From Mesorhizobium loti R88b (lineage in GTDB: Bacteria; Pseudomonadota; Alphaproteobacteria; Rhizobiales; Rhizobiaceae): DNA of 64,000 bases. A program made the position numbers and the translations under genes. Position 1 is the first letter of the stretch. Each line of letters opens with the position of its first letter. The notes under the pieces are model-generated. The model saw only the letters and a program-made list of their open reading frames with translations, was not told where the DNA came from and searched no databases. This document shows positions 1 through 64,000 of this stretch, piece by piece. The DNA is taken from contig NZ_CP033367.1 of the NCBI RefSeq assembly GCF_013170845.1, positions 3,101,001 through 3,165,000 on the forward strand, in the 5' to 3' direction.

Positions 1-165
1 CTGGCTAACGACAGTGCCACACCTGAAGATCACCTTGCCGCGGTGACGTTGGCCATCCATGCGACGTTCGGCGGCCTGGCCGCGCCTGTCGAAATGCTGA
101 TCGAGGCTTTAAGCTTCGACGCTCCGGCGGACGCAATCACGCCACCCGTCGGCACGGTAGCCTGA
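1..165 (+). CDS. C-terminal end of a hypothetical protein (truncated by window edge)
   Basis: Frame 1 is open from the first base and ends at TGA 163-165, giving the last 54 residues of a protein that starts outside the window. The tail is rich in Ala and Leu, with an amphipathic stretch (HLAAVTLAIHATFGGLAAPV) and a Pro/Thr-rich end. No domain is recognised. It converges on the ribbon-helix-helix gene at 170-415, leaving only a few bases between the two stops. Codon use looks normal for the region, but nothing more can be said about function. Confidence 0.5.
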   Translation: MANDSATPEDHLAAVTLAIHATFGGLAAPVEMLIEALSFDAPADAITPPVGTVA

Positions 166-169
166 CATC

Positions 170-415
170 CTACCCACCCGAACGCCTCGTCTTGCCGGCG
201 CCCTGTTCGCCACTCAGGAGACCGAAGTCGCCTGAACGAGTGCCGCTGTTGGCATGCAGGAAGCCCTCGGCCGCCAGGCCGCGCCGCAGCAGTTCACGCA
301 CGGCAGCCGCACGGCTCGGCATGCGCTTGTCGAAACGCCATGTGTCGAGCGCGGCGAATTCCTCTTCGTTCAGCATGACTTGCAGCCGTTCGGGACGTTC
401 GAGATTGTCGGTCAT
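170..415 (-). CDS. Ribbon-helix-helix-like small DNA-binding protein
   Basis: An 81-residue protein. The start at 415 is chosen because GGAGG lies 5 bases upstream; the ATG directly before it (418) is too close and the longer frame back to 532 has no ribosome site. Residues about 10-45 (LQVMLNEEEFAALDTW then PSRAAAVRELLRRGL) have the layout of an RHH/CopG-type fold: a short basic strand, then two helices with a PSRAAAVR turn. The rest is a Gly/Ser/Arg-rich tail. Such proteins are usually autoregulators or antitoxins; no toxin gene is next to it, so a solitary regulator is more likely. The function is inferred only from pattern. Confidence 0.65.
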   Translation of the reverse strand: MTDNLERPERLQVMLNEEEFAALDTWRFDKRMPSRAAAVRELLRRGLAAEGFLHANSGTRSGDFGLLSGEQGAGKTRRSGG

Positions 416-684
416 CATGGCCTCCTTCTCCCGGCAATCCAGCCGGTGAGCCGAATGAGTAAGTGACTTATGTGCCTCACAATCTGCCAATGGCCTATTT
501 GGTTCCAAGACAGTCAAACACATTTGTTGCACCGCGTACTCACTGTGCTTGGCTTACTTCACTGCCTCAACCTACTAACTAATTGATTTTATTAATGTTT
601 TGTTGAGATTTGTCTTGCTTTAACGAAGCCGGCGGTGCATGGTGAAAGTGAGGGAAAACCCAGTCCCCAGGACAGGAGTTTGCC

Positions 685-978
685 ATGTACACCTACCCGA
701 TCGAGCTGCGCGACGACCTGAATTACACGCTGGTCAAGACAATCTACGAGTATGGCATCGTCAATGTTCCGGTATTGGCGGCGCAGCTGACCGGTCGCCA
801 TGACAATCTGTCCCTAGCGGACGCCGAACGGCTGGTGCTCGGCTTTGCCCAGCTCTACGGCGCACCCATCGTGTTCGACCGCTCGGGATGCGATTGGCGG
901 CTGAAAGAGCCTGTCGGCCGGGACAATGACGGCCTGCTTCTCGACATCGTCCAGAACGAGTTTGGCCGCGCCGCCTGA
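685..978 (+). CDS. Conserved hypothetical small protein
   Basis: A 97-residue protein with an ATG at 685 preceded by CAGGAG at a good distance. It is acidic and soluble-looking, with no signal peptide or membrane segment. Residues 1-40 (MYTYPIELRDDLNYTLVKTI onward) suggest mixed alpha/beta structure, and the sequence around residue 70 contains Cys and Trp (SGCDWRLKEP). I do not recognise the family. An AT-rich stretch at 560-620 upstream could hold its promoter; no EcfG-type box is seen there. It lies among other small stress-type genes. Confidence 0.65.
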   Translation: MYTYPIELRDDLNYTLVKTIYEYGIVNVPVLAAQLTGRHDNLSLADAERLVLGFAQLYGAPIVFDRSGCDWRLKEPVGRDNDGLLLDIVQNEFGRAA

Positions 979-1022
979 GCCGCGATTGTACGTTTCAGGC
1001 AATTCTCCTTGGCAGCGCCGGC

Positions 1023-1048
1023 GGAACCATTCCCTGTCGGCTGCCGTT
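1023..1048 (+). promoter_or_regulatory. EcfG (general stress sigma factor)-type promoter
   Basis: GGAAC at 1023-1027, 17-base spacer, CGTT at 1045-1048. This is the alphaproteobacterial EcfG/RpoE2 consensus. It sits 26 bases upstream of the start of the 57-residue gene at 1074. Confidence 0.65.
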
Positions 1049-1073
1049 GGGTCAGTTGGAAGGAACATCCAAC

Positions 1074-1247
1074 ATGATTCAAAACGTTGCAATGCCGCCG
1101 AGCCCGGTTCAAGGCTTCACAGTGGTGCAACGCCTCATGGCAGAAACCGGCATTACCGAACCACAGGCTATCGAGCTTGTCGCCTTCCTGGGGCTTAATT
1201 GGTCATCGCTGGTGCGCGAGGCCAAACTCATGAACCCGAGGCACTAG
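1074..1247 (+). CDS. Small hypothetical protein, probably stress-induced
   Basis: A 57-residue protein. ATG 1074 is chosen because GGAAGGA lies about 9 bases upstream; the frame extends further back without a better start. The middle (QRLMAETGITEPQAIELVAF) looks like a short helical segment of the kind seen in small rhizobial proteins with helix-turn-helix-like spacing. No domain is recognised. A perfect EcfG promoter immediately upstream suggests induction in the general stress response. The stop codon runs into a dispersed repeat at 1245-1315. Confidence 0.65.
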   Translation: MIQNVAMPPSPVQGFTVVQRLMAETGITEPQAIELVAFLGLNWSSLVREAKLMNPRH

Positions 1248-1315
1248 AGCTCTTTGTTTTTACGCAATTCCGCACGGAAAACCGTTTCACACTTTTCCTG
1301 GAACTGCTCTAGAGC
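1245..1315. repeat. Dispersed rhizobial intergenic repeat, copy 1
   Basis: A block of about 70 bases with core GACGCAATTCC-like (here TTACGCAATTCC), then CGGAAAACCGTTTCACAC and TTTTCCTGGAACTGCTCT. Related copies occur at 11452-11517, 14110-14171 and twice at 40795-40950. The ends (AGAGC / GCTCT) are inverted. Here it lies between two convergent genes and supplies the stop codon region of both. Confidence 0.8.
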
Positions 1316-1500
1316 CGCACGAACTTATCCAGCCCCAAGCGCATCCGCTGGCCTTCCGCAAAGGCCAGAGCGATTGATTCAATCTCGAATGATCGGGTCA
1401 TGGCTTCGTCGCTATCAACCACGCGAACAAACCATTCGCCGCAGGCTTCGACCACTTCGACGCAACGGTTGACCGTGCCGTTCAGCTTGACGTCATCCAT
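1309..1500 (-). CDS. Small hypothetical protein, paralogue of the 2657-2866 product
   Basis: A 63-residue protein. The ATG at 1500 has AAGGA 7 bases upstream; in-frame starts at 1530 and 1566 lack such a site. The core pattern (VEVVEACGEWFVRVVDSDEA, then a helix with FAEGQRMRLGL) recurs in the product at 2657-2866 (VEVTENMGEWHVRVV, then FADSQRIRVGL), so the two are paralogues. The pattern suggests two beta strands followed by a helix. Function unknown; no catalytic residues stand out. It is separated from the 1669-2410 pair by about 170 bases. Confidence 0.65.
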   Translation of the reverse strand: MDDVKLNGTVNRCVEVVEACGEWFVRVVDSDEAMTRSFEIESIALAFAEGQRMRLGLDKFVRL

Positions 1501-1668
1501 CACAGCTTCCTTAGAAAGCGATGGGGACATGTCGATTTTTATACGTTCGCCGAAATCGGTCTTCAATTAAAAAACATACGGTTTTGCGGTTCTCAACCTG
1601 ACAATCCTCATGCAAGAGGTTCCGCGCGCGCAGGAAAAGCACGAGTGGTTCAGTACGGCGCCCGGTCT

Positions 1669-2142
1669 TCAATACCGGGGCCTTTTATCGGAGACCACGA
1701 CCAGCCTTCCTCCGGCATTTTGGCACCGTTTGCAGACGAGCTTCGATGCCAGCCGCCTTTCCGTGTTGAAATCGTAGTGGGTCCCATAGATCTCGATCAG
1801 ACCATCGAGATCCAGCGAGCGCAAATGACCGCAACGCGTATTGCCGCAATAGACACTGAGGCCCATGCCTTGTTCCCGAAGCTCGCCGAGTTTTGCAGGC
1901 GCCGCGACCGGAACGATTATGTCTTGGGGCATGGCTGGGTTCGCCACCGCCGCGAGAACGGGTTTTCGAAACTCGGCCCGGTCAATGTTGCCGATCGCGT
2001 GAACCGCCTTGTCTTCGGCGACCCCCATGAGGGTATCGATCTCCCCCATTGCTTCGATATGCCCACGGACAAACAAAGCCCGTCGCAGCAGGTGCAGCGC
2101 ATCTCTCGTTTCGCAAAGTGTCATGCGTAGGGTGAGGGGCAT
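1669..2142 (-). CDS. Hypothetical protein with a four-cysteine zinc-ribbon-like motif
   Basis: A 157-residue protein. ATG 2142 has GGAG about 10 bases upstream. The C-terminal half contains Cys99, Cys104, Cys137 and Cys140 (C-x4-C ... C-K-R-C), the spacing of a possible structural zinc site. The N-terminal half is helical and unremarkable. The start lies 7 bases after the stop of the DUF982 gene (2150-2410), so the two are probably one transcript. A frame on the opposite strand covers the same span but has no ribosome site or recognisable motif. Function unknown; zinc binding is inference. Confidence 0.65.
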   Translation of the reverse strand: MPLTLRMTLCETRDALHLLRRALFVRGHIEAMGEIDTLMGVAEDKAVHAIGNIDRAEFRKPVLAAVANPAMPQDIIVPVAAPAKLGELREQGMGLSVYCGNTRCGHLRSLDLDGLIEIYGTHYDFNTERRLASKLVCKRCQNAGGRLVVVSDKRPRY

Positions 2143-2149
2143 TTCGCGT

Positions 2150-2410
2150 TCACTCCTTCATGTAGCTGTCGGGAAGACAGTCGGCTTCGAGCGCCGCCGC
2201 AATGAAAGCCCGGTGGACCTCCCTTGTGCTGCAGCGTCCCACCCTTTCCCCCACCAGGGCAGCAAGCGCCGCCAGAAACATGGGGCCATCGGACGGCCAG
2301 CCATCCGCCAAGACGTCGGCCATCTCTGGAAGTGTACAAACGACCGAGATGGTGCCGTCACTTCTCTCGATGGGAATTCCGGAAAACATATTTGGTCGGT
2401 TGATGGTCAT
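2150..2410 (-). CDS. DUF982 domain-containing protein
   Basis: An 86-residue protein. The pattern W-P-S-D-G-P followed by AALAALVGERVG and then REVHRAFIAAALEADCL is characteristic of DUF982, a small family found almost only in Rhizobiales; its molecular function is unknown. ATG 2410 is preceded by GGGAG, which forms the 3' arm of a 7-bp hairpin (2418-2435), so the ribosome site may be occluded. The leader resembles that of the Crp/Fnr gene at 2968-3756, suggesting shared control. It is followed by the four-cysteine protein in an apparent operon. Confidence 0.8.
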   Translation of the reverse strand: MTINRPNMFSGIPIERSDGTISVVCTLPEMADVLADGWPSDGPMFLAALAALVGERVGRCSTREVHRAFIAAALEADCLPDSYMKE

Positions 2411-2417
2411 TGCATAG

Positions 2418-2435
2418 CTCCCGCTTGGGCGGGAG
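2418..2435 (-). promoter_or_regulatory. Hairpin occluding the Shine-Dalgarno of the DUF982 gene
   Basis: On the minus strand CTCCCGC, loop CCAA, GCGGGAG, then 7 bases to the ATG at 2410. The GGGAG ribosome site is inside the stem. The identical stem at the identical distance precedes the Crp/Fnr gene (3764-3781). Confidence 0.6.
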
Positions 2436-2656
2436 GATGTCAAACGCTCTCAAGCACCAGCGCCCGTGCAATTGCTGATGACATCTTGATTAAGCACTTA
2501 AACAAGGCGCCGTCTATTAACTATGACGCATCGGAACAGCAATATTAAATTGTATTCAACTTCGCCATTTACTTTGACAGAACCGTACGAATCCGACAAG
2601 TTTCTTGGCACGTATTGGTACCAAACCGACAATCCGGGCGGCGTGGGCGATTCGCT

Positions 2657-2866
2657 TTAGATGCGCGAAGCGAGCCGGGTCAGCCCTACACGTATGCGCT
2701 GGCTGTCGGCAAAGGAGCGAGCGTAGGATTCAACATCAAACGTGCTCAAATGCGCATTGCCGTTTATGACGACCCGAACATGCCATTCGCCCATGTTCTC
2801 GGTGACTTCGACGCCATCCGGAACAGGATTTGGCGGAACAGCATCTGGTTGTTCTGCTTCAGCCAT
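2657..2866 (-). CDS. Small hypothetical protein, paralogue of the 1309-1500 product
   Basis: A 69-residue protein, taking the second ATG (2866) because GGGA lies about 8 bases upstream; ATG 2875 is an alternative. The N-terminal 25 residues are Pro/Glu/Val-rich; the rest matches the 1309-1500 product (GEWHVRVV and FADSQRIRVGL). In the leader CTTTC pairs with GAAAG around CCC/GGG just before the start, and further up it carries TCGGAAGCGTACA, an element shared with the genes starting at 3756 and 4328. Function unknown. Confidence 0.6.
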   Translation of the reverse strand: MAEAEQPDAVPPNPVPDGVEVTENMGEWHVRVVINGNAHLSTFDVESYARSFADSQRIRVGLTRLASRI

Positions 2867-2967
2867 GACTTTCATCCCGAAAGGGCGAAAGCACCTGATT
2901 TGGCTCCCAAGCGTCCGTGTGCCGCAGACGGCGAACGACGTGCGAATTGTACGCTTCCGACACTCGC

Positions 2968-3756
2968 TTAGCCAGTCAATTCAGACGCCGAGCCGATCAC
3001 TCCAAAAAGCCTGGTGTATTCAGCTTCCGGCACCCCATATCCGCCACTGGCCAGTGCGATCAGTCCAGGCCGGTCCATGATGATGACCTCACCCCGGCGC
3101 GACCGGATCAGGGCAAGACCTTCCAGTTCCTGCAGGGCAACGGTGACGCCTGGCCGCCTGACGCCGAGCATCGTGGCGAGGAATTCGTGGGTGATGGAAA
3201 ATCGCATGCCCACGACGCGGTCGTCGCACATCAGCAACCACCGCGCCAACCGGACCGTCAATCTCAGCCGCGCATTGACGAGCGCGGTGCACCCGGTCTG
3301 GATCTGCAGGGAATTGACAAAGCGCAGCAGGAACAGTCGCAAGGTGGGACTGCCCGTCAGAGCCGCGGTAAAGCTGCCCGCGTCGAGGCGCATCGCCTCG
3401 CCTTCGAGCTGCACGAAGCAGGCTTGCGGCGAGCGGTCGTCGGCCATCACCAGGGAAGACCCGGCCATTCCCTCATAGCCAATGAACCCGATCTCCGCCT
3501 CTTGTCCGCTGGACGTGCGCGCGACCACGGACGCAATTCCACGCTCGATGAAGTAAACGGCTTCAATCGGCACGCCTGGCGTCACCAGCGGCATTCTCAG
3601 CGGCAGGGCTACAGGATGCAAACCCGGCTCAAGCAGCGCAAGATCATCCGCGCTCATCCTGCGCAACAGGTCATTTCGGAATGTTGACGGAGAGGAGGAG
3701 GCCTCGCCAGCCAGTGCCTGGCCGGCGACATCAGATTTTGTAATTTCGTAATTCAT
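2968..3756 (-). CDS. Crp/Fnr family transcriptional regulator
   Basis: A 262-residue protein. Residues about 40-150 form a cyclic-nucleotide-binding-type beta roll (PLVTPGVPIEAVYFIERGI, then GFIGYEGMAG). Residues about 185-235 form the Crp-type winged helix (ITHEFLATMLGVRRPGVT, then ALQELEGLALIRSRRGEV). No N-terminal cysteine cluster is present, so this is not an Fe-S FNR. This subfamily is abundant in Rhizobiales and often responds to stress, though its ligand is unknown. The start codon at 3756 is preceded by a hairpin containing its GGGAG ribosome site, and the leader matches those of the neighbouring genes. Confidence 0.88.
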   Translation of the reverse strand: MNYEITKSDVAGQALAGEASSSPSTFRNDLLRRMSADDLALLEPGLHPVALPLRMPLVTPGVPIEAVYFIERGIASVVARTSSGQEAEIGFIGYEGMAGSSLVMADDRSPQACFVQLEGEAMRLDAGSFTAALTGSPTLRLFLLRFVNSLQIQTGCTALVNARLRLTVRLARWLLMCDDRVVGMRFSITHEFLATMLGVRRPGVTVALQELEGLALIRSRRGEVIIMDRPGLIALASGGYGVPEAEYTRLFGVIGSASELTG

Positions 3757-3763
3757 CGCATGG

Positions 3764-3781
3764 CTCCCGCAGGGGCGGGAG
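3764..3781 (-). promoter_or_regulatory. Hairpin occluding the Shine-Dalgarno of the Crp/Fnr gene
   Basis: On the minus strand CTCCCGC, loop CCCT, GCGGGAG, then 7 bases to ATG 3756. Same stem and spacing as at 2418-2435, with a different loop, which argues that the pairing and not only the sequence is kept. Confidence 0.6.
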
Positions 3782-3792
3782 CACGATCGACA

Positions 3793-3851
3793 CTCTCAAG
3801 CGCCAGCGCCCGTTCAGTGGCCAGCGACAGCAGGACTGTACGCTTTCGACA
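3793..3851 (-). promoter_or_regulatory. Conserved leader element, copy B
   Basis: A 59-base block upstream of the Crp/Fnr gene that matches 50 of 59 bases of the block at 4367-4425. Shared parts include AAGCGTACAGTC and GGGCGCTGGCGCTTGA. The 3' half is also recognisable upstream of the DUF982 gene, and the 5' part upstream of the 2657-2866 gene. Confidence 0.6.
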
Positions 3852-3941
3852 TTCCGATAGCGAGTCATTCCATGCGGCGACAACAGCATAGCCAAGGAAA
3901 AGCCCGGCGGAACCGCAGTCAAATGCGTTGTTTATCAGTAT

Positions 3942-4328
3942 CTATTCCAGGGAGAGGCGTGGCGACGAATTGGCGGAGTGCTCCACCGCATCTGCTTGAG
4001 GGAAGCGCAATGCTCCGCCGCCACCTGAATCAACAGTCTCGGCGCAGGATGGTTCCGGGATTGCAGGGTCGATCGCCCACAAGACAGGCTGCTGTGAAGG
4101 TGAAGACAGGCGATCGACCTCGCCTAGCCACTCGCCGTAGCTGGAATGCATGGCGGCATGCAATTCCGCCGAATTGTCCGTGCCGCCCTGGAACAATTCC
4201 ATGACGCGACGGCCGAGCCGCTCCCGGGCCGCGTGACCCGCGGCAATGCCGGCCTGGCGACAATACTCGTCGAGCACTTTGGCCAGGATCGAAAGCTGAT
4301 CTGAATCGGCCGAACCGTTTGACCCCAT
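3942..4328 (-). CDS. Hypothetical small rhizobial protein
   Basis: A 128-residue protein starting at ATG 4328. The N-terminal half (residues 10-60, LSILAKVLDEYCRQAGI then RERLGRRVMELFQGG) resembles small rhizobial proteins of unknown function that carry an LDxYCRxxGI helix followed by a helix ending in LFxxG. The C-terminal half is low-complexity, with Ser/Pro and a Gly run. A longer open frame back to 5051 exists, but its upstream part runs through a leader shared with the neighbouring regulator and has no family match, so it is rejected. Probably regulated like the genes starting at 2410 and 3756. Confidence 0.6.
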   Translation of the reverse strand: MGSNGSADSDQLSILAKVLDEYCRQAGIAAGHAARERLGRRVMELFQGGTDNSAELHAAMHSSYGEWLGEVDRLSSPSQQPVLWAIDPAIPEPSCAETVDSGGGGALRFPQADAVEHSANSSPRLSLE

Positions 4329-4366
4329 CGCGTTTTCCCATCGTCGGGGCGAAAGCGCGATCGGCT

Positions 4367-4425
4367 CTTTCAAGCGCCAGCGCCCATTCAACGGCCGGCG
4401 ACAAAACGACTGTACGCTTCCGACA
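4367..4425 (-). promoter_or_regulatory. Conserved leader element, copy C
   Basis: A 59-base block upstream of the gene starting at 4328, 50 of 59 bases identical to copy B at 3793-3851. The hairpin part near the start codon is less well kept here than in the 2410 and 3756 leaders. Confidence 0.6.
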
Positions 4426-4479
4426 ATCCGTTCGCCAGTCGCGCGAACTGTTCGCAAACGTACCAAGCGACCCTGCTCA

Positions 4480-4839
4480 TTGTTCGGCCACCTGCAAGCC
4501 GCTAGCTTCGCGATGCGGCCGGGTGCCGCCTTGGCCGGAACGGCCGTCACCCAAGCCATCGTCGCCATCGGTGAAGATGCCTCGATTGCGGGGCCTGTGA
4601 ATGGAGACGCTGATGCCGAGAGACAGATCCGCCTGATGCCAGGGGACAGATTCGAATGCGTGAAGGATGATTCCGGCGACTGGATGGTGTGGGACCACAC
4701 GAGCGGCGCGCCCGCAAAGCTGGGTGGCGTTGAACTGCGTGGCCAGGACCGGCATCGGGCCGAGATCGCGCGCGATATTCTCAGACGGATTTTCCGGGCC
4801 GGCCCGGACAAGACGCGAAGCGACCCTTCGGACGCGTAA
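4480..4839 (+). CDS. Hypothetical small protein
   Basis: An open frame of 119 codons. Residues about 45-100 look like a genuine small domain: an acidic segment, then GDRFECVKDDSGDWMVWDHT, then a helix ending in REIARDIL-like residues (HRAEIARDILRRIF). The Trp/Asp-rich strand pair followed by a helix resembles small rhizobial stress proteins, but I cannot name the family. The first 40 codons may be untranslated; no convincing ribosome site marks ATG 4480, and GTG 4597 is an alternative. It shares a divergent region with the 3942-4328 gene. Confidence 0.45.
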   Translation: MFGHLQAASFAMRPGAALAGTAVTQAIVAIGEDASIAGPVNGDADAERQIRLMPGDRFECVKDDSGDWMVWDHTSGAPAKLGGVELRGQDRHRAEIARDILRRIFRAGPDKTRSDPSDA

Positions 4840-4879
4840 GGCGCAGTCCGGCCCATCGATGCGAGATCAGCACCGGCGA

Positions 4880-4904
4880 GGAACCGCACGCCTCCAGAAC
4901 GGTT
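4880..4904 (+). promoter_or_regulatory. EcfG-type promoter (GGTT variant)
   Basis: GGAAC 4880-4884, 16-base spacer, GGTT 4901-4904, 26 bases before ATG 4931. The first base of the -10 box differs from the CGTT consensus; the same variant precedes two more small genes near 6.3 kb. Confidence 0.5.
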
Positions 4905-4930
4905 TATCCGCGAAGCGGAGGACTGCATCC

Positions 4931-5110
4931 ATGGTGGTGAATATTGAACAGGCGCTGGCGGACGCGATCCTGGCCATGCGGATGCTGCGAAAATCCATCG
5001 ACGACCACGGCCATTTGGAAGCGATGATCGACTTCGACAAGGTGATGGCAAATGCGGTCGCGGAAGCCGAGAAGCAATTGGTCAGGCTGCAGGCTTCCGG
5101 ATCGTCGTGA
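4931..5110 (+). CDS. Small helical hypothetical protein
   Basis: A 59-residue protein beginning ATG 4931 with GGAGG 9 bases upstream. It is almost entirely helical by pattern (EQALADAILAMRMLRKSI, then FDKVMANAVAEAEKQL), with heptad-like Leu/Ile/Met spacing that could form a coiled coil. No Cys and no membrane segment. It has an EcfG-like box upstream and is followed 63 bases later by the GNAT gene, which has its own perfect EcfG promoter. Function unknown; a stress-induced protein is inferred from the promoter. Confidence 0.7.
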   Translation: MVVNIEQALADAILAMRMLRKSIDDHGHLEAMIDFDKVMANAVAEAEKQLVRLQASGSS

Positions 5111-5140
5111 ACTGCGCCGGGGAGGGCGTTTCCTGACATT

Positions 5141-5165
5141 GGAACGGCCACAAGCCACCCGCGTT
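5141..5165 (+). promoter_or_regulatory. EcfG-type promoter abutting the GNAT start codon
   Basis: GGAAC 5141-5145, 16-base spacer, CGTT 5162-5165: a perfect consensus match. Transcription would start about 5170-5172, only 2-4 bases before ATG 5174, so the mRNA should be nearly leaderless. Confidence 0.6.
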
Positions 5166-5173
5166 GTGGAGCG

Positions 5174-5656
5174 ATGAATTACATCATCCGCAAGGGCACT
5201 CCGGCCGACGACCCGACCTTGATCCGTCACTATCGGGCGCTGTGGGAAAGCTATGGCGTCGACCCGGTCAACATCAAGAACGATGCCGAGGACGTCACGC
5301 TGGACTTCATCTTGTCAGGGCGCCGGGACGACGAACTGGCGAGCTTCTTTGCCGAGGCGGATGGCGTTGCCGTGGGATCGCTGGCGTGCCAGGTCGAGCA
5401 TCTTCCCTATCCCGATGTCACGGTGCCGTCGTTTCGCAAGCACGGCTATATCTGGAGCGTCTATGTCGACCCTGCTGCGCGGCGAAACGGGATAGCCCTT
5501 GCGCTGGTGGAAGCCGGTATCGACTATCTCAGGTCGATCGGCTGCACGAAAGCCGTGCTTCACGCGTCGGACGCAGGCGAGGGCGTCTATCTCGCCGCCG
5601 GCTTCACGATCGCCAAGGAAATGCGGCTGGATCTGGCTGTGCCGGCAGTGCCGTGA
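5174..5656 (+). CDS. GNAT family N-acetyltransferase
   Basis: A 160-residue protein of normal GNAT length. Residues 1-20 (IIRKGTPADDPTL) are the usual first strand and helix. The acetyl-CoA binding motif A is at about 95-120 (IWSVYVDPAARRNGIALALV), where the R-x-x-G-x-A loop is R-R-N-G-I-A. The last part (VLHASDAGEGVYLAAGF) is motif B with the Y-x-x-x-G-F ending. It should transfer an acetyl group from acetyl-CoA to an unknown amine in the cytoplasm. A perfect EcfG promoter ends 8 bases before the start codon, so control by the general stress response and a near-leaderless mRNA are predicted. Confidence 0.85.
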   Translation: MNYIIRKGTPADDPTLIRHYRALWESYGVDPVNIKNDAEDVTLDFILSGRRDDELASFFAEADGVAVGSLACQVEHLPYPDVTVPSFRKHGYIWSVYVDPAARRNGIALALVEAGIDYLRSIGCTKAVLHASDAGEGVYLAAGFTIAKEMRLDLAVPAVP

Positions 5657-5681
5657 GCGCAGCCAGACCCGGTTCGCAGTT

Positions 5682-5827
5682 CTAGCCCAGCTTCACCTTT
5701 GTGGATTCCTTCAGCAGGTCGGCCATCGCAGGCTTTGCAGGCAGCAGCGCGACGGCGTCGTAGAGAACCGATGGCGCGACTGCGATCATCCGTTGCGCGT
5801 CGATCCGGCCGCCGTCGCTTGCCTTGG
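5682..5827 (-). pseudogene. Remnant of a second catalase gene (3' end with internal deletion)
   Basis: On the minus strand this reads as the C-terminal domain of the KatE catalase at 7148-9256: a segment equivalent to KASDG-x-x-IDAQ-x-MIA, then [18 protein letters not shown] and LLKEST, directly joined to KVKLG and the stop. In the intact gene about 60 codons separate the last two parts, so this copy has an in-frame internal deletion and lacks all upstream catalase sequence. It is the debris of a duplication or of recombination beside the GNAT gene and has no start codon or promoter. Confidence 0.8.
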
Positions 5828-5852
5828 ATGGTGATGTTGTCGGTTTGACGAG

Positions 5853-5882
5853 TTAGCCCGTCGCCACGAAAGCGACGGGCTC
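5853..5882 (-). terminator. Hairpin downstream of the DUF1236 gene
   Basis: AGCCCGTCGC and GCGACGGGCT form a 10-bp stem around a 7-base loop shortly after the stop of the 5907-6206 gene on the minus strand. The U-tract is weak. Confidence 0.5.
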
Positions 5883-5906
5883 AGACTGGAAATTGTCAGC
5901 AGGTGG

Positions 5907-6206
5907 TCAGTCGTAGACCTTGACGATTTTGTGGGTGCTGGGATCCACAAGGACGGTCCGGTTGTCGATCACGACGTAGCGATATTTGACGTCGGGAATT
6001 TCGCGAAGTTCGACCGTATCAGGCAGAGCTGTGCCGATATTGAGTTCGACGCCGGGAAGCTTCACCGAAGCCAGGGGCTGCTTCTTCACATAGGTGCGGA
6101 TCACCGTTTCTTGCTCGGGCTGGATGATGATGTCTTCGGCGGCGGCGACGCCGACCCCGGCGAGCAGAAGAAAAGCCGCGGCTGCGGCAGAAAGATGCAT
6201 TCTCAT
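5907..6206 (-). CDS. DUF1236 family periplasmic protein
   Basis: A 99-residue protein. ATG 6206 has AAGGAG 7 bases upstream. Residues 1-22 are a signal peptide (MRMHLSAAAAAFLLLAGVGV then AAAED). The mature part holds QPEQETVIRTYVKKQPLASV, then VELREIPDVKYRYVVIDN and ends with VLVDPSTHKIVKV, the hallmark of DUF1236, a small periplasmic family common in Rhizobiales with unknown function. It is clearly paralogous to the 59193-59522 product. An EcfG-like box (GGAAC-N16-GGTT, 6262-6286) lies upstream; the paralogue has one too, supporting envelope-stress or general-stress induction. Confidence 0.85.
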   Translation of the reverse strand: MRMHLSAAAAAFLLLAGVGVAAAEDIIIQPEQETVIRTYVKKQPLASVKLPGVELNIGTALPDTVELREIPDVKYRYVVIDNRTVLVDPSTHKIVKVYD

Positions 6207-6261
6207 GATTTCACTCCTTGTCAGATCAGGGCCGACCGAGATCGATCGACGCCCGACAGCC

Positions 6262-6286
6262 AACCTCGATGCAACCGCAACGTTCC
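6262..6286 (-). promoter_or_regulatory. EcfG-type promoter (GGTT variant) of the DUF1236 gene
   Basis: On the minus strand GGAAC (6286-6282), 16-base spacer, GGTT (6265-6262), about 55 bases before the start at 6206. Confidence 0.45.
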
Positions 6287-6366
6287 ACCCTTAGGGCTTC
6301 AGTCGGAGGTCGTGCCGGACCTTGGTCCGATGGAAAAACGCAATGGTCCCAGCGATACCGACCCGT

Positions 6367-6391
6367 GGAACCGCCCTCGCTTCGTGAGGTT
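6367..6391 (+). promoter_or_regulatory. EcfG-type promoter (GGTT variant)
   Basis: GGAAC 6367-6371, 16-base spacer, GGTT 6388-6391, 28 bases before ATG 6420. It diverges from the box at 6262-6286. Confidence 0.45.
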
Positions 6392-6419
6392 GTGTCTCCG
6401 AAAAATTGGGAGAAAACAG

Positions 6420-6512
6420 ATGGATAGGAGTGTTGGCCAAGCGCGCTGGCTGCTCGCGCCGATCTTCGCAACAGCCCTCACATTTCTACTCCTGGGCGTG
6501 ATCGTCGGCTGA
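6420..6512 (+). CDS. 30-residue membrane peptide
   Basis: A 30-codon frame starting ATG 6420 with GGGAG about 8 bases upstream. The N-terminus is short and charged (MDRSVGQAR), followed by one hydrophobic helix of about 20 residues (WLLAPIFATALTFLLLGVIV). It ends just before a strong stem-loop (6557-6592). An EcfG-like promoter precedes it. This is probably a single-pass inner-membrane micropeptide; similar small stress-induced membrane peptides are common in bacteria but no family is recognised. Confidence 0.6.
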   Translation: MDRSVGQARWLLAPIFATALTFLLLGVIVG

Positions 6513-6556
6513 CATTCGTGCTGATCCGCGCAGCTATGTCCCTTCCTGCGCAGATA

Positions 6557-6592
6557 GGGTTCGCTCGCTGCTCCCGTGCGGCGAGCGAACCC
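6557..6592 (+). terminator. Strong stem-loop after the 30-residue membrane peptide gene
   Basis: GGGTTCGCTCGC and GCGAGCGAACCC form a perfect 12-bp stem with a 12-base loop. The following sequence (TCTACTTGATTT) is T-rich but not a clean U-tract. Confidence 0.6.
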
Positions 6593-6621
6593 TCTACTTG
6601 ATTTGATGCGAGGTAATTTTG

Positions 6622-6732
6622 ATGTTTCGAGACAAAGAGACGCGGTTCCTTGAGGCAGGCCTGCTCGCGGCAGTGCCGATTTGCGTTGCCATCACCGCAC
6701 TGCTCGCATTGTTGACCTTGGCCAAGATATGA
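6622..6732 (+). CDS. 36-residue membrane peptide, coupled to the permease-like gene
   Basis: A 36-codon frame starting ATG 6622 (AGGTAATTTTG upstream). A charged N-terminus (MFRDKETRFLEA) is followed by one hydrophobic helix (AAVPICVAITALLALLTL). Its stop overlaps the start of the next gene as ATGA (6729-6732), the usual sign of translational coupling, which supports it as a real gene. It has no recognised family and is likely a small partner of the downstream membrane protein. Confidence 0.6.
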   Translation: MFRDKETRFLEAGLLAAVPICVAITALLALLTLAKI

Positions 6733-7070
6733 ACCGCATCCTGTTCGTGGCGGCCGACTTTCTTTCCCGGCCACCGGGTTTCTACGTCATGATGATAGCC
6801 ATGGTGTTGTGCACCGCGTTGGTGCCTTACGGCCTGACGAATGCAGTTACCTACGCACTATCGGTCGCAGCCATCGTGATCACCGGGGTGGTCCTGATAC
6901 AGGGCTATCGCGACACTGCTGCCATTCACGCCAAGCTCGACGAGATCATCGTTTCACTGGACGAGACGAGAAACGACGTTGTCGGATTGGAGCATGCCGA
7001 GCCGGAGGAAATCCGGAAAAAGCTTGCGGTGCTCGAAGCGGAAGCGGCACGAGCAGTGGGGCAGCAATAA
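6729..7070 (+). CDS. Low-affinity iron permease family-like membrane protein
   Basis: A 113-residue protein whose ATG overlaps the preceding stop. Two hydrophobic helices lie at about 19-40 (YVMMIAMVLCTALVPYGL) and 42-62 (YALSVAAIVITGVVLIQGY). They are followed by DTAAIHAKLDEIIVSLDETRN and an acidic helix, the layout of the bacterial 'low affinity iron permease' family (PF04120), whose bacterial members are about this size. Iron transport has not been shown for these short bacterial forms and the name should be treated with caution. It converges on the catalase gene. Confidence 0.7.
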   Translation: MNRILFVAADFLSRPPGFYVMMIAMVLCTALVPYGLTNAVTYALSVAAIVITGVVLIQGYRDTAAIHAKLDEIIVSLDETRNDVVGLEHAEPEEIRKKLAVLEAEAARAVGQQ

Positions 7071-7090
7071 TCGCGTAAAGAACGAGCCAC

Positions 7091-7134
7091 TGGATTTGGC
7101 TTGGCGGTGTGACGTGACCACAGCCAAATCCAGT
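7091..7134. terminator. Inverted repeat between convergent permease-like and catalase genes
   Basis: CTGGATTTGGCT and AGCCAAATCCAG are perfect 12-base complements around a 20-base loop; likely a bidirectional transcription end. Confidence 0.5.
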
Positions 7135-7147
7135 TGCCGCCGGCATT

Positions 7148-9256
<2,109 letters not shown>

Positions 9257-9351
9257 GACGGAAATCCCCTGAGGTCAATGCGCGGTCTGCGCTGGTTCCC
9301 CAATCTCCGGGACGGCAATGCGTTCCTTGTCGAATCCAGACGATCAAAGAA

Positions 9352-9381
9352 GAGGGCCGCCCGTTTGCACGGGCGGCCCTC
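9352..9381 (-). terminator. Terminator of the csbD-like gene
   Basis: GAGGGCCGCCCG and CGGGCGGCCCTC form a perfect 12-bp stem around TTTGCA, followed on the minus strand by a short T-rich stretch. Confidence 0.65.
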
Positions 9382-9401
9382 GATTCACCTCGACCGGAAC
9401 C

Positions 9402-9617
9402 TCAGAGGTTCTTGTTGATCTTGGCAGCGGTCTTGTTCGTTGCGTCCTTGACGGCGGACTTTGCGTCGCCGACGGCCTTCTGGACCTTGCCCTTGGCTTC
9501 CTGCGCGGCGCCTTCGGCGCGCAGGCGATCATTGCCGACGGCCTTGCCGACGCCTTCCTTGGCTTTGCCTACGGCCTGATTGGCGAGACCCGAGGCCTTG
9601 TCGCTGGTGCTTCCCAT
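9402..9617 (-). CDS. CsbD family stress protein
   Basis: A 71-residue protein. ATG 9617 is preceded by AAGGA. The sequence is a string of Ala/Gly/Lys-rich helical repeats ([20 protein letters not shown], then [20 protein letters not shown]) that defines the CsbD family, first known as a sigma-B general-stress protein of Bacillus subtilis. A perfect EcfG promoter (9663-9687) lies 46 bases upstream, so it belongs to the alphaproteobacterial general stress response. Molecular role unknown; an unfolded stress-protectant is the usual suggestion. Confidence 0.9.
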
Positions 9618-9662
9618 GAGATTTTCCTTTTTGCGAAATTGCTTGCCTGACCGGCGAGGACC

Positions 9663-9687
9663 AACGTCGCTTTGTTTGGAAAGTTCC
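9663..9687 (-). promoter_or_regulatory. EcfG-type promoter of the csbD-like gene
   Basis: On the minus strand GGAAC (9687-9683), 16-base spacer, CGTT (9666-9663): perfect consensus at a typical distance from the start at 9617. Confidence 0.75.
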
Positions 9688-9711
9688 GATGCGTTTGAGA
9701 GCCAGCAAAAC

Positions 9712-9751
9712 GAAAAGGCCCGCCACCGACGCGAATCGTGACGGGCCTTCT
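9712..9751 (-). terminator. Terminator after the decayed RiPP copy
   Basis: On the minus strand AAGGCCCG and CGGGCCTT flank a 22-base loop and are followed by TTCGTTTT, ending leftward transcription from the peptide cluster before the csbD promoter. Confidence 0.5.
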
Positions 9752-9840
9752 GGAGTACACCGGGCGTCCCACCGCCCGGCTGTATGGAAAACTTCACGGC
9801 GCGATGATCGTTCCATCACAACGGGAAGGGCGCCACCTCA

Positions 9841-9868
9841 CAGGTGCGAGGTCGCGACCTCGCACCTG
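9841..9868. repeat. Perfect 28-base palindrome
   Basis: CAGGTGCGAGGTCG is followed immediately by its exact complement, giving a 14-bp arm palindrome without a loop. It lies 20 bases beyond the decayed peptide gene. It could be a dimeric-regulator site or the base of a cruciform; no U-tract is present. Confidence 0.6.
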
Positions 9869-9887
9869 CTCGACAGGAATGCTCTCT

Positions 9888-9976
9888 TTAAATGCAGATC
9901 GAGGTGCAGCTACCGGCTGTACCGCCGAGAGCTTATCGCGCTTCAAAACCATCGGCTAGGCGTAGGTTTTCTTCAC
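9888..9976 (-). pseudogene. Decayed RiPP precursor peptide gene
   Basis: On the minus strand this is a recognisable copy of the MKK-x-Y-x-x-P peptide family: VKKTYA, then a stop codon where Arg/Lys stands in the others, then MVLKRDKLSAV. One base is missing after the LSAV codons; restoring it gives TAG-S-C-T-S-I-C-I and a stop, closely like the intact neighbour at 9996-10088. The start codon has become GTG. It therefore has a nonsense mutation, a one-base deletion and a weakened start, and is the dead member of a local tandem array. Confidence 0.7.
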
Positions 9977-9995
9977 GCCCTGTTCCCATGTAAAA

Positions 9996-10088
9996 TCAGG
10001 AGCAAGGGTTCGAAGGGGCGCATCCGGCGGTTACGGCCGACAGCTTTTCGCGCTTCAGAAGCGTTGGCCTGGCGTAGGTTTTCTTCAT
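9996..10088 (-). CDS. Putative RiPP (lasso-type leader) precursor peptide 1
   Basis: A 30-residue peptide. The leader MKKTYARPTLLKREKLSAVT carries Tyr5, Pro8, Leu10, Leu16 and Thr20, matching the YxxPxL...T pattern bound by RRE (PqqD-like) proteins in lasso-peptide systems. Leader Gly14 is replaced by Glu. The core after Thr20 is short (AGCAPSNPCS) with two Cys. GGGA lies about 9 bases before ATG 10088. No lasso cyclase, protease or RRE gene is seen within the window, so maturation would have to occur in trans. The assignment as a RiPP precursor rests on the leader pattern and family repetition, not on demonstrated product. Confidence 0.7.
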   Translation of the reverse strand: MKKTYARPTLLKREKLSAVTAGCAPSNPCS

Positions 10089-10108
10089 CGTGTGTTCCCT
10101 GCCAATCA

Positions 10109-10201
10109 TTACCCGCATATTTCTGAAGTGGGGCAGGCGGCGGTCACCGTCGAAAGCCTGTCCCGTTTCACCAAAAGTGGCTTCTGGTAGGTCTTTTTCA
10201 T
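10109..10201 (-). CDS. Putative RiPP (lasso-type leader) precursor peptide 2
   Basis: A 30-residue peptide starting ATG 10201 with GGGGC/AATGGGG upstream. The leader (MKKTYQKPLLVKRDRLSTVT) keeps Tyr5, Pro8, Leu10, Leu16 and Thr20. The core is AACPTSEICG: different residues from peptide 1 but again two Cys, here spaced C-x5-C. Lies 20 bases upstream of peptide 1 on the same strand, so both may share a transcript. A terminator (10278-10305) separates it from peptide 3 and the sRNA promoter upstream. Confidence 0.7.
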   Translation of the reverse strand: MKKTYQKPLLVKRDRLSTVTAACPTSEICG

Positions 10202-10271
10202 GGAATGCCCCATTACCTGACAGTGCCAGAGGTAAACGCATGGGTGCGACCCTTGTCAAGCAATGGCTAAA

Positions 10272-10349
10272 ATAAAAGAAACCCCGCCGGCTGGAGCCTG
10301 GCGGGGGGTTGATTGGAGGATCAACGGATCGAATGGGAGACGATCCGGA
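10272..10349 (-). ncRNA. Candidate EcfG-dependent small RNA A
   Basis: A perfect EcfG promoter (10355-10379) is followed, about 45-70 bases later, by a strong terminator (stem CCCCGCC/GGCGGGG, then TTTCTTTTATTTT). The span has no start codon with a ribosome site. The predicted RNA of about 75 nt contains a small hairpin, TTGAT-CCTCCA-ATCAA, that exposes CCUCC, an anti-Shine-Dalgarno sequence, in its loop. This layout is that of stress-induced regulatory RNAs such as the sigma-T-controlled GsrN of Caulobacter; homology to GsrN is not claimed. Confidence 0.5.
10278..10305 (-). terminator. Rho-independent terminator of small RNA A
   Basis: On the minus strand AACCCCCCGCC, loop around AGGCTCCAGCC, GGCGGGGTTT then TTTTATTTT. 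Also insulates peptides 1-2 from upstream transcription. Confidence 0.7.
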
Positions 10350-10354
10350 TCAAA

Positions 10355-10379
10355 AACGCGCACGCCGCGCGGAAGTTCC
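10355..10379 (-). promoter_or_regulatory. EcfG-type promoter of small RNA A
   Basis: On the minus strand GGAAC (10379-10375), 16-base spacer, CGTT (10358-10355), perfect consensus. It lies just downstream of the peptide 3 gene (10402-10500) on the same strand and points away from it. Confidence 0.7.
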
Positions 10380-10401
10380 GCTCCTTCGTGATCTCCTCGG
10401 T

Positions 10402-10500
10402 TCAGAGGTCCGAGCACTGCGAGAGCGGACATTGAAGCGCCGTCACCGACGAGATTTTCTGGCGCTTCAGTAGCGTCGGCTTCACGTAGTTTTTCTTCAT
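10402..10500 (-). CDS. Putative RiPP (lasso-type leader) precursor peptide 3
   Basis: A 32-residue peptide. ATG 10500 is preferred over the ATG two codons earlier (10506) because GGGGA lies 6 bases before it and the other family members begin MKK. The leader (MKKNYVKPTLLKRQKISSVT) has Tyr5, Pro8, Leu10, Ile16 and Thr20; the core is ALQCPLSQCSDL, again with two Cys. Gene order, spacing and leader similarity indicate tandem duplication with peptides 1 and 2. Function unknown; RiPP role inferred. Confidence 0.7.
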   Translation of the reverse strand: MKKNYVKPTLLKRQKISSVTALQCPLSQCSDL

Positions 10501-10758
10501 ATGCATTCCCCTTGCCCAAGTTTTCCGGCCGAGCTGACGCAGGGGGAGGGCGAATGTCAAAGCGTTTCGCGGCGTGGCGTTCGCGGCGCGTGCTATTTTA
10601 GCTTCTACTGATGCTAAAATCACGCATAGCCGGCGCAAAAGGCCGTGCGAGGCTCCGGCAAACTCTGTCGCCGCCTTCAGCGTTTCACACTCGGCGGTAA
10701 CCATCGCCATGGCCAGCGCGTCCCGCTCCCGCTACAAGAAGGCGAGAGGGTTTGGGAA

Positions 10759-11454
10759 ATGCTGGTTCGCGAAGGCGATCAACGGACAATCGATATCGAC
10801 GTTCGCCTGGCGGCGCTGCTCGCGGCAGTGGCTGGCGCACTCAATGCGGCGGGTTTCCAGGCCACCGGTTTCTTCTCCGCCAACATGACCGGCAATGTGT
10901 CCGCTCTGTCGGATCACCTTGGCCTGGCGCAGTTCGGCCTGGCCGGACTGTTCTTGTCCCTGGTGATCGCTTTCATCGCCGGCGCCTTCGTTTCCGGCCT
11001 GCTGATCGAAGCGGGCCGAAACAGAGGCGTGAGGGCGATCTATGCCTACAGCATTACGCTCGAGGCCGGGATGCTGCTTGCCCTGGGTGTGGTCGACCTC
11101 TGGCTGCCGAGTGCCCAAAGCGGGTCGGCACTCGTGCTTGGCCTCAGCTTCGTGATGGGGCTGCAGAATGCGGCCACGACGCGCATATCCAATGCCCGCA
11201 TCCGCACCACGCATGTCTCGGGAATGGCCACCGATATCGGCCTGGGCCTTGCCCTGTTGGCGAGCCATGCACCGCAGCGGGCCGATGTCAAAGCACGCCT
11301 TCGATTGCATCTCAGCACCATCCTGTCCTTCTTCATCGGCGGCGTCGGCGGTGTCATCATCTACCTGGCGATCGGCGGATGGCTGCTGCTGATCTGTGCC
11401 GGTCTTCTCTTCGTCATCGCCTTGCCCGAGGCCCGCCGGGCAAGGCGGGCGTAG
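10759..11454 (+). CDS. DUF1275 (YoaK-like) membrane protein
   Basis: A 231-residue protein starting ATG 10759 with GAGAGGG about 8 bases upstream. It has about six hydrophobic helices, e.g. LAALLAAVAGALNAAGF, FLSLVIAFIAGAFVSGLLI and TILSFFIGGVGGVIIYLAI. The motif FFSANMTGNVSAL near residue 35 and LQNAATTRIS with RTTHVSGMATDIG near residue 140 are signatures of the YoaK/DUF1275 family of small-molecule transporter-like proteins, substrate unknown. A dispersed repeat lies immediately downstream. It is the last gene of the small-gene region on this side. Confidence 0.85.
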   Translation: MLVREGDQRTIDIDVRLAALLAAVAGALNAAGFQATGFFSANMTGNVSALSDHLGLAQFGLAGLFLSLVIAFIAGAFVSGLLIEAGRNRGVRAIYAYSITLEAGMLLALGVVDLWLPSAQSGSALVLGLSFVMGLQNAATTRISNARIRTTHVSGMATDIGLGLALLASHAPQRADVKARLRLHLSTILSFFIGGVGGVIIYLAIGGWLLLICAGLLFVIALPEARRARRA

Positions 11455-11517
11455 AGGGGCGGCGACGCAATTCCGGACGGAAAACCGCCTAACACTTTTC
11501 CTGGAACTGCCCCTAAA
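11452..11517. repeat. Dispersed rhizobial intergenic repeat, copy 2
   Basis: GACGCAATTCCGGACGGAAA, then CTAACACTTTTCCTGGAACT, in the convergent gap between the DUF1275 gene and the patatin fragments. Same family as 1245-1315. Confidence 0.8.
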
Positions 11518-12340
11518 TCCGAGCCACGATCTTCGTTGCCATTGATTTCGGCACGTTGAGCAAAGCCAGTGCGGCGGCAACGTGACGGCTCCAGTGTTTT
11601 GGAATCTCGGCCGGCTTTCCAAAATCGTCGGCGCCGGTCAGGAGTCCCCGCGCCGCGTGGAACCCCAGGGCGCGATAGGCTTCGAACTGCTCCTCATTGA
11701 AAAACTGGTCGACGGTTGTTTCGTGCGGAAAGGTTGGATTGCGCCGCATATAGTCGAGGATGTAGTCGTTCTCATCACCGCTCAATGACGACTTGATATA
11801 GATCAGCACCCCCGGTTCGTCGTCGTCATCATACTGTATGACGCCAATGGCGGCGTGCGGGCCATGCGGGCCGGGCGGTCCCTTGGCACCATTTGGCTTG
11901 CTTGGGGTAACCGCAAGTGCGCCGGACTGGATCGTCTGCCATCCCAAATCGATTCTCACGCCAAGATCGATGCGAGCCATCACCTGCAGGCCCACCAGCG
12001 ACGGAAACGTCAAGGCCGGGTCGGCCTCGGCGTCGACCGCGAGGATCACCTTGCAGCGCCGGCGAAGCAGCTCGTAAATGCCGAGGTTCTCGATGTGACC
12101 CCCATCCGTCAGGTAGACGTTGAGTTGTTTCTCGTCCAGAAACCCCGCTGTCTCCGTCGCAAAAAACCAGGTGCCGACATTGGCGATCGCCCTGTTCACC
12201 CGGTCCCTGAATGCCCCGATCCTGTAGGGGTTGGCCAACCAGTAGCCGAGGCGAATGTTGAGCAAGGAGAGGCTTGCGGTCAGAATCCTGACGGTGTTTC
12301 GGCCCATATTCGCCGACGCTGCGGCGCCCGACGTCGCCAT
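11513..12340 (-). CDS. C-terminal part of a frameshifted membrane patatin (catalytic Asp half)
   Basis: A 275-codon frame. Its first residues (MATSGAAASANMG) are the conserved patatin segment normally reached by in-frame readthrough from the gene part at 12280-14058. Near residue 79 is the catalytic Asp motif (VYLTDGGHIENLG), followed by a strand VILAVDAEADP. The Ser nucleophile is in the other frame, so this piece alone cannot be active. The two frames overlap by about 60 bases; one extra base near 12350 would fuse them. Either a true frameshift pseudogene or a sequencing error. Confidence 0.75.
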   Translation of the reverse strand: MATSGAAASANMGRNTVRILTASLSLLNIRLGYWLANPYRIGAFRDRVNRAIANVGTWFFATETAGFLDEKQLNVYLTDGGHIENLGIYELLRRRCKVILAVDAEADPALTFPSLVGLQVMARIDLGVRIDLGWQTIQSGALAVTPSKPNGAKGPPGPHGPHAAIGVIQYDDDDEPGVLIYIKSSLSGDENDYILDYMRRNPTFPHETTVDQFFNEEQFEAYRALGFHAARGLLTGADDFGKPAEIPKHWSRHVAAALALLNVPKSMATKIVARI

Positions 12341-14058
12341 TGCGGTGGCCAGGTGAGGTCCTTCACCGCGTCCTCGATCTCGGTGGATTTGACATAGCCG
12401 GTCGATTGGCTGCCGACATGGAGCGGGCTGAAAATGAAATTGTCGGCGTTGCGCCCGCGCTTGTTCAGCTCCTTTGAACCTTCGAGATTTATTGCGGCAT
12501 TCGACAGAAGATAGGGCGAGAACGCAGCCCCCTCCTTCCAGACCTTTGTTGTCTCCCTGGTTGTCTCATCGGTTTTCTCATCGAATTGCTTCAACGATGA
12601 GAATTTCCACGTGTCGACATCCTCCGACGGCTGTTGGTTTATCGTCTTTCTTTGCATGAGAAAGGCGCGGCTGAGACGGTCTCGATAGAGCCTGTGGAGA
12701 GAGTTCGAATTCGGGCCGATCAGCAGGCAGATAAGTCCGAGAAGCAGAGCGACGCCCAGATATGTCGTGCCGATGGGGCCAAATCGCTGCAATGCCTCCG
12801 GTTGCCAGCCCGATCCGCAAAAGGTGACCGTCATCAACCAGTTCGGGGTTTTCACTCCGCACCAACCGGTTTCACCGCGAGTCGCCCAGTAGCTCAGATA
12901 AATATACGCAACCCACAACATGAACGGTACGATGACAGCGGCGAGATAGAGGAAAATGCGACTGGTGTTTTTCTTCAGCACGGCTCCCCAGGTCGAACCG
13001 AGCGAAGCCTCGGCGATCTTGGCCAGCTTCTGTGCCACGGATACGAGAACGGCGATCGTTGGGATCAGTGCTGTCGCAAGCGCCGGCAGGATATTTGCGA
13101 ACGCCTCAAAGTAGTCATGGAATGGTCCTTTCGGATCGATCAGCTGTTGGTTCGCGGCTTTGCCGGCGCTGGAAATCATGCCTGAAAGCACCAGCGGCTG
13201 GAGGTCGATGACCGCCGAGGCGAACACCAAAGCGATCAGCACGCCAAGCGCCCGGCCAAGAATTTCCCGGCTCCTCAATGTGCCCGTATGATAGGTCAGC
13301 GATGTGTAGATCGCGCTGCCGAACATCAGCAATGCCGCCAGAGCACCCAGGACAACGGTGAGCGTAAAGTATTTCAGGCTGTCGTTGAGCATATGCATTT
13401 TATCGACGGCATAGCCGAGGAGATCCGGAGTCTCCAGCTCGGTAACGGTTGGATTGACCGCGACGGTGATGGCGGCAAGCAACAGGAGAGCCGGCAGGAC
13501 GATCAGGGCATTGACCAGCAGGCCCCTCATCACGAGTGAAATGCTGACCAGATAGTCCCGGGCGCCTGCCGGAACCAGAAAGTTGGAGAAATCCCGCAAA
13601 TGCTGCGTTTCCGGCGTCTCTTCTTCATCGAGCCGGCTTTCGAACGGGAATGAGTGGTCCTCCTGCATCATCCCGACGACGACGGACGTGCCGATATAGC
13701 CGCCTCCCGATACGGTCGAGAGGTAGTCGACGGCGTCAAGCGGGCGCGGATGGCCCGGCGGTGACAGGGACTCCAGGGCCTGCAGCACGCCGAGGCAGTA
13801 GCAGGCGGAGCGCTCGCCGCCGCCCGACAGGGCTATCCCGGTAAGGTTGCTGTTTTTTCTCGTCCTGACCGTGCCACGGCTCAGATCGGACCTTATGTTG
13901 TCGATCGCCGCATCTGCGCGTTCGACAAGAAAATGGCGAGCGGGCGCGCCGGCGGCCTGCGATCTTCGTTGGGCCACCTTGCCGCTGCGTATGGCCTTGC
14001 GACGAAAATTGACGACGTCCAGTTCTTCGCGAAAGATCTCATCAAAGGTCAGCGGCAC
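12280..14058 (-). CDS. N-terminal part of a frameshifted membrane patatin-like phospholipase
   Basis: A 592-codon frame. Residues 74-90 carry the oxyanion motif (GIALSGGGERSACYCLG) and about 113-120 the nucleophile motif (STVSGGGYIG, Ser117). Between the nucleophile and the missing catalytic Asp lie about six membrane helices (e.g. GLLVNALIVLPALLLLAAI, FLYLAAVIVPFMLWVAYIYL, YLGVALLLGLICLLIGP), an insertion that makes this a large membrane-embedded patatin. After KDLT the frame departs from the family; the expected continuation (ATAMATSGAA) is in the -1 neighbour frame at 11513-12340. Predicted lipid acyl hydrolase if intact; now probably inactive. Confidence 0.8.
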   Translation of the reverse strand: MPLTFDEIFREELDVVNFRRKAIRSGKVAQRRSQAAGAPARHFLVERADAAIDNIRSDLSRGTVRTRKNSNLTGIALSGGGERSACYCLGVLQALESLSPPGHPRPLDAVDYLSTVSGGGYIGTSVVVGMMQEDHSFPFESRLDEEETPETQHLRDFSNFLVPAGARDYLVSISLVMRGLLVNALIVLPALLLLAAITVAVNPTVTELETPDLLGYAVDKMHMLNDSLKYFTLTVVLGALAALLMFGSAIYTSLTYHTGTLRSREILGRALGVLIALVFASAVIDLQPLVLSGMISSAGKAANQQLIDPKGPFHDYFEAFANILPALATALIPTIAVLVSVAQKLAKIAEASLGSTWGAVLKKNTSRIFLYLAAVIVPFMLWVAYIYLSYWATRGETGWCGVKTPNWLMTVTFCGSGWQPEALQRFGPIGTTYLGVALLLGLICLLIGPNSNSLHRLYRDRLSRAFLMQRKTINQQPSEDVDTWKFSSLKQFDEKTDETTRETTKVWKEGAAFSPYLLSNAAINLEGSKELNKRGRNADNFIFSPLHVGSQSTGYVKSTEIEDAVKDLTWPPQWRRRAPQRRRIWAETPSGF

Positions 14059-14109
14059 GCTTGCTCTCCCCAGCGCGGTTCATCGTTCGCGGAACGCTGA
14101 ACGTCGCCC

Positions 14110-14171
14110 TCTCTTTGTTTTGACGCAATCCCCGAAGGAAACCCGTTTCACGTCATTCCCGGAGCTGATCC
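14110..14171. repeat. Dispersed rhizobial intergenic repeat, copy 3 (diverged)
   Basis: CTCTTTGTTTTGACGCAAT, then CCCGTTTCACGTCATTCCCG; a degenerate copy of the 1245-1315 repeat upstream of the patatin gene. Confidence 0.7.
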
Positions 14172-14327
14172 AAGGACCGCACCCTGCGCCGCGGGAACAT
14201 GCCTATGTCGTCAACTTGTGTCGCCAAGTGTCATGCCTGATCGCAGTCACGGAGGCATTTGAAGAAGCCTCCGCATCATGATCGTCACGATCGCCCGGGA
14301 TGAGAAGGCGCCCTATGGGCGCGTTAC

Positions 14328-16193
14328 CTATTTGGCCCGTGGTGACGTCGGGGCGGGCTGCAACCATTTCTCCCCTTTGCCAAGAGCACCCCAGGCCGCC
14401 ATGGCAAGGAAGAGGGGCAGCAATGTGCTGCTTGACCCTGCCAAGGCAGGAATGGAAGCGGCCACGGTTCCCAGTGTCGATCCAGGCGCCGCACTCGAAA
14501 GAATGCTTGTAGCGGCGGCGCCGAGGATGCCGATTGCGCTCTTCTTGCCGTCAAGAAGATTTCCAATGGTCTGGCCCAGGGCACCATTCACCTGGCCAAG
14601 CGGCCGCGTGCCGGTGTCCGTTGAACCCTGGCCCGGGTTTTGAATGGCCTGCAGCAAGGCGATAATCTGATCGATATCGCTTGATGGAATCCCGGCGAGG
14701 TTCTGGCTTGCGCCGGATTGACCGCCCTGCAGGCCCTTGATGTCGGAAAGCAGTTTCTGCAGCGACAGCACTATGGTGGCTAGACTCTGATCTGGGGCCG
14801 ACGGCACAGTTGGTCCTCCCTGAGGTTGTGGTGATTGCGGATCTGGCGCAGTCGGAGTTGGTGCCGGTTGCGGCGCGGCTGGTGAAACCGGCGCACCGGC
14901 GGCGGCCGCGGCGCGGATGGCGTTCTCGAAGTTCACCGCGTAGCCTGCGATATCACCCGCCCGGTCGCTGCTGACAATGCTTCGCGCGCCCGTATAGTCG
15001 CATCCGGCATTGTTGATGAAATCGGACAGTTTGCGGCCCGTCCAAATTCCTTCGACATGTCCTGTGACCGTCACTTCGGCATCAATGTCCGGGCGAGAGA
15101 TCAGCAGCCCAGGATTGTTGACGAATGGCTGCTGAAAGCGCGTTTCCAGCTTTCGATAGTTGGCGAGCCAGGTGTTTTGCACGCGGCCCCGGCCAAAATA
15201 ACTGACCCCGTTGACCGGTATGGCGTAGTTCACCCGGATCTTGCCTTCGTTGAAGAGCCTGGTCACCGCGGCGATCGCACCGTCGTCCGTGCTGGCAAAG
15301 CCTTCGCGGACCGGCACCATGCGCCGGCCCGTCTCATGATAGACGGTGGCCAGGATGTAGGCGAGCCAGCGATCGTCGCAGGACGGATAGAGCCGGTCGC
15401 GCACATTGAGCACGTCCTCCATCCCGGCAACCTGGGCCTTGCTGAGGGCGCCGCCAAACAGATCGTCTCGAATTTCGTTGTAGAACACGGCGCGGTTCAT
15501 TGATGCTCCCCCTTGCGTTCCTGCGGCGGGCGTTGCCGGCTCAGGCTGATCACCGGTCGTCGGTGGCGGCGAGGCGTCGGGCTGGCCGGCGCCCGGCCAG
15601 TCAATGCCGGTTGAAAGTTCTTCAGGCGTGACATCGAGCTGGAAGTGCATGGTGTCTTTCGACGACCTGAAATTGCCGCCCCACGCAAAGACCCCCTGCT
15701 TCCCAACCGTGACGATGCCCAGGACCTCGTCAATCATCTGTGGCGTCATATCGGTATCAGCCCTGCCGAAACGAACATCGAGCGCGCGCTCGTCCTGGCT
15801 GGGCTTGTTGGAGAAGATAACCTGTCGCTTGTCGGGGGTCTTCTTGTAGGGATTTGTCTGCCAGTCGACATCGGCCGCGATGCCGTAGGCATGCAGGCTC
15901 GGTTTTGTTCCCCCGGTTATGGCCCGGTTGGCATAGGCGGCGGTGTCGCTCTTGCGGATCTGGTAGCTGTATTTGTCGAGGACCGCCTCAAGCGCCCGCC
16001 AGGCGTCGACGGATGGCGGAGCAACCCTGAGACGCGTTGGACCGAATGGCACCAACGCCATAATATTTTCCTGGCCAAGGTATTGGGCCCAGGCATCTCT
16101 CATTTGCTGCGTTGAATAGCGCAATTGTCCCCCCGCCTTGTTTGCGGCAAGCGAAACTTGCTTTTCTAATAATTTTCTAGCCCCTATTTTCAA
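14328..16193 (-). CDS. Two-domain peptidoglycan hydrolase: M15 carboxypeptidase plus GH19/lysozyme-like
   Basis: A 621-codon frame. Residues about 45-195 form a VanY/M15-type D-Ala-D-Ala peptidase: His101 and Asp108 in HAYGIAADVD and His183 in DTMHFQ are the metal ligands. A Pro-rich linker follows, then about 235-425 a chitinase-19/lysozyme-like domain with the catalytic-Glu motif YHETGRR (Glu287) and FGRGRVQNT. After a second Pro-rich linker the end is hydrophobic (TLLPLFLAMAAWGAL). Start uncertain: the first codon is TTG 16193; ATG 16061, with AGGA 7 bases upstream, is a good alternative. This is an endolysin- or effector-like architecture; no phage genes flank it and no immunity gene is recognised. 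Upstream DNA is AT-rich, suggesting acquired DNA. Confidence 0.8.
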   Translation of the reverse strand: MKIGARKLLEKQVSLAANKAGGQLRYSTQQMRDAWAQYLGQENIMALVPFGPTRLRVAPPSVDAWRALEAVLDKYSYQIRKSDTAAYANRAITGGTKPSLHAYGIAADVDWQTNPYKKTPDKRQVIFSNKPSQDERALDVRFGRADTDMTPQMIDEVLGIVTVGKQGVFAWGGNFRSSKDTMHFQLDVTPEELSTGIDWPGAGQPDASPPPTTGDQPEPATPAAGTQGGASMNRAVFYNEIRDDLFGGALSKAQVAGMEDVLNVRDRLYPSCDDRWLAYILATVYHETGRRMVPVREGFASTDDGAIAAVTRLFNEGKIRVNYAIPVNGVSYFGRGRVQNTWLANYRKLETRFQQPFVNNPGLLISRPDIDAEVTVTGHVEGIWTGRKLSDFINNAGCDYTGARSIVSSDRAGDIAGYAVNFENAIRAAAAAGAPVSPAAPQPAPTPTAPDPQSPQPQGGPTVPSAPDQSLATIVLSLQKLLSDIKGLQGGQSGASQNLAGIPSSDIDQIIALLQAIQNPGQGSTDTGTRPLGQVNGALGQTIGNLLDGKKSAIGILGAAATSILSSAAPGSTLGTVAASIPALAGSSSTLLPLFLAMAAWGALGKGEKWLQPAPTSPRAK

Positions 16194-16544
16194 CAGTACA
16201 AAGCATATTTACAATTTGCAAGCTTGAATCCTGTTGTGTTATATGAATGATAACGCTGAAGATTATCCTTCCTATATTTCAAATTAACATCTAATGAATC
16301 AAGTTAATGGCGATGCCGTTGGAATATCGACTGGTTTCTTTCGACGTCTGACGCAAGTGGATGGCGAGGTTTCTTTCCCGCTTAATCCTTTCGATGCGAG
16401 AAGTGGATTGCTGCTTTGTTCCTGAAATTACTCGAAATATATAAGATTATTTCGATTAATTCTTATGTTTGCAGATAGCATGAGGCAAATGTAGATGGCT
16501 GGCACCAAGAGCAACACCTGGATCATGATGAGGAGGGGAAGACT
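16194..16544. other. AT-rich intergenic region
   Basis: About 350 bases, much lower in GC than the surroundings, between the divergent peptidoglycan hydrolase and the small membrane protein. No open frame with a ribosome site, terminator or repeat is convincing. It probably holds both promoters and may be xenogeneic. Confidence 0.5.
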
Positions 16545-17036
16545 ATGGCCGATGGTGCAAAAGACGACACGAAGCCGCCGGCCGGGGCGTGGGGATCGCT
16601 CTGGTCCGCATTGCAATTCGTCACCAAGCTGGTGGCTACGCTTATCGCTGCGTTGGCTCTGATCGGATTCTTCGTGCCGCCGTTGGGAAAGCTGGTCAAC
16701 GTCGTTTCCGCGTGGCGCTTTGGCGCGGCAGGCTATGTCTATTATGGGGTGCGGGTGGATGGCGAGCCCTCGGGGGGTGGCCAGCTCTACGTCTTGCGCT
16801 CAGGTCCGGTCAATTTCCGTGACATCAATTGGGGCGAACGACTACAAGCGGTCAGCGGCAAGGAATTCCGCGAGACTGCATCGCCGACCGGTCGGCAGAT
16901 GTTTGAACTCAACAAGGGTGACTGTGTTGTCGTGCTCGGCAAGGGCGACGAAGTCACGGATCCCGAGCGGCTCAAAGGCGCCGCTTCGGGCGGCTGGCTC
17001 TATGTGGCGACGACTGCTTGCGGCCTGTTCAAATAG
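16545..17036 (+). CDS. Hypothetical membrane-anchored protein
   Basis: A 163-residue protein, ATG 16545 with GAGGAGGGG upstream. A cytoplasmic N-terminus of about 25 residues is followed by one membrane helix (LVATLIAALALIGFFVPPL) and a periplasmic domain of about 100 residues (VYYGVRVDGEPSGGGQLYVL, then NKGDCVVVLGKGDEVTDPE) that looks beta-rich and SH3-like. Two Cys (DCVVV and TTACG near the end) could form a disulfide. It faces the two-domain peptidoglycan hydrolase across an AT-rich gap, so a role linked to cell wall, possibly immunity, is conceivable but unproven. No family is recognised. Confidence 0.6.
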   Translation: MADGAKDDTKPPAGAWGSLWSALQFVTKLVATLIAALALIGFFVPPLGKLVNVVSAWRFGAAGYVYYGVRVDGEPSGGGQLYVLRSGPVNFRDINWGERLQAVSGKEFRETASPTGRQMFELNKGDCVVVLGKGDEVTDPERLKGAASGGWLYVATTACGLFK

Positions 17037-17192
17037 CGGCCTGGCAGAGCCCATCAATTGAATGATGCAAGGCGGCCGAGTTCAGCCGCGGCCGTCGGCA
17101 GCGATTGTCGAGTTGCCAGATCAGGATCATTTGCCGATGCCGCTGAAGGTCATCGCCGGTGTCGTTGAAGACAGTCCTGCGGCGGTGTTCCG

Positions 17193-18224
17193 TCAGTTTC
17201 GATCCGCCGGCTTCGAGCGCATCCTCGACACTGTCTCGCGCTCGGCGCGTTTGGAGCGCAGCGGCGGCAGGCCGCGGTCGATCAGGTCCATGTCTTCCAG
17301 CACCATGTCGCCCATGCGCTTGAAGGCGATGTCGAGCGCGCCGGCGCGGTGGGCGGAGCGCAGGAAGCCGGGGATGGTACGGACCGGATGATCCGGCGCC
17401 AGCGGCTCTTCGGGGAAGACGTCGCTGGCGGCGACGATGTGGCCGCTCTTCACCGCCGCCATCAGCGCGGGGAAGTCGACGACGCCGGCGCGGCTGAGCA
17501 GGATGAAGGCGGCGCCTTTGCGCATGCTTGCGAAAGCGTCCGCGCCGAGAAAGCCCTGGTTCTCGGAGGTCACCGAGGCGACGACGAAGACGAAGTCACT
17601 CGATGTCAGGACATCGTCAAGCGAGGCCGGCTCGACGCCATTGTCGATGAGGATCGACGGCGGCAGCCAGGGGTCGAAGACTTTTGTGCGGGTGCGGAAG
17701 CCCGACAGCAGCCGGTTCAGCGCGCGGCCGAGATCGCCGAAGCCGATGATGCCGACATCGGCGCCGGACAAGAGCCGCGCCGTCAGATTGCCGTCGCCGC
17801 CCCACAGCTCTTCGCCCTTGCGGAAGGCGAGGTCGGCATCGACGATGTTGCGGGCGAGGTTGAGTGCCATGGCAAGGCCAAGCTCGGCCACCGGCTCGGC
17901 GAAGACCAGGCCGGTGGTGACGACATGGATGCCGCGCGCAAACAGCGTCTCGTAGGGCATATTGTTGATGAGGTTGGTCTCGACATTGAAGACGCAGCGC
18001 AGCGCCGTCATGCTTGCCAGTGTCTCAGGCGAGATCGGCGGCTGGCCGATGATATAGCGGGCCTCACCGAGCACATCGGCCGGCAGTTTCGCCACGCCCT
18101 CGGCGGTCGTCTCGACAATGCGGTAATACGCCTTGAGGCGCGCCAGCTGCGGCGGCGTGAAGATCAGCTCGAGCGTGCGTGGTTCCGGCGCGCTGATGAC
18201 CAGCGGCAAATCCTTGTTTGGCAT
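17193..18224 (-). CDS. D-2-hydroxyacid dehydrogenase family protein
   Basis: A 343-residue NAD(P)-dependent dehydrogenase. The nucleotide-binding motif is at about 160-172 (VGIIGFGDLGRALNRLL, G-x-G-x-x-G). The catalytic Arg region appears as LLSRAGVVDFPAL, the Glu as FPEEPLAPDHP and the His as RSAHRAGAL. These fit the formate/glycerate/phosphoglycerate dehydrogenase superfamily; substrate unknown. It is divergent from the LacI regulator, and the shared 200-base region holds operator-like palindromes, so it is probably part of the same sugar regulon, perhaps acting on an acid derived from the imported sugar. Confidence 0.9.
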   Translation of the reverse strand: MPNKDLPLVISAPEPRTLELIFTPPQLARLKAYYRIVETTAEGVAKLPADVLGEARYIIGQPPISPETLASMTALRCVFNVETNLINNMPYETLFARGIHVVTTGLVFAEPVAELGLAMALNLARNIVDADLAFRKGEELWGGDGNLTARLLSGADVGIIGFGDLGRALNRLLSGFRTRTKVFDPWLPPSILIDNGVEPASLDDVLTSSDFVFVVASVTSENQGFLGADAFASMRKGAAFILLSRAGVVDFPALMAAVKSGHIVAASDVFPEEPLAPDHPVRTIPGFLRSAHRAGALDIAFKRMGDMVLEDMDLIDRGLPPLRSKRAERETVSRMRSKPADRN

Positions 18225-18342
18225 GACGATTCCTCCCGGCGCGATGCTACAAGCGCGCTTTTGCTTTGCACATGTCGTTATCCCAAAATCGCTGTATAGT
18301 TTTCGGGCAGCATGTGGCTCGGCGGCTAAAATACCGCCGATG

Positions 18343-18372
18343 AACCGATTTACAACTGCGAAAAATCGATTT
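18343..18372. promoter_or_regulatory. LacI-type operator pair
   Basis: AAATCGATTT at 18363-18372 is a CG-centred palindrome typical of LacI-family operators; a half-matching AACCGATTT lies at 18343-18351, about 20 bases (two helical turns) away. The extended form AAATCGATTTACTC recurs at 19610-19623 inside the start of the binding-protein gene. Confidence 0.55.
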
Positions 18373-18427
18373 ACTCATTTCACCAGCGGACAAAAGTGCT
18401 GATGTCCGCGCCTCGGGAGGAGGATCC

Positions 18428-19513
18428 ATGGCGCATAGGCAGGACCAGCAGCGGCGTGCGTCGATCCATGACGTGGCAAGCCGCGCCGGCGTGTCGGCCG
18501 CCACCGTCTCCAAGGTCATGGCCGGCGTCACCACGGTAAAGCCCGAAAATGCCCAGCGCGTGCTCGATGCCATTGAGCAACTGGGCTACCGCGTCGATCC
18601 GCTGGCCTCCGACATGCGAAGGGCCAAGCGCCGCATCATCGGCGCCATCATGCCGGAATTCGAAAGCGAATTCTTTGGCCAGATGGTCACCCAGCTCGAA
18701 AGCCTGGCCGAGCAGCGCGGCTACACGCTGGTAGCGGCGTCGAGCCGTGAATCGGAAGCGCGCGAAACGGAGATCCTGGCCCGCATGCATGACTGGCGGG
18801 TTGCCGGCGTCGTGCTGGCGCCAGTGCGCAACGAGCATGGCCCGGCGGCCGACTTCATGAAAGCCAATGGCATGACCGGCGTGCTGATCGACCGCGTTCT
18901 GTCGGACGACGCCTTCGACACCGTGTCGGCCGACAGTGCCGCCGCCAGCGCCGAGGTGGCGCGCGAATTGATTGGCAAGGGCCATCGCCACATACTGGTC
19001 GTTGGCCTCGGCGAGCAGGCGGCCACCGTGCGCGCCCGCCTCGACGGATTTCGTACCACGGCGCTGAAACTGGCGCCGGACGTGCGCATCGATGTCGTGC
19101 TGGCCGAAACCGATGTCGAGCCGCTGCGGGCGCAGCTGCGCGACTATTTTGACAGGGTTGAAGGCAAGGGCGCCAAAGGGGGGCAGCGCCCAACGGCGGT
19201 CTATTCGCTGTTCCTCAAGGGCACGCTGGTGGCGCTGTCGGAATTCCGCCGCCGCGGTTGGCATTGCCCCAACGATATCTCGCTGGTCGGCTTCGACGAT
19301 GCCGAATGGATGCAGGTGACATGGCCGGCCATCGCCGCTGTGGTGCAGCCGGTGCGCCAGATCGCCGGCCACGCCATGGAGGCCCTGTTTGCCAGGATTG
19401 AAGGTGGGGAGGGGCCGCCGAGAGCGCGGCTCGAGCCTTGCCAGGTTTTGATGCGGGAATCCGTTGGCTCGCCAGGCAACGGCCCGCATTCCGGGGGAGG
19501 AAACCGACAATAG
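18428..19513 (+). CDS. LacI family transcriptional regulator
   Basis: A 361-residue protein, ATG 18428 after GGGAGGAGG. Helix-turn-helix at about 11-32 (SIHDVASRAGVSAATVSKVM) followed by the hinge helix with the LASDM minor-groove motif (RVDPLASDMRR). Residues 65-340 are a periplasmic-binding-protein-like sensor (RRIIGAIMPEFESEFFGQ to WPAIAAVVQPVRQIAGHAM). The DNA-binding specificity should be the AAATCGATTT sites found just upstream and at the start of the next gene. It likely represses the transporter operon until a sugar binds. Confidence 0.93.
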   Translation: MAHRQDQQRRASIHDVASRAGVSAATVSKVMAGVTTVKPENAQRVLDAIEQLGYRVDPLASDMRRAKRRIIGAIMPEFESEFFGQMVTQLESLAEQRGYTLVAASSRESEARETEILARMHDWRVAGVVLAPVRNEHGPAADFMKANGMTGVLIDRVLSDDAFDTVSADSAAASAEVARELIGKGHRHILVVGLGEQAATVRARLDGFRTTALKLAPDVRIDVVLAETDVEPLRAQLRDYFDRVEGKGAKGGQRPTAVYSLFLKGTLVALSEFRRRGWHCPNDISLVGFDDAEWMQVTWPAIAAVVQPVRQIAGHAMEALFARIEGGEGPPRARLEPCQVLMRESVGSPGNGPHSGGGNRQ

Positions 19514-19586
19514 CCCCCATTGTCGACAACCAGCGCTGCACCTGGCCTCGGCTCGCGGCGTGACACCAACCGGAGGATCAAGAAAA

Positions 19587-20576
19587 ATGCCAGCTTTCAT
19601 CCCGAAGATAAATCGATTTACTCTTGCTTTTGGCGTCGCCATGGCGCTTTGCGCGGCGACTTCGGCCAAGGCCGACGATGCCGAATACGGTGTGCTGATG
19701 AAGACGCTGGCCAATCCGTTCTGGGGCGCGATGAGCCAGGGCGTCGAGGCCGGTGCCAAGGGCGCTGGCGTGAAGATCTTCGAGCAGGCGGCCGAGAGCG
19801 ACCAGGCGGCCGAGCCGCAGCTCAACCTTTGCAACACCATGCTGGAGCGCAAGCCGGCGGCGATGATCACGGCGGCCATCAACTCGACCAACCTTTTGCC
19901 GTGCCTGAAGGTGGCGCAGGAGGCCGGCGTCAAGATCGTCGACCTCGACAACAATCTCGACCAGGCGGTGCTCGACAAGGAAGGCATCAAGGTCACCTTC
20001 CACATCGGCTCCGACAACAATGCCGCCGGCGCGCAAGGTGCGGAGTATCTCGTCTCCAAGCTCGGCAAGGACGCCAAGGGTCCGGTGCTGGTGATCGAGG
20101 GCCTGTCGGGCAACATCACCGGCGAGAAACGCGCCAAGGGCTTTGCCGACAAGTTGAAGGAACTGGCGCCGGGGCTAGAAATCGTCGCCTCGCTGCCGGG
20201 TGACTGGGATCGCGGCAAGGCGGCCTCGATCGCCACCGACACGCTGACGGCGCATCCCGACCTCGTCGCCATCTTCTGCGCCAATGACGGCATGGCGCTG
20301 GGCGCGGTGGAATCCGTCTACGCCGCCGGCAAGGGTCCGCAGGTGACGATCATCGGCGTCGACGGCAATTCGGACGCCGTGAAGTCGATCAAGGAAGGCC
20401 GCCTGAACGCCTCGGTGGCGCAGCTGCCCTATCTCGTCGGCAAGCAGGCGGTCGAAAACGTCAAGAAGGCGCTGGCCGGCGAGAAAGTCGAAGACAGCAT
20501 CGCCGTGCCGACCCTGGTGCTGACCAAAGAGGTCATCGACGCCGGCAAGGAGCCGATGCTGGAATATGTGAAGTAG
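19587..20576 (+). CDS. Sugar ABC transporter substrate-binding protein (ribose/allose type)
   Basis: A 329-residue periplasmic protein. ATG 19587 has GGAGG 10 bases upstream; residues 1-29 are a signal peptide ending AKADD. The N-terminus of the mature form (YGVLMKTLANPFWGAMSQGV) and FCANDGMALGAVESVYAAG with IIGVDGNSDAVKSI are typical of the ribose/allose/psicose-binding group. It is first of four co-directional genes with permease, ATPase and epimerase. An operator-like AAATCGATTT lies within codons 8-11, an unusual place that could let the LacI protein block elongation. Ligand unknown, a hexose or ketohexose being most likely from the epimerase. Confidence 0.92.
   Translation: MPAFIPKINRFTLAFGVAMALCAATSAKADDAEYGVLMKTLANPFWGAMSQGVEAGAKGAGVKIFEQAAESDQAAEPQLNLCNTMLERKPAAMITAAINSTNLLPCLKVAQEAGVKIVDLDNNLDQAVLDKEGIKVTFHIGSDNNAAGAQGAEYLVSKLGKDAKGPVLVIEGLSGNITGEKRAKGFADKLKELAPGLEIVASLPGDWDRGKAASIATDTLTAHPDLVAIFCANDGMALGAVESVYAAGKGPQVTIIGVDGNSDAVKSIKEGRLNASVAQLPYLVGKQAVENVKKALAGEKVEDSIAVPTLVLTKEVIDAGKEPMLEYVK
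19610..19623. promoter_or_regulatory. Intragenic LacI-type operator
   Basis: AAATCGATTTACTC is identical to the site at 18363-18376 upstream of the LacI gene. It lies 23 bases inside the substrate-binding protein gene. Confidence 0.5.
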
Positions 20577-20655
20577 TCCCTCCCAGGACTGGGGATCCTT
20601 CCCCGAGGGCTGGCGCGGGATGCCGCGCCAGCCAACCTCTTAAAGGTGAAAAAAG

Positions 20656-21648
20656 ATGGCTTCTGAAATGGCGCAGCCCGGTCTCTGGGCACGGGTGCAA
20701 CGCGCAGCCGTCGAACGGCTTCACATCAGGCTGGAATCGTTGCTGGTGCTGGTGGCGCTCAGTGCTGTCATGGCGGTGCTGTCGCCGTACTTCCTGTCGT
20801 TCAGCAATTTCCTCAACATCCTGCTCGCCACCTCGACGATCGGGGTGCTGGCGATCGCCGCCACCTTCGTCATCGGCTCGGGCGGGCTCGATCTGTCGCT
20901 GGGTTCGGTGATGGGCCTGTCCGGCGTCGCCGGCGCTTTCGTCGCCGTCAATCTTGGCTGGTGGTCGCCGCTGGCGGTTGTCGCCTGCATCATCGCCGGT
21001 GGCATTGCCGGCTATATCAACGGGCAGTTGGTGACGCGCGCGTTCGTGCCGGCCTTCATCGTCACGCTCGGCATGCTGGGTCTGGCCCGCGGGCTGGCGC
21101 TGGTGATCTCGCAGGGCAGGGCGATCTACGGCCTGCCGCCCGAGATCGTCTATATCGGCCAGGGCCGTCCGTTCGGCGTGCCGATGCCGGTCATCCTTCT
21201 GGTGCTGACGGCCATCGTCGCGCACTGCCTGCTCGCTTACACGCGCTTTGGCCGCCACACGCTGGCGGTGGGTGACAGCGAGGGGGCTGCGCGCGCCGCC
21301 GGCATCCGCGTCGAGCATCACCGCCGCATCATCTACACGCTATCGGGCGCGCTTGCCGGTCTCGCCGGCCTGCTGTTTACGGCCCGCGTCAATGCCGGCG
21401 ACCCGACGGCCGGCATCAATTACGAGCTCACCGCGATCACCGCGGCGATCATCGGCGGCACCAATCTGTTCGGCGGCCGCGCCTCGATCCTCGGCACCAT
21501 GATCGGCGCGCTGATCATGGGCGTGCTGCAGAACGGGCTGACACTGCTCGCCGTCCAATCCTACTACCAGCAGATGGCGATCGGCGCCGTGCTGATCCTG
21601 GCGGTCTTCATCGACCAGTACCAGGTGCGCAAGGAGTCACGCGTATGA
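20656..21648 (+). CDS. Sugar ABC transporter permease (RbsC type)
   Basis: A 330-residue inner-membrane protein with about ten hydrophobic helices. Signature regions of the RbsC/AlsC family: FNILLATSTIGVLAIAATFV-like segment near 55-72, GGLDLSLGSVMGLSGVAG at about 76-93, and TAITAAIIGGTNLFGGRASI near the end, where the coupling loop to the ATPase lies (AVGDSEGAARAAGIRV). It forms the translocation pore for the sugar delivered by the 19587 product. ATG 20656 follows AAAGGTG. Its last codons overlap the ATPase start (21645), showing tight coupling. Confidence 0.93.
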   Translation: MASEMAQPGLWARVQRAAVERLHIRLESLLVLVALSAVMAVLSPYFLSFSNFLNILLATSTIGVLAIAATFVIGSGGLDLSLGSVMGLSGVAGAFVAVNLGWWSPLAVVACIIAGGIAGYINGQLVTRAFVPAFIVTLGMLGLARGLALVISQGRAIYGLPPEIVYIGQGRPFGVPMPVILLVLTAIVAHCLLAYTRFGRHTLAVGDSEGAARAAGIRVEHHRRIIYTLSGALAGLAGLLFTARVNAGDPTAGINYELTAITAAIIGGTNLFGGRASILGTMIGALIMGVLQNGLTLLAVQSYYQQMAIGAVLILAVFIDQYQVRKESRV

Positions 21649-22421
21649 CCCTCCTTAGCCTGCAAGGCATCCGCAAGAGCTTCGGCGCCGTCGACGTGCT
21701 GCATGGCGTCGACCTCTCGGTCGAGGCCGGGGAAGTGATCGGACTGGTCGGCGACAATGGCGCCGGCAAGTCGACGCTGATGAAGACCATCACCGGCATC
21801 TACCGCGCCGATGCCGGCTCCATCCAGCTCGACGGCCGGGACATCCTGCCGCTCGATCCCGGCCAGCGGCGAAGGCTCGGCATCGAGATGATCTACCAGG
21901 ACCTGTCGCTGGCCAAGCAGCAGGATGTGGCCGCCAACATCTTCCTCGGCCGCGAGCCGGTGAAGAAACTGTTCGGCTTCATTCCCGGCTTTGTCGACAA
22001 GGCGCAGATGGATCGTGAGGCGACGAAGATGATCGAGCGGCTGGGCGCACACCTGCCGTCGATCAACCGCTCGGTCGGCTCGTTCTCGGGCGGCCAGCAG
22101 CAAACGGTGGCGATCGCGCGTGCGCTGACCTTCAACCCGAAGCTCGTCATCATGGACGAGCCGACGGCTGCTCTTGCCGTGCGCGAGGTGCAGAGCGTGC
22201 TCGACCTCATCCGCCGGCTGAAGTCGGAAGGCATCGCCGTCATCCTGATCTCGCATCGGCTAAACGACGTGCTGGCGGTCACCGACCGCATCGTGGTGCT
22301 GCGCCACGGCCGCGCCGAGGCCAATCTCGTGACCGCGAAAACCAACATGAACGAAGTCGTCGGCCGCATCGTCGGCGGCGGCGACACCAGCGCCGCGGCG
22401 GCGCACGAACAGAGAGGCTGA
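21645..22421 (+). CDS. Sugar ABC transporter ATP-binding protein, single-domain
   Basis: A 258-residue ATPase that overlaps the permease stop by four bases. Walker A is GDNGAGKST (37-45), the Q-loop is IYQD, the ABC signature is SFSGGQQQT at about 147, Walker B is LVIMDEPTA and the H-loop is ISHRL. Most ribose-type importers use a fused tandem ATPase of about 500 residues (RbsA); this one has a single domain, as in the FrcA/FrcBCA-type rhizobial sugar importers, so it should act as a homodimer. It energises the adjacent permease. Confidence 0.93.
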   Translation: MTLLSLQGIRKSFGAVDVLHGVDLSVEAGEVIGLVGDNGAGKSTLMKTITGIYRADAGSIQLDGRDILPLDPGQRRRLGIEMIYQDLSLAKQQDVAANIFLGREPVKKLFGFIPGFVDKAQMDREATKMIERLGAHLPSINRSVGSFSGGQQQTVAIARALTFNPKLVIMDEPTAALAVREVQSVLDLIRRLKSEGIAVILISHRLNDVLAVTDRIVVLRHGRAEANLVTAKTNMNEVVGRIVGGGDTSAAAAHEQRG

Positions 22422-22424
22422 ACG

Positions 22425-23279
22425 ATGAATATTTTTGGACTGCATACGTTTGCGATTGCCCCGGTCTGGGACCTCGACCTGATCGAGCCGCAGATGGAGC
22501 GGCTGAAGGGGCTGGGCATCGGCCTGCTGGAAATTCCGCTGCTACGTCCAGAGGAGATCGACACCAAGCGTACGCGCGCCTTCGCGGAACGCTGGAATGT
22601 CGAGCTTATTCCGTCGCTTGGCCTGCCGGCTTCACTCGATGTGGTGGCGCGGCCGGACGAGGCGCTGGCCTTTCTCGAACCGGCCTTCGGCGTGTGCCAA
22701 GCGGTCGGCAGTGCGGCGCTTGGCGGCGTCACCTATGGCACGATCGGCAAGACGTCCGGCCGCGCGCCGACGGAAGAAGAGATCGACGGCATGTGCCGGT
22801 TCCTGGTGCGCGCCGCCAAGGCCGCCAAGGCGCATGGGCTGAGGCTCGGCATCGAGCCCTGCAACCGCTACGAGACGCACCTGATCAATCGCGGCGTCGA
22901 CGCCACTGATATCATCGAACGCGTCGGCGCCGACAATATCTTCATCCATCTCGACACCTATCACATGCATATCGAGGAGGAGAGTTTCGAGGCCGGCTTC
23001 CGGGCGGCGGCGCCCTATCTCGGCTACGTTCATGTCTCGGAAGCCAATCGCGGCGTGCCCGGACGCGGCATGCTCAACTGGGCGGCCTGCATGAAGGCGA
23101 TCGCCGATATCGGCTACACCGGCGCCATCACGCTGGAAAGCATGAACCATGTCGATGTCGACATTGCTGGCGGCTTGGCGGTGTGGCGGCCGGTGGCGGA
23201 GAACCCGGACGATGTGATCGGTGTGGGGTTGCCGTTCGTGCGCGAGGCGGCGCGGAAGGCCGGGCTGCAGCTGGGGTGA
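22425..23279 (+). CDS. Sugar phosphate isomerase/epimerase, ketose 3-epimerase type
   Basis: A 284-residue TIM-barrel enzyme starting 3 bases after the ATPase stop. Metal-binding and catalytic motifs of the D-tagatose/D-psicose 3-epimerase group are visible: LGIEPCNRYETHLINRG with the first Glu near residue 143, FIHLDTYHMHIEE with Asp/His near 180, HVSEANRGVPGRG near 205 and ITLESMN near 240. It would interconvert a ketohexose and its C3 epimer, feeding the imported sugar into metabolism. Relatives include hydroxypyruvate isomerases and inosose dehydratase-like enzymes, so the exact reaction is uncertain. Confidence 0.85.
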   Translation: MNIFGLHTFAIAPVWDLDLIEPQMERLKGLGIGLLEIPLLRPEEIDTKRTRAFAERWNVELIPSLGLPASLDVVARPDEALAFLEPAFGVCQAVGSAALGGVTYGTIGKTSGRAPTEEEIDGMCRFLVRAAKAAKAHGLRLGIEPCNRYETHLINRGVDATDIIERVGADNIFIHLDTYHMHIEEESFEAGFRAAAPYLGYVHVSEANRGVPGRGMLNWAACMKAIADIGYTGAITLESMNHVDVDIAGGLAVWRPVAENPDDVIGVGLPFVREAARKAGLQLG

Positions 23280-23326
23280 GGGGGGTGGTGGGCTTCTTCG
23301 CCCCGCTCTGCGCTACGGCAGGCACA

Positions 23327-23625
23327 TTCCAAGCAGTTGGTCTTTGGCGATAGCTTGCATAGGAGCTTGGCGCATGCATTGTCTTATGCCGCGATGGTCG
23401 ACCCCCACTCCGTCGAGCTTCGCTCGACACCTCTCCCCCGATCGACGGGGTAGAGGAAAGGCGCCAGGTTTTTTGCCGTCAACGCTCGTCCAACAAAGCT
23501 CCCTTCCTTTCCCTCCGGAGGGGGGAAAGGTGGCGCTGCGAAGCAGCGACGGATTGGGGGAACCACATGGCGATCGAGCCTCGGGTCGATCGGTCACGCC
23601 AGTCACAGAAGATGTGTGCATAGCG
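23327..23625. repeat. 299-base dispersed repeat, copy A (inverted relative to 44746-45044)
   Basis: The block from TTCCAAGCAG to TGTGTGCATAGCG matches the reverse complement of 44746-45044 over its full length with scattered differences. It contains short internal palindromes (GTCGAGCTTCGCTCGAC, CCTTTCCCTCCGGAGGGGGG-like) and no credible gene, although frames rich in Pro/Arg run through it. It sits between the epimerase and monooxygenase genes. The following 140 bases to the end of the gap hold further small palindromes (TTTCTCCCCGGGGAAAGGAG) and no gene. Confidence 0.85.
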
Positions 23626-23764
23626 TTGCCCATCTCATGGCGGGCGAGGACCTAGATCCTGCGGGGCCGGCATCCAGAGATAAGGCGAGCGCTTCCTTTC
23701 TCCCCGGGGAAAGGAGAAGGGAAGACGCCTCTGCCTTCGATAGCGAGAGAGAGTGGGAGGACCC

Positions 23765-24973
23765 TCATGCCATTCCGGGCTCCCGCCGCAGTCCCAAATG
23801 GCGTACCTTGCGGCCGATGATCATCAGCTGACGCGCCGTGTTGTTGCGCAGGCGCCGCACGCGCCATTCCAGTCCGGTTTCGATGGTGATCTGCTTGGCG
23901 TAGATGCTCACGCGCATGCCTTCCTCATCCGAAGCGACCTTGATCGGGTCGTCGTAGAAGGCGTTGATCTTGTCTGCTGTCATCCCCGGCGTTTCGAGCC
24001 ATTGCGGAATGTGGACCGTGCTGAGTTGATCGATATCGGTCATCACCCGGCCGATGCCGATGCCCGGCGTCGGGCATGTCGTCCAGAACGCGTCACCGAC
24101 GAAGACGACGCCGTCGCGGCGATGGCCTTGCGTTTTGGCCAGACTGACCTGCCTGACGTCGACGGGACCTGCTATCTCGAAGTTGCCGCACTGCGCCGCG
24201 ATTTCGGGCATCAGTTCACAGAGCATCTTCTGCGGCGCCTCGCGAAACGCCTTCGTCCAGGATTCGGCCAGGTTGCGATAGAGGAATACGTTCGCCCGCA
24301 TCTTGTTGCCGATGGGAAAGACGCTGATGTAGGCGATGCGGTCCGCGGCACGCTTGCCGTAGGAGGTCACGGCCTCATAGGGGCAGTCCTCCCGCGATAT
24401 TGCGAGGTCGAACCCCATCGCCATCGAATGCGCCTTCGACAGCTCGATGCGCTCGACGCCGATGGCGCGCCGTATCGCTTCACTGTAGCCGGTGGCCACC
24501 ACCAGCAGGCGTGCATCGATGACGGTACCGTCGACCAGCACCAGACGCTGCCGGTCCGGTCCGGTCGAGACCTCGGCGACCTTGCCGACCGTCAACGGCA
24601 CTTGCGGCGGCAACGCATCGCGCAGGCCGTTAATCAGCGCGCCATAGGAAAAGGCGTATTCCCACTTGTGTTCCCGTGCGAACAACTGGCCGAGACGGAA
24701 GACATGGATGTCGTTCATCGGGGTGACGAGAGGCATGATCGTCTTGTCGAGACCGAGTTTCTCGAACTGTCGCATCTGGCTCATGCCGATCTTCTCGGCC
24801 CGGAACTCCTCGTGGTGGATGCGGTGCGGATCGATCAGCGCCACCTTGCGGCCGGCGTTTCCCAACACCATTGCCAGGGTGGTGCCGGCCATTCCGGCGC
24901 CAATGATCGCCACGTCCACTTCGGCCGGGCCAGCCGCGGCGATAGTCATGTCTCTACCCTTTCCGCTGGTCAT
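23765..24973 (-). CDS. FAD-dependent monooxygenase/halogenase-like oxidoreductase
   Basis: A 402-residue flavoprotein. ATG 24973 has GGAGA 6 bases upstream; ATG 24949 is an alternative and the frame back to 25033 is less likely. The dinucleotide-binding motif VDVAIIGAGMAGTTLAMVLG is near residue 20. A second FAD motif is GVVFVGDAFWTTCPTPGIGIGRVMTD near 300 (the GD motif of p-hydroxybenzoate-hydroxylase-type enzymes). It probably hydroxylates or dehydrogenates an unknown organic substrate; geranylgeranyl reductases share these motifs. It lies at the edge of the polysaccharide cluster, transcribed in the same direction as the 25069-26571 gene. Confidence 0.8.
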   Translation of the reverse strand: MTSGKGRDMTIAAAGPAEVDVAIIGAGMAGTTLAMVLGNAGRKVALIDPHRIHHEEFRAEKIGMSQMRQFEKLGLDKTIMPLVTPMNDIHVFRLGQLFAREHKWEYAFSYGALINGLRDALPPQVPLTVGKVAEVSTGPDRQRLVLVDGTVIDARLLVVATGYSEAIRRAIGVERIELSKAHSMAMGFDLAISREDCPYEAVTSYGKRAADRIAYISVFPIGNKMRANVFLYRNLAESWTKAFREAPQKMLCELMPEIAAQCGNFEIAGPVDVRQVSLAKTQGHRRDGVVFVGDAFWTTCPTPGIGIGRVMTDIDQLSTVHIPQWLETPGMTADKINAFYDDPIKVASDEEGMRVSIYAKQITIETGLEWRVRRLRNNTARQLMIIGRKVRHLGLRREPGMA

Positions 24974-25068
24974 GGTTTTTCTCCACAATCTGTGGTGGAA
25001 AATATCTTCCAGCCCTTTATCAACCTCAAGCAACCCATACGCGCACCCGGTAGTAATACTTGTTTACC

Positions 25069-26571
25069 TTAACGGCGAGCCTGTTGTTTCCAGCGCGGCG
25101 CGATCGCCGAGCCGTCGATGAATTCCAGGCCGCCCGCCTCGTTGAGCGTGTGCAGCTTGCGGCCACTCCATAGCTTACCAGGCGTTAAGATGGTCTCGAC
25201 AACCTGCTCCATGCCATTCAAATCAAGGTGAGCGACACGTGCGATGCCAAGCGCGGCACCATAACTGCGGCGGCAATCCTGCACCGGGCGCAGCAACTGG
25301 CCGTTGCGTTCGACCATGCGGCCGGCAGGCCGCGCCGAGGCAATGTCGATCAATACGGGGTTTTTGGGATGCGGCGTCCACGGCCCGCGAAAGTCCGGCG
25401 CCGACCACAGATGCAGCGCGTCGGAGAAGGCGCCGCCGCCGTCGCGGACGGTGGCGAACAGCCACCAGCGCCCGCCATGCTCGACCAGTGTCGCGTCGCT
25501 GGCCACGACATCCGACAAGAGCGTCGCTTCCTTGACCCAGCCGCCGGGGAAGGCTGTCGCCCGGTACAGGTCGACCGTGCGGTTGGCGCAGCTTTCCGGC
25601 ACCATCCAGACTTCGCCATCGCGCTCGAAGACGAAGGGGTAGGAGAGGTGGTAGGGCAAGTCGAGCACCGGCTCGGGGCGGCCGATCGGCCCCGATGGGC
25701 CAAACGGCACGGCGGAGATGATGGCCTTGCCCAGACGGTGGATATAGTCCTCGACGAACAGGGTGACCTTGCCCTGATACAGGATCGGAAACGGATCGGC
25801 GTAGAAGCGGCTGCCGTCGTCGGGCAGGTCCTGCCAGCCGGATGCCGGGTGCGCGCGCAGGTTGAACAGGTCCTGCCCCTTGGTCTCGCGCCAGCCGACC
25901 TTCCAGTGCGGGGCGTTGTAGCAGAGGTGATAGATCTTCTGGACGATCCGCCGCGCCAACGCCTTGCCCGCCTTGATGCCAAGCTTGGCGGTGGAGGGGA
26001 TCGCCGGCGGAGCACCGGCTTGCGTCGACTCGGGCAGCACGGGCAGGACATGAGGCGCCGCACCCGTCACTGCGGCGAGGATCAGGCTTGCGGTGCGCGC
26101 CAGCATGTCCTGGAAGGAGGCCAGAGCGATGCCGCCATATTCGGTGCCCAGGCGTCCTTCGACCACAGTGACACCATTCTCCTCGATGCGGGCAATCGGC
26201 GTGCGGCCGTCGAGGATCAGCGCCAGCAAGGCGGCTTCGCCGGCGATGCCGTCATAGGTCACCCGCCAGACCCGCGTCCCTTCCAGATGCACGTCGCCGC
26301 AGAGATCGATAATCAGATCCGGTGAGCCAGGCGGCTGCGTCCGGTAGGGCGCCAGCGCCGAAGGCGGCAGGCGCTTGGCCAGCCCGTTCGCGGGCAGGCC
26401 GTGGATGACCGTTTCAAGCTGGAACAGCGCCGCAGCGCTGCCTGGAATGCCACCCCCGGACGGCCTGGCGTCGACGGAAAGCTCGACCTGCGGCAATGCC
26501 GACAGGCGCTGCAGCAGCGTCAGGTGGAAAGCACGGACGCAGTCGCTGTCCAGGCGCAGGCTCACTTGCAT
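25069..26571 (-). CDS. Glucosamine inositolphosphorylceramide transferase-like polysaccharide protein
   Basis: A 500-residue protein. The N-terminal 180 residues resemble a formyltransferase-like or sugar-nucleotide-binding fold of unclear type. The C-terminal 280 residues form a five-bladed beta-propeller like that of GH43/GH68 enzymes and of the plant GIPC glucosaminyltransferase family: FYADPFPILYQGKVTLFVED, YPFVFERDGEVWMVPES, DATLVEHGGRWWLFATVRD and AGRMVERNGQLLRPVQDC. Bacterial members sit in exopolysaccharide or lipopolysaccharide clusters, as here. The exact activity is unproven. Its upstream region contains a 15-base tandem repeat immediately before the start codon. Confidence 0.75.
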   Translation of the reverse strand: MQVSLRLDSDCVRAFHLTLLQRLSALPQVELSVDARPSGGGIPGSAAALFQLETVIHGLPANGLAKRLPPSALAPYRTQPPGSPDLIIDLCGDVHLEGTRVWRVTYDGIAGEAALLALILDGRTPIARIEENGVTVVEGRLGTEYGGIALASFQDMLARTASLILAAVTGAAPHVLPVLPESTQAGAPPAIPSTAKLGIKAGKALARRIVQKIYHLCYNAPHWKVGWRETKGQDLFNLRAHPASGWQDLPDDGSRFYADPFPILYQGKVTLFVEDYIHRLGKAIISAVPFGPSGPIGRPEPVLDLPYHLSYPFVFERDGEVWMVPESCANRTVDLYRATAFPGGWVKEATLLSDVVASDATLVEHGGRWWLFATVRDGGGAFSDALHLWSAPDFRGPWTPHPKNPVLIDIASARPAGRMVERNGQLLRPVQDCRRSYGAALGIARVAHLDLNGMEQVVETILTPGKLWSGRKLHTLNEAGGLEFIDGSAIAPRWKQQARR

Positions 26572-26582
26572 GTCGCACTCTT

Positions 26583-26636
26583 GGCATTGTGGTGTCTGGC
26601 GTTGTGATGTCTGGCATTGTGATGTCTGGCATCTGG
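26583..26636. repeat. 15-base tandem repeat upstream of the GIPC-transferase-like gene
   Basis: GGCATTGTGATGTCT occurs about 3.5 times (units at 26583, 26598, 26613 and a partial at 26628), ending 11 bases before ATG 26571 on the minus strand. Variation in copy number would shift the promoter or leader of the gene. Confidence 0.8.
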
Positions 26637-26873
26637 CCGGTGTTCGATATCAGGGCAGGGGCGATGGCCGCACGGCGGGGCCGTGTTGAAGTGCTGCCCC
26701 ATTTCCATGCGTCTCCTGTTCGCCCGCGCCCGTATCAGCGCCTGTGCCTAATATTACGCAAACTCCGTGCCAAAAATGCGTAAACCCGGGGCCAAAAATC
26801 AGAAGAGCTCCCAACATAATTAACAGTGTTTTAACAGTTGAAGGCATAGCTAGGTTGAGGCTGCAATTTAAAC
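26637..26873. other. Intergenic region between divergent polysaccharide genes
   Basis: Together with the tandem repeat, about 300 bases without a gene. The right part is AT-rich (AATTAACAGTGTTTTAACAG) and probably holds the promoter of the Wzz-like gene. No operator or terminator is recognised. Confidence 0.4.
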
Positions 26874-29036
26874 TTGCACGCACATGGAGTGTTGTCGGAG
26901 CGACCTTTGCAATCATCCCTGCTCTCGTTGCCGCAACAACCCGCTCCAGAGGTGATGCAATACGCCCCGGAGCCAGTGCCGACGGCGTCCTATGCATCCT
27001 CGACCGTCGAGCTGGGTGACCTGAAGCGCATCTTGGTGCGCCGCCGCTTCCTGATATTCGCCACCGCCGCGCTGCTGACACTTGGCACGCTGCTCTACGC
27101 ACTGCTCACGCCGGCGCTCTACAGCTCGGTGGCGGAAATCCTCGTCGATCCGCAAGACCTGCAGGTGGTCACCAACGACGTCAATCCGAGCCGCGTGCCG
27201 CCCGATGGCGGCATCACCATGGTGGAGAGCCAGGTCAGCGTCGTTCAGTCGACAGGCGTGCTGCTGAAGGCCATCCAGGCAACCAACCTGACCGACGATC
27301 CGGAATTCAACGGGCAGGGCGGGCTGGTGAACCGTCTGCTTGGCGGCTTGCTCGGCTCGGGTTCGGCCGAAACCGACAGGACGGGCAAGACGCTCGATGC
27401 GCTGCGCCGGCGGCTGGCGGTGAAGCGCGCCGACAAGGTGCTGGTCCTCGACGTCATCGTCACCGCCAAGAGCGCCGACAAGGCGGCGATCCTCGCCAAT
27501 GCCATCGCCCAGGCCTATCTGGCTGACCAGGCGAGCGCGCGCGCCAAGATGGCCACGGATGCTTCGGATTCCATCACCGCGCGGCTGGACGAGCAGCGCA
27601 AGCGCGTGCAGCAGGCCGAGAACGCCGTCGAGGCCTACAAATCCGCCAACAACATGGTGATGGCGGCGGGCAATCTGGTCAGCGACCAGGAACTGACCGA
27701 GATCAACACACAGCTCTCCGCCGCGCAGAGCCGCACCGCGACGCTGAAGGCGCAGGTCGACCAGCTGCGCCGCTCCGGCGGCGCGCCGGACGCGACCTCG
27801 GAAGCGATGCGCTCGTCGGTGATATCGAGTCTGCGGGCGCAGGAGGCGACGCTTGTCGACCAGGTCTCGCAGCTCGGCACCGAACTTGGGCCGCGCCATC
27901 CCTCGATGATCGCTGCCCAGCAGCAGCTGCGCGACACGCGCGCGCTCATTGCGCGCGAACTCGGCCGCATCGGCGCTGCTGCCGAAACCGATTACGAGCG
28001 GGCGCTGGCCAACCAGCAGGCGCTGGAGGCCAAGGTCGCCGGCATGAAGAGCAAGTCGCTCGACACCGACCAGGCCTCGGTCAGGCTGCGCGAATTGCAG
28101 CGCGACCTCGAGGCGGTGCGCTCCGTTTACGCCACCTATCTGCAGCGGGCGCAGGAAACGCGCGAACAGATCAATGTCGACAGCACCAATGCGCGCATCA
28201 TCTCCAATGCCATGCCGGCCTTGAAGAAGAGCTGGCCGCCTCTGCCGCTGCTGGTTTTCGGCGCCCTCTTCGGCGGGCTGGGGCTGGGCACCGCGCTGGC
28301 GCTGATCGCGGAATATTCCTCGCCGACGGTGCTTTCCAGCGCGCAGATGCAATCGGCCATCGACGCGCCGGTGTTTGGCGTGCTGCCGGCAAAGTCGGGC
28401 CGCGGCCGCCGCTGGTGGCCTTTTGGCAGTGCGGCGCCGGCCGGGCAGAAGACGGATGCGGTGGCGGGGCTGGCGCTGCGGCGCCTGTTTGCTTCCAGCC
28501 GGCGTCCGCCGAACTGGCCGCTGGTGCCATCCATACTTTTGACCTCACCACCAGAGGACGCCGTGCACCGGAGCCGTGTGGCGCGGTTGCTGGCCAATGC
28601 CGCGGCTGCCAGGGGCAGCCGTGTCCTGTTCATCGACACCAATGCCGTCAGCGGCAAGAAGGAGCCGCAGCCCGGTCTCCTCGACGTGCTGCGCGGCGAA
28701 TATGCCTTCGAGGCGCTGAGCCATTACACGGCCGGCAGCAATGTCGCGGTCATGGGCAGGGGCCGGCAAAAGGCTGTCTTCTCGGAAGCGCAGGGCGTTT
28801 ATTTCACGCAGCACATGCTGGCCCAGGCGGGCCGCAATTTCGACCTCGTCGTCGTCGACGGCGGCGCATTGGCCGACAATCTCAACGCCTCGCCGCTGGT
28901 CGCCATGGTCGACGAGATCGTGATGGTCGCCACGCTCAACTCGACGCCGATGCGCGATGTCACGGCGGCCTCGCAGGCCATCTCCGTCATGGGGCGGTTG
29001 CCGACCGGCGCCTTGCTGGTCGACGAGGCGGCCTGA
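26874..29036 (+). CDS. Wzz/GumC-type polysaccharide chain-length protein with degenerate kinase domain
   Basis: A 720-codon frame. Residues 40-110 hold the first membrane helix and Wzz motif (FLIFATAALLTLGTLLYALL, then SSVAEILVDPQDL). Residues about 200-445 are a long coiled coil, followed by the second helix (LPLLVFGALFGGLGLGTALAL). Residues 545-720 are a BY-kinase-like fold, but the Walker A (normally GEGKS/T) reads SPPEDAVHRSR, so ATP binding and kinase activity are probably lost; VLFIDTNA keeps only the Walker A' shape and no C-terminal Tyr cluster is present. It should control polymer length or export. Start uncertain: first codon is TTG 26874; ATG 26955 is an alternative. Confidence 0.85.
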   Translation: MHAHGVLSERPLQSSLLSLPQQPAPEVMQYAPEPVPTASYASSTVELGDLKRILVRRRFLIFATAALLTLGTLLYALLTPALYSSVAEILVDPQDLQVVTNDVNPSRVPPDGGITMVESQVSVVQSTGVLLKAIQATNLTDDPEFNGQGGLVNRLLGGLLGSGSAETDRTGKTLDALRRRLAVKRADKVLVLDVIVTAKSADKAAILANAIAQAYLADQASARAKMATDASDSITARLDEQRKRVQQAENAVEAYKSANNMVMAAGNLVSDQELTEINTQLSAAQSRTATLKAQVDQLRRSGGAPDATSEAMRSSVISSLRAQEATLVDQVSQLGTELGPRHPSMIAAQQQLRDTRALIARELGRIGAAAETDYERALANQQALEAKVAGMKSKSLDTDQASVRLRELQRDLEAVRSVYATYLQRAQETREQINVDSTNARIISNAMPALKKSWPPLPLLVFGALFGGLGLGTALALIAEYSSPTVLSSAQMQSAIDAPVFGVLPAKSGRGRRWWPFGSAAPAGQKTDAVAGLALRRLFASSRRPPNWPLVPSILLTSPPEDAVHRSRVARLLANAAAARGSRVLFIDTNAVSGKKEPQPGLLDVLRGEYAFEALSHYTAGSNVAVMGRGRQKAVFSEAQGVYFTQHMLAQAGRNFDLVVVDGGALADNLNASPLVAMVDEIVMVATLNSTPMRDVTAASQAISVMGRLPTGALLVDEAA

Positions 29037-29037
29037 C

Positions 29038-30459
29038 ATGGCTACCGCTTGGCCCGCTAGCGGGACCGGCACAAGAGGGGCCGCCAACCCGGCAGCCGGC
29101 TGGGCCGGCTCTGGTCAAGCAAGTTCGGGTCAAACTGGTTCAGGTCTGGCCGGTTCAGGTCTGGCTGCCCGTGGCTCCGTCGACTGGCTGACCAGTTATG
29201 GCCTGGTCGCGGTCGTGGCACTGCTGTTCGCCATCTCCGGCGGCATGCTGTGGCTGGTGGGCTACAATTATGACGGCCTGACCGGCAACCCCGCGACCAA
29301 GATTCATCCGTCGACCTATCTGCTCGTGCTGGTGTTTGCCTGGCGCGCCTGCACCTATGGCAACCCGGTCGGTTACATGGTTGCCATAGCCGACCGGCGC
29401 CCGGCCAGCACGCTGATGGCGGTCATCTCGATCGTGCTGCTGGTCGTCGTCATCGCACGCCAACGTCCCGGCATGGCCGGCATGATCGACACGTTCGTGG
29501 CGCCGGCGCTGCTGGTGATGATGCTGGCCGAGAACGACGACAAGACATTCGCCAGCATGCAGGCCGTCGTTCACGCCATCATGACCGCAAACGCGCTGCT
29601 CGCACTATTCGAGTTCGCCACCAAGACGCTGATCTTTCCCTATCGCCTCGACGGCGAGGTGTTCATGAGCGACCTGCGCTCGACGGCGCTTCAGGGCCAT
29701 CCGCTGTCCAATGCCACGGTCACCTCGATCTACGTTCTGGCGCTGCTTTCGGGATCGAAATCGCTGTCCATGCCGGTACGGCTCGGGCTGATCGGCCTGC
29801 AATGCGCGGCGCTCGTTGCCTTCGGCGGCCGCTCGGCGATGGTGCTGACGATCGTGCTCGGCGGTTGCTACATGCTCATCCAGGGCCTGCGCGGCTTGCG
29901 CACGGGGCGCGTCAACCTGCTTGGCGCCGCACTCGGCCTCATCCTTGCCGCGCTGGTCCCGGTGGTCATCGCGGTCGCCGCGTCCTACGGCTTTTTCGAC
30001 GCGTTGCTCGAGCGCTTCGTGTCGGACTCCGGCAGCGCCAATGCCCGCGTCGAGATGTTCGACCTGTTCAATCATCTGGAACTGCGCGACGTGATCGTAG
30101 GCCCCGACATCGACCTCATCGACAGCCTGCGCCGCATCAGCGGCCTCGAGCAAGGCATCGAGAACCCGGTCATCCGCATGGTCCTCTACCAGGGCGCCTT
30201 CTTCACCTTGCTGTTGTTCGTCGGCTTCGCGCTGTTCATGCACGAAGTGGCGCGCCACTGCCGCCCCGGCGTCTGGCTCTTGATGCTGGGCTGGCTGATC
30301 CTGCTCAACACCTCTGAAAGCCTGGCATCGAAGACGACGTTGATGACCAAGTTCGTGGTGCTCGCGCTGGTGCTGTATCGCCCGGTGCGGGGTGGGGTGG
30401 CGCGAAGGGTGCAAGGGGTGCGCGGACCCCAGACGCACCCACGCGTTTCGTCATCCTAG
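29038..30459 (+). CDS. VpsF-like polysaccharide polymerase/ligase, membrane protein
   Basis: A 473-residue protein starting 1 base after the preceding stop. The N-terminal 45 residues are Gly/Ser/Ala repeats (SGQASSGQTGSGLAGSGLA). Then come about ten membrane helices, e.g. GLVAVVALLFAISGGMLWLV, ISIVLLVVVIARQ and LGLILAALVPVVIAVAASYG. A large loop near 370-400 (GPDIDLIDSLRRISGLEQGIENP) fits the periplasmic loop of Wzy/ligase proteins, and ALQGHPLSNA with VAFGGRSAMVL are the VpsF-family motifs. It should polymerise or ligate repeat units of a surface polysaccharide, working with the Wzz-like protein upstream. Confidence 0.82.
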   Translation: MATAWPASGTGTRGAANPAAGWAGSGQASSGQTGSGLAGSGLAARGSVDWLTSYGLVAVVALLFAISGGMLWLVGYNYDGLTGNPATKIHPSTYLLVLVFAWRACTYGNPVGYMVAIADRRPASTLMAVISIVLLVVVIARQRPGMAGMIDTFVAPALLVMMLAENDDKTFASMQAVVHAIMTANALLALFEFATKTLIFPYRLDGEVFMSDLRSTALQGHPLSNATVTSIYVLALLSGSKSLSMPVRLGLIGLQCAALVAFGGRSAMVLTIVLGGCYMLIQGLRGLRTGRVNLLGAALGLILAALVPVVIAVAASYGFFDALLERFVSDSGSANARVEMFDLFNHLELRDVIVGPDIDLIDSLRRISGLEQGIENPVIRMVLYQGAFFTLLLFVGFALFMHEVARHCRPGVWLLMLGWLILLNTSESLASKTTLMTKFVVLALVLYRPVRGGVARRVQGVRGPQTHPRVSSS

Positions 30460-30468
30460 ATCGGCCCC

Positions 30469-31263
30469 TTATGCTATCGTTCGAACAACGCCACCGTCCA
30501 CCCGCAAGGAAGTGCCTGTTGTCGCCGACGCCTGCTCCGAACAGACATAGACGACCAGGTTTGCGACTTCTTCAGTTGTCGCGAAGCGATTGAGCAGCGT
30601 GGTCGGGCGCATTGTCTTCAGGAATTGCTGCTCGGCTTCCTCACGCGTAATGCCTTGCGCCTCTGCATTCGCCTGAGCCCAACCACCCATGATCTCCGAA
30701 TTCGTCGGCCCAGGGAGCACCGAATTGATGGTGACGCCCGTTCCGCCGACCTCCTCGGCCAAGCCCCTGGAGATGGCGAGCTGGGCGGTCTTGGTCATGG
30801 CATAGTCGATCATGTCCTTGGGGATGGCGAGCGCAGACTCGCTGCTGATGAAGACAACGCGCCCCCAGCCGCGCTTCGTCATGTTCGGCACGTAGTGGCG
30901 GGAGGCGCGAATACCGCTCATGACGTTAAGTTCGAAGAGACCGATCCACTCGCTGTCCTCAATTTCGAAGAACGACTTCGGGCGCCCGGTACCTACATTG
31001 TTGACGAGAATGTCCGCATCCGGCGCCTGCGCAAACAAGGCTGCCGCGCCTTCCGGGGTCGCCAGATCCGCGACGACGCCGGTGAACTCCGCCTTTGGCA
31101 AGAGTTTGCGAAGCTCCCGAAGCGCCGTGGAGACGCGCTTCTCTGTGCGGCCGTTGATCACGACGGCGGCACCTGCGCGCCCCAGCCCTTCTGCAATGGC
31201 TCGGCCGATGCCTGCCGTGGACCCGGTGACGACCGCCTTGCGGCCAGTGAGATCGATAATCAT
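30469..31263 (-). CDS. SDR family oxidoreductase (FabG-like)
   Basis: A 264-residue short-chain dehydrogenase. Cofactor motif TGSTAGIGRAIAEGLG (14-29), NNVGTG near 90, catalytic Ser of FISSES near 142 and Tyr-x-x-x-Lys (YAMTK) near 157, and the PGPTNSEIMGG loop near 186. The C-terminus (VDGGVVRTIA) is typical. It reduces or oxidises an unknown alcohol or ketone with NAD(P)H. It diverges from a LysR gene with about 100 bases between them, the common arrangement for LysR-controlled oxidoreductases, and the pair looks inserted into the polysaccharide cluster. Confidence 0.93.
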   Translation of the reverse strand: MIIDLTGRKAVVTGSTAGIGRAIAEGLGRAGAAVVINGRTEKRVSTALRELRKLLPKAEFTGVVADLATPEGAAALFAQAPDADILVNNVGTGRPKSFFEIEDSEWIGLFELNVMSGIRASRHYVPNMTKRGWGRVVFISSESALAIPKDMIDYAMTKTAQLAISRGLAEEVGGTGVTINSVLPGPTNSEIMGGWAQANAEAQGITREEAEQQFLKTMRPTTLLNRFATTEEVANLVVYVCSEQASATTGTSLRVDGGVVRTIA

Positions 31264-31363
31264 GACACCATTCCTTTAAATTGCGACAGGGCTGGATGTG
31301 GGTGATGTCCGAACGAATGATAATGGCGTAAATTGCCCTAACATTAATTCTCAGGAGGAATGG

Positions 31364-32254
31364 GTGGACCGATTCCACGAATTGAGCGCCTTCATCGCCG
31401 TTGTCGAGGCAGGCGGCTTCTCCGCTGCCGCCCGAACAACAGGGGACTCACAGTCCGCAGTCAGCAAGGCGATTGGCGCGCTGGAAAAGCGCCTTGGCGT
31501 AATGCTGTTCAACCGAAGCACACGCCGGGTGACCCTTACCGATCAGGGGCAGAGATACTATGATCGGGTAAAGCCGCTTTTTGACGAGATGCAGGACGCT
31601 GATAGCGAACTCACCGGAAGCACGCTGGGTATATCCGGTTTGATCAGGATCGCCGTATCTGGAACTTTCGGCCGTCTTCACGTCTTGCCGCTTATCCCCG
31701 ACCTGTTGTCACTCAACCCAGGCCTTCGGGTGGATCTCATTCTATCGGACATCGTGCGCGATATGGTGGAAGATCGGATTGACCTGGCGATACGCGTGGG
31801 TCCCGTCGACGAAGCCGACGCGGTCGTCAGGCGCGTGGCGATCACCCCGCTTGTTTGCGTTGGGTCCCGTCTTTATTTCGAGCGCCATGGGTTACCAAAG
31901 ATCCCCGCAGAGCTCGTAGACCACAACTGCCTCCTGTATGGCGGCATAACAGAGGCGGCAAATTGGCCTTTCGTGGGGAGAGAAGGTCGATTCAGCGTGC
32001 GAGTTCAGGGGAATCTCTCGTCCAACAGTGTCGAAACGATACGGACCGCGGTTCTGGCCGGTGTTGGAATTGGCCTGTTCGCCAAGGTTTCTCTTGCTGA
32101 TGAACTCCGCCATCCCGATGTCATCACCATCCTTGACGATTTTATGAGCGATATCAGGGATATTAGCCTCGTCTGGCCCAAACGCCGGTTCGTTCCGGCC
32201 CGTGTGCGCCAAGTGACCGATTTCTTCGCGGAGGCCATTGCGCGGCGAATTTAG
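31364..32254 (+). CDS. LysR family transcriptional regulator
   Basis: A 296-residue protein. GTG 31364 is chosen because AGGAGG lies 7 bases upstream; a longer frame starting GTG 31298 has no such site. Helix-turn-helix at about 15-40 (GGFSAAARTTGDSQSAVSKAI, then LEKRLGVMLFNRSTRRVTLT). Residues 90-295 are the substrate-binding domain of the CrgA-like subgroup, with SGLIRIAVSGTFGRLHVLPL and DLAIRVGPVDEADAVVRRVA. It is divergent from the SDR gene at 30469-31263 and probably controls it in response to the SDR substrate. Confidence 0.93.
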   Translation: MDRFHELSAFIAVVEAGGFSAAARTTGDSQSAVSKAIGALEKRLGVMLFNRSTRRVTLTDQGQRYYDRVKPLFDEMQDADSELTGSTLGISGLIRIAVSGTFGRLHVLPLIPDLLSLNPGLRVDLILSDIVRDMVEDRIDLAIRVGPVDEADAVVRRVAITPLVCVGSRLYFERHGLPKIPAELVDHNCLLYGGITEAANWPFVGREGRFSVRVQGNLSSNSVETIRTAVLAGVGIGLFAKVSLADELRHPDVITILDDFMSDIRDISLVWPKRRFVPARVRQVTDFFAEAIARRI

Positions 32255-32292
32255 GAAAGATGCGGTAGATGGGCACCAAACTTGTGGGCGCC

Positions 32293-33564
32293 CTACTGCG
32301 GCATCACCAACCCGAGCGCCTCGACCATCGCCGGATCAAGCGCGCGGGTGGTGTCGTCCATCATGCCCATGCCGTCGAAGAGGTCCCAGAAGGCCCAGGG
32401 GAAGCCGGCCGCCTCGGCGCTTTGGCGGACATCGGCGATGTAGCGGGCGCGGTCGGGGTTGGGGGCGGCGGTGTAGCGGGCATCGGTGCGCAGCGCGCCG
32501 AATTCGCCCATGATGACGCGCTCCGGCGCAATGCCGTGGGCATCGGCCCAGGCGCGCGCCTGGCCGAGATATTTGTCGATGAACCAGCGGTCCGGCTGGG
32601 CGTCGAAATAGACCTTTAGCACGCGCTCGGTTTCGGCATAGGCGGCCTGCTTGTCCGCTTCGGAGGTCTCGGAATCCTGCGCCATGCGTGCCCGGACCGA
32701 AGCCAGGGTCTGTTCGAGCGAACCGGCGGAAGCCGGCCACGGCACATTGTTCAGCGCGCGGTAGACGGGTTCGCGCATCCAGGGCGCACCCTGATGGCTG
32801 AACAGATAGGGCTCGTAGAAATGGAAGGTGAAAAGGATCGGCTCGAAGTCCGCCAGCGGCGCCGGGTCGAGTGCTGCCAGCCCGCTCACCATCGAGCCGC
32901 AGCCGCCGGTGACGACCAGCGGCAAGGTCTGGGACGACGCCCTGGCCGCCGTCAGCAGGGATGCCTGGACCTGCGACCAGACGTTGGAATCGCAGGATTG
33001 CGGGGGTTCGTTGACCGGCTCCAGCGCCACCATATCAGGTGTGAACCGGTCCAGCCTGCCGGCAAGCTCGCCGACCAGCCCTCGATAGGCGGCGAATTCG
33101 GGTGCGGCGGTGCTGGAGACCATGCGGTCGGGGTTCCAGTAGTGGGTGGCGCCATTGGCCTGGACGTTGACGATGATGCCGAGACCCGCGTCGATCGTGG
33201 CGGTGATGGCGGCGTCGAGCATATCCAGCAATTTTCCGCGCGTGGCGGCGTCGGCGGCCAGGAACGGGCCGGGATCGACGGGCAGGCGGATAAAATCGAG
33301 CCCGGTCCGGCGCAGCCGACGGAGGTCGTCTGGGGTCGGCACCGGCCGCTGTGACTGGAAGGGCGGCCAGTCATAGTCGGTGCGCGGGGCGGGAAACTCA
33401 CGCGTCAGCGCAAACCAGGGCCAGGCGTTGACGCCACGGCGGAACGGCCATGCGCCGGTGGCCGTGGCGGCTTGTGACGGAGCAGCGAGCGGCGCCAGCG
33501 CGGCAGGCACCAGCGCCGTCGACAGCGCGGTGGTGAGAAGCCGCCGGCGCGACCAGCCCGTCAT
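32293..33564 (-). CDS. Glycoside hydrolase family 5 (cellulase-type), exported
   Basis: A 423-residue enzyme. The N-terminus WSRRRLLTTALS with a hydrophobic stretch and APSQAATA is a Tat-type signal. The (beta/alpha)8 barrel shows the GH5 motifs: LDFIRLPVDPGPFL near 90, the acid/base Glu in MVALEPVNEPPQS near 185, FTFHFYEPYLFSH near 245 and the nucleophile Glu in VIMGEFGALR near 345. It should cut a beta-linked glucan or the cluster's own exopolysaccharide in the periplasm; EPS clusters often contain such hydrolases. Its start overlaps the end of the glycosyltransferase gene (33561-34730), so the two are co-translated. Confidence 0.88.
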   Translation of the reverse strand: MTGWSRRRLLTTALSTALVPAALAPLAAPSQAATATGAWPFRRGVNAWPWFALTREFPAPRTDYDWPPFQSQRPVPTPDDLRRLRRTGLDFIRLPVDPGPFLAADAATRGKLLDMLDAAITATIDAGLGIIVNVQANGATHYWNPDRMVSSTAAPEFAAYRGLVGELAGRLDRFTPDMVALEPVNEPPQSCDSNVWSQVQASLLTAARASSQTLPLVVTGGCGSMVSGLAALDPAPLADFEPILFTFHFYEPYLFSHQGAPWMREPVYRALNNVPWPASAGSLEQTLASVRARMAQDSETSEADKQAAYAETERVLKVYFDAQPDRWFIDKYLGQARAWADAHGIAPERVIMGEFGALRTDARYTAAPNPDRARYIADVRQSAEAAGFPWAFWDLFDGMGMMDDTTRALDPAMVEALGLVMPQ

Positions 33565-34730
33565 ACCGCGCCGGGCGAGGGACGGTCGATTGCGGCCGTT
33601 CGTGCCGATGTGACGCCGAGAAGCCGGTAGGCTTCATTCTCATAAGCCAGCAGGACATCGTCCCAGCGGAAGGCTTCACGGGCGCGGGTCCGGGCGGCTT
33701 CGCTGCAGGCCTCGACCAGCGCGTCATCCTCCATCGCCCGTTGCATCTGTTCGGCGCAGCTCTGCGTGTCGGTGAAGTGGATGGCGGCAGCACCCGCGAC
33801 CCACCTGTTGTAGGGATTGTCGTGGGCGATCACCATGTTGCCGGCGGCCAGCGCCTCGACCAGCGACGGGTTGGTGCCGCCGACCGTGTGGCCATGCATA
33901 TAGGCGCGCGCGTGGTAGCGGAGCGCCTTCACCGCCGCCTGGTCGTAGATGGCGCCCGGCAGGACCACCGAGGCGTTCGCCGCCTTGCGGACCGCGACGT
34001 GATAAGGAATCTGGTCGGACAGCGTGCCCAGCACCACCAGCTTCATGTCGCGCTTATGGCTGCAGAAGGCTTCGACGATCGGCAGGATGTTGTTGTCGGG
34101 CTCGATGCGCGCGATCGAGATCAGGTATTTTCCGGGTTCGAGGCCGAGCGCGCGCACCGGCGCCTCGGGTGCCGATGTCACCGGGTCGGCGCCATAGGTG
34201 ATGGTGGTGATGGCGTTGCGCGGCCGGCGCGTCGCCAGGTGATCGGCGATGACCGGATGGTCAGCCACCAGCCGGTGCGAGGCCCAGGCGCCGATCCACT
34301 CATTGAGCCAGAACCATGTGCGCGCGGCGCGCCCCCATTTGGGGCGGCGCCACTCGATGCCGTCCATATTGGTGATGATCTTGCGCCGCATCAGCCTGAG
34401 CCAGGTCAGGAAGACCGCGCCATTATAGCCGAGCACCAGGCAGACGCCGGGCCGGCGCGCGGCGTCGAGCACGCATTGCCAGTCGAATTCCAATGTCGCG
34501 CGCGGGCCTTTCGAGGCGACCTGGATGTGGATGAGGTCGATGCCGTTCCAGGTTTCGGTGCGCACTCTCTGGTCGACACGCGCGACCTCTTCCTGGCAAT
34601 AGACGCCGACCTTCCAGCCGCGCCCGACCAGAAAAAGCGCCAGCTTCTCGGCGAAGGTTTCAAAGCCGCCATGGGCGGCAGGAATGCCGCGCGTTCCCAG
34701 GATCAGGATGGCAGGCTGTTCCGATTTCAT
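33561..34730 (-). CDS. Glycosyltransferase with DUF1972 N-terminal domain (GT4-like)
   Basis: A 389-residue protein when started at ATG 34730 (MKSEQPAILILGTRGIPAAH), where family members normally begin; longer frames to 34781 or 34922 exist but lack homologous content. The N-terminus with GTRGIPAAHGGFETFAEKL is the DUF1972 signature. The C-terminal half is a GT-B donor-binding domain: LISIARIEPDNN, the HGHTVGGTNPSLVEALAAG glycine-rich Glu motif and NYNRWVAG-like segment. It likely transfers a deoxyhexose or hexose onto the growing repeat unit at the inner membrane. It overlaps the GH5 gene by four bases. Confidence 0.85.
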   Translation of the reverse strand: MKSEQPAILILGTRGIPAAHGGFETFAEKLALFLVGRGWKVGVYCQEEVARVDQRVRTETWNGIDLIHIQVASKGPRATLEFDWQCVLDAARRPGVCLVLGYNGAVFLTWLRLMRRKIITNMDGIEWRRPKWGRAARTWFWLNEWIGAWASHRLVADHPVIADHLATRRPRNAITTITYGADPVTSAPEAPVRALGLEPGKYLISIARIEPDNNILPIVEAFCSHKRDMKLVVLGTLSDQIPYHVAVRKAANASVVLPGAIYDQAAVKALRYHARAYMHGHTVGGTNPSLVEALAAGNMVIAHDNPYNRWVAGAAAIHFTDTQSCAEQMQRAMEDDALVEACSEAARTRAREAFRWDDVLLAYENEAYRLLGVTSARTAAIDRPSPGAV

Positions 34731-35154
34731 GACTGCTGGCACTTTCAAGTCCGCCCGTTCCGCGATGCGCGGCTGTCCCATTTCAACCGCCGCCTTGCAA
34801 GATGCCTGCCAGGCCCGATTCCAGCCATTGTCGCATCCAGGTTGTAAAATATTTCTTCCAAACGCGCGGGTTGTTTCATTATCGGTCAACCTTCCCAACG
34901 TATTTGTATCGAAACGAGGCAATGCCGGGGCTTGTTGACCCGCAAACGGATATATTAGCCCGGCACAATGCTTGCAAATGGACTTCTGCGCGCCAGAATC
35001 GGCGGAGGGCGTGCAGCATCGGTGTGGTGATCCGGATCTAACTCCGTTTCACGACCACACTGACAACGAGGGAAGTCCAAAGGGGTGTTGGCTTGAAGTT
35101 TCCGGCCGCCGATAGCGTCAGGCGGCGGGCTCGTCTCACCACCCTGGCAGAAAG
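34731..35154. other. Intergenic region between divergent glycosyltransferases
   Basis: About 420 bases. The segment 34840-34900 is AT-rich (AAAATATTTCTTCC) and may hold promoters in both directions. If the glycosyltransferase at 33561 starts upstream of 34730, part of this is coding. No repeat, terminator or RNA gene is seen. Confidence 0.4.
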
Positions 35155-36330
35155 ATGAAGATGCGGATTGCCTGCATCCACCAGGGCTACGAACTCTACG
35201 GCTCCGACCGCAGCTTTGCGGAGAGCGTGGCGGCGTTGCGCGCCGCGTTTCCGTCGGCCGACATCGAAGTGGTGTTGCCGCGCAGCGGACCGATCGTCGA
35301 CATCCTGCAACCGCATGCCAGCCGCATCGTCTTCGAGTCGCTCTGGGTGCTGCGCCGCCAGGCGATGCTGCGACTGGCGACCATCGAGATGGCACGGCTG
35401 CCGGTCGCGCTATGGCGGGCATGGCGGCGGCTCAGCGATTGCGACCTCGTCTATGTCAACACCTCGATCGTCGCCGATTACGCGCTGGCCTCGCGCCTGC
35501 TGCCCACGAAGGCGCTGCTGCACATCCACGAAATTCCCGAAGGCGTGCTGCGCCGGATCCTTGTCGGGCTGATGCACTGGAGCCATGCCGACCTCATCTT
35601 CAACTCGAAAGCAACGCGCGCCACATTCGGCGAGCCCAGATCGGCGCGCTCCTACGTCGTCTATAATGGCGTTGCCGGTCCGGCGGCGGCGGAGGCCATG
35701 ACCTATGACGGCAAGCGCCCGCTGCGCGTGCTGCTGCTTGGCCGCATCAACCGCATCAAGGGCCAGGAAGTGCTGCTGGAGGCGATCGCCTCGCTGCCGG
35801 CGGAGCTGAAGTCGCGGATCGAGGTGCGGCTGGTCGGCGGCGCCTTCGAAAGCACCGAGCGCGAGCATGCTCTGGCCGAACTGGTCGAGACCATGGGGCT
35901 GTCCGGACAGGTCAGCGCCTTGCCTTTCATCTCGGACCCGTCAGAGCATTATCGCTGGGCCGATATCGTCACCGTGCCGTCGCGGCGTCCGGAATCGCTG
36001 GGCCGCGTCGCCATAGAGGCGATGGCCTATGGCCGGCCGCCGCTGGTGTCGGCGATCGGCGGGCTGGTCGAGGTGGTCGCGGACGGCGAGACCGGCTGGC
36101 ATGTTCCGCCGGGCGACGCAGCCGCCCTTGCCGCAAAATTGCGGGAGATCATCCTCGCCCCTGAAGCCTGGCGCGGTTTTGTCGCCGCCGGGCGCAAGCG
36201 CTATGAGACGATCTTCAGCGAGCCGGTCGCTGCCGCCGCGATCGCCGCGATCGCCACTGAGAAGTTGAAGGCGGCCATGGCGCGGCCGGGCAGGGCCGCA
36301 AGCACTCGCCAGGCGGAGACACGGTCGTGA
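35155..36330 (+). CDS. Glycosyltransferase family 4 protein
   Basis: A 391-residue GT-B enzyme. N-terminal acceptor domain begins MRIACIHQGYELYGSDRSF with the Gly-rich loop of GT4 proteins. The C-terminal donor domain shows LLLGRINRIKGQEVLLEAI near 200, LPFISDPSEHYRWADIVTVP near 265 and SLGRVAIEAMAYGRPPLVSA (the E-x7-E-like motif) near 285. It adds a sugar to the lipid-linked oligosaccharide at the cytoplasmic face. Its stop overlaps the flippase start as GTGA, showing an operon with 36327-40110. Confidence 0.9.
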   Translation: MKMRIACIHQGYELYGSDRSFAESVAALRAAFPSADIEVVLPRSGPIVDILQPHASRIVFESLWVLRRQAMLRLATIEMARLPVALWRAWRRLSDCDLVYVNTSIVADYALASRLLPTKALLHIHEIPEGVLRRILVGLMHWSHADLIFNSKATRATFGEPRSARSYVVYNGVAGPAAAEAMTYDGKRPLRVLLLGRINRIKGQEVLLEAIASLPAELKSRIEVRLVGGAFESTEREHALAELVETMGLSGQVSALPFISDPSEHYRWADIVTVPSRRPESLGRVAIEAMAYGRPPLVSAIGGLVEVVADGETGWHVPPGDAAALAAKLREIILAPEAWRGFVAAGRKRYETIFSEPVAAAAIAAIATEKLKAAMARPGRAASTRQAETRS

Positions 36331-37628
36331 AGCTCCCGATCCATCTGGTGCGGCGCCTCGTGCTGATGATCGGCGGCGAGGCGATGCAGAGCGGCTTCCA
36401 TTTTGCCCTCAACATCATGCTGCTGCACATGCTGTCGGCGCAAGGCTACGGCCTGTTTGCCATAGGCATGGTGATGGGCGGCGTCGGCCTGTCCTACATC
36501 AGGTCGCTCACCGCCGTCCCCGCCTCGATATGGATGAGCAAGAGCACCAACGCCGCCGGCGTCGATGCCTATGACGTGGCCTTCGGAACGGCGGCGCTGA
36601 TGGTGGCGCTGCTGATGGCGGTCGGCACGACCGTTTTGATGCACCTGCTGGGTGACCCCTCAGGCATTGCCGCCGGCTGTTTCGTCGGCGCATGGTCGCT
36701 GCGCAGCCATATGCGCACGGCCTTCTTCGCGCGCCGCCAGCAGTTGGTCGTCTCCATCAGCGATGCCGCTTTCACGATCGCCGGCACCGTGCTGGCCGGG
36801 CTGGCAATCTGGTACGCCCGGGACGCGTTGCAAGCTGTGTTCTATTCGCTTGCCGCGGCGAATGTGTTCGGCATTTTCGTTCTGGTCCGGCTGGCGCGCC
36901 GTACAATTCGCATCTCCTTCCGCATGCCGACGCGGCGGCGCTATGCCAGGCTGTGGCGCCAGCTGTGCTGGTCGGCCTTCAGCGCCACCACCACCAACAT
37001 CCAGGGTCAATGCCTGGCGCTGCTGGTCGCCGGCATAGCCGGGCCCGCGGCTTACGCGCCGCTGGCGGCGGTGATCGTGCTGTTCGCGCCGCTGCGCATC
37101 ATCAGCCTCGCCTTCGTCAACATGACGCAGCCGGAGCTTGCGAAGCTGATGCGGCAGAATGAGACGCGCCGCGTCTGGTCGCAGGCGAAGATCTGGTCGG
37201 TCGTCATGGGGTTGGGCGGCCTGGCCTATGGATGCGCCATCCTGTTCGTCTTGCCGATGATAAAATCCCAGGCTCTCCAGGATGCCTCGGTCGAGTTCAT
37301 CGGGCTTTTCGTGACAGTGAATTTTATCCCGATCATGCTCTACATCATGCCCCGTATCGTGCTTGAGATATTCGGTGACTTCCGCATCGTCGCCTTCATC
37401 ACCATGGGCGGCGCGATTGTCGGGCTGGCGCTGATCGCCATCCTGCTTTCAGTCGCGTCTCCGCAGTGGGCACTGCTGGGCTCGGCGGTCTCCGAAACCT
37501 TCGTGCTCGCGGCATCATGGTATTTCGCGCATCACCGCATGTGGAACATCGAGCATCCGGACCAGCAGCGCTACAGCCGCCTGGGCTCCTGGCGGCGGGC
37601 CATCACATTCGCCCCGGCGAAACGATAG
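36327..37628 (+). CDS. Wzx-type polysaccharide flippase-like membrane protein
   Basis: A 433-residue protein with GTG start overlapping the preceding stop. About twelve hydrophobic helices, e.g. LMIGGEAMQSGFHFALNIML, AALMVALLMAVGTTVLMHLL and IVGLALIAILLSVASPQWAL. The pattern and length fit the MOP superfamily (Wzx/MurJ-like) flippases that move lipid-linked repeat units across the inner membrane. No strong motif distinguishes subfamilies. Its place between a glycosyltransferase and two acyl/aminoacyl-type transferases, with a polymerase-like gene in the same cluster, supports that role. Confidence 0.82.
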   Translation: MKLPIHLVRRLVLMIGGEAMQSGFHFALNIMLLHMLSAQGYGLFAIGMVMGGVGLSYIRSLTAVPASIWMSKSTNAAGVDAYDVAFGTAALMVALLMAVGTTVLMHLLGDPSGIAAGCFVGAWSLRSHMRTAFFARRQQLVVSISDAAFTIAGTVLAGLAIWYARDALQAVFYSLAAANVFGIFVLVRLARRTIRISFRMPTRRRYARLWRQLCWSAFSATTTNIQGQCLALLVAGIAGPAAYAPLAAVIVLFAPLRIISLAFVNMTQPELAKLMRQNETRRVWSQAKIWSVVMGLGGLAYGCAILFVLPMIKSQALQDASVEFIGLFVTVNFIPIMLYIMPRIVLEIFGDFRIVAFITMGGAIVGLALIAILLSVASPQWALLGSAVSETFVLAASWYFAHHRMWNIEHPDQQRYSRLGSWRRAITFAPAKR

Positions 37629-37637
37629 GAGGGCGAT

Positions 37638-38864
37638 GTGACGGGCCAGGCAGTGGAAATAGTTGCGGTGACCGGCTTGGCCGACGAGCAGGTCTCGCAC
37701 CCAGTCACCATAGCGGCGAACGACGCCTACACGGCGCGATTGCACACCAGTCTCGAAACGGCGCGGCCGCTCTGGCTGCGCTTCCAAGAGAGCGGTGTGT
37801 GCACCGGTCACCAGAATTATGCGTGGGCCGAGGGGATCGTCGCGCGGCTGATGCCGCAAGGTGCAGAACTTCTCGTCGTGGAGGTGGGGGACGCCGCTTC
37901 CGGCGAACCCAGGATGCTGGTGCCGCTGATGCGCCGGCCGGCGTTGGGTCATCGGGTGATCGAATGGCTGAGCTGCGGCGTCTGCGACTATTCGGCACCC
38001 CTGCTGGCCGATGCGAGGCCGTGGACCACACAATCCGCACTGGCCGCATGGGCCGCCGTGCGCTCCGTGCTGCCGCCGGCGGACCGGTTCCAGATCACCG
38101 GGATTCCGCGCGAGATCAACGGCGTCGCCAATCCGCTTGCCTTGCTCGCGGAGACGCGGGATTCCCTCCAGACCACTTTCGGCCTCGCCATCGACGGCGA
38201 TCCGGACACGGTCCTCAAGCGTTTGTGCAAGCCCTCCTTCGTCAAGGAATTCGGCAAGGACTGGCGCCGGCTCGAACGGCTCGGCGATGTTGAACTGGTC
38301 GAGGCCGGTACACCGGCCGAGGTAGAGCGTATCTTCGGCGAACTGGTCCGGATGCGGCTCAGCCGCTTTCGCGAGTTGGGCCGCTTCGACCTGCTGACGC
38401 AGGAGAAAGTCGTCGACTTCTACCGCAACGCCGCCGTTCGGGGCCTGTCGGACGGAGCGGTGCGGCTGTTCGGACTGCGCGTAGCCGAGGCTCTGATCGC
38501 GGTTCAATATCTGCTGATCCATCAAGGGACTGTTCATGCTCTGCTGATAGCTATGGACCAGAGCGTCGTGCCCAATGTCTCACCGGGACTTGCGATCATG
38601 GGCAGGTTGATAAGCTGGGCACGCGAGCAGGACTTTGGCTATTTCGACCTGTCGGTCGGCAACCAGAGTTACAAGGCAAATATGGGCGCCAAGGGTTCGG
38701 TCCTGGTCGAACTCTGCCACGGGTTCACGATGCGGGGCAATGCCGCGAGCACTGCCATCAAGTTCCGCGACTGGACCGAGGTTTTCGTGCGCTCAAAACC
38801 ACGGCTGCTCAAAGCGGCTCAGGGGACGATGCGGGGCTTGCGGCGCTTGCGTGGAGGGCGCTGA
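37638..38864 (+). CDS. GNAT/FemAB-like transferase of the polysaccharide cluster, copy 1
   Basis: A 408-residue protein with GTG start at 37638, GGAGG 6-10 bases upstream. Residues 190-370 form the BioF2-like/FemAB acetyltransferase domain (Acetyltransf_6): RMRLSRFRELGRFDLLTQEK, GAVRLFGLRVAEALIAVQYL and the signature FGYFDLSVGNQSYKANMGAK. The N-terminal 180 residues form a second GNAT-like half. These enzymes typically acylate sugars or transfer amino acids for capsule or EPS modification. The next gene is a close paralogue in tandem. Confidence 0.83.
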   Translation: MTGQAVEIVAVTGLADEQVSHPVTIAANDAYTARLHTSLETARPLWLRFQESGVCTGHQNYAWAEGIVARLMPQGAELLVVEVGDAASGEPRMLVPLMRRPALGHRVIEWLSCGVCDYSAPLLADARPWTTQSALAAWAAVRSVLPPADRFQITGIPREINGVANPLALLAETRDSLQTTFGLAIDGDPDTVLKRLCKPSFVKEFGKDWRRLERLGDVELVEAGTPAEVERIFGELVRMRLSRFRELGRFDLLTQEKVVDFYRNAAVRGLSDGAVRLFGLRVAEALIAVQYLLIHQGTVHALLIAMDQSVVPNVSPGLAIMGRLISWAREQDFGYFDLSVGNQSYKANMGAKGSVLVELCHGFTMRGNAASTAIKFRDWTEVFVRSKPRLLKAAQGTMRGLRRLRGGR

Positions 38865-38892
38865 GGGCGGGCCAGAACGACAGGAGAAGCGT

Positions 38893-40110
38893 TTGGCAGG
38901 CCAGGCAATGCGACAGGCTGCGGCGACCGAGGGCAGCGTCAGGCTTTCGCCGGTCGTCGGCTTCGGCATGGCCGCGCACTATGCGGCGCGGCTGCACACC
39001 AGCTTCGACACCGTAAAGCCGCTCTGGTTGCGGCTTGAGGAGACTGGCCTGTGCACCGGCCACCAGGGCTTTGCCTGGGTGGAAGGGATCGCCAACCGGC
39101 TGATGCCCAAAAGCGCGGAGCTGCTCGTCGTCGAGGTCAATGACGCCGCCACGGGTGCGCCGGTCATGCTGCTGCCGCTGATGCGCCGCCGCGCTCGGGG
39201 CCATTACGTGATCGAATGGCTGAGCGGCGGCGTGTGCGACTACGCGGCGCCGCTGCTGGCCGACGCCAGACCATGGACCAGACAGAGCGCCGACGACGCC
39301 TGGGCGGCGGTGTGCGCCGTGCTGCCGCCGACGGATCGCTTCCACATCGCGGGAATCCCGCGACAGATCCACGGCGTCGACAATCCGCTGGCGCTGCTCT
39401 CGGCGGCGCACGACTCCATCCAGATCGCCTCGGGCCTGGCCCTGGATGGCAATCCGGAGACACTGATCAAGCGCATCTGCAAATCGTCTTTTGCCAAGAA
39501 TTTCCACAAGCACTGCCGCCGCTTCGAACAGATGTGCAAGCTCGATCTGGTCGAAGCCGTGACGCCTGAATTGGTCGAGGAGCAATTCGCCACGCTTTTG
39601 GAGCTCAGGCTCAACCGCTTCCGCGAGCTCGGGCGCTTCGACCTGCTGACGCAGGCGCCGGTCGTCGCGTTCTACCGCAACGCCGCCCTGCAGGGCCTGT
39701 CCGACGGCTCGGTGCGGCTGTTCGGGCTGCGTGTCGGTGAGGCCTATCTCGCCGTCATCTACGTGCTGGTCATGAAGGGCACGTTGCATGCGCTTCTGCT
39801 CGGGATCGACCAGGACGCGGTTCCCAATGTCTCGCCGGGCCTGACGACGATCGGCAAGTTGATGATCTGGGCGCGCGAGCAGGGCCTTGGTTATTTCGAC
39901 CTGTCGGTCGGCAGCCAAGGCTACAAGCAGCATATCGGCGCTTCAAGCTCGGTGCTGGCCGAGTTGTGCCACGCGATGACGCTGAAGGGCAGGGCTTCGA
40001 CCGCCTATATCAAGCTGCGCGGCAAGACCGAGCTTTTCATTCGCTCCAAGCCGGGCCTGTACAAGGCCGCGCATGGTGTGATGCGCCGGTTGCGGCGATT
40101 GAAGAGCTAA
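38893..40110 (+). CDS. GNAT/FemAB-like transferase of the polysaccharide cluster, copy 2
   Basis: A 405-residue paralogue of the preceding protein along its full length (e.g. ARLHTSFDTVKPLWLRLEET vs ARLHTSLETARPLWLRFQES; GYFDLSVGSQGYKQHIGA). TTG 38893 is preferred because GGAG lies 7 bases upstream and the following LAGQA matches the TGQA beginning of copy 1; ATG 38908 is the alternative. Tandem duplication followed by divergence suggests two related but distinct modifications of the polysaccharide, such as different acyl groups or positions. Last gene of the operon. Confidence 0.82.
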   Translation: MAGQAMRQAAATEGSVRLSPVVGFGMAAHYAARLHTSFDTVKPLWLRLEETGLCTGHQGFAWVEGIANRLMPKSAELLVVEVNDAATGAPVMLLPLMRRRARGHYVIEWLSGGVCDYAAPLLADARPWTRQSADDAWAAVCAVLPPTDRFHIAGIPRQIHGVDNPLALLSAAHDSIQIASGLALDGNPETLIKRICKSSFAKNFHKHCRRFEQMCKLDLVEAVTPELVEEQFATLLELRLNRFRELGRFDLLTQAPVVAFYRNAALQGLSDGSVRLFGLRVGEAYLAVIYVLVMKGTLHALLLGIDQDAVPNVSPGLTTIGKLMIWAREQGLGYFDLSVGSQGYKQHIGASSSVLAELCHAMTLKGRASTAYIKLRGKTELFIRSKPGLYKAAHGVMRRLRRLKS

Positions 40111-40208
40111 GCAAGTCGTCAGGGCTCCTTCGCCCTGGGTAGGACGCATTGACAAGCTCCCGCCGAAGGCATCACGCTCCTGCAAAGCAATGATTGCGGG
40201 AGGCAATG

Positions 40209-40517
40209 ATGGCAAGCCTGGTGGTGATGTACGGCACGCCTGAAGATCCGGCGGCGTTCGATGCCTATTATCGCGAAAAACACATTCCGCTGGCCAAGAC
40301 CATCCCTGGGCTGCGGCGCTACGAAATCAACCGTGGCCCTGTCATAACGCCGGCGGGACCCGCGAAGGTGCACCTTGTCGCCATCCTGCATTTCGACGAC
40401 CTGACCGCCATCCAGAATGCCTTTGCCAGCGCCGAAGGGCAGGCCGCCGGCGCCGATCTCCAGGTCTTCGCGACCGGCGGCGCCGACATGCTGATCTTCG
40501 ACAGCGAGGATGTCTGA
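40209..40517 (+). CDS. EthD family protein 1
   Basis: A 102-residue protein. ATG 40209 has GGGAGG 5 bases upstream. The ferredoxin-like EthD fold is seen in VVMYGTPEDPAAFDAYYREK, HIPLAKTIPGLRRYEINRG and LHFDDLTAIQNAFASAEGQA, ending with MLIFDSEDV. EthD proteins form dimeric alpha-beta barrels; some assist degradative pathways (ETBE) and most have unknown function. It is close to the 40965-41276 paralogue, and a RiPP precursor gene lies between them. Confidence 0.88.
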   Translation: MASLVVMYGTPEDPAAFDAYYREKHIPLAKTIPGLRRYEINRGPVITPAGPAKVHLVAILHFDDLTAIQNAFASAEGQAAGADLQVFATGGADMLIFDSEDV

Positions 40518-40623
40518 GCCGCTCGGCGATGGCCTTGTCGCCGGGTATTTCAGCTCCAGCTTGACAAAGAGACAGCACAGGGCGCACTTCGCGATAGCCC
40601 ATCGGGGGCTTTGGGGGACATCG

Positions 40624-40710
40624 ATGAAAAAGACTTATGAAAAGCCGACGCTCAGCAAGCGCCAGCAGCTTTCCCGCGTGACGGCGCTGATAATCTCCTC
40701 CGGGAGATGA
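40624..40710 (+). CDS. Putative RiPP (lasso-type leader) precursor peptide 4
   Basis: A 28-residue peptide on the plus strand; GGGGGA lies 5 bases before ATG 40624. Leader MKKTYEKPTLSKRQQLSRVT has Tyr5, Pro8, Leu10, Leu16 and Thr20 like the copies at 10 kb. The core is only ALIISSGR, with no Cys, so a disulfide is not a constant feature. A clean terminator follows (40740-40769). It lies between two EthD genes, an arrangement worth testing for function. No modifying enzyme is nearby. Confidence 0.7.
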   Translation: MKKTYEKPTLSKRQQLSRVTALIISSGR

Positions 40711-40739
40711 CACGCAAACAGCCTTCGACGCGACCATCA

Positions 40740-40769
40740 AACCCGCCGTCGCAAGATGGCGGGTTTTTT
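40740..40769 (+). terminator. Rho-independent terminator of RiPP precursor 4
   Basis: AACCCGCC, loop GTCGCAAGAT, GGCGGGTT followed by TTTT. Clear stem and U-tract. Confidence 0.85.
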
Positions 40770-40794
40770 CTGCCCTTTTGACTTGCCCTGCTCA

Positions 40795-40950
40795 AGCTCT
40801 TGGTCTTGACGCAATTCCCAAGGGGAAACGTTTCACACTTTTCCTAGAGCAGTTCACCGTTTCACGGAAACGGCGAACCGCTCTAACTCTTTGTTTTGAC
40901 GCAATTCCGAACGGAAAACCGCTACACACTTTTCCTGGAATTGCTCTAGC
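40795..40950. repeat. Dispersed rhizobial intergenic repeat, copies 4 and 5 in tandem
   Basis: Two direct copies of the core (CTTGACGCAATTCC ... TTTTCCT), separated by AGAGCAGTTCACCGTTTC and GAAACGGCGAACCGCTCT, which form an imperfect inverted repeat. Same family as 1245-1315. Confidence 0.8.
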
Positions 40951-40964
40951 ATCGCTCTTACGCC

Positions 40965-41276
40965 TCACATCGCCTCGGAATCGAAGAGCAGCATCGTCAC
41001 ATCTTGGTCGGGCGCGTATTTGCGCCGGTCGGTGGCGCAGGCCTTGCCGACCTCGCTGGCGAAGGCCGCACGAATGGCCTCCAGGCTGTCGAAATAGAGG
41101 GTCGCCACGAGGTAGGGCGTCTCGCCCTGCAAGAGGTTCACGATCGGCCGCTTGCTGACATCGTAGCGCCGCAGACCCGGAAGCTGTTTTGCGAGCGGCA
41201 GATGGATGTCGAAATAATGCCGGTCAAAGGCGGCCGGATCGGCGGGGGTTTTGTAGATGACAAGCATCTTGGCCAT
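40965..41276 (-). CDS. EthD family protein 2
   Basis: A 103-residue protein. ATG 41276 has AGGAAA 7 bases upstream; the longer frame to 41582 lacks a ribosome site and family match. EthD features: LVIYKTPADPAAFDRHYFDI, HLPLAKQLPGLRRYDVSKRP, LYFDSLEAIRAAFASEVGKA and the ending MLLFDSEAM. It is a paralogue of the 40209 product and convergent with the RiPP precursor 4 gene, across the repeat. Function unknown. Confidence 0.88.
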   Translation of the reverse strand: MAKMLVIYKTPADPAAFDRHYFDIHLPLAKQLPGLRRYDVSKRPIVNLLQGETPYLVATLYFDSLEAIRAAFASEVGKACATDRRKYAPDQDVTMLLFDSEAM

Positions 41277-41660
41277 GGTGAGTTTCCTGTTGTTCGATGT
41301 GATCGCGCCTCGCCGGCGCCGCAGCAATGTCGTTCGCCAGAAACGGATTTCGACAGGGATGCGGAGTTTTTTGCACGGCGCATTTGGCTTTTGATCCATG
41401 TCAAAGCGGATCGGCGGCGATCCCTCTATCCGGTCTGCTGTCTTGGGAAGGACACAAGGGGGGTGGGCGGTTCCAGGCCGGCAAGCTGAAAACAGCTCCG
41501 GTCTGGACCGCTCGCAACCAAGCTGTGTCCCACGGCCGGACGCTTCATGTTTTGATTCAGGTCCGTGCGCAAACACCTTCAAAAGCCTGGCAAAACTTAA
41601 CCGAACCGCAACTCACAGTCTCTATGGGTTGTGCGAGGGATAAGAAACCAGGGGCTTAGA

Positions 41661-41837
41661 ATGCCAAGAATAGTTTCTCGCTTCATGCGGGACGAATCTG
41701 GCGCGACCGCCATCGAGTATGGCCTGATCGCCGCCCTCATCGCGCTCGCCATCATCACCGGCGCCGGTGCGCTCGGCAATGCGATCAACGGCAAGTTCAC
41801 GAAAATCGGCACGACGCTCAACAGCAGCGGGTCGTAA
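41661..41837 (+). CDS. Flp/Fap type IVb pilin subunit
   Basis: A 58-residue prepilin starting ATG 41661 after AGGGG. The class IVb signature is DESGATAIEYGLIAALIALA: cleavage by a prepilin peptidase after Gly in ESG, Glu at position 5 of the mature form, then the hydrophobic N-terminal helix. Mature length about 43 residues. Flp pili attach cells to surfaces. No cpa/tad assembly genes are next to it, so it is an orphan copy that would depend on a tad locus elsewhere. Confidence 0.88.
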   Translation: MPRIVSRFMRDESGATAIEYGLIAALIALAIITGAGALGNAINGKFTKIGTTLNSSGS

Positions 41838-41939
41838 GCAGCCACCACGCCAAATTGACAGGGCGGCGCGTCTCCGTCATCCTTGAGTAAAGTCGCCGGG
41901 CCGTGGAAGCGGCCATGTTGGGCGACCGAGGGCAGCGTC

Positions 41940-42164
41940 ATGATCAGTCCCGTCATCGGCCAGAATGCCAAGCGCGCGGCAGTGCGCAAGGCGCTTGACC
42001 AGCACAAGGTCTACATCACCGCCCAGAGTTTTTCTGACGGCACCTACCAGGCACGCGTGCTGGTCGACGGCGAGGCCTATTGGGTCGACGAATTCCGGCT
42101 GAGCCAGCTGCGGCAGGGATTGACCCCGGCCGAGCTTGAGCTGACGCCGGCTGCCGACGATTGA
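41940..42164 (+). CDS. Hypothetical small protein
   Basis: A 74-residue protein taking ATG 41940, with GAGGG about 8 bases upstream; an earlier in-frame start at 41883 is less likely. Sequence MISPVIGQNAKRAAVRKALD then VYITAQSFSDGTYQARVLVD and YWVDEFRLSQLRQGLTPAEL suggests helix, strand pair and helix. No domain recognised. It precedes ligD by 71 bases on the same strand and may be co-transcribed. Confidence 0.6.
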   Translation: MISPVIGQNAKRAAVRKALDQHKVYITAQSFSDGTYQARVLVDGEAYWVDEFRLSQLRQGLTPAELELTPAADD

Positions 42165-42235
42165 GACCAAGTGAGCAATCGCGAGTGTCGTAAACGTAGC
42201 GCTCTACGGCGCCGCGAAGGATCGCGGCGGATGCC

Positions 42236-44719
42236 ATGACAACCCCGCCCAAACTCAAAACCTATCGCGCCAAGCGCGAATTCAGCAAAACACCGGAACC
42301 CGCCGGCGGCCTGATCTCCGCCGACGGCAACCGTTTCGTCGTCCACAAGCACCACGCCACCGCGGACCACTACGATCTGCGTCTCCAGGTCGGCGATGTG
42401 CTGAAGAGCTGGGCGGTGCCGCGCGGGCCTTCGCTCAATCCGGCCGACAAAAGGCTGGCGGTCGAGACCGAGGACCACCCGCTCGAATATATCGACTTCG
42501 AGGGCGTCATTCCCGAGGGCGAGTATGGCGGCGGGCCGATGATCGTCTGGGACACCGGCACGTGGGCGCCGATGGACGATGTCGAGAAGAGCCTTCGCAC
42601 CGGGGCCTTCAAGTTTCGGCTGGCCGGCGAAAAGCTCAATGGCGGCTGGATGCTGACCCGCCTGAAGCCCAAACCCGGCGAGGACGAGAACAAGAAGAAC
42701 TGGCTGCTGTTCAAGGAGCGTGATCTCGCCGCCGACACGGCGCTGAACATTCTGGAAGCGCGGCCGGAAAGCCTGAAATCCGGCCTGCGCATCGAGGAAC
42801 TGGCGGCGGCCGCCAAGCCGGCGACGAAGTCCGCGCCCAGGCCGGGTTCGTTGAAGCCGGGCGAACTGCCGGGCGCCGTCAAAGCCCCGGCACTCAGCCG
42901 CATCGAGCCGCAACTGGCGACGCAGGTGCCAAAACCGCCCGATGGCGAGGACACAGGCGAGCTCTGGCTGCACGAGATCAAGTTCGACGGCTACCGCACC
43001 ATGGCGCATCTCACCGACGGCCAGGTGCGGCTGATCACCCGTGGCGGTATCGACTGGACGAAGCGCTATGGCGACCTGCCGCATGCCTTCGCCAAACTGC
43101 CGTGCCGCGAGGCCATCATCGACGGCGAGATCATGGTGCTCGACGGCAAGGGTATCAGCCGCTTCGCGCTTTTGCAGGACGCGCTGGCCGACGGCGCCGG
43201 CAGCAAGCTGCATTTCTATGCCTTCGATCTCTTGCATCTTGATGGTTGGGACCTGATGAAGGCGCCGCTGATCCGGCGCAAGGCGCTGCTGGCCGAGCTG
43301 CTGGCCGGCCTCGGCGCCAACTCCGCCATCCAGTTCTCCGACCATGTCGAGGGCTCGGGACAGGGACTTTTTGATCAAGCTTCTGACATGGAGCTGGAAG
43401 GTGTCGTCTCAAAGCGGGCGACCGCCATCTACCAGAGCGGCCGCACCAAGAGCTGGACCAAGACCAAGGCGCTGAAGAGCGAAGACTTCGTCATCGCCGG
43501 ATATACCGTGTCCGACGCGGCGGAAGGGCTGGCAGCGCTTGGCATGGCCGAATGGGTGGATGGCGAGCTGCACTATCGTGGCAAGGTCGGCACCGGCTTC
43601 GACCGCGATACGGCGGAGGATCTGCTCGCCCGGCTGGAGCCGCTGACACCGGGCGCAACGCCGCCCGAAGGCGTGCCGCGCGAGATCATGCGCGAGATGC
43701 ACTGGGTGAAGCCGCTGTTTTCGGCGCGCATCCATTATGCCAACCGCACCGCGGACAATTCGTTGCGCCATGGCGTGTTTCGCGGTCTCAGGGATGTCGG
43801 CCTGTCTACGCCGGTGTCGGCCAAGCGCAAGCGGCTGATCTCGGAGGCCGACCTCGCCACCATCTGGGTGACCAATCCGGAGCGGCGACTGTTCGGCAAG
43901 ACCGGGCCGACCAAGCTCGACATCGCCGTCTACTACGCGCTGGTCGGCGACTTCATGCTGCCGCACATTCTCGGCCGTCCGGTGTCGCTGGTGCGCTGCC
44001 CGACCGGCCTGCCCAAAGACTGCTTCTTCCAGCGCCACGCCTTCACCGGCATGCCGCCCTCGGTGGTGACTTTTGAAGCCACCAATTCCGAAGGCGAGAC
44101 CAAATCCTACCTGTCGGTCGAAGGCGCCAAGGGGTATCTGGCGCTGGCGCAGTTCGGCGTCGTCGAGTTCCACACCTGGGGCACGCATCGCACCAGCCTC
44201 GACAAACCGGACCAGATCGTCTTCGACCTCGACCCGGGCGAAGGGATTTCCTGGCGCGAGGTGGTGGAGGCTGCCGTCCACATCAAGGGCGAACTCGAAG
44301 GGTTGGGCCTGGTGCCGTTCGCCAAGACGTCTGGGGGGAATGGCATCCACATCACCGTACCGGTGACATCTAAGCAGAACTGGAAGAAGCTGCACCAGGC
44401 AACCAGCGCCATCTCCACGCATCTGGCGGCCACCGCGCCCGACACGTTCACCACCACCATGGGCAAGGACAACCGCAAGAAGCGCATCTTCATCGACTAT
44501 CACCGCAACGCCCGCGGCCACACATCGGCAGCGCCCTATTCGCTGCGCGCCCGCACCAATTTGCCGGCCTCGACACCGGTGAGCTGGAGCGATCTGGAGG
44601 CGATCGATGCGCCGCAGGACCTGAACTATTCGTCGCTGCCGGGGTTGCTGGAGACGTCTGGTGATCCGTGGGCGGAGATCGAGGAATTCGCGCGGGATTT
44701 GCCGGCCTTGAAGACCTAG
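42236..44719 (+). CDS. ligD: ATP-dependent DNA ligase D (NHEJ)
   Basis: An 827-residue multi-domain enzyme that works with Ku in non-homologous end joining. Order: 3'-phosphoesterase at about 20-170 (RFVVHKHHATADHYDLRLQ with His/Asp metal ligands, VIPEGEYGGGPM), ligase at about 230-540 with the nucleotidyl Lys in LHEIKFDGYR near 248 and IDGEIMVLDG, and a primase-like polymerase at about 560-815 (IVFDLDPGEGISW with the catalytic Asp pair, KTSGGNGIHI). This PE-Lig-Pol order is the common rhizobial form. ATG 42236 is taken for its match to family starts. ku lies 550 bases downstream, beyond a dispersed repeat. Confidence 0.95.
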   Translation: MTTPPKLKTYRAKREFSKTPEPAGGLISADGNRFVVHKHHATADHYDLRLQVGDVLKSWAVPRGPSLNPADKRLAVETEDHPLEYIDFEGVIPEGEYGGGPMIVWDTGTWAPMDDVEKSLRTGAFKFRLAGEKLNGGWMLTRLKPKPGEDENKKNWLLFKERDLAADTALNILEARPESLKSGLRIEELAAAAKPATKSAPRPGSLKPGELPGAVKAPALSRIEPQLATQVPKPPDGEDTGELWLHEIKFDGYRTMAHLTDGQVRLITRGGIDWTKRYGDLPHAFAKLPCREAIIDGEIMVLDGKGISRFALLQDALADGAGSKLHFYAFDLLHLDGWDLMKAPLIRRKALLAELLAGLGANSAIQFSDHVEGSGQGLFDQASDMELEGVVSKRATAIYQSGRTKSWTKTKALKSEDFVIAGYTVSDAAEGLAALGMAEWVDGELHYRGKVGTGFDRDTAEDLLARLEPLTPGATPPEGVPREIMREMHWVKPLFSARIHYANRTADNSLRHGVFRGLRDVGLSTPVSAKRKRLISEADLATIWVTNPERRLFGKTGPTKLDIAVYYALVGDFMLPHILGRPVSLVRCPTGLPKDCFFQRHAFTGMPPSVVTFEATNSEGETKSYLSVEGAKGYLALAQFGVVEFHTWGTHRTSLDKPDQIVFDLDPGEGISWREVVEAAVHIKGELEGLGLVPFAKTSGGNGIHITVPVTSKQNWKKLHQATSAISTHLAATAPDTFTTTMGKDNRKKRIFIDYHRNARGHTSAAPYSLRARTNLPASTPVSWSDLEAIDAPQDLNYSSLPGLLETSGDPWAEIEEFARDLPALKT

Positions 44720-44745
44720 GGTTCCTCGCCCCCCTTAAAAGGCTG

Positions 44746-45044
44746 CGCTATGCACACATTTTCTGCGACTGGCGTGACTGATCGGCGCGAGGCTTGATTG
44801 CCACGTGGTTCCCCCAATCCGTCGCTGCTTCGCAGCGCCACCTTTCCCCCCTCCGGAGGGAAAGGAAGGGAGCGTTGCTGGGCGAGCGTTGATGGCAAAA
44901 AGCCTGGCGTTTTTCCTCTACCCCGTCGATCGGGGGAGAGGTGTCGAGCGAAGCTCGACGGAGTGGGGGTCGACCAGCGCGGCATAAGACAATGCATGCG
45001 CCAAGCTGCCATGCACGCTATCGCCAAAGACCAGCTGCTTGGAA
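44746..45044. repeat. 299-base dispersed repeat, copy B (inverted relative to 23327-23625)
   Basis: Reverse-complement partner of copy A, same length, with GTCGAGCGAAGCTCGAC and GGAGGGAAAGGAAGGG segments. It separates ligD from ku. The remaining 220 bases to the ku start hold a short hairpin (TTCGTCCTTCGGACGAA) and no gene. Confidence 0.85.
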
Positions 45045-45267
45045 GAGGCGAGGAAACCCAGTCCATCGACGCTTCCGACAATTTGAATTATCCTCTCCCA
45101 AACGACCTCAAAGAGGCACCGGAAGATTTCGTCAGGGATTTGCCGGTATTGTGCGGGGTCGGTGTAGGATTTGCGCAGCCTCGTTCGTCCTTCGGACGAA
45201 AAGCGCTGCAGAGAGCAAGATCATGCTCGAGCTAGAATGTCAGTGCATGGCCGCGTAGGAGTGTATC

Positions 45268-46176
45268 ATGGCGCCAAGGGCAAGTTGGAAGGGTTACCTC
45301 AAGCTCAGCCTCGTCAGCTGTCCGGTCCGGCTCTATCCGGCGACGACGACCAGCGAGCGCATCTCGTTCAATCAGCTGCACAAGAAGACCCACAACCGCA
45401 TCAATATGAAGCCGGTCGACCCTGAACTGGGGCTCGTCGAGCGCTCGGATCTGGTCAAGGGTTATGAGTACGAGGACAAGCAGTACATCATCATCGATGA
45501 TGCCGACCTCGACGCGGTGCGCATCGAATCCAACCACACGATGAACATCGAGGCCTTCGTCGACGAGGGCGAGGTCGACGTCATCTACCAGGATGCGCCC
45601 TACTACATGGCGCCGGATGGGGCGATGGCCGAAGAGACCTTCGCTGTGTTGCGTGAAGCGATGCGCAAGTCCGGCAAGCTGGCGATCGCGCGGCTGGTGC
45701 TGTCCAGCCGCGAGCGCATCGTGACGATCGGCGCGCGCGAGAACGGCATGTTCGTGTGCACATTGAGGAATCCGAACGAAGTGCGCGGCACAGTTGAGTA
45801 TTTCGGCAACATTCCGGCCGGCAAGCCTGACCAGGAAATGCTTGAGCTCGCCGAAGCGCTGATCAAGCAGAAGGAAACCACCTTCGATCCGAAGAATTAC
45901 GAGGATCGCTACGAGATCGCGCTGATGGCGATGATCCGTGAGAAGCTCAAGGGCCACAAGCCGATTATCGCGGCCGCCCCCGAGCGCGGTAATGTCATCA
46001 ACCTGATGGACGCGCTGAAGGCGAGCCTGTCGCAGTCGAAGCCGCCGGCCAAGTCGAAGAGCAAGGCCGACGAGGTGGCGGCAAAACCGGCCGCCAAGAA
46101 GGCGGCAGCGGGCGGTGCGGCTGAGAATCCGCTGAAAGCCAGTCTGCTGAAGGCGGTCGGCAAGAGCAAGAAATGA
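45268..46176 (+). CDS. ku: Ku protein (NHEJ)
   Basis: A 302-residue bacterial Ku that binds DNA ends as a homodimer and recruits LigD. The N-terminus RASWKGYLKLSLVSCPVRLY is the family signature, followed by FNQLHKKTHNRINMKPVD and VKGYEYEDKQYIIIDD. The core domain runs to about 225; the rest is the Lys/Ala-rich C-terminal tail that binds DNA (KPAAKKAAAGGAAEN). GGAG is 8 bases before ATG 45268. The stop overlaps the next gene (ATGA), so Ku and the BRCT-TPR protein are co-translated. Confidence 0.95.
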   Translation: MAPRASWKGYLKLSLVSCPVRLYPATTTSERISFNQLHKKTHNRINMKPVDPELGLVERSDLVKGYEYEDKQYIIIDDADLDAVRIESNHTMNIEAFVDEGEVDVIYQDAPYYMAPDGAMAEETFAVLREAMRKSGKLAIARLVLSSRERIVTIGARENGMFVCTLRNPNEVRGTVEYFGNIPAGKPDQEMLELAEALIKQKETTFDPKNYEDRYEIALMAMIREKLKGHKPIIAAAPERGNVINLMDALKASLSQSKPPAKSKSKADEVAAKPAAKKAAAGGAAENPLKASLLKAVGKSKK

Positions 46177-47291
46177 CGGCACCGGCCGTTTCGGGGGCGG
46201 TCTTTGGCACGGTCGGCGCTCTGACGGCGTTTCCGCTCAGGCTCGCTGTACGCGAGGTCGAGCGCCAGCACGGCCAGCTCAGGCGCGGCATCACCAGGCG
46301 CACGACGCATGTCGTGTTCGGCCGCACACTTCTCGCCAGGACTGGCTTGACGAAAAACGGCGATGCCGGGATCGAGCGCCGCGTCGCCGCCGAGCGCGCC
46401 GCCGGGCGAACGCTGCTCAGCGAGAACGGTTTCTTGCGCCGGCTCGGGCTGATGAAGGCGCCGGAGGCGTCGTCGCTGTCGCGGCAATCACTGATCGAGC
46501 AATCGCGGCTGTCCGGCGCCGACCTTGACCTGTTGTCGCTGTTCGACGCCTTCGAGCATGACAGCGAACCCTATTCCTTCCGCGACCTGATCCTGGCGCG
46601 CAAATATGCCGGGCTTGTCGCCGGGGGTGCTGCATGGGGCGCGATTGCGCGCTCCGTGCATCGCTCCGGCCCGGTGGCGTCGCTTACCGCCAAGTCGCTC
46701 GCCGTCGGCTCCCAGCATGGCCGGCCCGACGCCATCTATCTCGAGGGCGGCCAGAGCGAACTTGACGGGCAGCTGTTGTTCGACCTGGGCAGCGCGCCAC
46801 AAGGCGACGACACGCTGGAAGAGCTGTTTGCCGAGGCCGAAGCGGCGGAGGAGGGCGGCGCCCATGAAGGTGCTGCCGCACTCTACCAGCGCTGCCTCGC
46901 CATCGACCCCACTGACGCCATCGCCGCCTTCAACCGCGCCAACTGCCTGCGCGCCGGCGGCCACGCTGCGGAGGCCGCGCATGATTATGCCAGGGCAATA
47001 AAACTCGACCCGGCCTTCGTCGAAGCCTGGTTCAACCTTGCCGGCCTGATGAGCGAGCAAGGGCGCGACGCGTCGGCGCGAAAGCATCTGCAGAAGGCGA
47101 TCGCGCTCGACAAGAGCTATGCCGATCCGGTGTTCAATCTGGCGCGGCTGGAATTCGACGCCGGCAATTTGCTCGAGGCGCGGCGGCTGTGGGTGCGCTA
47201 TCTGGAGCTCGACGCAGAGTCCGAATGGGCCGGAGTGGCGACCAAGGGCGTGCAGTTCGTCGATATGCAGCTGGCGCGGACGGCGGGGTGA
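46173..47291 (+). CDS. BRCT-MerR-like-TPR protein coupled to ku
   Basis: A 372-residue protein. Residues 7-92 fit a BRCT domain: VFGTVGALTAFPLRLAVREV, QLRRGITRRTTHVVFGRTLL, then an ERRVAAERAAGRTLLSENGF helix-strand-helix, aligning well to the bacterial ligase BRCT pattern. Residues about 104-165 resemble a MerR-like helix-turn-helix (YSFRDLILARKYAGLVAGGA). Residues about 230-360 are three or four TPR repeats (AAALYQRCLAIDPTDAIAAF, AFVEAWFNLAGLMSEQGRDA). It overlaps the ku stop by four bases. BRCT plus translational coupling to Ku suggests an accessory factor in end joining. Domain calls are by eye. Confidence 0.75.
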   Translation: MTAPAVSGAVFGTVGALTAFPLRLAVREVERQHGQLRRGITRRTTHVVFGRTLLARTGLTKNGDAGIERRVAAERAAGRTLLSENGFLRRLGLMKAPEASSLSRQSLIEQSRLSGADLDLLSLFDAFEHDSEPYSFRDLILARKYAGLVAGGAAWGAIARSVHRSGPVASLTAKSLAVGSQHGRPDAIYLEGGQSELDGQLLFDLGSAPQGDDTLEELFAEAEAAEEGGAHEGAAALYQRCLAIDPTDAIAAFNRANCLRAGGHAAEAAHDYARAIKLDPAFVEAWFNLAGLMSEQGRDASARKHLQKAIALDKSYADPVFNLARLEFDAGNLLEARRLWVRYLELDAESEWAGVATKGVQFVDMQLARTAG

Positions 47292-47314
47292 GAATTGATG
47301 GTCGCGCTTGAACG

Positions 47315-47467
47315 CCCCCCTCTGTCCTGCCGGACATCTCCCCCTCAAGGGGGGAGATTGGCTGCTTTGCTGTCTCGCCCGCCTTCCAACCTTGGCGATT
47401 GGCGAAAGCGACAACGCCATCCAATCTCCCCCCTTGAGGGGGAGATGTCCGGCAGGACAGAGGGGGG
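47315..47467. repeat. Perfect 47-bp inverted repeat (MITE-like)
   Basis: Arms at 47315-47361 and 47421-47467 are exact reverse complements over 47 bases, with a 59-base loop. Each arm contains a nested hairpin (TCTCCCCCTCAAGGGGGGAGA type). It lies between the TPR gene and the hydrolase gene and would form a long stem in RNA, possibly acting as a terminator. Many rhizobial genomes contain similar elements. Confidence 0.85.
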
Positions 47468-47503
47468 CGACACGGAACGCTACCTTTCCAGGAAGACCGC
47501 CCC

Positions 47504-48148
47504 ATGACCAGCTTCCTCTTCGACGGCGATGACACCGCCCCGGTCACCATCCTGCTCGCGCATGGCGCCGGTGCGTCGATGGATTCTCCCTCGATGATCG
47601 CCACCGCGAAGGCTTTAGCCGCGGCCGGCTTCCAGGTGGCGCGCTTCGAATTCCACTATATGGCGGCGCGCCGCTACGGCCAGCGCAAGCCGCCGCCGCG
47701 CGCCGAGACGGTGAACCCGGAATACATCAAGGCGATCGCCGACCTCAGGGCCAAGGGCGTGACGGGCAAGCTGATCATCGGCGGCAAGTCGATGGGCGGG
47801 CGCGTCGCGTCGATGGTGGCGGACGAGATGTTCGCCAAGGGCGAGATTTCAGGGCTGGTCTGCCTCGGCTATCCCTTCCATCCACCCGGCAAGCCCGAGC
47901 AATTGCGGACCAAGCATCTCATCGGGCTGAAGACACCAACGCTGATTTTTCAGGGCACGCGCGACGAGTTCGGCACGGAGGACGAGGTGGCTGGCTATGG
48001 GCTCTCCGACTGCATCGAGGTGGTGTGGCTGGAGGATGGCGACCACGACCTCAAGCCACGCAAGAGTATTTCGGGATTTTCGACGGCAGATCATTTGAAA
48101 ACGGTGGCGGAGACGGTGAAGGTGTGGGCAGGCAGGGTCGCCTCCTGA
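47504..48148 (+). CDS. Alpha/beta hydrolase (KANL3/Tex30-like)
   Basis: A 214-residue hydrolase. HGAGASMDSPSM near the N-terminus forms the oxyanion region. The nucleophile elbow is IIGGKSMGGRVAS (G-K-S-M-G-G, Ser about 93), the acid is in IFQGTRDEFG near 155 and the His in WLEDGDHDLKP near 183. These fit the small dienelactone-hydrolase/KANL3-like family of unknown substrate. ATG 47504 starts 37 bases after the inverted repeat; the next gene follows after 7 bases, so it is probably co-transcribed with the exonuclease gene. Confidence 0.88.
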   Translation: MTSFLFDGDDTAPVTILLAHGAGASMDSPSMIATAKALAAAGFQVARFEFHYMAARRYGQRKPPPRAETVNPEYIKAIADLRAKGVTGKLIIGGKSMGGRVASMVADEMFAKGEISGLVCLGYPFHPPGKPEQLRTKHLIGLKTPTLIFQGTRDEFGTEDEVAGYGLSDCIEVVWLEDGDHDLKPRKSISGFSTADHLKTVAETVKVWAGRVAS

Positions 48149-48155
48149 CCCGCCA

Positions 48156-48926
48156 ATGAAAATCGCCACCTTCAACATCAACAACATCAACAGCCGGCTC
48201 GAAAACCTGCTGGCGTGGCTGGCGGCGGCAAAACCCGATGTCGTGTGCCTGCAGGAACTGAAGGCACGCGACATGCAGTTTCCGCGCACCGCGCTGGCCG
48301 ACGCCGGCTATGGCGCGGTGTGGAAGGGCGAGCCGACCTGGAATGGCGTCGCCATCCTCGCGCGCGGTGCCGAGCCGGTGCTGACCCGCGACGTGTTGCC
48401 CGGCGACGATGCCGACAAGCAGAGCCGCTATATCGAGGCGGCGGTGAACGGCATCATCATCGCTTGCCTCTACGCGCCGAACGGCAACCCGCAGCCAGGG
48501 CCGAAATTTCAGTACAAGCTGGCCTGGCATGCGCGGCTGGAAGCGCATGCCGAACAGCTTTTCGACACCGGCCTGCCGGTGGTGTTGGCCGGCGACTACA
48601 ACATCGTGCCCGATCCCAGCGACATCTACGCCACCCGCTCCTACGACGACAATGCGCTGGTGCAGCCGGAAAGCCGGGCCGCCTTCGCCGCCCTTCTTGA
48701 CCAGGGTTGGACCGATGCGCTGCGGAAGAAGCACCCGAAGGAGACGCTCTACACCTTCTGGGATTATCGCCGGAACCGCTGGCCGCGCGATGCGGGCCTC
48801 AGGCTCGACCACATATTGCTGTCGAAGACGCTCGCTCGCCGGCTGAAAGGGGCCGGCATCGACCGTGAGGTGCGCGGTCAAGATGGTGCGAGTGATCATG
48901 CGCCGGTTTGGGTGGAGTTGAGGTGA
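48156..48926 (+). CDS. xth: Exodeoxyribonuclease III
   Basis: A 256-residue exonuclease/AP endonuclease. The motifs of the EEP family are intact: MKIATFNINNINSR at the start, LQELK (Glu34, metal) , VVLAGDYNIVPDPSD (catalytic Asp and Asn near 150), RLDHILLS and SDHAPVWVEL (His near 250). Repairs abasic and 3'-blocked ends, fitting the ligD-ku-BRCT neighbourhood. Starts 7 bases after the hydrolase stop. Mature length matches the xthA family. Confidence 0.93.
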   Translation: MKIATFNINNINSRLENLLAWLAAAKPDVVCLQELKARDMQFPRTALADAGYGAVWKGEPTWNGVAILARGAEPVLTRDVLPGDDADKQSRYIEAAVNGIIIACLYAPNGNPQPGPKFQYKLAWHARLEAHAEQLFDTGLPVVLAGDYNIVPDPSDIYATRSYDDNALVQPESRAAFAALLDQGWTDALRKKHPKETLYTFWDYRRNRWPRDAGLRLDHILLSKTLARRLKGAGIDREVRGQDGASDHAPVWVELR

Positions 48927-49055
48927 GGCATTATCCGCGCGTTCCTTTTGCGCAGGCGCCATCTCGCGCTAATCTGGCGATGATCAGCATCGGGGGGCGT
49001 TTGATGCATTGCATGTCTGAGAGCCGCGAGAGGCCACTATCGAAGCCTGCCCGCC

Positions 49056-50249
49056 ATGCATGATTTCCACCCCGTCGAAATCCTGCTTGCGGCCGCCGGC
49101 CTCATTGCGGTCGCGGCATGCGGCGTCTGGCTGTTGCGCAAGGCGCGTCTCCGACGCCGCGCCAGGCGACGGGCGGATCCAGCCAACGATTATGCCGTGC
49201 GTACCGACTGGGAGCGCAGCACGGGCACCGTCAACTACTCGTCCTTCGTCTATTTTGATGTCGACCGCGACGGGAGATACGGCGTTGGCGACCGACCGAT
49301 GGCCGGCATCATGGTGCGGCTGTTCGACGGGCAAGGCGGCGTCGTCGCTGCAACCCGGACGAACAATGGCGGCTTTGCCAATTTCGCCATGTCGACGTCT
49401 TCGGCCAATGCCATGATCCGCTCGCCTGGCGCCTACCGGTTTGCGGTTTCGGTGCCGCCTGGCTGGAGCTCGCCCAGCGCCAACGAGACGCAGTCGCAGG
49501 ATTTTCGGCTGGCGCCTGGCTCGCCGGCCGGGCTGGTGTCGCAGAACCTGCCGCAGCCCGTCGGGCTGGCGCCGGCGCGCAGCCTAGCCGGCAGGATGGC
49601 GTCAGGCGGCAGCGTGACCCTGTCGGTGATGGCAAACGGGCACGTGCTGGAGAGCCTGGTGCTGGCGCCGGACTCTCCCTTCCGGCTTGACCTCGCCGGC
49701 AGGGCCGACACGGTGGCGATCGCCGGCGGCGGCCTTGACCGGCAGCTTGCGCTTTCGCCCTATCCGACCGATCTCGGGCTGCTGTCGCCGCAAACGCTGC
49801 CGAGCGAGACCTCGCTGCGGACGATCGGCTTCGACGACGTCACCGGACGCGGCTTCCGCAAGATCCCGTGCGGCCATGCCGGGCTGCAATGGCGCAACCT
49901 CAACGCCATGGCACAGGATCACACCAAGGGCAGCGAAGGCTATGTCAACGGTAATGTTTCGGGCGACCACGTGGCCTACACAAGCAGCGGCTACCCGGCC
50001 GAATTCAGCCGCGAAACCCCGTTCGGTTTCCACTCGGTGCTGCTAAGCGCTGCGTGGCTGAAGTCGGAAGGGGAGATGGCGCTGATCGAGTGTTGGCTGG
50101 GCGAGCAGCTGGTCGCCAGCAACCAGCTGGTGCTGTCGGCGCTGACGCCGCTGCACTATGCCCCGATGCTCAAGGAAGTAACCCGTGTCCGTCTTTCAAC
50201 GAAACACTACTGGCAAATGGTGCTGGACGACCTGATGCTGACGGGCTGA
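49056..50249 (+). CDS. Membrane-anchored protein with Cna_B/SdrD-like domain
   Basis: A 397-residue protein with an N-terminal membrane anchor (VEILLAAAGLIAVAACGVWL) followed by a basic stretch. Residues about 55-155 are an SdrD/Cna_B-type beta sandwich: FVYFDVDRDGRYGVGDRPMA and GIMVRLFDGQGGVVAATRTN then YRFAVSVPPGW, with Asp residues of a calcium-like loop (DVDRDGRYGVGD). Residues 220-390 hold an uncharacterised beta-rich domain (LRTIGFDDVTGRGFRKIPCG). Likely faces the periplasm. Function unknown; its stop abuts the convergent RiPP precursor 5 gene. Confidence 0.7.
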   Translation: MHDFHPVEILLAAAGLIAVAACGVWLLRKARLRRRARRRADPANDYAVRTDWERSTGTVNYSSFVYFDVDRDGRYGVGDRPMAGIMVRLFDGQGGVVAATRTNNGGFANFAMSTSSANAMIRSPGAYRFAVSVPPGWSSPSANETQSQDFRLAPGSPAGLVSQNLPQPVGLAPARSLAGRMASGGSVTLSVMANGHVLESLVLAPDSPFRLDLAGRADTVAIAGGGLDRQLALSPYPTDLGLLSPQTLPSETSLRTIGFDDVTGRGFRKIPCGHAGLQWRNLNAMAQDHTKGSEGYVNGNVSGDHVAYTSSGYPAEFSRETPFGFHSVLLSAAWLKSEGEMALIECWLGEQLVASNQLVLSALTPLHYAPMLKEVTRVRLSTKHYWQMVLDDLMLTG

Positions 50250-50250
50250 C

Positions 50251-50358
50251 TTATTGCGGCGTAACCGGGGGCGAGACCGCTGCACCGTTGGTCGCGGCCG
50301 TGAGAAATTTCAGATTTCCCTTCTTGATCAACGTAGGCCGTTCATAAATCTTCTTCAT
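50251..50358 (-). CDS. Putative RiPP (lasso-type leader) precursor peptide 5
   Basis: A 35-residue peptide on the minus strand. Leader MKKIYERPTLIKKGNLKFLT is the best match in the window to the lasso leader: Tyr5, Pro8, Leu10, Gly14, Leu16 and Thr20 are all kept. The core AATNGAAVSPPVTPQ lacks Cys. Preceded by a weak purine-rich site. It ends 1 base from the convergent 49056-50249 gene. No maturation genes are seen nearby, as for the other copies. Confidence 0.7.
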   Translation of the reverse strand: MKKIYERPTLIKKGNLKFLTAATNGAAVSPPVTPQ

Positions 50359-50680
50359 TGTGCGGACTCTCCACTATATCCCGTCGCGAGTGTGACACAT
50401 CGTGGTCCTCTGTCAATGTTGCGCTGGGGATAGTCCAGACTATCTCAACAAGACTATCGGAGAATCCGGCATTCAGAATGCCGATTGCTTCGGCCCAATC
50501 GGGCATAAATCGGCACTCTAAGGCATGTTCCCGACATGCTTAAGCTGTTGTATCTATGCATATCCCCAGCTCAAGCCGGGACAGTTGCGCCGATATACAT
50601 CAGGGCCGGTAGCGAGGGCAGCGCTTTGCCGTATACGCTGGCGCTGATAATCTTATCTGGATCCGCGGGCGGAGGGCGCA
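50359..50680. other. Intergenic region upstream of the WD40 gene
   Basis: About 320 bases between divergent genes. It contains small hairpins (CCGGCATTCAGAATGCCG at about 50466, GGCATGTTCCCGACATGC at about 50522) but no terminator, EcfG box or credible gene. The promoter of the WD40 gene and that of RiPP precursor 5 should lie here. Confidence 0.45.
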
Positions 50681-52288
50681 ATGAACAGATTGGCTGACAG
50701 GGTGCTGGCGCTTGCCTTGGCCGTGGTTGCCTTCGGCTGCCTTGCGCGGGTCTATCCGCTCGTCGTTACTGGTGCCGTTGGCTGGCAAGACTTTTTCGCA
50801 CTGCCCTCGGATGCGGCCTCCTTGCGGTTGACCGGGCTCCTGCTAGCGGCACTTGCCTGTCTGATCGGTGTCTTTCTGTTCTGGGCCGGGCTGTTGCCGG
50901 GGCGGCCGGCGCATGCTGCTGGAGCGCCGCTGTTTGGCCGCGCGGCGGAGGTGCAGGAGACCGGCAGGCCCGGCCTGCGCAAGCTCTTTCTCGCTCTGCC
51001 ACTGGTTGTTGTCGCAGGGCTGGCCGTTGACCGGTTCGGCCCGTGGGGCGGCGGCGAGATGGCCAACCTGCCCAAGGCGGCCGAACCCAAGCCCGACGAA
51101 CCCAAGCCCGACGAACCCAAGCTTGCTGAACCCAGGCCCAGCGAGCCGAAGAGCCAGGATGTCGCCAGCGCGCCGCCGGCTCCGGAGCCGGCAACGCCGC
51201 CAGCCCCGCCGGCTCTGCCACCCGCGCCGCCCCCGGTAGCCGCCAGCCCGCCCGCCGCACCGGTGCCGCCAGCGCCGCCCGTGCCTGCGCCGGTCCCCGC
51301 CGCGCCGTCACCGCCGGAGGTCGCTGTCATCCCGCCGCCCACGGTGGCGCCATTGCCGCCCCCGCCGCCGGCCGCGCCAACGCAGCCCGATGGCCATAGC
51401 GATGCGGTCGTCTGGCTTTCGGTGGCGCCCGACGGCCACTCGATCATGAGTGCCAGCACCGACCATGTGATCAAGCTGTGGGACATTGGCGGCAAGCACC
51501 TGATCCGCAATCTCGGCGTCCACAAGGACATGGCGCGCACCGCGCTCTACATGCCCGATGGCGTCAGCGCGCTGACGGCGGGCGACGACGGCGAGATCGT
51601 GCTGCGCAAACTTGCCGACGGCGCCGTGCTGCATGTCTTCCAGTCCGGCCAGAATGGCGGCGTCAGGCAGCTGGCTATCAGCCCGGACGGCAAGCGCGCC
51701 GTCAGCGGACACGACACCGGCAACGTCATCGTCTGGGATCTCGTCAACAATTCCGTGCTGCATGTTTTGACCGGGCACGACTGGTCGGTCAGCGCGGTCG
51801 CTGTTTCGCCCGACGGCAAGCAGGCGCTGAGCGGCAGCATCGACGGCACGCTGAAACTCTGGGACATCGAAAGCGGCAAGCAGCTGCGCAGCTGGCACGG
51901 CCACGACCAGGGCACCTATGGCGCTGTCTTCACCGCCGACGGGCACCATGTGATCACCGGCAGCGGCGATTTGACGATCAAGGTCTGGGATCTCGACAGC
52001 GGCCGCGAGGTGAAGCGCTTCGAAGGCCATGAAGGCACGGTCTACACGCTGGCGCTGTCGGCCGACGGCAAGCGCCTGCTGTCGGGGTCTCTCGACGGCA
52101 CGGCGCGGCTGTGGGACATGGCAACCGGCAACCAGATCGCGATGTTCGACAGCCAGACCGGCCCGATCTACGCGGTGGCCTTCGCTCCCGACGGCACGGT
52201 GCTGACCGGCGGCAACGACCGCACCATCAGGGATTGGCCGGCGAGCGGTGGGGATGGTATCGTGCTGTTTGCCGGCGCGCCGGGGTGA
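50681..52288 (+). CDS. WD40 repeat protein with membrane anchor and Pro-rich linker
   Basis: A 535-residue protein. The N-terminal 115 residues contain three hydrophobic helices (VLALALAVVAFGCLARVYPL, LTGLLLAALACLIGVFLFWA and LALPLVVVAGLAV). A linker of about 110 residues follows with EPKPDEPKPDEPK repeats and long Pro/Ala runs. Residues about 235-535 form a seven-bladed WD40 propeller with several WD/SGS motifs (LWDIGGKHLI, VWDLVNNSVLHVLTGHDWSV, GSIDGTLKLWDIESGKQL, GSLDGTARLWDMATGNQI). A membrane-tethered scaffold facing the periplasm by the linker; partners unknown. Confidence 0.88.
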   Translation: MNRLADRVLALALAVVAFGCLARVYPLVVTGAVGWQDFFALPSDAASLRLTGLLLAALACLIGVFLFWAGLLPGRPAHAAGAPLFGRAAEVQETGRPGLRKLFLALPLVVVAGLAVDRFGPWGGGEMANLPKAAEPKPDEPKPDEPKLAEPRPSEPKSQDVASAPPAPEPATPPAPPALPPAPPPVAASPPAAPVPPAPPVPAPVPAAPSPPEVAVIPPPTVAPLPPPPPAAPTQPDGHSDAVVWLSVAPDGHSIMSASTDHVIKLWDIGGKHLIRNLGVHKDMARTALYMPDGVSALTAGDDGEIVLRKLADGAVLHVFQSGQNGGVRQLAISPDGKRAVSGHDTGNVIVWDLVNNSVLHVLTGHDWSVSAVAVSPDGKQALSGSIDGTLKLWDIESGKQLRSWHGHDQGTYGAVFTADGHHVITGSGDLTIKVWDLDSGREVKRFEGHEGTVYTLALSADGKRLLSGSLDGTARLWDMATGNQIAMFDSQTGPIYAVAFAPDGTVLTGGNDRTIRDWPASGGDGIVLFAGAPG

Positions 52289-52375
52289 AGCGGTTCGTCG
52301 GCGGAGCCGCAGGCTGGATATGTCGGCCCAGCCCTTGAGCCTTGATTGGCTTGTCCCGCGTGCTATGTAAAAATC

Positions 52376-52927
52376 ATGTCAGCCCCCAGCCTCGCGGACA
52401 ATGCGCCGCTCATTGTGATCGACCTCCAGACCGGCATGTTCGATGGTGTGCACGAGCCGCCGATCGATGATGCGCCTGCTATTGCCGAGCGCGCCCGGGT
52501 GGTGATCGACTGGGCGCGGCGCAGCGGCCGCAAGATCGCTTTCGTCAGGCATGATGGACCCGAAGGCGACCCGCTGGCACCGGGTGAGCCGGGTTGGCCG
52601 GTGTGGCCGGCCCTTGGCCAGGCCGACGATGAGCCGACCTTCGCCAAATCCGTGCGCGACGCTTTCAGCAATCCTGCCTTCGGTGACTGGATTGCCGGGC
52701 AGGGCGCGGCTGCCGTGGTGATCCTTGGCGCGCAGACCGATTTTTGCGTCGCTGCGACTGTGCGCAGTGCGATCGCCAGGGGGCTTGGCGTCATCGTGGT
52801 TTCCGATGCCCACAGCACGCTCGACAGCACCGATGAGACCGCCCGGCAGATCATCGACAGGCACAACAGCGAATTCGCCAGGGATGGCGCGGCTGTGCTG
52901 ACAACGAAGGTGCTGACGGGAGACTGA
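52376..52927 (+). CDS. Isochorismatase-like cysteine hydrolase
   Basis: A 183-residue protein starting ATG 52376. The triad is visible: Asp16 in LIVIDLQTGMF, Lys91 in FAKSVRDAF and Cys124 in GAQTDFCVAATVRSAI, with the following cis-peptide loop. This family includes nicotinamidases and N-carbamoyl hydrolases; the substrate is unknown. The downstream gene encodes a cytosine-deaminase-like amidohydrolase, so a shared purine/pyrimidine or amide catabolic role is possible, though the genes are 175 bases apart. Confidence 0.9.
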   Translation: MSAPSLADNAPLIVIDLQTGMFDGVHEPPIDDAPAIAERARVVIDWARRSGRKIAFVRHDGPEGDPLAPGEPGWPVWPALGQADDEPTFAKSVRDAFSNPAFGDWIAGQGAAAVVILGAQTDFCVAATVRSAIARGLGVIVVSDAHSTLDSTDETARQIIDRHNSEFARDGAAVLTTKVLTGD

Positions 52928-53102
52928 AACAGGGGGCTGTGCTCCCGTCCTGATTCATCAATCTCCCGCATCCCCCTGTTCGGCATATGTTTTTCGCGCC
53001 GTCATGCGGCGGATTCTGAAACAGTTTTCGGCATTTGCCGTGTAGACACGCGACTGGCACGCATGGTCTAGGCGGGGTAACGCCACCAACGACAGGGATG
53101 CC

Positions 53103-54299
53103 ATGCCCACCACCACCCGTTTCACCAAGGCCAAACTGTCCGATGGTTCGCTGGTCGACTTCATCGTCACCGACGGCCGCTTCAGCGCCATCACGCCGGC
53201 TGGCAAGGCGGCGGACCCCGCCACCATTGATCTTGCCGGCCAGCTTGTCGTGCCGGCCTTCGTCGAGGGGCATATCCATCTCGACACGTCGTTTTATGGC
53301 GACGCCTGGCGCCCGCACATTCCCTGTACCAACGGCTTCGACGTGCGTGAGCGCGTGGCTTTCCAGGCGCAGAACCTTGCCGCCGCGGCGCCGATGGCGG
53401 AGCGGGCGAAAAACCAGCTCGAGCTCTGCATCGGCAATGGCAGCCTCTCCATGCGCAGCCATGTCATGGTCGACGGCTCAGTCGGGTTAAGGCATGTCGA
53501 GACCATCCTGGCCGTGCGCGAACAATATCGTGACCTCATCGACATCCAGCTCGTCGCCTTCCCGCAAAGCGGTATTCTTTCGTCCCCCGGCACGGCTGAG
53601 CTGCTCGACGAGGCGTTGAAGCTCGGCTGCGATCTTGTCGGCGGGCTCGACCCGGCGAGCTTCGACCGCGACGTGAAGGGCCATCTCGATGTGGTGTTCG
53701 CCCTGGCGGGCAAGCACGGCGCCGGTGTCGACATCCATCTGCATGATGGCGGCACGCTCGGCCTGTTCCAGGTCGAGGAGATCGCCGCGCGGACAAAGGC
53801 ACTCGGCATGGGCGGCCATGTCGTCGTCAGCCACGCCTATGGGCTTGGCGACATCCCGGCCGATGCGCTGGCGAAGGCCGGCGCGATGCTGGCGGCTTCA
53901 GGCGTGGCGATCATGACCAACGCGCCCGGCAACCACGCCTTCCCGCCGGTGGCGGCTCTGCGGCAGGCCGGCGTCACCGTGTTCAGCGGTTCCGACAATA
54001 TCCGCGATTCCTGGTGGCCCTATGGCGATGGCGACATGCTTTCGCGAGCCAAGATGATCGGCTACCGCTCCGGTTTCTACGAGGACCACGAGCTGGAAGC
54101 CGCCTTCGATGTGGTGACTTACGCAGGTGCCAAGGCACTGGGTCTCGAAGGCTACGGCATATCGGTCGGTGCCAGGGCGGACTTCGTCGCCATGGGGGCC
54201 GAGCACGTGCCCGAAGCGGTGGTCGCCGTGCCGAAAGACCGCACGGTCTATCGCCGGGGCAGGGCCGTGGCGGAGAGTGGAGCAATGCTGGCGCGCTGA
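53103..54299 (+). CDS. Amidohydrolase, cytosine deaminase-like
   Basis: A 398-residue metal-dependent hydrolase. Metal ligands: His57/His59 in FVEGHIHLDTSFYG, HLHDGGTLGLF with His near 217, VSHAYGLGD near 243 and Asp in SGSDNIRDSWWPYGDGDM near 300, the pattern of cytosine deaminase (CodA-type) and related N-isopropylammelide-like hydrolases. N-terminal 55 residues and C-terminal 60 residues form the beta sandwich (RADFVAMGAEHVPEAV). Preferred role: deamination of a pyrimidine-like ring; exact substrate open. ATG 53103 follows GACAGGG. Confidence 0.88.
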   Translation: MPTTTRFTKAKLSDGSLVDFIVTDGRFSAITPAGKAADPATIDLAGQLVVPAFVEGHIHLDTSFYGDAWRPHIPCTNGFDVRERVAFQAQNLAAAAPMAERAKNQLELCIGNGSLSMRSHVMVDGSVGLRHVETILAVREQYRDLIDIQLVAFPQSGILSSPGTAELLDEALKLGCDLVGGLDPASFDRDVKGHLDVVFALAGKHGAGVDIHLHDGGTLGLFQVEEIAARTKALGMGGHVVVSHAYGLGDIPADALAKAGAMLAASGVAIMTNAPGNHAFPPVAALRQAGVTVFSGSDNIRDSWWPYGDGDMLSRAKMIGYRSGFYEDHELEAAFDVVTYAGAKALGLEGYGISVGARADFVAMGAEHVPEAVVAVPKDRTVYRRGRAVAESGAMLAR

Positions 54300-54601
54300 G
54301 CCAATGGCCGACGGATGGCGAAAGGGGCCTGGCGGGCAGGTGCAAAGGGAACACGCCAGGCCCCGCCGGCTTCTGGCGGGAGCCGGCGTGTTTTACATTA
54401 GTAATATCTAATGTAATTGCAAGATGGAGGCGCGTTATCCCTTGGGGACAGACTCTGCGTCGGATTTCAAAAACCGACCGCTCCCGTTGCCATCAGCACC
54501 AGCACCACCGCCGCCACGCTCCAGACAGCCGCCACTGCCAGGGTTTGCCTGTTCAGACGGAACCTTCGACGCGGCTTTGGCAATTGCATCTTCGGCATGG
54601 C
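54300..54601. other. Intergenic region after the amidohydrolase gene
   Basis: About 300 bases. A hairpin CCCCGCCGGC...GCCGGCG lies at about 54362-54387, followed by TTTTACATTAGTAATATCTAATGTAATTGC, itself a palindromic AT-rich stretch that could end transcription. Frames in this span have no ribosome site. No gene is called. Confidence 0.45.
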
Positions 54602-54850
54602 TCAGAAGCGATCGAAATCGCAGACCCGTACCTTCTCTATGACCCAGTGGTGGTGGCGCCAATGCTTCCTGATCTTTACGAAGCAATGCCGGTTGTGATG
54701 CTTGCGCCAGCGATGATCGCGCCAATGATGCCGGCCCATATGCGTGCCATTGTCGGTGGTGATAACGAGGCTTGCGGCCTGTGTCGGGGCAAGGTTGACG
54801 GGAGACAGCACTGAGACAATGAGAAGTGCTGGGAGAAGAATGGATTTCAC
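54602..54850 (-). CDS. Small exported histidine-rich protein
   Basis: An 82-residue protein with GTG start at 54850 and GGAGG 7 bases upstream; no ATG is available. Residues 1-27 are a signal peptide (VKSILLPALLIVSVLSPVNL, ending TQAAS). The mature 55 residues contain 13 His (GRHHWRDHRWRKHHNRHCFV, KHWRHHHWVIEK), with a Cys pair at 'HCF' and 'VCDF'. It may bind metals such as copper, nickel or zinc in the periplasm, but no binding has been shown for this kind of peptide. The upstream gene is the 68-residue membrane protein on the same strand. Confidence 0.6.
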   Translation of the reverse strand: MKSILLPALLIVSVLSPVNLAPTQAASLVITTDNGTHMGRHHWRDHRWRKHHNRHCFVKIRKHWRHHHWVIEKVRVCDFDRF

Positions 54851-54914
54851 TTTGAGTCCTCCGATGTGAATAGATTCTTGTGTAAAGAAAGTGGCGCTCC
54901 GGGGCGCAGGCTCG

Positions 54915-55121
54915 TCACTCAGCCGCCCTCTGGTCGGCCGCCTGGGTCGCTCGGGCAGGCACGGAAGACAGAGCGCGTTGACTGGACTGCTGCTCGCCGA
55001 AATAGAGCAAGCCGCCCAGGACGAGGAAGACAACCCCGATTACCACAAGTCCGACCATCAACACGGCGATAGCCGTGCCAGGGCCGTGGCCAGTTTTGTT
55101 GATGACGGACCGATGGTGCAT
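54915..55121 (-). CDS. 68-residue membrane protein, EcfG-controlled
   Basis: Start ATG 55121 with GGAAGAGCA upstream. The N-terminal 15 residues are basic and His-rich (MHHRSVINKTGHG), followed by one long hydrophobic helix (IAVLMVGLVVIGVVFLVLGG) and a Gln/Ser/Ala-rich tail (GEQQSSQRALSSVPARATQA). A perfect EcfG promoter lies upstream (55166-55190), so induction by general stress is predicted. No family is recognised. The His-rich exported peptide gene follows 64 bases downstream. Confidence 0.68.
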   Translation of the reverse strand: MHHRSVINKTGHGPGTAIAVLMVGLVVIGVVFLVLGGLLYFGEQQSSQRALSSVPARATQAADQRAAE

Positions 55122-55165
55122 TGCTCTTCCTCCGATATACAGTCCGGTCCGGAGACCTTGCGGAA

Positions 55166-55190
55166 AACGAAGGCAAAGGTGGGATGTTCC
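55166..55190 (-). promoter_or_regulatory. EcfG-type promoter of the 68-residue membrane protein
   Basis: On the minus strand GGAAC (55190-55186), 16-base spacer, CGTT (55169-55166): perfect consensus, 45 bases before the start at 55121. Confidence 0.75.
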
Positions 55191-55406
55191 CGATGAAGAA
55201 CCACATCGGCCCTTTGCGTGTCCTTATGGGACCAAGGTCTTAGGTGGCTTGAGGCAAAGGTCCGAGGGAGCCTGTTCGGTTCCGGCAATGTCCATTGGAC
55301 GTTCCGATATTTTAGTCAATACTGATATAATACCCGGGCAAAAAACTTAGCCGACCAAACGTCTTCGCCGACGATTCGGGCATGAAAAATGTGGCTTTGA
55401 CAGGGA

Positions 55407-56387
55407 TCAACGGCACACACTCACATCTTTGCTGGCGAGGGGGCAGTTCGTAGGCTCACCCCTATCCCGCTGCGAAACAAACAGTCTCCTGCCGATCTCC
55501 AGGAATTCGACCTTGTAGACCTCGCGCCGGTTGAGCGGCTCTGCCATGTCGAGGCTTCGCACCGGCATTGCGAAGCCGAATTCGCCACCTTCCTGCCCGC
55601 CACGGTCGATCCAGTACCGGTCCATGTCGGCGCGCTTGCGGGCGCGTTTTTCGGGCGAGCGGAAGTTGATGGTGTGTCTGGCATCGCAGACGCCGAGGAC
55701 ATGATCGGCGCCACCGCCAATGGCGATGCCTTCCATGACCAGCACTGCGGCGTCCTTGGGCCTAAGCCCGCACAGGTCGCGCGTGGCGTCGATGACGGCG
55801 CGCTTGGCCTGCGGCTCCTTGCTGCCCTGGAGCCCGCCGATGGCGACAGTGTAGCGGCTGGCGCCCAAGGGATAGAGGATGAAGCTCAACCTGACCAGGT
55901 CGAGCCTGTCGCTCTGCCGCGTCAGCTTGATCGAGAAGGCGCCTTCATGGCTGGTGCCGGAATGAACGGACAGGCGCATGGTCAGGGCATAGGCATCGCG
56001 CCGTCCCGTCACCTGGCCGATGTCGATGGCCCGCCCGCGCCAGGCAGCCTCGAGCAGGTGCCGCGGCAGGCGCGCCGCCGCCAGATTGAAATGGTCGACC
56101 AGAAGCTCGAAGCCGCGATGGCCCGGCAGCCCAAGCGCAAGAAACTTGTAGGGCTTCTTGCGGAAGAGATCGTCGTGCGGGCAGCCCAGCCCATGCCGCC
56201 GCCGAAAGTTCGACAGGAAGCGAAACCATTTGAAAAAGCTCACCGGCTTGCAGGCGAAACGGGTGAGGAAAATCCTGGACTGACCGACCCCCAGCCGCCC
56301 GCAAAGGCCCAGTATCTGGCCGAAGACGCCGGCGGTCTCCCGCAGCCAGGCGCGCTCGCTCGTTTCGAAAATCAAGATATGTCCCAC
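55407..56387 (-). CDS. DUF535 (VirK/YbjX-like) family protein
   Basis: A 326-residue protein. Typical DUF535 segments: FRFLSNFRRRHGLGCPHDDL near 60, KPYKFLALGLPGHRGFELLV near 80, DLVRLSFILYPLG near 165, VAIGGLQGSKEPQAKRAVID near 185 and MDRYWIDRGGQEGGEFGFAM near 265. VirK of Shigella and YbjX of E. coli belong here; they affect outer-membrane function and peptide resistance, by an unknown mechanism. No membrane segment. Downstream of nothing in particular; it is divergent from the acidic protein gene by orientation only (both minus). Confidence 0.85.
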   Translation of the reverse strand: MGHILIFETSERAWLRETAGVFGQILGLCGRLGVGQSRIFLTRFACKPVSFFKWFRFLSNFRRRHGLGCPHDDLFRKKPYKFLALGLPGHRGFELLVDHFNLAAARLPRHLLEAAWRGRAIDIGQVTGRRDAYALTMRLSVHSGTSHEGAFSIKLTRQSDRLDLVRLSFILYPLGASRYTVAIGGLQGSKEPQAKRAVIDATRDLCGLRPKDAAVLVMEGIAIGGGADHVLGVCDARHTINFRSPEKRARKRADMDRYWIDRGGQEGGEFGFAMPVRSLDMAEPLNRREVYKVEFLEIGRRLFVSQRDRGEPTNCPLASKDVSVCR

Positions 56388-56448
56388 ACGGCTGATGTGG
56401 GAGAGGGGTTAGCCCGGAGGGATTACACGGACATTGCGGGAGTGCCGC

Positions 56449-56733
56449 TCACGTCTCGTCGAACCGGCCCTCGCGGGTGGGATGGCGCTTGATCGCGGCT
56501 TCTTCCTCGTCGTCGGGCAAAGCGTCGTCGCTGTCCTGATTGGCGTTGTCGTCGTCTTCGTCCGGCAGGTCGCCGTCCTTTTCCGTGCCGTAGCGCATGT
56601 CGCCGTTTTCCGAGACGGAATCCGGCAGGATCTGGCCGCCCTTGACCGCGTCCCAGTCAAGCTGCTCGATGGTCGGGCCGTCGATCTCAGGGCCGTCGTC
56701 ATCGTCGGTGCGTGGTTTGCCGCGCGGTGCCAT
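56449..56733 (-). CDS. Small acidic hypothetical protein
   Basis: A 94-residue protein; GGAG lies 8 bases before ATG 56733. It is very acidic: DDDDGPEIDGPTIEQLDWDA, DGDLPDEDDDNANQDSDDAL, PDDEEEAA. The repeated Asp/Glu stretches and lack of hydrophobic residues suggest an unfolded, possibly stress-related protein. An EcfG-like box with -10 AGTT (56767-56791) is found upstream. No family recognised. A longer frame back to 57015 overlaps the sulfotransferase gene antisense-free on the same strand but has no start site. Confidence 0.6.
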   Translation of the reverse strand: MAPRGKPRTDDDDGPEIDGPTIEQLDWDAVKGGQILPDSVSENGDMRYGTEKDGDLPDEDDDNANQDSDDALPDDEEEAAIKRHPTREGRFDET

Positions 56734-56766
56734 ACTGGACTCCAATCCTTGAAAGACTGGAAGCGA

Positions 56767-56791
56767 AACTCGGGGTACAGCGGTTAGTTCC
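56767..56791 (-). promoter_or_regulatory. EcfG-like promoter (AGTT variant) of the acidic protein gene
   Basis: On the minus strand GGAAC (56791-56787), 16-base spacer, AGTT (56770-56767). The -10 box is one base off consensus, so confidence is low. Confidence 0.35.
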
Positions 56792-56845
56792 CTAGTCTCG
56801 GCGGCAAAGGGTTCGGGCGCGCTTCGGGTTGGGTTGCGGCCGCAG

Positions 56846-57586
56846 CTAGCCCAGCCACCACCACAGCGCGGCAAGCACCGCCACCACAGCGGCGATCGCC
56901 AGCCCCAGCATGATGTACGACCCCTTGATGATGTCGCGGATGATCTTCTTGATCGTCTCGCGGTCGTTGAGGTTGGGGAAGGGATCGTTGGGCAGCGCAA
57001 CGCCCAGGAACTCACAGAGCGGCGCCCAGCCCTCGGTCACCTTGTAGACCAGCAGCTTGTGCGGCGGCACCGCTGCCTTCACCTCCTCGATATAGGCGTT
57101 GTATCGCGCCACGGCCTTGGCGCGGTCGTCCATCACGCCGTCCAGCGTGCGGCCCCACACCAGCTTGTTCGACATGTCGCCGAATTTCCGGCCGAACGGC
57201 GTCAGCCACTCCAGGATCTTGAACTGCCAGACATTCTTGGTGAAATAGATCGTGTCGATGGTGCTTTCGTACCACGCCTCGGCGCCGCGCGGGTGCAAGG
57301 TCAAAAGCACCTTGGCGTCGGGATAGGTGGCCAGCAATTCTTTCCACACGCAGCAGCCGGGATTGTCGACGGTCGCCGTATAATTGGCGAAGACGCGGTT
57401 CCAGTCGTGCTGGCTGCCGGGTGGGCTGTTGGCCACTTTGCGCCAGAAATCGAGATGGCCCTTGTTGGCCTTGTTCATGATCACTTCCTGCATGTGATAG
57501 CAGGGCAGGCCGAGCCTGTTCAGCGCGGCAAAAGTCGACCACGTGCCTGTACGGCCGAAACCGGCCCCGATCAATTTGAGCGTCAT
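56846..57586 (-). CDS. Sulfotransferase family protein, membrane-anchored
   Basis: A 246-residue protein. The N-terminal PAPS-type nucleotide loop is LIGAGFGRTGTWSTFAALNR. Further family regions are CCVWKELLATYPDAKVLLTL with HPRGAEAWYESTIDTIYF, and the 3'-phosphate loop near 190 (YKVTEGWAPLCEFLGVALPN). The last 25 residues form one membrane helix (YIMLGLAIAAVVAVLAALWW), so the catalytic part is cytoplasmic and tethered. Bacterial members of this group have unknown acceptors; in rhizobia some sulfate surface or signalling molecules. No partner gene is near. Confidence 0.85.
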   Translation of the reverse strand: MTLKLIGAGFGRTGTWSTFAALNRLGLPCYHMQEVIMNKANKGHLDFWRKVANSPPGSQHDWNRVFANYTATVDNPGCCVWKELLATYPDAKVLLTLHPRGAEAWYESTIDTIYFTKNVWQFKILEWLTPFGRKFGDMSNKLVWGRTLDGVMDDRAKAVARYNAYIEEVKAAVPPHKLLVYKVTEGWAPLCEFLGVALPNDPFPNLNDRETIKKIIRDIIKGSYIMLGLAIAAVVAVLAALWWWLG

Positions 57587-57797
57587 TTCCCCCGTCCCCC
57601 CCGGACTTGTTTTCTCCGTTATATCAGTCCGTGAGCATCAAATTGCGCCGGACCAGGCCAACGCGCAATAGCCGTTGCCGAGCCGGCTGATCACATACTT
57701 GCGAAGTTGCTAAAATAATGGAACTTTGTCTGCGGGCAATGGGAGTTCGGGCAGGGAGTCGTGCGAACCGGGACGGTTTCGGCGACGTTGGGAATCG

Positions 57798-58043
57798 ATG
57801 TATTTTGGACAGTTTCTCGTTGGGATGTCGGCCACGACGATCGTTGTCGCGGTGTGGACCTATATGGCCACCGGTTCTTTCTGGGAGGCGCTGGCCTGGA
57901 CGGTGGTGACCCTGATCATACTGCAGGTGGGCTATGTGGTGCTGGTCATCAGGCTTATCTACAGGCGCGCGCAACAGGCCGAAGCGAGCCATGAGCAAGT
58001 CAGCCGCGTGCCGCCCTTGCGGCGGGATGGTGTCTGTCTCTGA
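57798..58043 (+). CDS. SyrA/ExoX-like exopolysaccharide production repressor
   Basis: An 81-residue protein from ATG 57798. The N-terminus MYFGQFLVGMSATTIVVAVW followed by ATGSFWEALAWTVVTLIILQ and VGYVVLVIRLIYRRA is the signature of the small two-helix inner-membrane regulators of exopolysaccharide production in rhizobia (SyrA, ExoX/Psi-like). They act by post-transcriptional or protein-level effects on the Exo pathway. A remote link to the polysaccharide cluster at 25-40 kb is plausible. A GGAAC upstream (57721) lacks a matching -10 box. Confidence 0.82.
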   Translation: MYFGQFLVGMSATTIVVAVWTYMATGSFWEALAWTVVTLIILQVGYVVLVIRLIYRRAQQAEASHEQVSRVPPLRRDGVCL

Positions 58044-58081
58044 TGCCAGGAGCGGCGACGAGTCGCCACCCCTGGATTTAA

Positions 58082-58357
58082 TCAGGCTTTGCCGGCGAGC
58101 GCGTTCAGCTTGGCGCAGAACTCGGCATGCGGTTTGCTCATCGCGGCGTCCTGGCATTCCTTCATCATAGCGGTCTGATGCTTCTTCGACATCTTCGCCC
58201 AGACCTTCTTCATGTCGGCGTCACCCTTCATCGTCTTCATGGTCTTGTCCGTGAAGAAGGGGGCCATCATCTTTGGCTCGTCGAGGATACCGGCCAGCGC
58301 TGAGCCGGCAATCACGGTTGCGGCCAATGCACCGAGGCAGATTGTTTTGATGTTCAT
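58082..58357 (-). CDS. Small exported protein, hypothetical
   Basis: A 91-residue protein starting ATG 58357 with GGAGGGA upstream. Signal peptide residues 1-22 (MNIKTICLGALAATVIAGSA, ending ALAG). The mature part is rich in Met and Lys (EPKMMAPFFTDKTMKTMKGD, KKVWAKMSKKHQTAMMKECQ) with two Cys (ECQ and FCAKL) that may form a disulfide. The Met-rich pattern might bind copper or heme but there is no recognised domain. Periplasmic; function unknown. Confidence 0.68.
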   Translation of the reverse strand: MNIKTICLGALAATVIAGSALAGILDEPKMMAPFFTDKTMKTMKGDADMKKVWAKMSKKHQTAMMKECQDAAMSKPHAEFCAKLNALAGKA

Positions 58358-58512
58358 GGACTATTCCCTCCCTTTTTCTGCCGCCGGATTGGAGGCAGTT
58401 GCCATCAATACCACCGCCAGCAGACTATTTAGATGCACCTAATATTTATGACTGGTCACGTTTCGGTGACACGAGGCTGACCTCAGCCGAACCAAGCATG
58501 CCTAATTGGAGG

Positions 58513-58629
58513 CTACCAGCCCATCCATTCGCGCGTGCGCCAGGCAAGGCCGGCAAAGGGCGCCATCAGCGCGATCACCACAAACATCAGCGTGAAGGGA
58601 TGCTTGGTCACGGAGGGTCGAGGAGCCAT
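58513..58629 (-). CDS. 38-residue membrane peptide
   Basis: ATG 58629 is chosen because AAGGA lies about 9 bases upstream; the longer frame to 58659 has no such site. The peptide has a basic N-terminus (MAPRPSVTKHP), one hydrophobic helix (FTLMFVVIALMAPFAGLA) and a Trp-rich end (WRTREWMGW). Likely a single-pass membrane micropeptide. No family is recognised. It lies divergent from the EcfG-driven region starting at 58734. Confidence 0.5.
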   Translation of the reverse strand: MAPRPSVTKHPFTLMFVVIALMAPFAGLAWRTREWMGW

Positions 58630-58733
58630 GTCGCGATCATCCTTGCTGTAGAATTTCATCTGGGAAATGTCGTGGACAACGTCGCCATGGCGACATGGTT
58701 GCATCTGATGCAGGCCACCTTGAACACTGATTG

Positions 58734-58758
58734 GAACCGGACGCCGGCACCGGCGTTT
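58734..58758 (+). promoter_or_regulatory. EcfG-type promoter of small RNA B
   Basis: GGAAC 58734-58738, 16-base spacer, CGTT 58755-58758: perfect consensus with no protein gene downstream before a terminator at 58803. Confidence 0.7.
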
Positions 58759-58763
58759 TCCAG

Positions 58764-58838
58764 ATGTGACCGGTGAGGCTGCCACCTCCGCCGGCACAGT
58801 CTAAGGCTCGCTCTGCTCCCGGCAGGGTGGGCCTTTTT
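58764..58838 (+). ncRNA. Candidate EcfG-dependent small RNA B
   Basis: The RNA should begin about 58764 and end in the U-tract of the 58803-58838 terminator, giving roughly 75 nt. The body contains an imperfect hairpin CCGGTGAGG...CCTCCGCCGG, in which a CCUCC anti-Shine-Dalgarno sequence is paired with GAGG. No start codon with a ribosome site lies inside. Layout and size match small RNA A at 10272-10349, and both are preceded by perfect EcfG promoters, so a shared kind of post-transcriptional stress regulator is suggested. Confidence 0.5.
58803..58838 (+). terminator. Rho-independent terminator of small RNA B
   Basis: AAGGCTCGCTCTGC pairs over 14 positions (11 Watson-Crick and 3 G-U) with GCAGGGTGGGCCTT around loop TCCCG, followed by TTT. 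Confidence 0.75.
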
Positions 58839-58859
58839 CGTGCGCCGGACGAGCACTCG

Positions 58860-58884
58860 GGAACGACACGGCGCGCTCGACGTT
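58860..58884 (+). promoter_or_regulatory. Second EcfG-type promoter, transcript unknown
   Basis: GGAAC 58860-58864, 16-base spacer, CGTT 58881-58884: perfect consensus 22 bases after the terminator of small RNA B. The transcript would run into a hairpin at 58916-58941 (CCCGGGAAG/CTTCCCGGG) and possibly on to the DUF1236 gene at 59193. Confidence 0.65.
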
Positions 58885-59125
58885 GGCTGTTATCCAGGGC
58901 CGGCGAATCGATTTCCCCGGGAAGTGGATCGACTTCCCGGGAAGAAGCGTCCCGGTGTGCCTTTCCCAGGCAAGTGGACTCTGCGGCCTACTCTCAAGTG
59001 GGTTGGCAGTTGTGGCGAATAATTTCAGCTTTCTAAAGCATTATGTCGCCGTGATCGCTCCGTCTGGCAGGACTTCGAAATCATCTTTGTCGGTCAATCT
59101 GCATATGTATTTCAGAAATTGAGAT

Positions 59126-59150
59126 GGAACCTCGCGGCGGTGGCGGAGTT
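59126..59150 (+). promoter_or_regulatory. EcfG-like promoter (AGTT variant) of the second DUF1236 gene
   Basis: GGAAC 59126-59130, 16-base spacer, AGTT 59147-59150, 42 bases before ATG 59193. The -10 box is one base off consensus. Confidence 0.45.
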
Positions 59151-59192
59151 TTCCCTGCAGGCGGAATTTCGGATAACAAAATGGAGGTTACT

Positions 59193-59522
59193 ATGAAATA
59201 TTATCTTTCGGGTACGGCAGCCGCACTGGTCCTCATGAGCGGCATTGGTGTCGCGGCGGCTGAAGACGTCGTCGTGGTCAAGCAGCCGGCGCAGCAGATC
59301 GTGGTCCAACCCGAGCAGGAGACCGTCGTTCGCCAATACATCAAGAAGGAGCCGCTGGCATCGGTCAACCTTCTGGGCGTCGAGCTGAAGCTCGGCTCGC
59401 CGGTGCCGGATACGGTTGTGCTGCGCGAAGTGCCTGATGTGAAGTACCGCGTGGCCGTCATCAATGACCAGACGGTCCTGGTGGACCCCGACACCCATCA
59501 GATCGTCGAAGTTCTGCACTGA
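59193..59522 (+). CDS. DUF1236 family periplasmic protein, second copy
   Basis: A 109-residue protein from ATG 59193 with GGAGG 6 bases upstream. The signal peptide is residues 1-22 (MKYYLSGTAAALVLMSGIGV then AAAED). The mature part contains VVQPEQETVVRQYIKKEPLA, VVLREVPDVKYRVAVINDQT and VLVDPDTHQIVEVL, as in the 5907-6206 product, which lacks the VVKQPAQQI insertion near the N-terminus. Strong paralogy plus EcfG-type boxes upstream of both copies suggest a pair of stress-induced envelope proteins. A clear terminator follows. Confidence 0.85.
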   Translation: MKYYLSGTAAALVLMSGIGVAAAEDVVVVKQPAQQIVVQPEQETVVRQYIKKEPLASVNLLGVELKLGSPVPDTVVLREVPDVKYRVAVINDQTVLVDPDTHQIVEVLH

Positions 59523-59548
59523 ACTTTCGGCAGTCACCTGCATGAAGA

Positions 59549-59583
59549 ACCCGTCACCAATTTCGCATTGGTGACGGGTTTTT
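59549..59583 (+). terminator. Rho-independent terminator after the second DUF1236 gene
   Basis: AACCCGTCACCAAT, short loop TTCGC, ATTGGTGACGGGTT followed by TTTG. Strong stem with U-tract; it may also end the convergent yghU transcript. Confidence 0.85.
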
Positions 59584-59609
59584 GTTGGCTAGAACGGCTT
59601 TGCCTTTGC

Positions 59610-60482
59610 CTACTCGGCGGCCGTTGCCAGCTTGTCCTGCGTCTTCGTCTCGAAATCGCTGGCGTCGTGGCGCTCGTGCAGCTGCATGGCCGGCTCGCCG
59701 AAGGCGCGATTGACCATGCGGCCGCGCTTGACCGCCGGGCGCTCGTCGATCGCCTTGGCCCAGCGCTGCACATGGCTGTATTCCTGCACCGACAGGAAGT
59801 CGGCGGAATCATTGTACATGCGGCCGAGCGCCAGCCCGCCATACCAGGGCCAGACCGCCATGTCGGCGATCGAGTAATCCTTGCCGCCGAGATATTCCGC
59901 TTCGGCCAGCCGGCGGTCGAGCACGTCCATCTGTCGCTTGGTTTCCATGGCGAAGCGGTCGATGGCGTATTCGAATTTCTGCGGCGCGTAGGCATAGAAA
60001 TGGCCGAAGCCGCCGCCCAGATACGGCGCCGAACCCATCTGCCAGAACAGCCAGGACAGCACTTCCGCACGGGCCGGCTGCTCGGTGGGCAGGAATTCGC
60101 CGAATTTTTCCGCGAGATAGACCAGGATCGAGCCGGATTCGAAGATCCGGATTGGCGTCTTGCCGCTGCGGTCCATCAGCGCCGGAATCTTGGAGTTGGG
60201 GTTGACCTCGACGAAACCGCTGCCGAACTGGTCGCCATCATTGATCTTGATCAGCCATGCATCGTATTCGGCGCCCTTGTGGCCGCGCGCCAGAAGCTCC
60301 TCAAGCATCACAGTCACCTTGACGCCGTTCGGCGTCGCCAGCGAATAGAGCTGCAGCGGATGCTTGCCGACAGGCAGTTCCTTGTCATGCGTCGGCCCGG
60401 CGATCGGCCGGTTGATGCTGGCAAAGGCGCCGCCATTTGCCTTGTTCCAGGTCCATACTTTCGGCGGGGTGTAGTCGGTCAT
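59610..60482 (-). CDS. yghU: Glutathione-dependent disulfide-bond oxidoreductase (YghU type)
   Basis: A 290-residue nu-class glutathione S-transferase. ATG 60482 is chosen (MTDYTPPKVWTWNKANGGAF) because it matches the family start; a longer frame to 60518 is less likely. Features: NRPIAGPTHDKELPVGKHPL near 25, SLATPNGVKVTVMLEELLAR near 45, FGSGFVEVNPNSKIPALMDR near 85 and SIADMAVWPWYGGLALGRMY near 205, with the KTPIRIFESGSILVYLAEKF glutathione site. It reduces disulfides using glutathione, protecting against peroxides. Convergent with the DUF1236 gene. Confidence 0.92.
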   Translation of the reverse strand: MTDYTPPKVWTWNKANGGAFASINRPIAGPTHDKELPVGKHPLQLYSLATPNGVKVTVMLEELLARGHKGAEYDAWLIKINDGDQFGSGFVEVNPNSKIPALMDRSGKTPIRIFESGSILVYLAEKFGEFLPTEQPARAEVLSWLFWQMGSAPYLGGGFGHFYAYAPQKFEYAIDRFAMETKRQMDVLDRRLAEAEYLGGKDYSIADMAVWPWYGGLALGRMYNDSADFLSVQEYSHVQRWAKAIDERPAVKRGRMVNRAFGEPAMQLHERHDASDFETKTQDKLATAAE

Positions 60483-60518
60483 GTCGGGCCTCGTTGGGGG
60501 AAGGATGGGCAGGTCCAC

Positions 60519-60725
60519 CTACAGCTAGGGCTGTCGAGGGGGAAGTTCAACTTGCGTTGAACTATTGTCAATGGCGGTAGGTTTCTTCCTTCCCCCTTGT
60601 GGGGGAAGGTGGATCGGCGCGCAGCGCCGAGACGGATGAGGGGTGTTCCAGCGGAGTGAGGCGTTGGTGCTTTCTGGAGCACCTCTCATCCGACCTCGCT
60701 TCGCGAGGCCACCTTCTCCCGCAAG
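60519..60725. repeat. Palindromic intergenic repeat interrupted by the IS element (left part)
   Basis: From about 60586 the block contains CTTCCCCCTTGTGGGGGAAG, GGCGCGCAGCGCC and TCGCTTCGCGAGG and ends CCTTCTCCCGCAAG; its continuation GCAAGGGGAGAAGG resumes after the insertion at 61869. The preceding 60 bases hold a short palindrome (GTTCAACTTGCGTTGAAC) and no gene. Confidence 0.75.
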
Positions 60726-61868
60726 GGGCCTGTTGCGTAATTCGCTGGTTGTGATTCTCTGATGCGGACGCTCGGAGGGAATCACGATGGCAGTGAAGCA
60801 GACGGGTCAGTTGAGCTTGGCGGAAGCCTTTCTGGGTACCAAGCTGGTGGGCGGTTCTTCGCCGCTCGACCGGCTGTCAGGTTTGGTGAAGTGGTACCGC
60901 TTCGAGAAGCTGCTCAACCCGCTGCGCGATGGCGGACCGGGTCGGGCTGCATGGCCGCCGCTGGTGCTGTTCAAGGCACTGCTGCTGCAGTCGCTCTACG
61001 GCCTATCTGATCGCGAACTGGAGGAGGCGCTGAGCGACCGGTTGTCATTCAGGCGTTTTGTCGGGCTTGGTCTTGAGGAGAGCATTCCCGATCACACGGT
61101 GCTGTCGCGCTTTCGCAACCTTCTTGTCGGCGAAGGGCTGATGGAGAAGCTGTTTGGCGAACTGGATCGGCAGTTGGAGAAGGCCGGCGTGATCTTAAAG
61201 CGCGGCACAATGCTGGATGCCACGCTAATCGACGCGGTCTCATTGCCGCCGACGGACGAGCGGCCGTCGAGGGATGCCGATGCCCGTCCCACCGTAAGAC
61301 AGAGTAAGCGCGACTTCACCTTCGGTTACAAGGCCCATGTCGGGGTGGATGAGGGCTCCGGCCTGATCCGCACGGTGATCACCACTCCAGCCAACGTCAA
61401 CGACACCGTGGTGGCCGATGCCTTGATCTGCGGCGACGAAAAGACGGTATGGGCGGATGCCGCCTACGACACCCATGCCCGCCGTGCTCGGCTCAAGGCT
61501 GCAGGCAAGAAGCCCCGCATCGCGCGCCGCCCCAACAAGCACCATGCGCTGCCGCCGCGGCTCAAACATTACAACCGTCTGATCGCCAGACGGCGTGCCG
61601 CAGTCGAGACCACCTTCGCCACGCTCAAGAACCGCATGAAGCTGACCACGATCCGCTATGTCGGGCTGGCGAAGGCCACTGCCCAGGTGACGATGGCGGC
61701 GATCGCCTTCAACATGCGCCGATGGATTGCCATCTCGGGATAGGTGCGCCGGTATCCGGCTTCAAGGGTCGCACTACCATCGAACTCCACCCCAAAACCC
61801 AAAGCCAAGCGAGACCTCTCGGTCAAATCGCTCCGCAAGTCTGCTCTCGCTAACTACGCAACAGGCCC
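60726..61868. mobile_element. Complete IS5-family insertion sequence
   Basis: An element of 1143 bases with 14-bp terminal inverted repeats GGGCCTGTTGCGTA / TACGCAACAGGCCC. GCAAG is found directly on both sides (60721-60725 and 61869-61873), consistent with a short target duplication, although the target was itself palindromic so the exact length is ambiguous. It carries one intact transposase gene and no passenger genes. It interrupts an intergenic palindromic repeat, between yghU and the S1C-like gene. Confidence 0.9.
60787..61743 (+). CDS. IS5-family transposase
   Basis: A 318-residue DDE transposase, intact. The N-terminal DUF772-type domain is LFKALLLQSLYGLSDRELEE with FVGLGLEESIPDHTVLSRFR. 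The catalytic triad is Asp in GTMLDATLIDAV, Asp in VWADAAYDTH and Glu in VETTFATLKNRMKL with the Y/R-containing C-terminal motif. The length is usual for the IS5 subgroup. An ATG at 60787 follows GGAGGGAATCACG. It lies inside an element with intact ends and is probably active. Confidence 0.94.
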   Translation: MAVKQTGQLSLAEAFLGTKLVGGSSPLDRLSGLVKWYRFEKLLNPLRDGGPGRAAWPPLVLFKALLLQSLYGLSDRELEEALSDRLSFRRFVGLGLEESIPDHTVLSRFRNLLVGEGLMEKLFGELDRQLEKAGVILKRGTMLDATLIDAVSLPPTDERPSRDADARPTVRQSKRDFTFGYKAHVGVDEGSGLIRTVITTPANVNDTVVADALICGDEKTVWADAAYDTHARRARLKAAGKKPRIARRPNKHHALPPRLKHYNRLIARRRAAVETTFATLKNRMKLTTIRYVGLAKATAQVTMAAIAFNMRRWIAISG

Positions 61869-61968
61869 GCAAGGGGAGAAGGAAGAACCAGCGATACACA
61901 CCCTTGCACCATCCACCCCAGCGCATACCTATAGAGAAACCGCCAGAGCCGCATCGCAGGACACAATC

Positions 61969-62874
61969 ATGACCATCAATCCCAATCCGCGCTCCGTCGT
62001 TGCCGTGCGCGCGACCGTTCCCGAGGATGCCTTCACGGCCGGCGCGCTGGGCACGCTGAGGGAAGGCAGCGGCGTCGTCATCAGGGATGACGGGCTGGTG
62101 CTGACCATCGGCTATCTCATCACCGAGGCCGAGGAAGTTTGGCTGACCGCGCATGACGGCCGTGTCATTCCCGCGCACGCGCTGGCCTATGACCAGGAAT
62201 CGGGCTTCGGGCTTGTTCAGGCGCTGGCGCCGACCGGGCTGCCGGCCGTGGCGCTGGGCGATGCCGGCAAGGCCAGGATCGGCGATGCGGTGGTGCTCGC
62301 CGACGGCATCGGCCGGGCGGTCGAGGCCAAGATCGTCACCAAGCAGGAATTCGCCGGCTATTGGGAGTATCTGCTCGACGAGGCGATCTTCATCGCGCCC
62401 GCGCATCCGTCCTGGGGCGGGGCGCCGCTGTTTGGCGCCGATGGCGCGCTGCTCGGCATCGGCTCGCTGCGCCTGCAGATGAGCCGCGCCGGCGAGGTCG
62501 CCGATATCAATATGATCGTGCCGATCGATCTGCTGCCGCCGATCCTCGACGATCTCCTGACGCGCGGCCAGGTGGCCAGGCCGCCGCGTCCGTGGCTCGG
62601 CGCGCTGTCGGCCGAGAGCGACGGCAAGGTGGTGGTGATGAGCGTGACCGCGGGTGGGCCGGCCGCCAAGGCGGGCTTGCGCGAAGGCGACGTCATCTCC
62701 GAGGTCCGCGACGGTGCGGTCGACGGGCTTGCCGATTTCTATCGCAAGCTGTGGGACAGCGGCTCGGCCGGCGCGGAAATCCCGATGCGGGTGGTGCGCG
62801 ACGGTCGCGAGACCTGGCTGCGGGTGAAATCCGCCGACCGTGGCAGCTTCTTGAAGAAGCCGCAGTTGCAATAG
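61969..62874 (+). CDS. S1C-like protease fold plus PDZ domain, catalytic triad lost
   Basis: A 301-residue protein from ATG 61969; a longer frame enters the IS and is rejected. Residues 15-190 align by pattern with the DegP/HtrA trypsin fold and residues 195-290 with a PDZ domain (LSAESDGKVVVMSVTAGGPA, AKAGLREGDVISEV). At the triad sites, TNNHVV becomes TIGYLI (His to Tyr49), D-x-x-x-D becomes DQESG (Asp to Gly79) and GNSGGP becomes SWGGAP (Ser to Trp149). It should not be a protease; a chaperone or scaffold role is inferred. No signal peptide, so it is probably cytoplasmic. The LysR gene follows by 19 bases. Confidence 0.82.
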   Translation: MTINPNPRSVVAVRATVPEDAFTAGALGTLREGSGVVIRDDGLVLTIGYLITEAEEVWLTAHDGRVIPAHALAYDQESGFGLVQALAPTGLPAVALGDAGKARIGDAVVLADGIGRAVEAKIVTKQEFAGYWEYLLDEAIFIAPAHPSWGGAPLFGADGALLGIGSLRLQMSRAGEVADINMIVPIDLLPPILDDLLTRGQVARPPRPWLGALSAESDGKVVVMSVTAGGPAAKAGLREGDVISEVRDGAVDGLADFYRKLWDSGSAGAEIPMRVVRDGRETWLRVKSADRGSFLKKPQLQ

Positions 62875-62893
62875 GCCTGATTTCGGCCAGGCG

Positions 62894-63862
62894 ATGCATC
62901 CAAGACTGCTCAGGACTTTTCTCGCGGTGGCGCGCAGCCGCAACATCACGCGTGCGGCCGAGGCGGTTCACCTTGCGCAATCCAGTGTCAGCGACCAGAT
63001 CCAGGCCCTCGAGGCCGAACTGGGCACTGCCTTGTTCACGCGCTCCAAGTCAGGCCTGGACCTGACGCCGGCGGGGCTGGCACTGAAGCCGATCGCCGAA
63101 GAGCTGTTGCGGCTCGACGGTGAGGCGCGCGCGGCGGTGCTGCTGGCTGCCGGACAGACAAATGGAACGTTGACCATCGGCGCGCTGGAGACGATCGCCT
63201 CGGCGCGGTTGGCGCCCTGGCTGCCGGGGTTCCAGGCCATCCATCCCGAGATCACCGTGCGCATGAAGGTGGCCGACAGCGGTACGCTGCTGCGTCAGCT
63301 AGGGGATGGCGACATCGACGTCGCCTTCTGCTTCGAGCGTAGCGATCTTGCGAAGGCCGATGAACGCCTGGCCAGGCGAACCATTGTGGCCGAACCGCTG
63401 GTGCTGGTCGCGGCTCCGGGGCATGACGCCGCGCCACACGACCTGGCGGCGCTTGCCGCGCGGCACTTCGTGGTGACGGAGCCCGGATGTGTGTACCGGC
63501 ACATGTTCGACACCGCCTTTGCCGAGAGCACGGCACCCAGACTTGCCGCCGAGGTCGGCAGCATCGGTGCCATTGCCCGGCTGGTGGCGGCCGGCGCCGG
63601 CTTGAGTCTCGTTCCGCGTCTCGCCGTCAGCGACGCGCTTGAGCGTGGTGAGCTTGTCGAACTGCCGTGGCCCGGCCCGGTGCAGGCCGCGCCGCTAACG
63701 ATGATCTGGCGACGCCGGCGCGTCCACCCGCCGGCACTGCGGCAATTGCTCGCCGCCGCGCGTGATACGTTGGCGCGTCCCGAAGCGGGTTCAGGAGTTG
63801 AATCGGCGGATAGCGCCAAGCCCTTGTTTCCAAACAGACTGACGGAAGCCGCCGCCAGCTAG
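62894..63862 (+). CDS. LysR family transcriptional regulator
   Basis: A 322-residue protein. Helix-turn-helix at about 17-40 (RNITRAAEAVHLAQSSVSDQ, then IQALEAELGTALFTRSKSGL). The effector domain runs from about 90 (GTLTIGALETIASARLAPWL) to 300, with VAFCFERSDLAKADERLARR and VGSIGAIARLVAAGAGLSLV. The target is probably the SDR gene that starts outside the window and ends at 63859, which is transcribed toward it; their stops overlap. ATG 62894 lies 19 bases after the preceding gene. Confidence 0.92.
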   Translation: MHPRLLRTFLAVARSRNITRAAEAVHLAQSSVSDQIQALEAELGTALFTRSKSGLDLTPAGLALKPIAEELLRLDGEARAAVLLAAGQTNGTLTIGALETIASARLAPWLPGFQAIHPEITVRMKVADSGTLLRQLGDGDIDVAFCFERSDLAKADERLARRTIVAEPLVLVAAPGHDAAPHDLAALAARHFVVTEPGCVYRHMFDTAFAESTAPRLAAEVGSIGAIARLVAAGAGLSLVPRLAVSDALERGELVELPWPGPVQAAPLTMIWRRRRVHPPALRQLLAAARDTLARPEAGSGVESADSAKPLFPNRLTEAAAS

Positions 63863-64000
63863 ACCAGCCGGTGTCCGCCCTCGACATGCAGCGTGGTCCC
63901 CGTGGTAAAGCCATTGCCGATGAGGAACAAAAGCGCGTCGGCGATGTCGTCGGGCTGGCCGACCCTGCCGACCGGCAGCCGCTCGGCCATCGCGGCAAGC
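63859..64000 (-). CDS. C-terminal end of an SDR family oxidoreductase (truncated by window edge)
   Basis: The last 46 codons of a gene on the minus strand entering from the right edge. The readable part (AERLPVGRVGQPDDIADALL then FLIGNGFTTGTTLHVEGGHRLV) is the typical C-terminus of a short-chain dehydrogenase, with the RxGxPxDIAxAxLFL helix and the T-G-x-x-L-x-V-x-G-G strand. The cofactor and catalytic motifs are outside the window. Its stop overlaps the LysR stop. Confidence 0.82.
   Translation of the reverse strand, partial: LAAMAERLPVGRVGQPDDIADALLFLIGNGFTTGTTLHVEGGHRLV

Follow-up and report, generated by a model that had tools for sequence, protein, structure and literature searches.

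The window, a stretch of 64,000 nucleotides of contig NZ_CP033367.1 from Mesorhizobium loti R88b, contains a small array of peptide genes between positions 9888 and 10500. The first-pass annotation listed three intact genes here together with a decayed copy; both the count and the coordinates are correct, and all four lie on the minus strand. The first gene (9996..10088) encodes a peptide of 30 residues, MKKTYARPTLLKREKLSAVTAGCAPSNPCS, with the leader MKKTYARPTLLKREKLSAVTA and the core GCAPSNPCS. The second (10109..10201) also encodes 30 residues, MKKTYQKPLLVKRDRLSTVTAACPTSEICG, divided into the leader MKKTYQKPLLVKRDRLSTVTA and the core ACPTSEICG. The third (10402..10500) encodes 32 residues, MKKNYVKPTLLKRQKISSVTALQCPLSQCSDL, with the leader MKKNYVKPTLLKRQKISSVTA and the core LQCPLSQCSDL. 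Each of the three translations carries the leader pattern described below, and each gene is preceded by a Shine-Dalgarno-like stretch. The decayed copy (9888..9976) has a GTG start at 9976 and an in-frame TAG as codon 7, and reads VKKTYA, the stop, then PMVLKRDKLSAVQP...; the end of its leader and its core are altered. Two further genes matched by the leader pattern, absent from the first-pass annotation, lie at 40624..40710 on the plus strand (28 residues, MKKTYEKPTLSKRQQLSRVTALIISSGR) and at 50251..50358 on the minus strand (35 residues, MKKIYERPTLIKKGNLKFLTAATNGAAVSPPVTPQ).

The residues Tyr5, Pro8, Leu10 and Thr20, which had been named as the mark of a lasso-type leader, are present in all three intact array genes. 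No match above threshold was obtained for the three peptides with NCBIfam and Pfam. Two of them gave sub-threshold matches to lasso_cyano (12.4 and 13.3 vs 33 bits) and DUF5972 (11.4 and 12.2 vs 22.6), and the third gave nothing from either collection, even below threshold.

The genome was scanned with a degenerate DNA pattern that encodes M-K/R-K/R-x-Y-x-x-P-x-[L/V/F], with the reversed pattern as control. The pattern has 13 matches in the 7.2-Mb genome and its reverse has none. All 13 are short genes with a conserved leader followed by a variable core, and nine are clustered within 130 kb, at 3.08-3.21 Mb. Within the genus, 57 of 81 genomes contain matches, 329 in total with a median of 5 and a maximum of 14 per positive genome; these counts leave out a subfamily with the leader MTKKxYEAPVLRKAGKLSS, which the DNA pattern cannot match. 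As the control gave 0 against 13 in this genome and 0 in all 81 genomes of the genus, the array is not a product of chance. One odd positive, G271, has a single match that runs into a stop after eight residues. When GTG starts were allowed, the 24 negative genomes and G271 gave one match in total, none of it in the 24 negatives, and the reversed control gave 11 matches in nine of the 25. The order-wide scan matched 22 of 219 genomes (six of the genus, 16 others), the reversed control matching seven. Among 19 loci inspected from the 16 genomes outside the genus, family-like peptides were present in those of G072 only; the others were broken by stops, held other short frames or long frames, or had no short ORF.

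The anatomy of the family was drawn from 145 distinct peptides, taken from part of the 329 matches; peptides outside the range of 18 to 70 residues, and those lacking a stop inside the stretch, were dropped. The leader consensus is YxKPxLxKRxxLSxVTA, in which the search pattern itself determines positions 1-3, 5, 8 and 10, in whole or in part, and leaves positions 7, 12, 13, 16, 17, 20 and 21 free. Of the free positions, Leu16 is found in 144 peptides, Ala21 in 142, Lys7 in 128 and Ser17 in 117. Position 20, which is -2 when cleavage after Ala21 is presumed, is Thr in 110 peptides and Val in 26; all core numbering follows the same presumption. The cores are mostly 7-12 residues long and rich in P, S, G, A and V. 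Ser occurs in 144 of the 145, and at core 5 in 95, against a mean of 21.6 and a maximum of 37 in 5000 shuffles. Core 5 is also the least variable of core positions 1-10, with an entropy of 1.90 bits. In an array from another genus (L222), Ser or Thr stands at core 4 or 5 in ten out of ten cores. Asp or Glu at core 7-9, the ring acceptor of a lasso peptide, is present in eight of the 145 and missing in 137. The two Cys residues claimed for each core hold for the window array and not for the family, where 117 cores have none and 28 have two; the number is never odd. The paired Cys of this minority may form a disulphide, judging by the even counts. Ten of the 145 peptides share a near-identical core like QIVASGVILGE, of the form QI[VI][AS]SG[VI][IV][LV]GE, and come from several species (e.g. 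L151, L156, L164 and L196). This core type may have a fixed function.

Comparison of core variation across related genomes, a check named beforehand, found the cores changed and the leaders kept. The second window gene has putative orthologues in four other genomes, picked by leader likeness and with flanks that align in part, and their cores differ. Across these five sequences the leader has a pN of 0.062 and a pS of 0.412 (ratio 0.15), while in the core both values are 0.566 (ratio 1.00). In 677 pairs whose leaders share 80% identity or more, the mean identity is 0.83 for the leader and 0.28 for the core, the pairs being non-independent and the cores compared ungapped. On these substitution patterns, the leaders are under purifying selection and the cores of putative orthologues diverge freely. 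A Shine-Dalgarno peak of 1.05 bits is found at -10 upstream of 144 precursor genes, and nothing else stood out as a motif in the 40 bases upstream.

A whole-genome search for RRE, B2 and cyclase genes, proposed in the first-pass annotation, found all three. The B2 peptidase family (PF13471) has its sole matches at 242 and 275 kb, and the PqqD/RRE family (PF05402), which a divergent RRE may escape, at 242, 275 and 463 kb. With the window at 3.10-3.16 Mb, the claim that no maturation gene lies within 10 kb of the array is right by a wide margin. No precursor in the genome is less than 470 kb from any such match; the closest approach is that of the gene at 934690, which lies 471 kb from the PqqD-family match at 463 kb. 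This third match (463094-463282) has no B2 partner in the genome-wide PF13471 search.

The match at 275 kb belongs to a canonical lasso locus, here called locus 1 (274.7-280.6 kb; L026 6693-12578), with a precursor, RRE, B2, cyclase, HprK-like kinase and ABC exporter. Its cyclase reaches 793 bits with NF033535, against a cut-off of 525. Its own precursor, read by eye, has a YETPSL leader, Thr at -2 and the core GGGGSTAIDASFPAHTPIGDLTFS, with Asp at core 9. The match at 242 kb belongs to locus 2 (240-243 kb), which contains an RRE (PF05402, 46.6 bits vs a cut-off of 23.4), a B2 (NF033537, 69.8 bits vs 33), an HprK-like protein below the Pfam cut-off (19.5 vs 33.3 bits) and a convergent NTP_transf_5 gene. 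There is no cyclase in it; PF00733 has no match near 240-243 kb and its nearest match is in the lasso locus, at 276 kb. The 13 precursors sit 692 to 2968 kb from locus 2, and the window is 2.87 Mb away. No precursor was found near locus 2 in the R88b genome, nor a remnant of one in three frames of the 531 bases upstream of its RRE. The two B2 genes are 33 kb apart, and the two types are similarly linked in other genomes, e.g. G207, G257 and G096.

The PF13471 matches in the 81 genomes of the genus split into a lasso type of 66-83 bits and a locus-2 type of 42-49.5 bits. A 26-bit fragment in G278 was left out of the locus count, as its region matched no locus protein. In the raw table, the locus-2 type is present in 56 of 57 pattern-positive and 0 of 24 pattern-negative genomes; for the lasso type the counts are 55 of 57 and 7 of 24. 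Once G271 is moved to the negatives, the values become 56 of 56 vs 0 of 25 for the locus-2 type and 54 of 56 vs 8 of 25 for the lasso type; the genomes are related and these counts are uncorrected for descent. Two genomes, G252 with four matches and G279 with five, have precursors and locus 2 and no lasso-type B2. The first-pass suggestion that numerous scattered precursors go with maturation genes located elsewhere is borne out by this distribution, and a distant system that serves them is well supported. The lasso-type B2 also correlates with the precursors, and there may be cross-talk between the two systems.

Physical linkage is found in other genomes. In six of 13 genus loci inspected, a leader gene lies nearby: directly upstream of the RRE and in the same direction in four (L120, L121, L122 and L132), and beside the NTP gene in two (L128 and L133). 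The MTKKxYEAPVLRKAGKLSS subfamily is seen near the NTP_transf_5 gene in L128, L133, L253, L255, L257 and others. A scan of 151 genomes of the family found a related B2, of 42-49% identity, in four genomes outside the genus. In the first of these (L222), ten leader peptides stand in tandem adjoining RRE-B2-HprK; L223 has four beside the NTP gene, L224 has one upstream of the RRE, and L221 has no leader peptide nearby.

A B2 scan with one genome per GTDB species gave 105 relatives, of which 80 were kept; contig ends truncate nine of these loci, and several of the records had already been counted among the other loci. They are mostly from Mesorhizobium, with others in Chelativorans, Hoeflea, Nitratireductor, Roseovarius and Kaistia, and in MAGs labelled Ca. 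Sedimenticola and Phycisphaera. An RRE and an HprK gene adjoin B2 in 80 of 80 loci, with the B2 gene between the two. An NTP_transf_5 match lies inside the stretch in 79, and a lasso cyclase match within the 7-kb flanks in one (L268). Precursor genes with the strict leader are present inside the stretch in 28 loci and absent in 52, and looser candidates occur in L276, L284, L299, L314 and L315. Two genomes, G415 and G317, contain the locus and no strict ATG pattern match; a less strict scan of the locus recovered their precursors. A class-wide scan of 289 genomes at E 1e-15 gave no locus besides the R88b genome's own, and the locus is therefore rare outside this group.

In one case the leader led to the enzymes. 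In G072, a member of another family, three leader-pattern matches stand in a row (MKKPYVPPMV...PVSG; L320 5607-9373). When this genome was then searched for B2, the locus turned up 480 bases from them, accompanied by RRE, HprK and NTP genes, as the leader had predicted. A VSG motif recurs in peptides of L315 and of G373, whose B2 match spans one stop codon as scored, and its recurrence in all three suggests a wider related class. The leader is thus conserved beyond the strain, across the genus and further. The first-pass annotation would have been undone by a genome lacking RRE and cyclase together with a leader confined to this strain; the genome has an RRE, a B2 and a lasso cyclase.

The kinase of the locus retains H, GxGK and DD without exception in the 79 ORFs found in the 80 loci, and its model (pLDDT 93.8) has the PEPCK/HprK fold. 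This combination of motif and fold is that of the HprK/PEPCK peptide kinases of the BsfK/LppK type. No lasso peptide kinase appears by name among the best 50 Foldseek and 50 VIA matches listed. The acidic residue of the B2 catalytic triad is, by eye, non-invariant.

The window peptides are most readily explained as RiPP precursors of a hypervariable family that is scattered over the genome, with 13 genes in R88b. The one cyclase-less locus would serve them in trans, and the products would be linear and Ser-phosphorylated. This explanation is considered likely. By analogy with homologues, from which the binding, the phosphorylation and the cleavage site are all taken, the RRE would bind the leader through Y5xxP8xL10, perhaps with the help of basic K/R residues. 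The HprK-like kinase would then phosphorylate the conserved Ser, or a Thr, at around the fifth core residue. Cleavage by B2 after Thr20-Ala21 would release a linear peptide, mostly of 7-12 residues, and a minority of these would hold one Cys pair and a possible disulphide. The proposed class is upheld as far as a RiPP-type precursor with a lasso-type RRE leader (YxxPxL and Thr at -2) is concerned, and is unsupported as regards lasso peptide identity. The other option offered at that time, a new class that re-uses the leader, was partly right.

It might be supposed that the peptides are true lasso precursors matured by the canonical locus at 275 kb, given the YxxPxL leader with Thr at -2, a complete lasso locus in the same genome and a lasso-type B2 in 55 of the 57 pattern-positive genomes. 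However, that locus has a precursor with a ring acceptor of its own, and the lasso-type B2 is missing in G252 and G279 and present in seven of 24 pattern-negative genomes. With no cyclase in the locus that co-occurs with the peptides, and no Asp or Glu at 7-9 in 137 of 145 cores, lasso identity is unsupported; it was rejected as the main reading, and is quite improbable. The cores are, on their composition, probably not lassos. Another possibility is a division of labour: both RREs would accept the leaders, cores with Asp or Glu at 7-9 becoming lassos and all other cores linear phosphopeptides. The lasso precursor and the scattered genes both have a YxxPxL leader, eight cores have the acceptor and the two B2 genes lie 33 kb apart, and RREs of other phyla are described as keeping relaxed specificity in PMC13381572. 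The same source reports that co-resident RREs discriminate in Bacillota, and the co-occurrence here follows the cyclase-less locus more strictly, so that such mixed use is very improbable.

Short signal peptides trimmed by B2 and otherwise unmodified, with the kinase and NTP_transf_5 acting on something else, would fit the short cores of small residues, many of which have no obvious chemistry besides Ser. The constant presence of the HprK-like gene beside B2, in every one of the 80 loci, and the low variability of the core-5 Ser, above shuffles, argue against this, and it is held to be unlikely. Decaying or selfish repeats that are not expressed genes might be suspected from the decayed copy in the array and from the number and scatter of the copies. 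The leader pN/pS of 0.15, the Shine-Dalgarno signal and the co-occurrence with one enzyme locus leave this idea with hardly any credibility. The explanation by trans-served, linear phosphorylated peptides is preferred.

On a wider view, to which an even chance is given, this would be a genus-wide diversity-generating system. One lasso-derived, cyclase-less enzyme set would serve a genome-dispersed repertoire in which the leader stays and, between corresponding sites, one core gives way to another. Such a system, a counterpart of the prochlorosins within the lasso lineage, would make short, linear phospho(-nucleotidyl) peptides, which might act in rhizobia as strain-specific signals or as conflict peptides. 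Orphan small peptide genes, which are easily missed by cluster-centred mining, are here connected with enzymes encoded far away, and natural peptide products numbering in the hundreds are predicted in a well-studied symbiont genus. If the reading is true, linear phosphorylated RiPPs, newly described from Bacillota with an enzyme of the signal-peptidase type, would extend to alphaproteobacteria, with a B2 peptidase in its place. The system is also a tractable case of one enzyme set that tolerates very diverse cores. No description of it in Mesorhizobium was found in the titles and abstract beginnings of the papers listed from the open-licence literature, preprints excluded.

Among published systems, the linear polyphosphorylated peptides (LPP) come closest, a family described by Popov et al. 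2026 (PMC13381572) with an RRE, an HprK-like kinase, an NTP transferase, no cyclase and a linear intermediate. The loci here share the discrete RRE (80 of 80), the HprK-like kinase (80) and the NTP transferase (79), with a cyclase in one of the 80. Also shared, as far as that account goes, are a conserved N-terminal leader with a YxxP motif, variable C-termini, and lasso systems often in the same genome. A core Ser is the modification site in LPPs, the HprK-like kinase LppK being reported there to phosphorylate core Ser3, and a Ser is conserved here. As described, LPPs have an archaeal-type signal peptidase, whereas B2 is found here, and an MsbA-like exporter is listed among their features; no transporter stands out in the ORF list of locus 2. 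Their motif is YxxPxVLxHQxIxFETxxS, unlike the consensus found here. Their precursors, one to three of 35-200 aa, lie in the cluster, whereas those here are of about 30 aa and dispersed over the genome. The family is described in that account as restricted to Bacillota, and the present loci are mainly alphaproteobacterial. The system is filed neither as LPP, as the precursor motif differs, nor as lasso, as cyclase and acceptor are lacking. By analogy, it would work like an LPP system with a lasso peptidase and trans-served precursors.

Phosphorylated lasso peptides, both of the Bsf type (PMC10368454) and of the paeninodin type, share the RRE (B1), the B2, an HprK-like kinase with the same motif residues and the YxxPxL leader. 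BsfK, an HprK-like kinase, is reported there to phosphorylate core Ser3 and to be stimulated by its RRE; BsfA has Ile at -2, and a residue other than Thr is tolerated at this position in Bsf. They differ, as far as that source describes them, in having a cyclase and a ring acceptor in the core, whereas here the cyclase is absent from the locus and the acceptor from most cores. Canonical lasso systems likewise share the leader motif, the discrete RRE (B1) and the B2 peptidase family, but the present locus has no cyclase, and its cores are short and mostly without a ring acceptor. In the prochlorosins (ProcA/ProcM), one enzyme set serves numerous scattered precursors, whose leader is conserved and whose cores are hypervariable, through class II lanthipeptide chemistry. 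That chemistry differs, and the enzymes and leaders are unrelated to those here; the organisation, with one enzyme set, scattered precursors, a kept leader and hypervariable cores, is alike.
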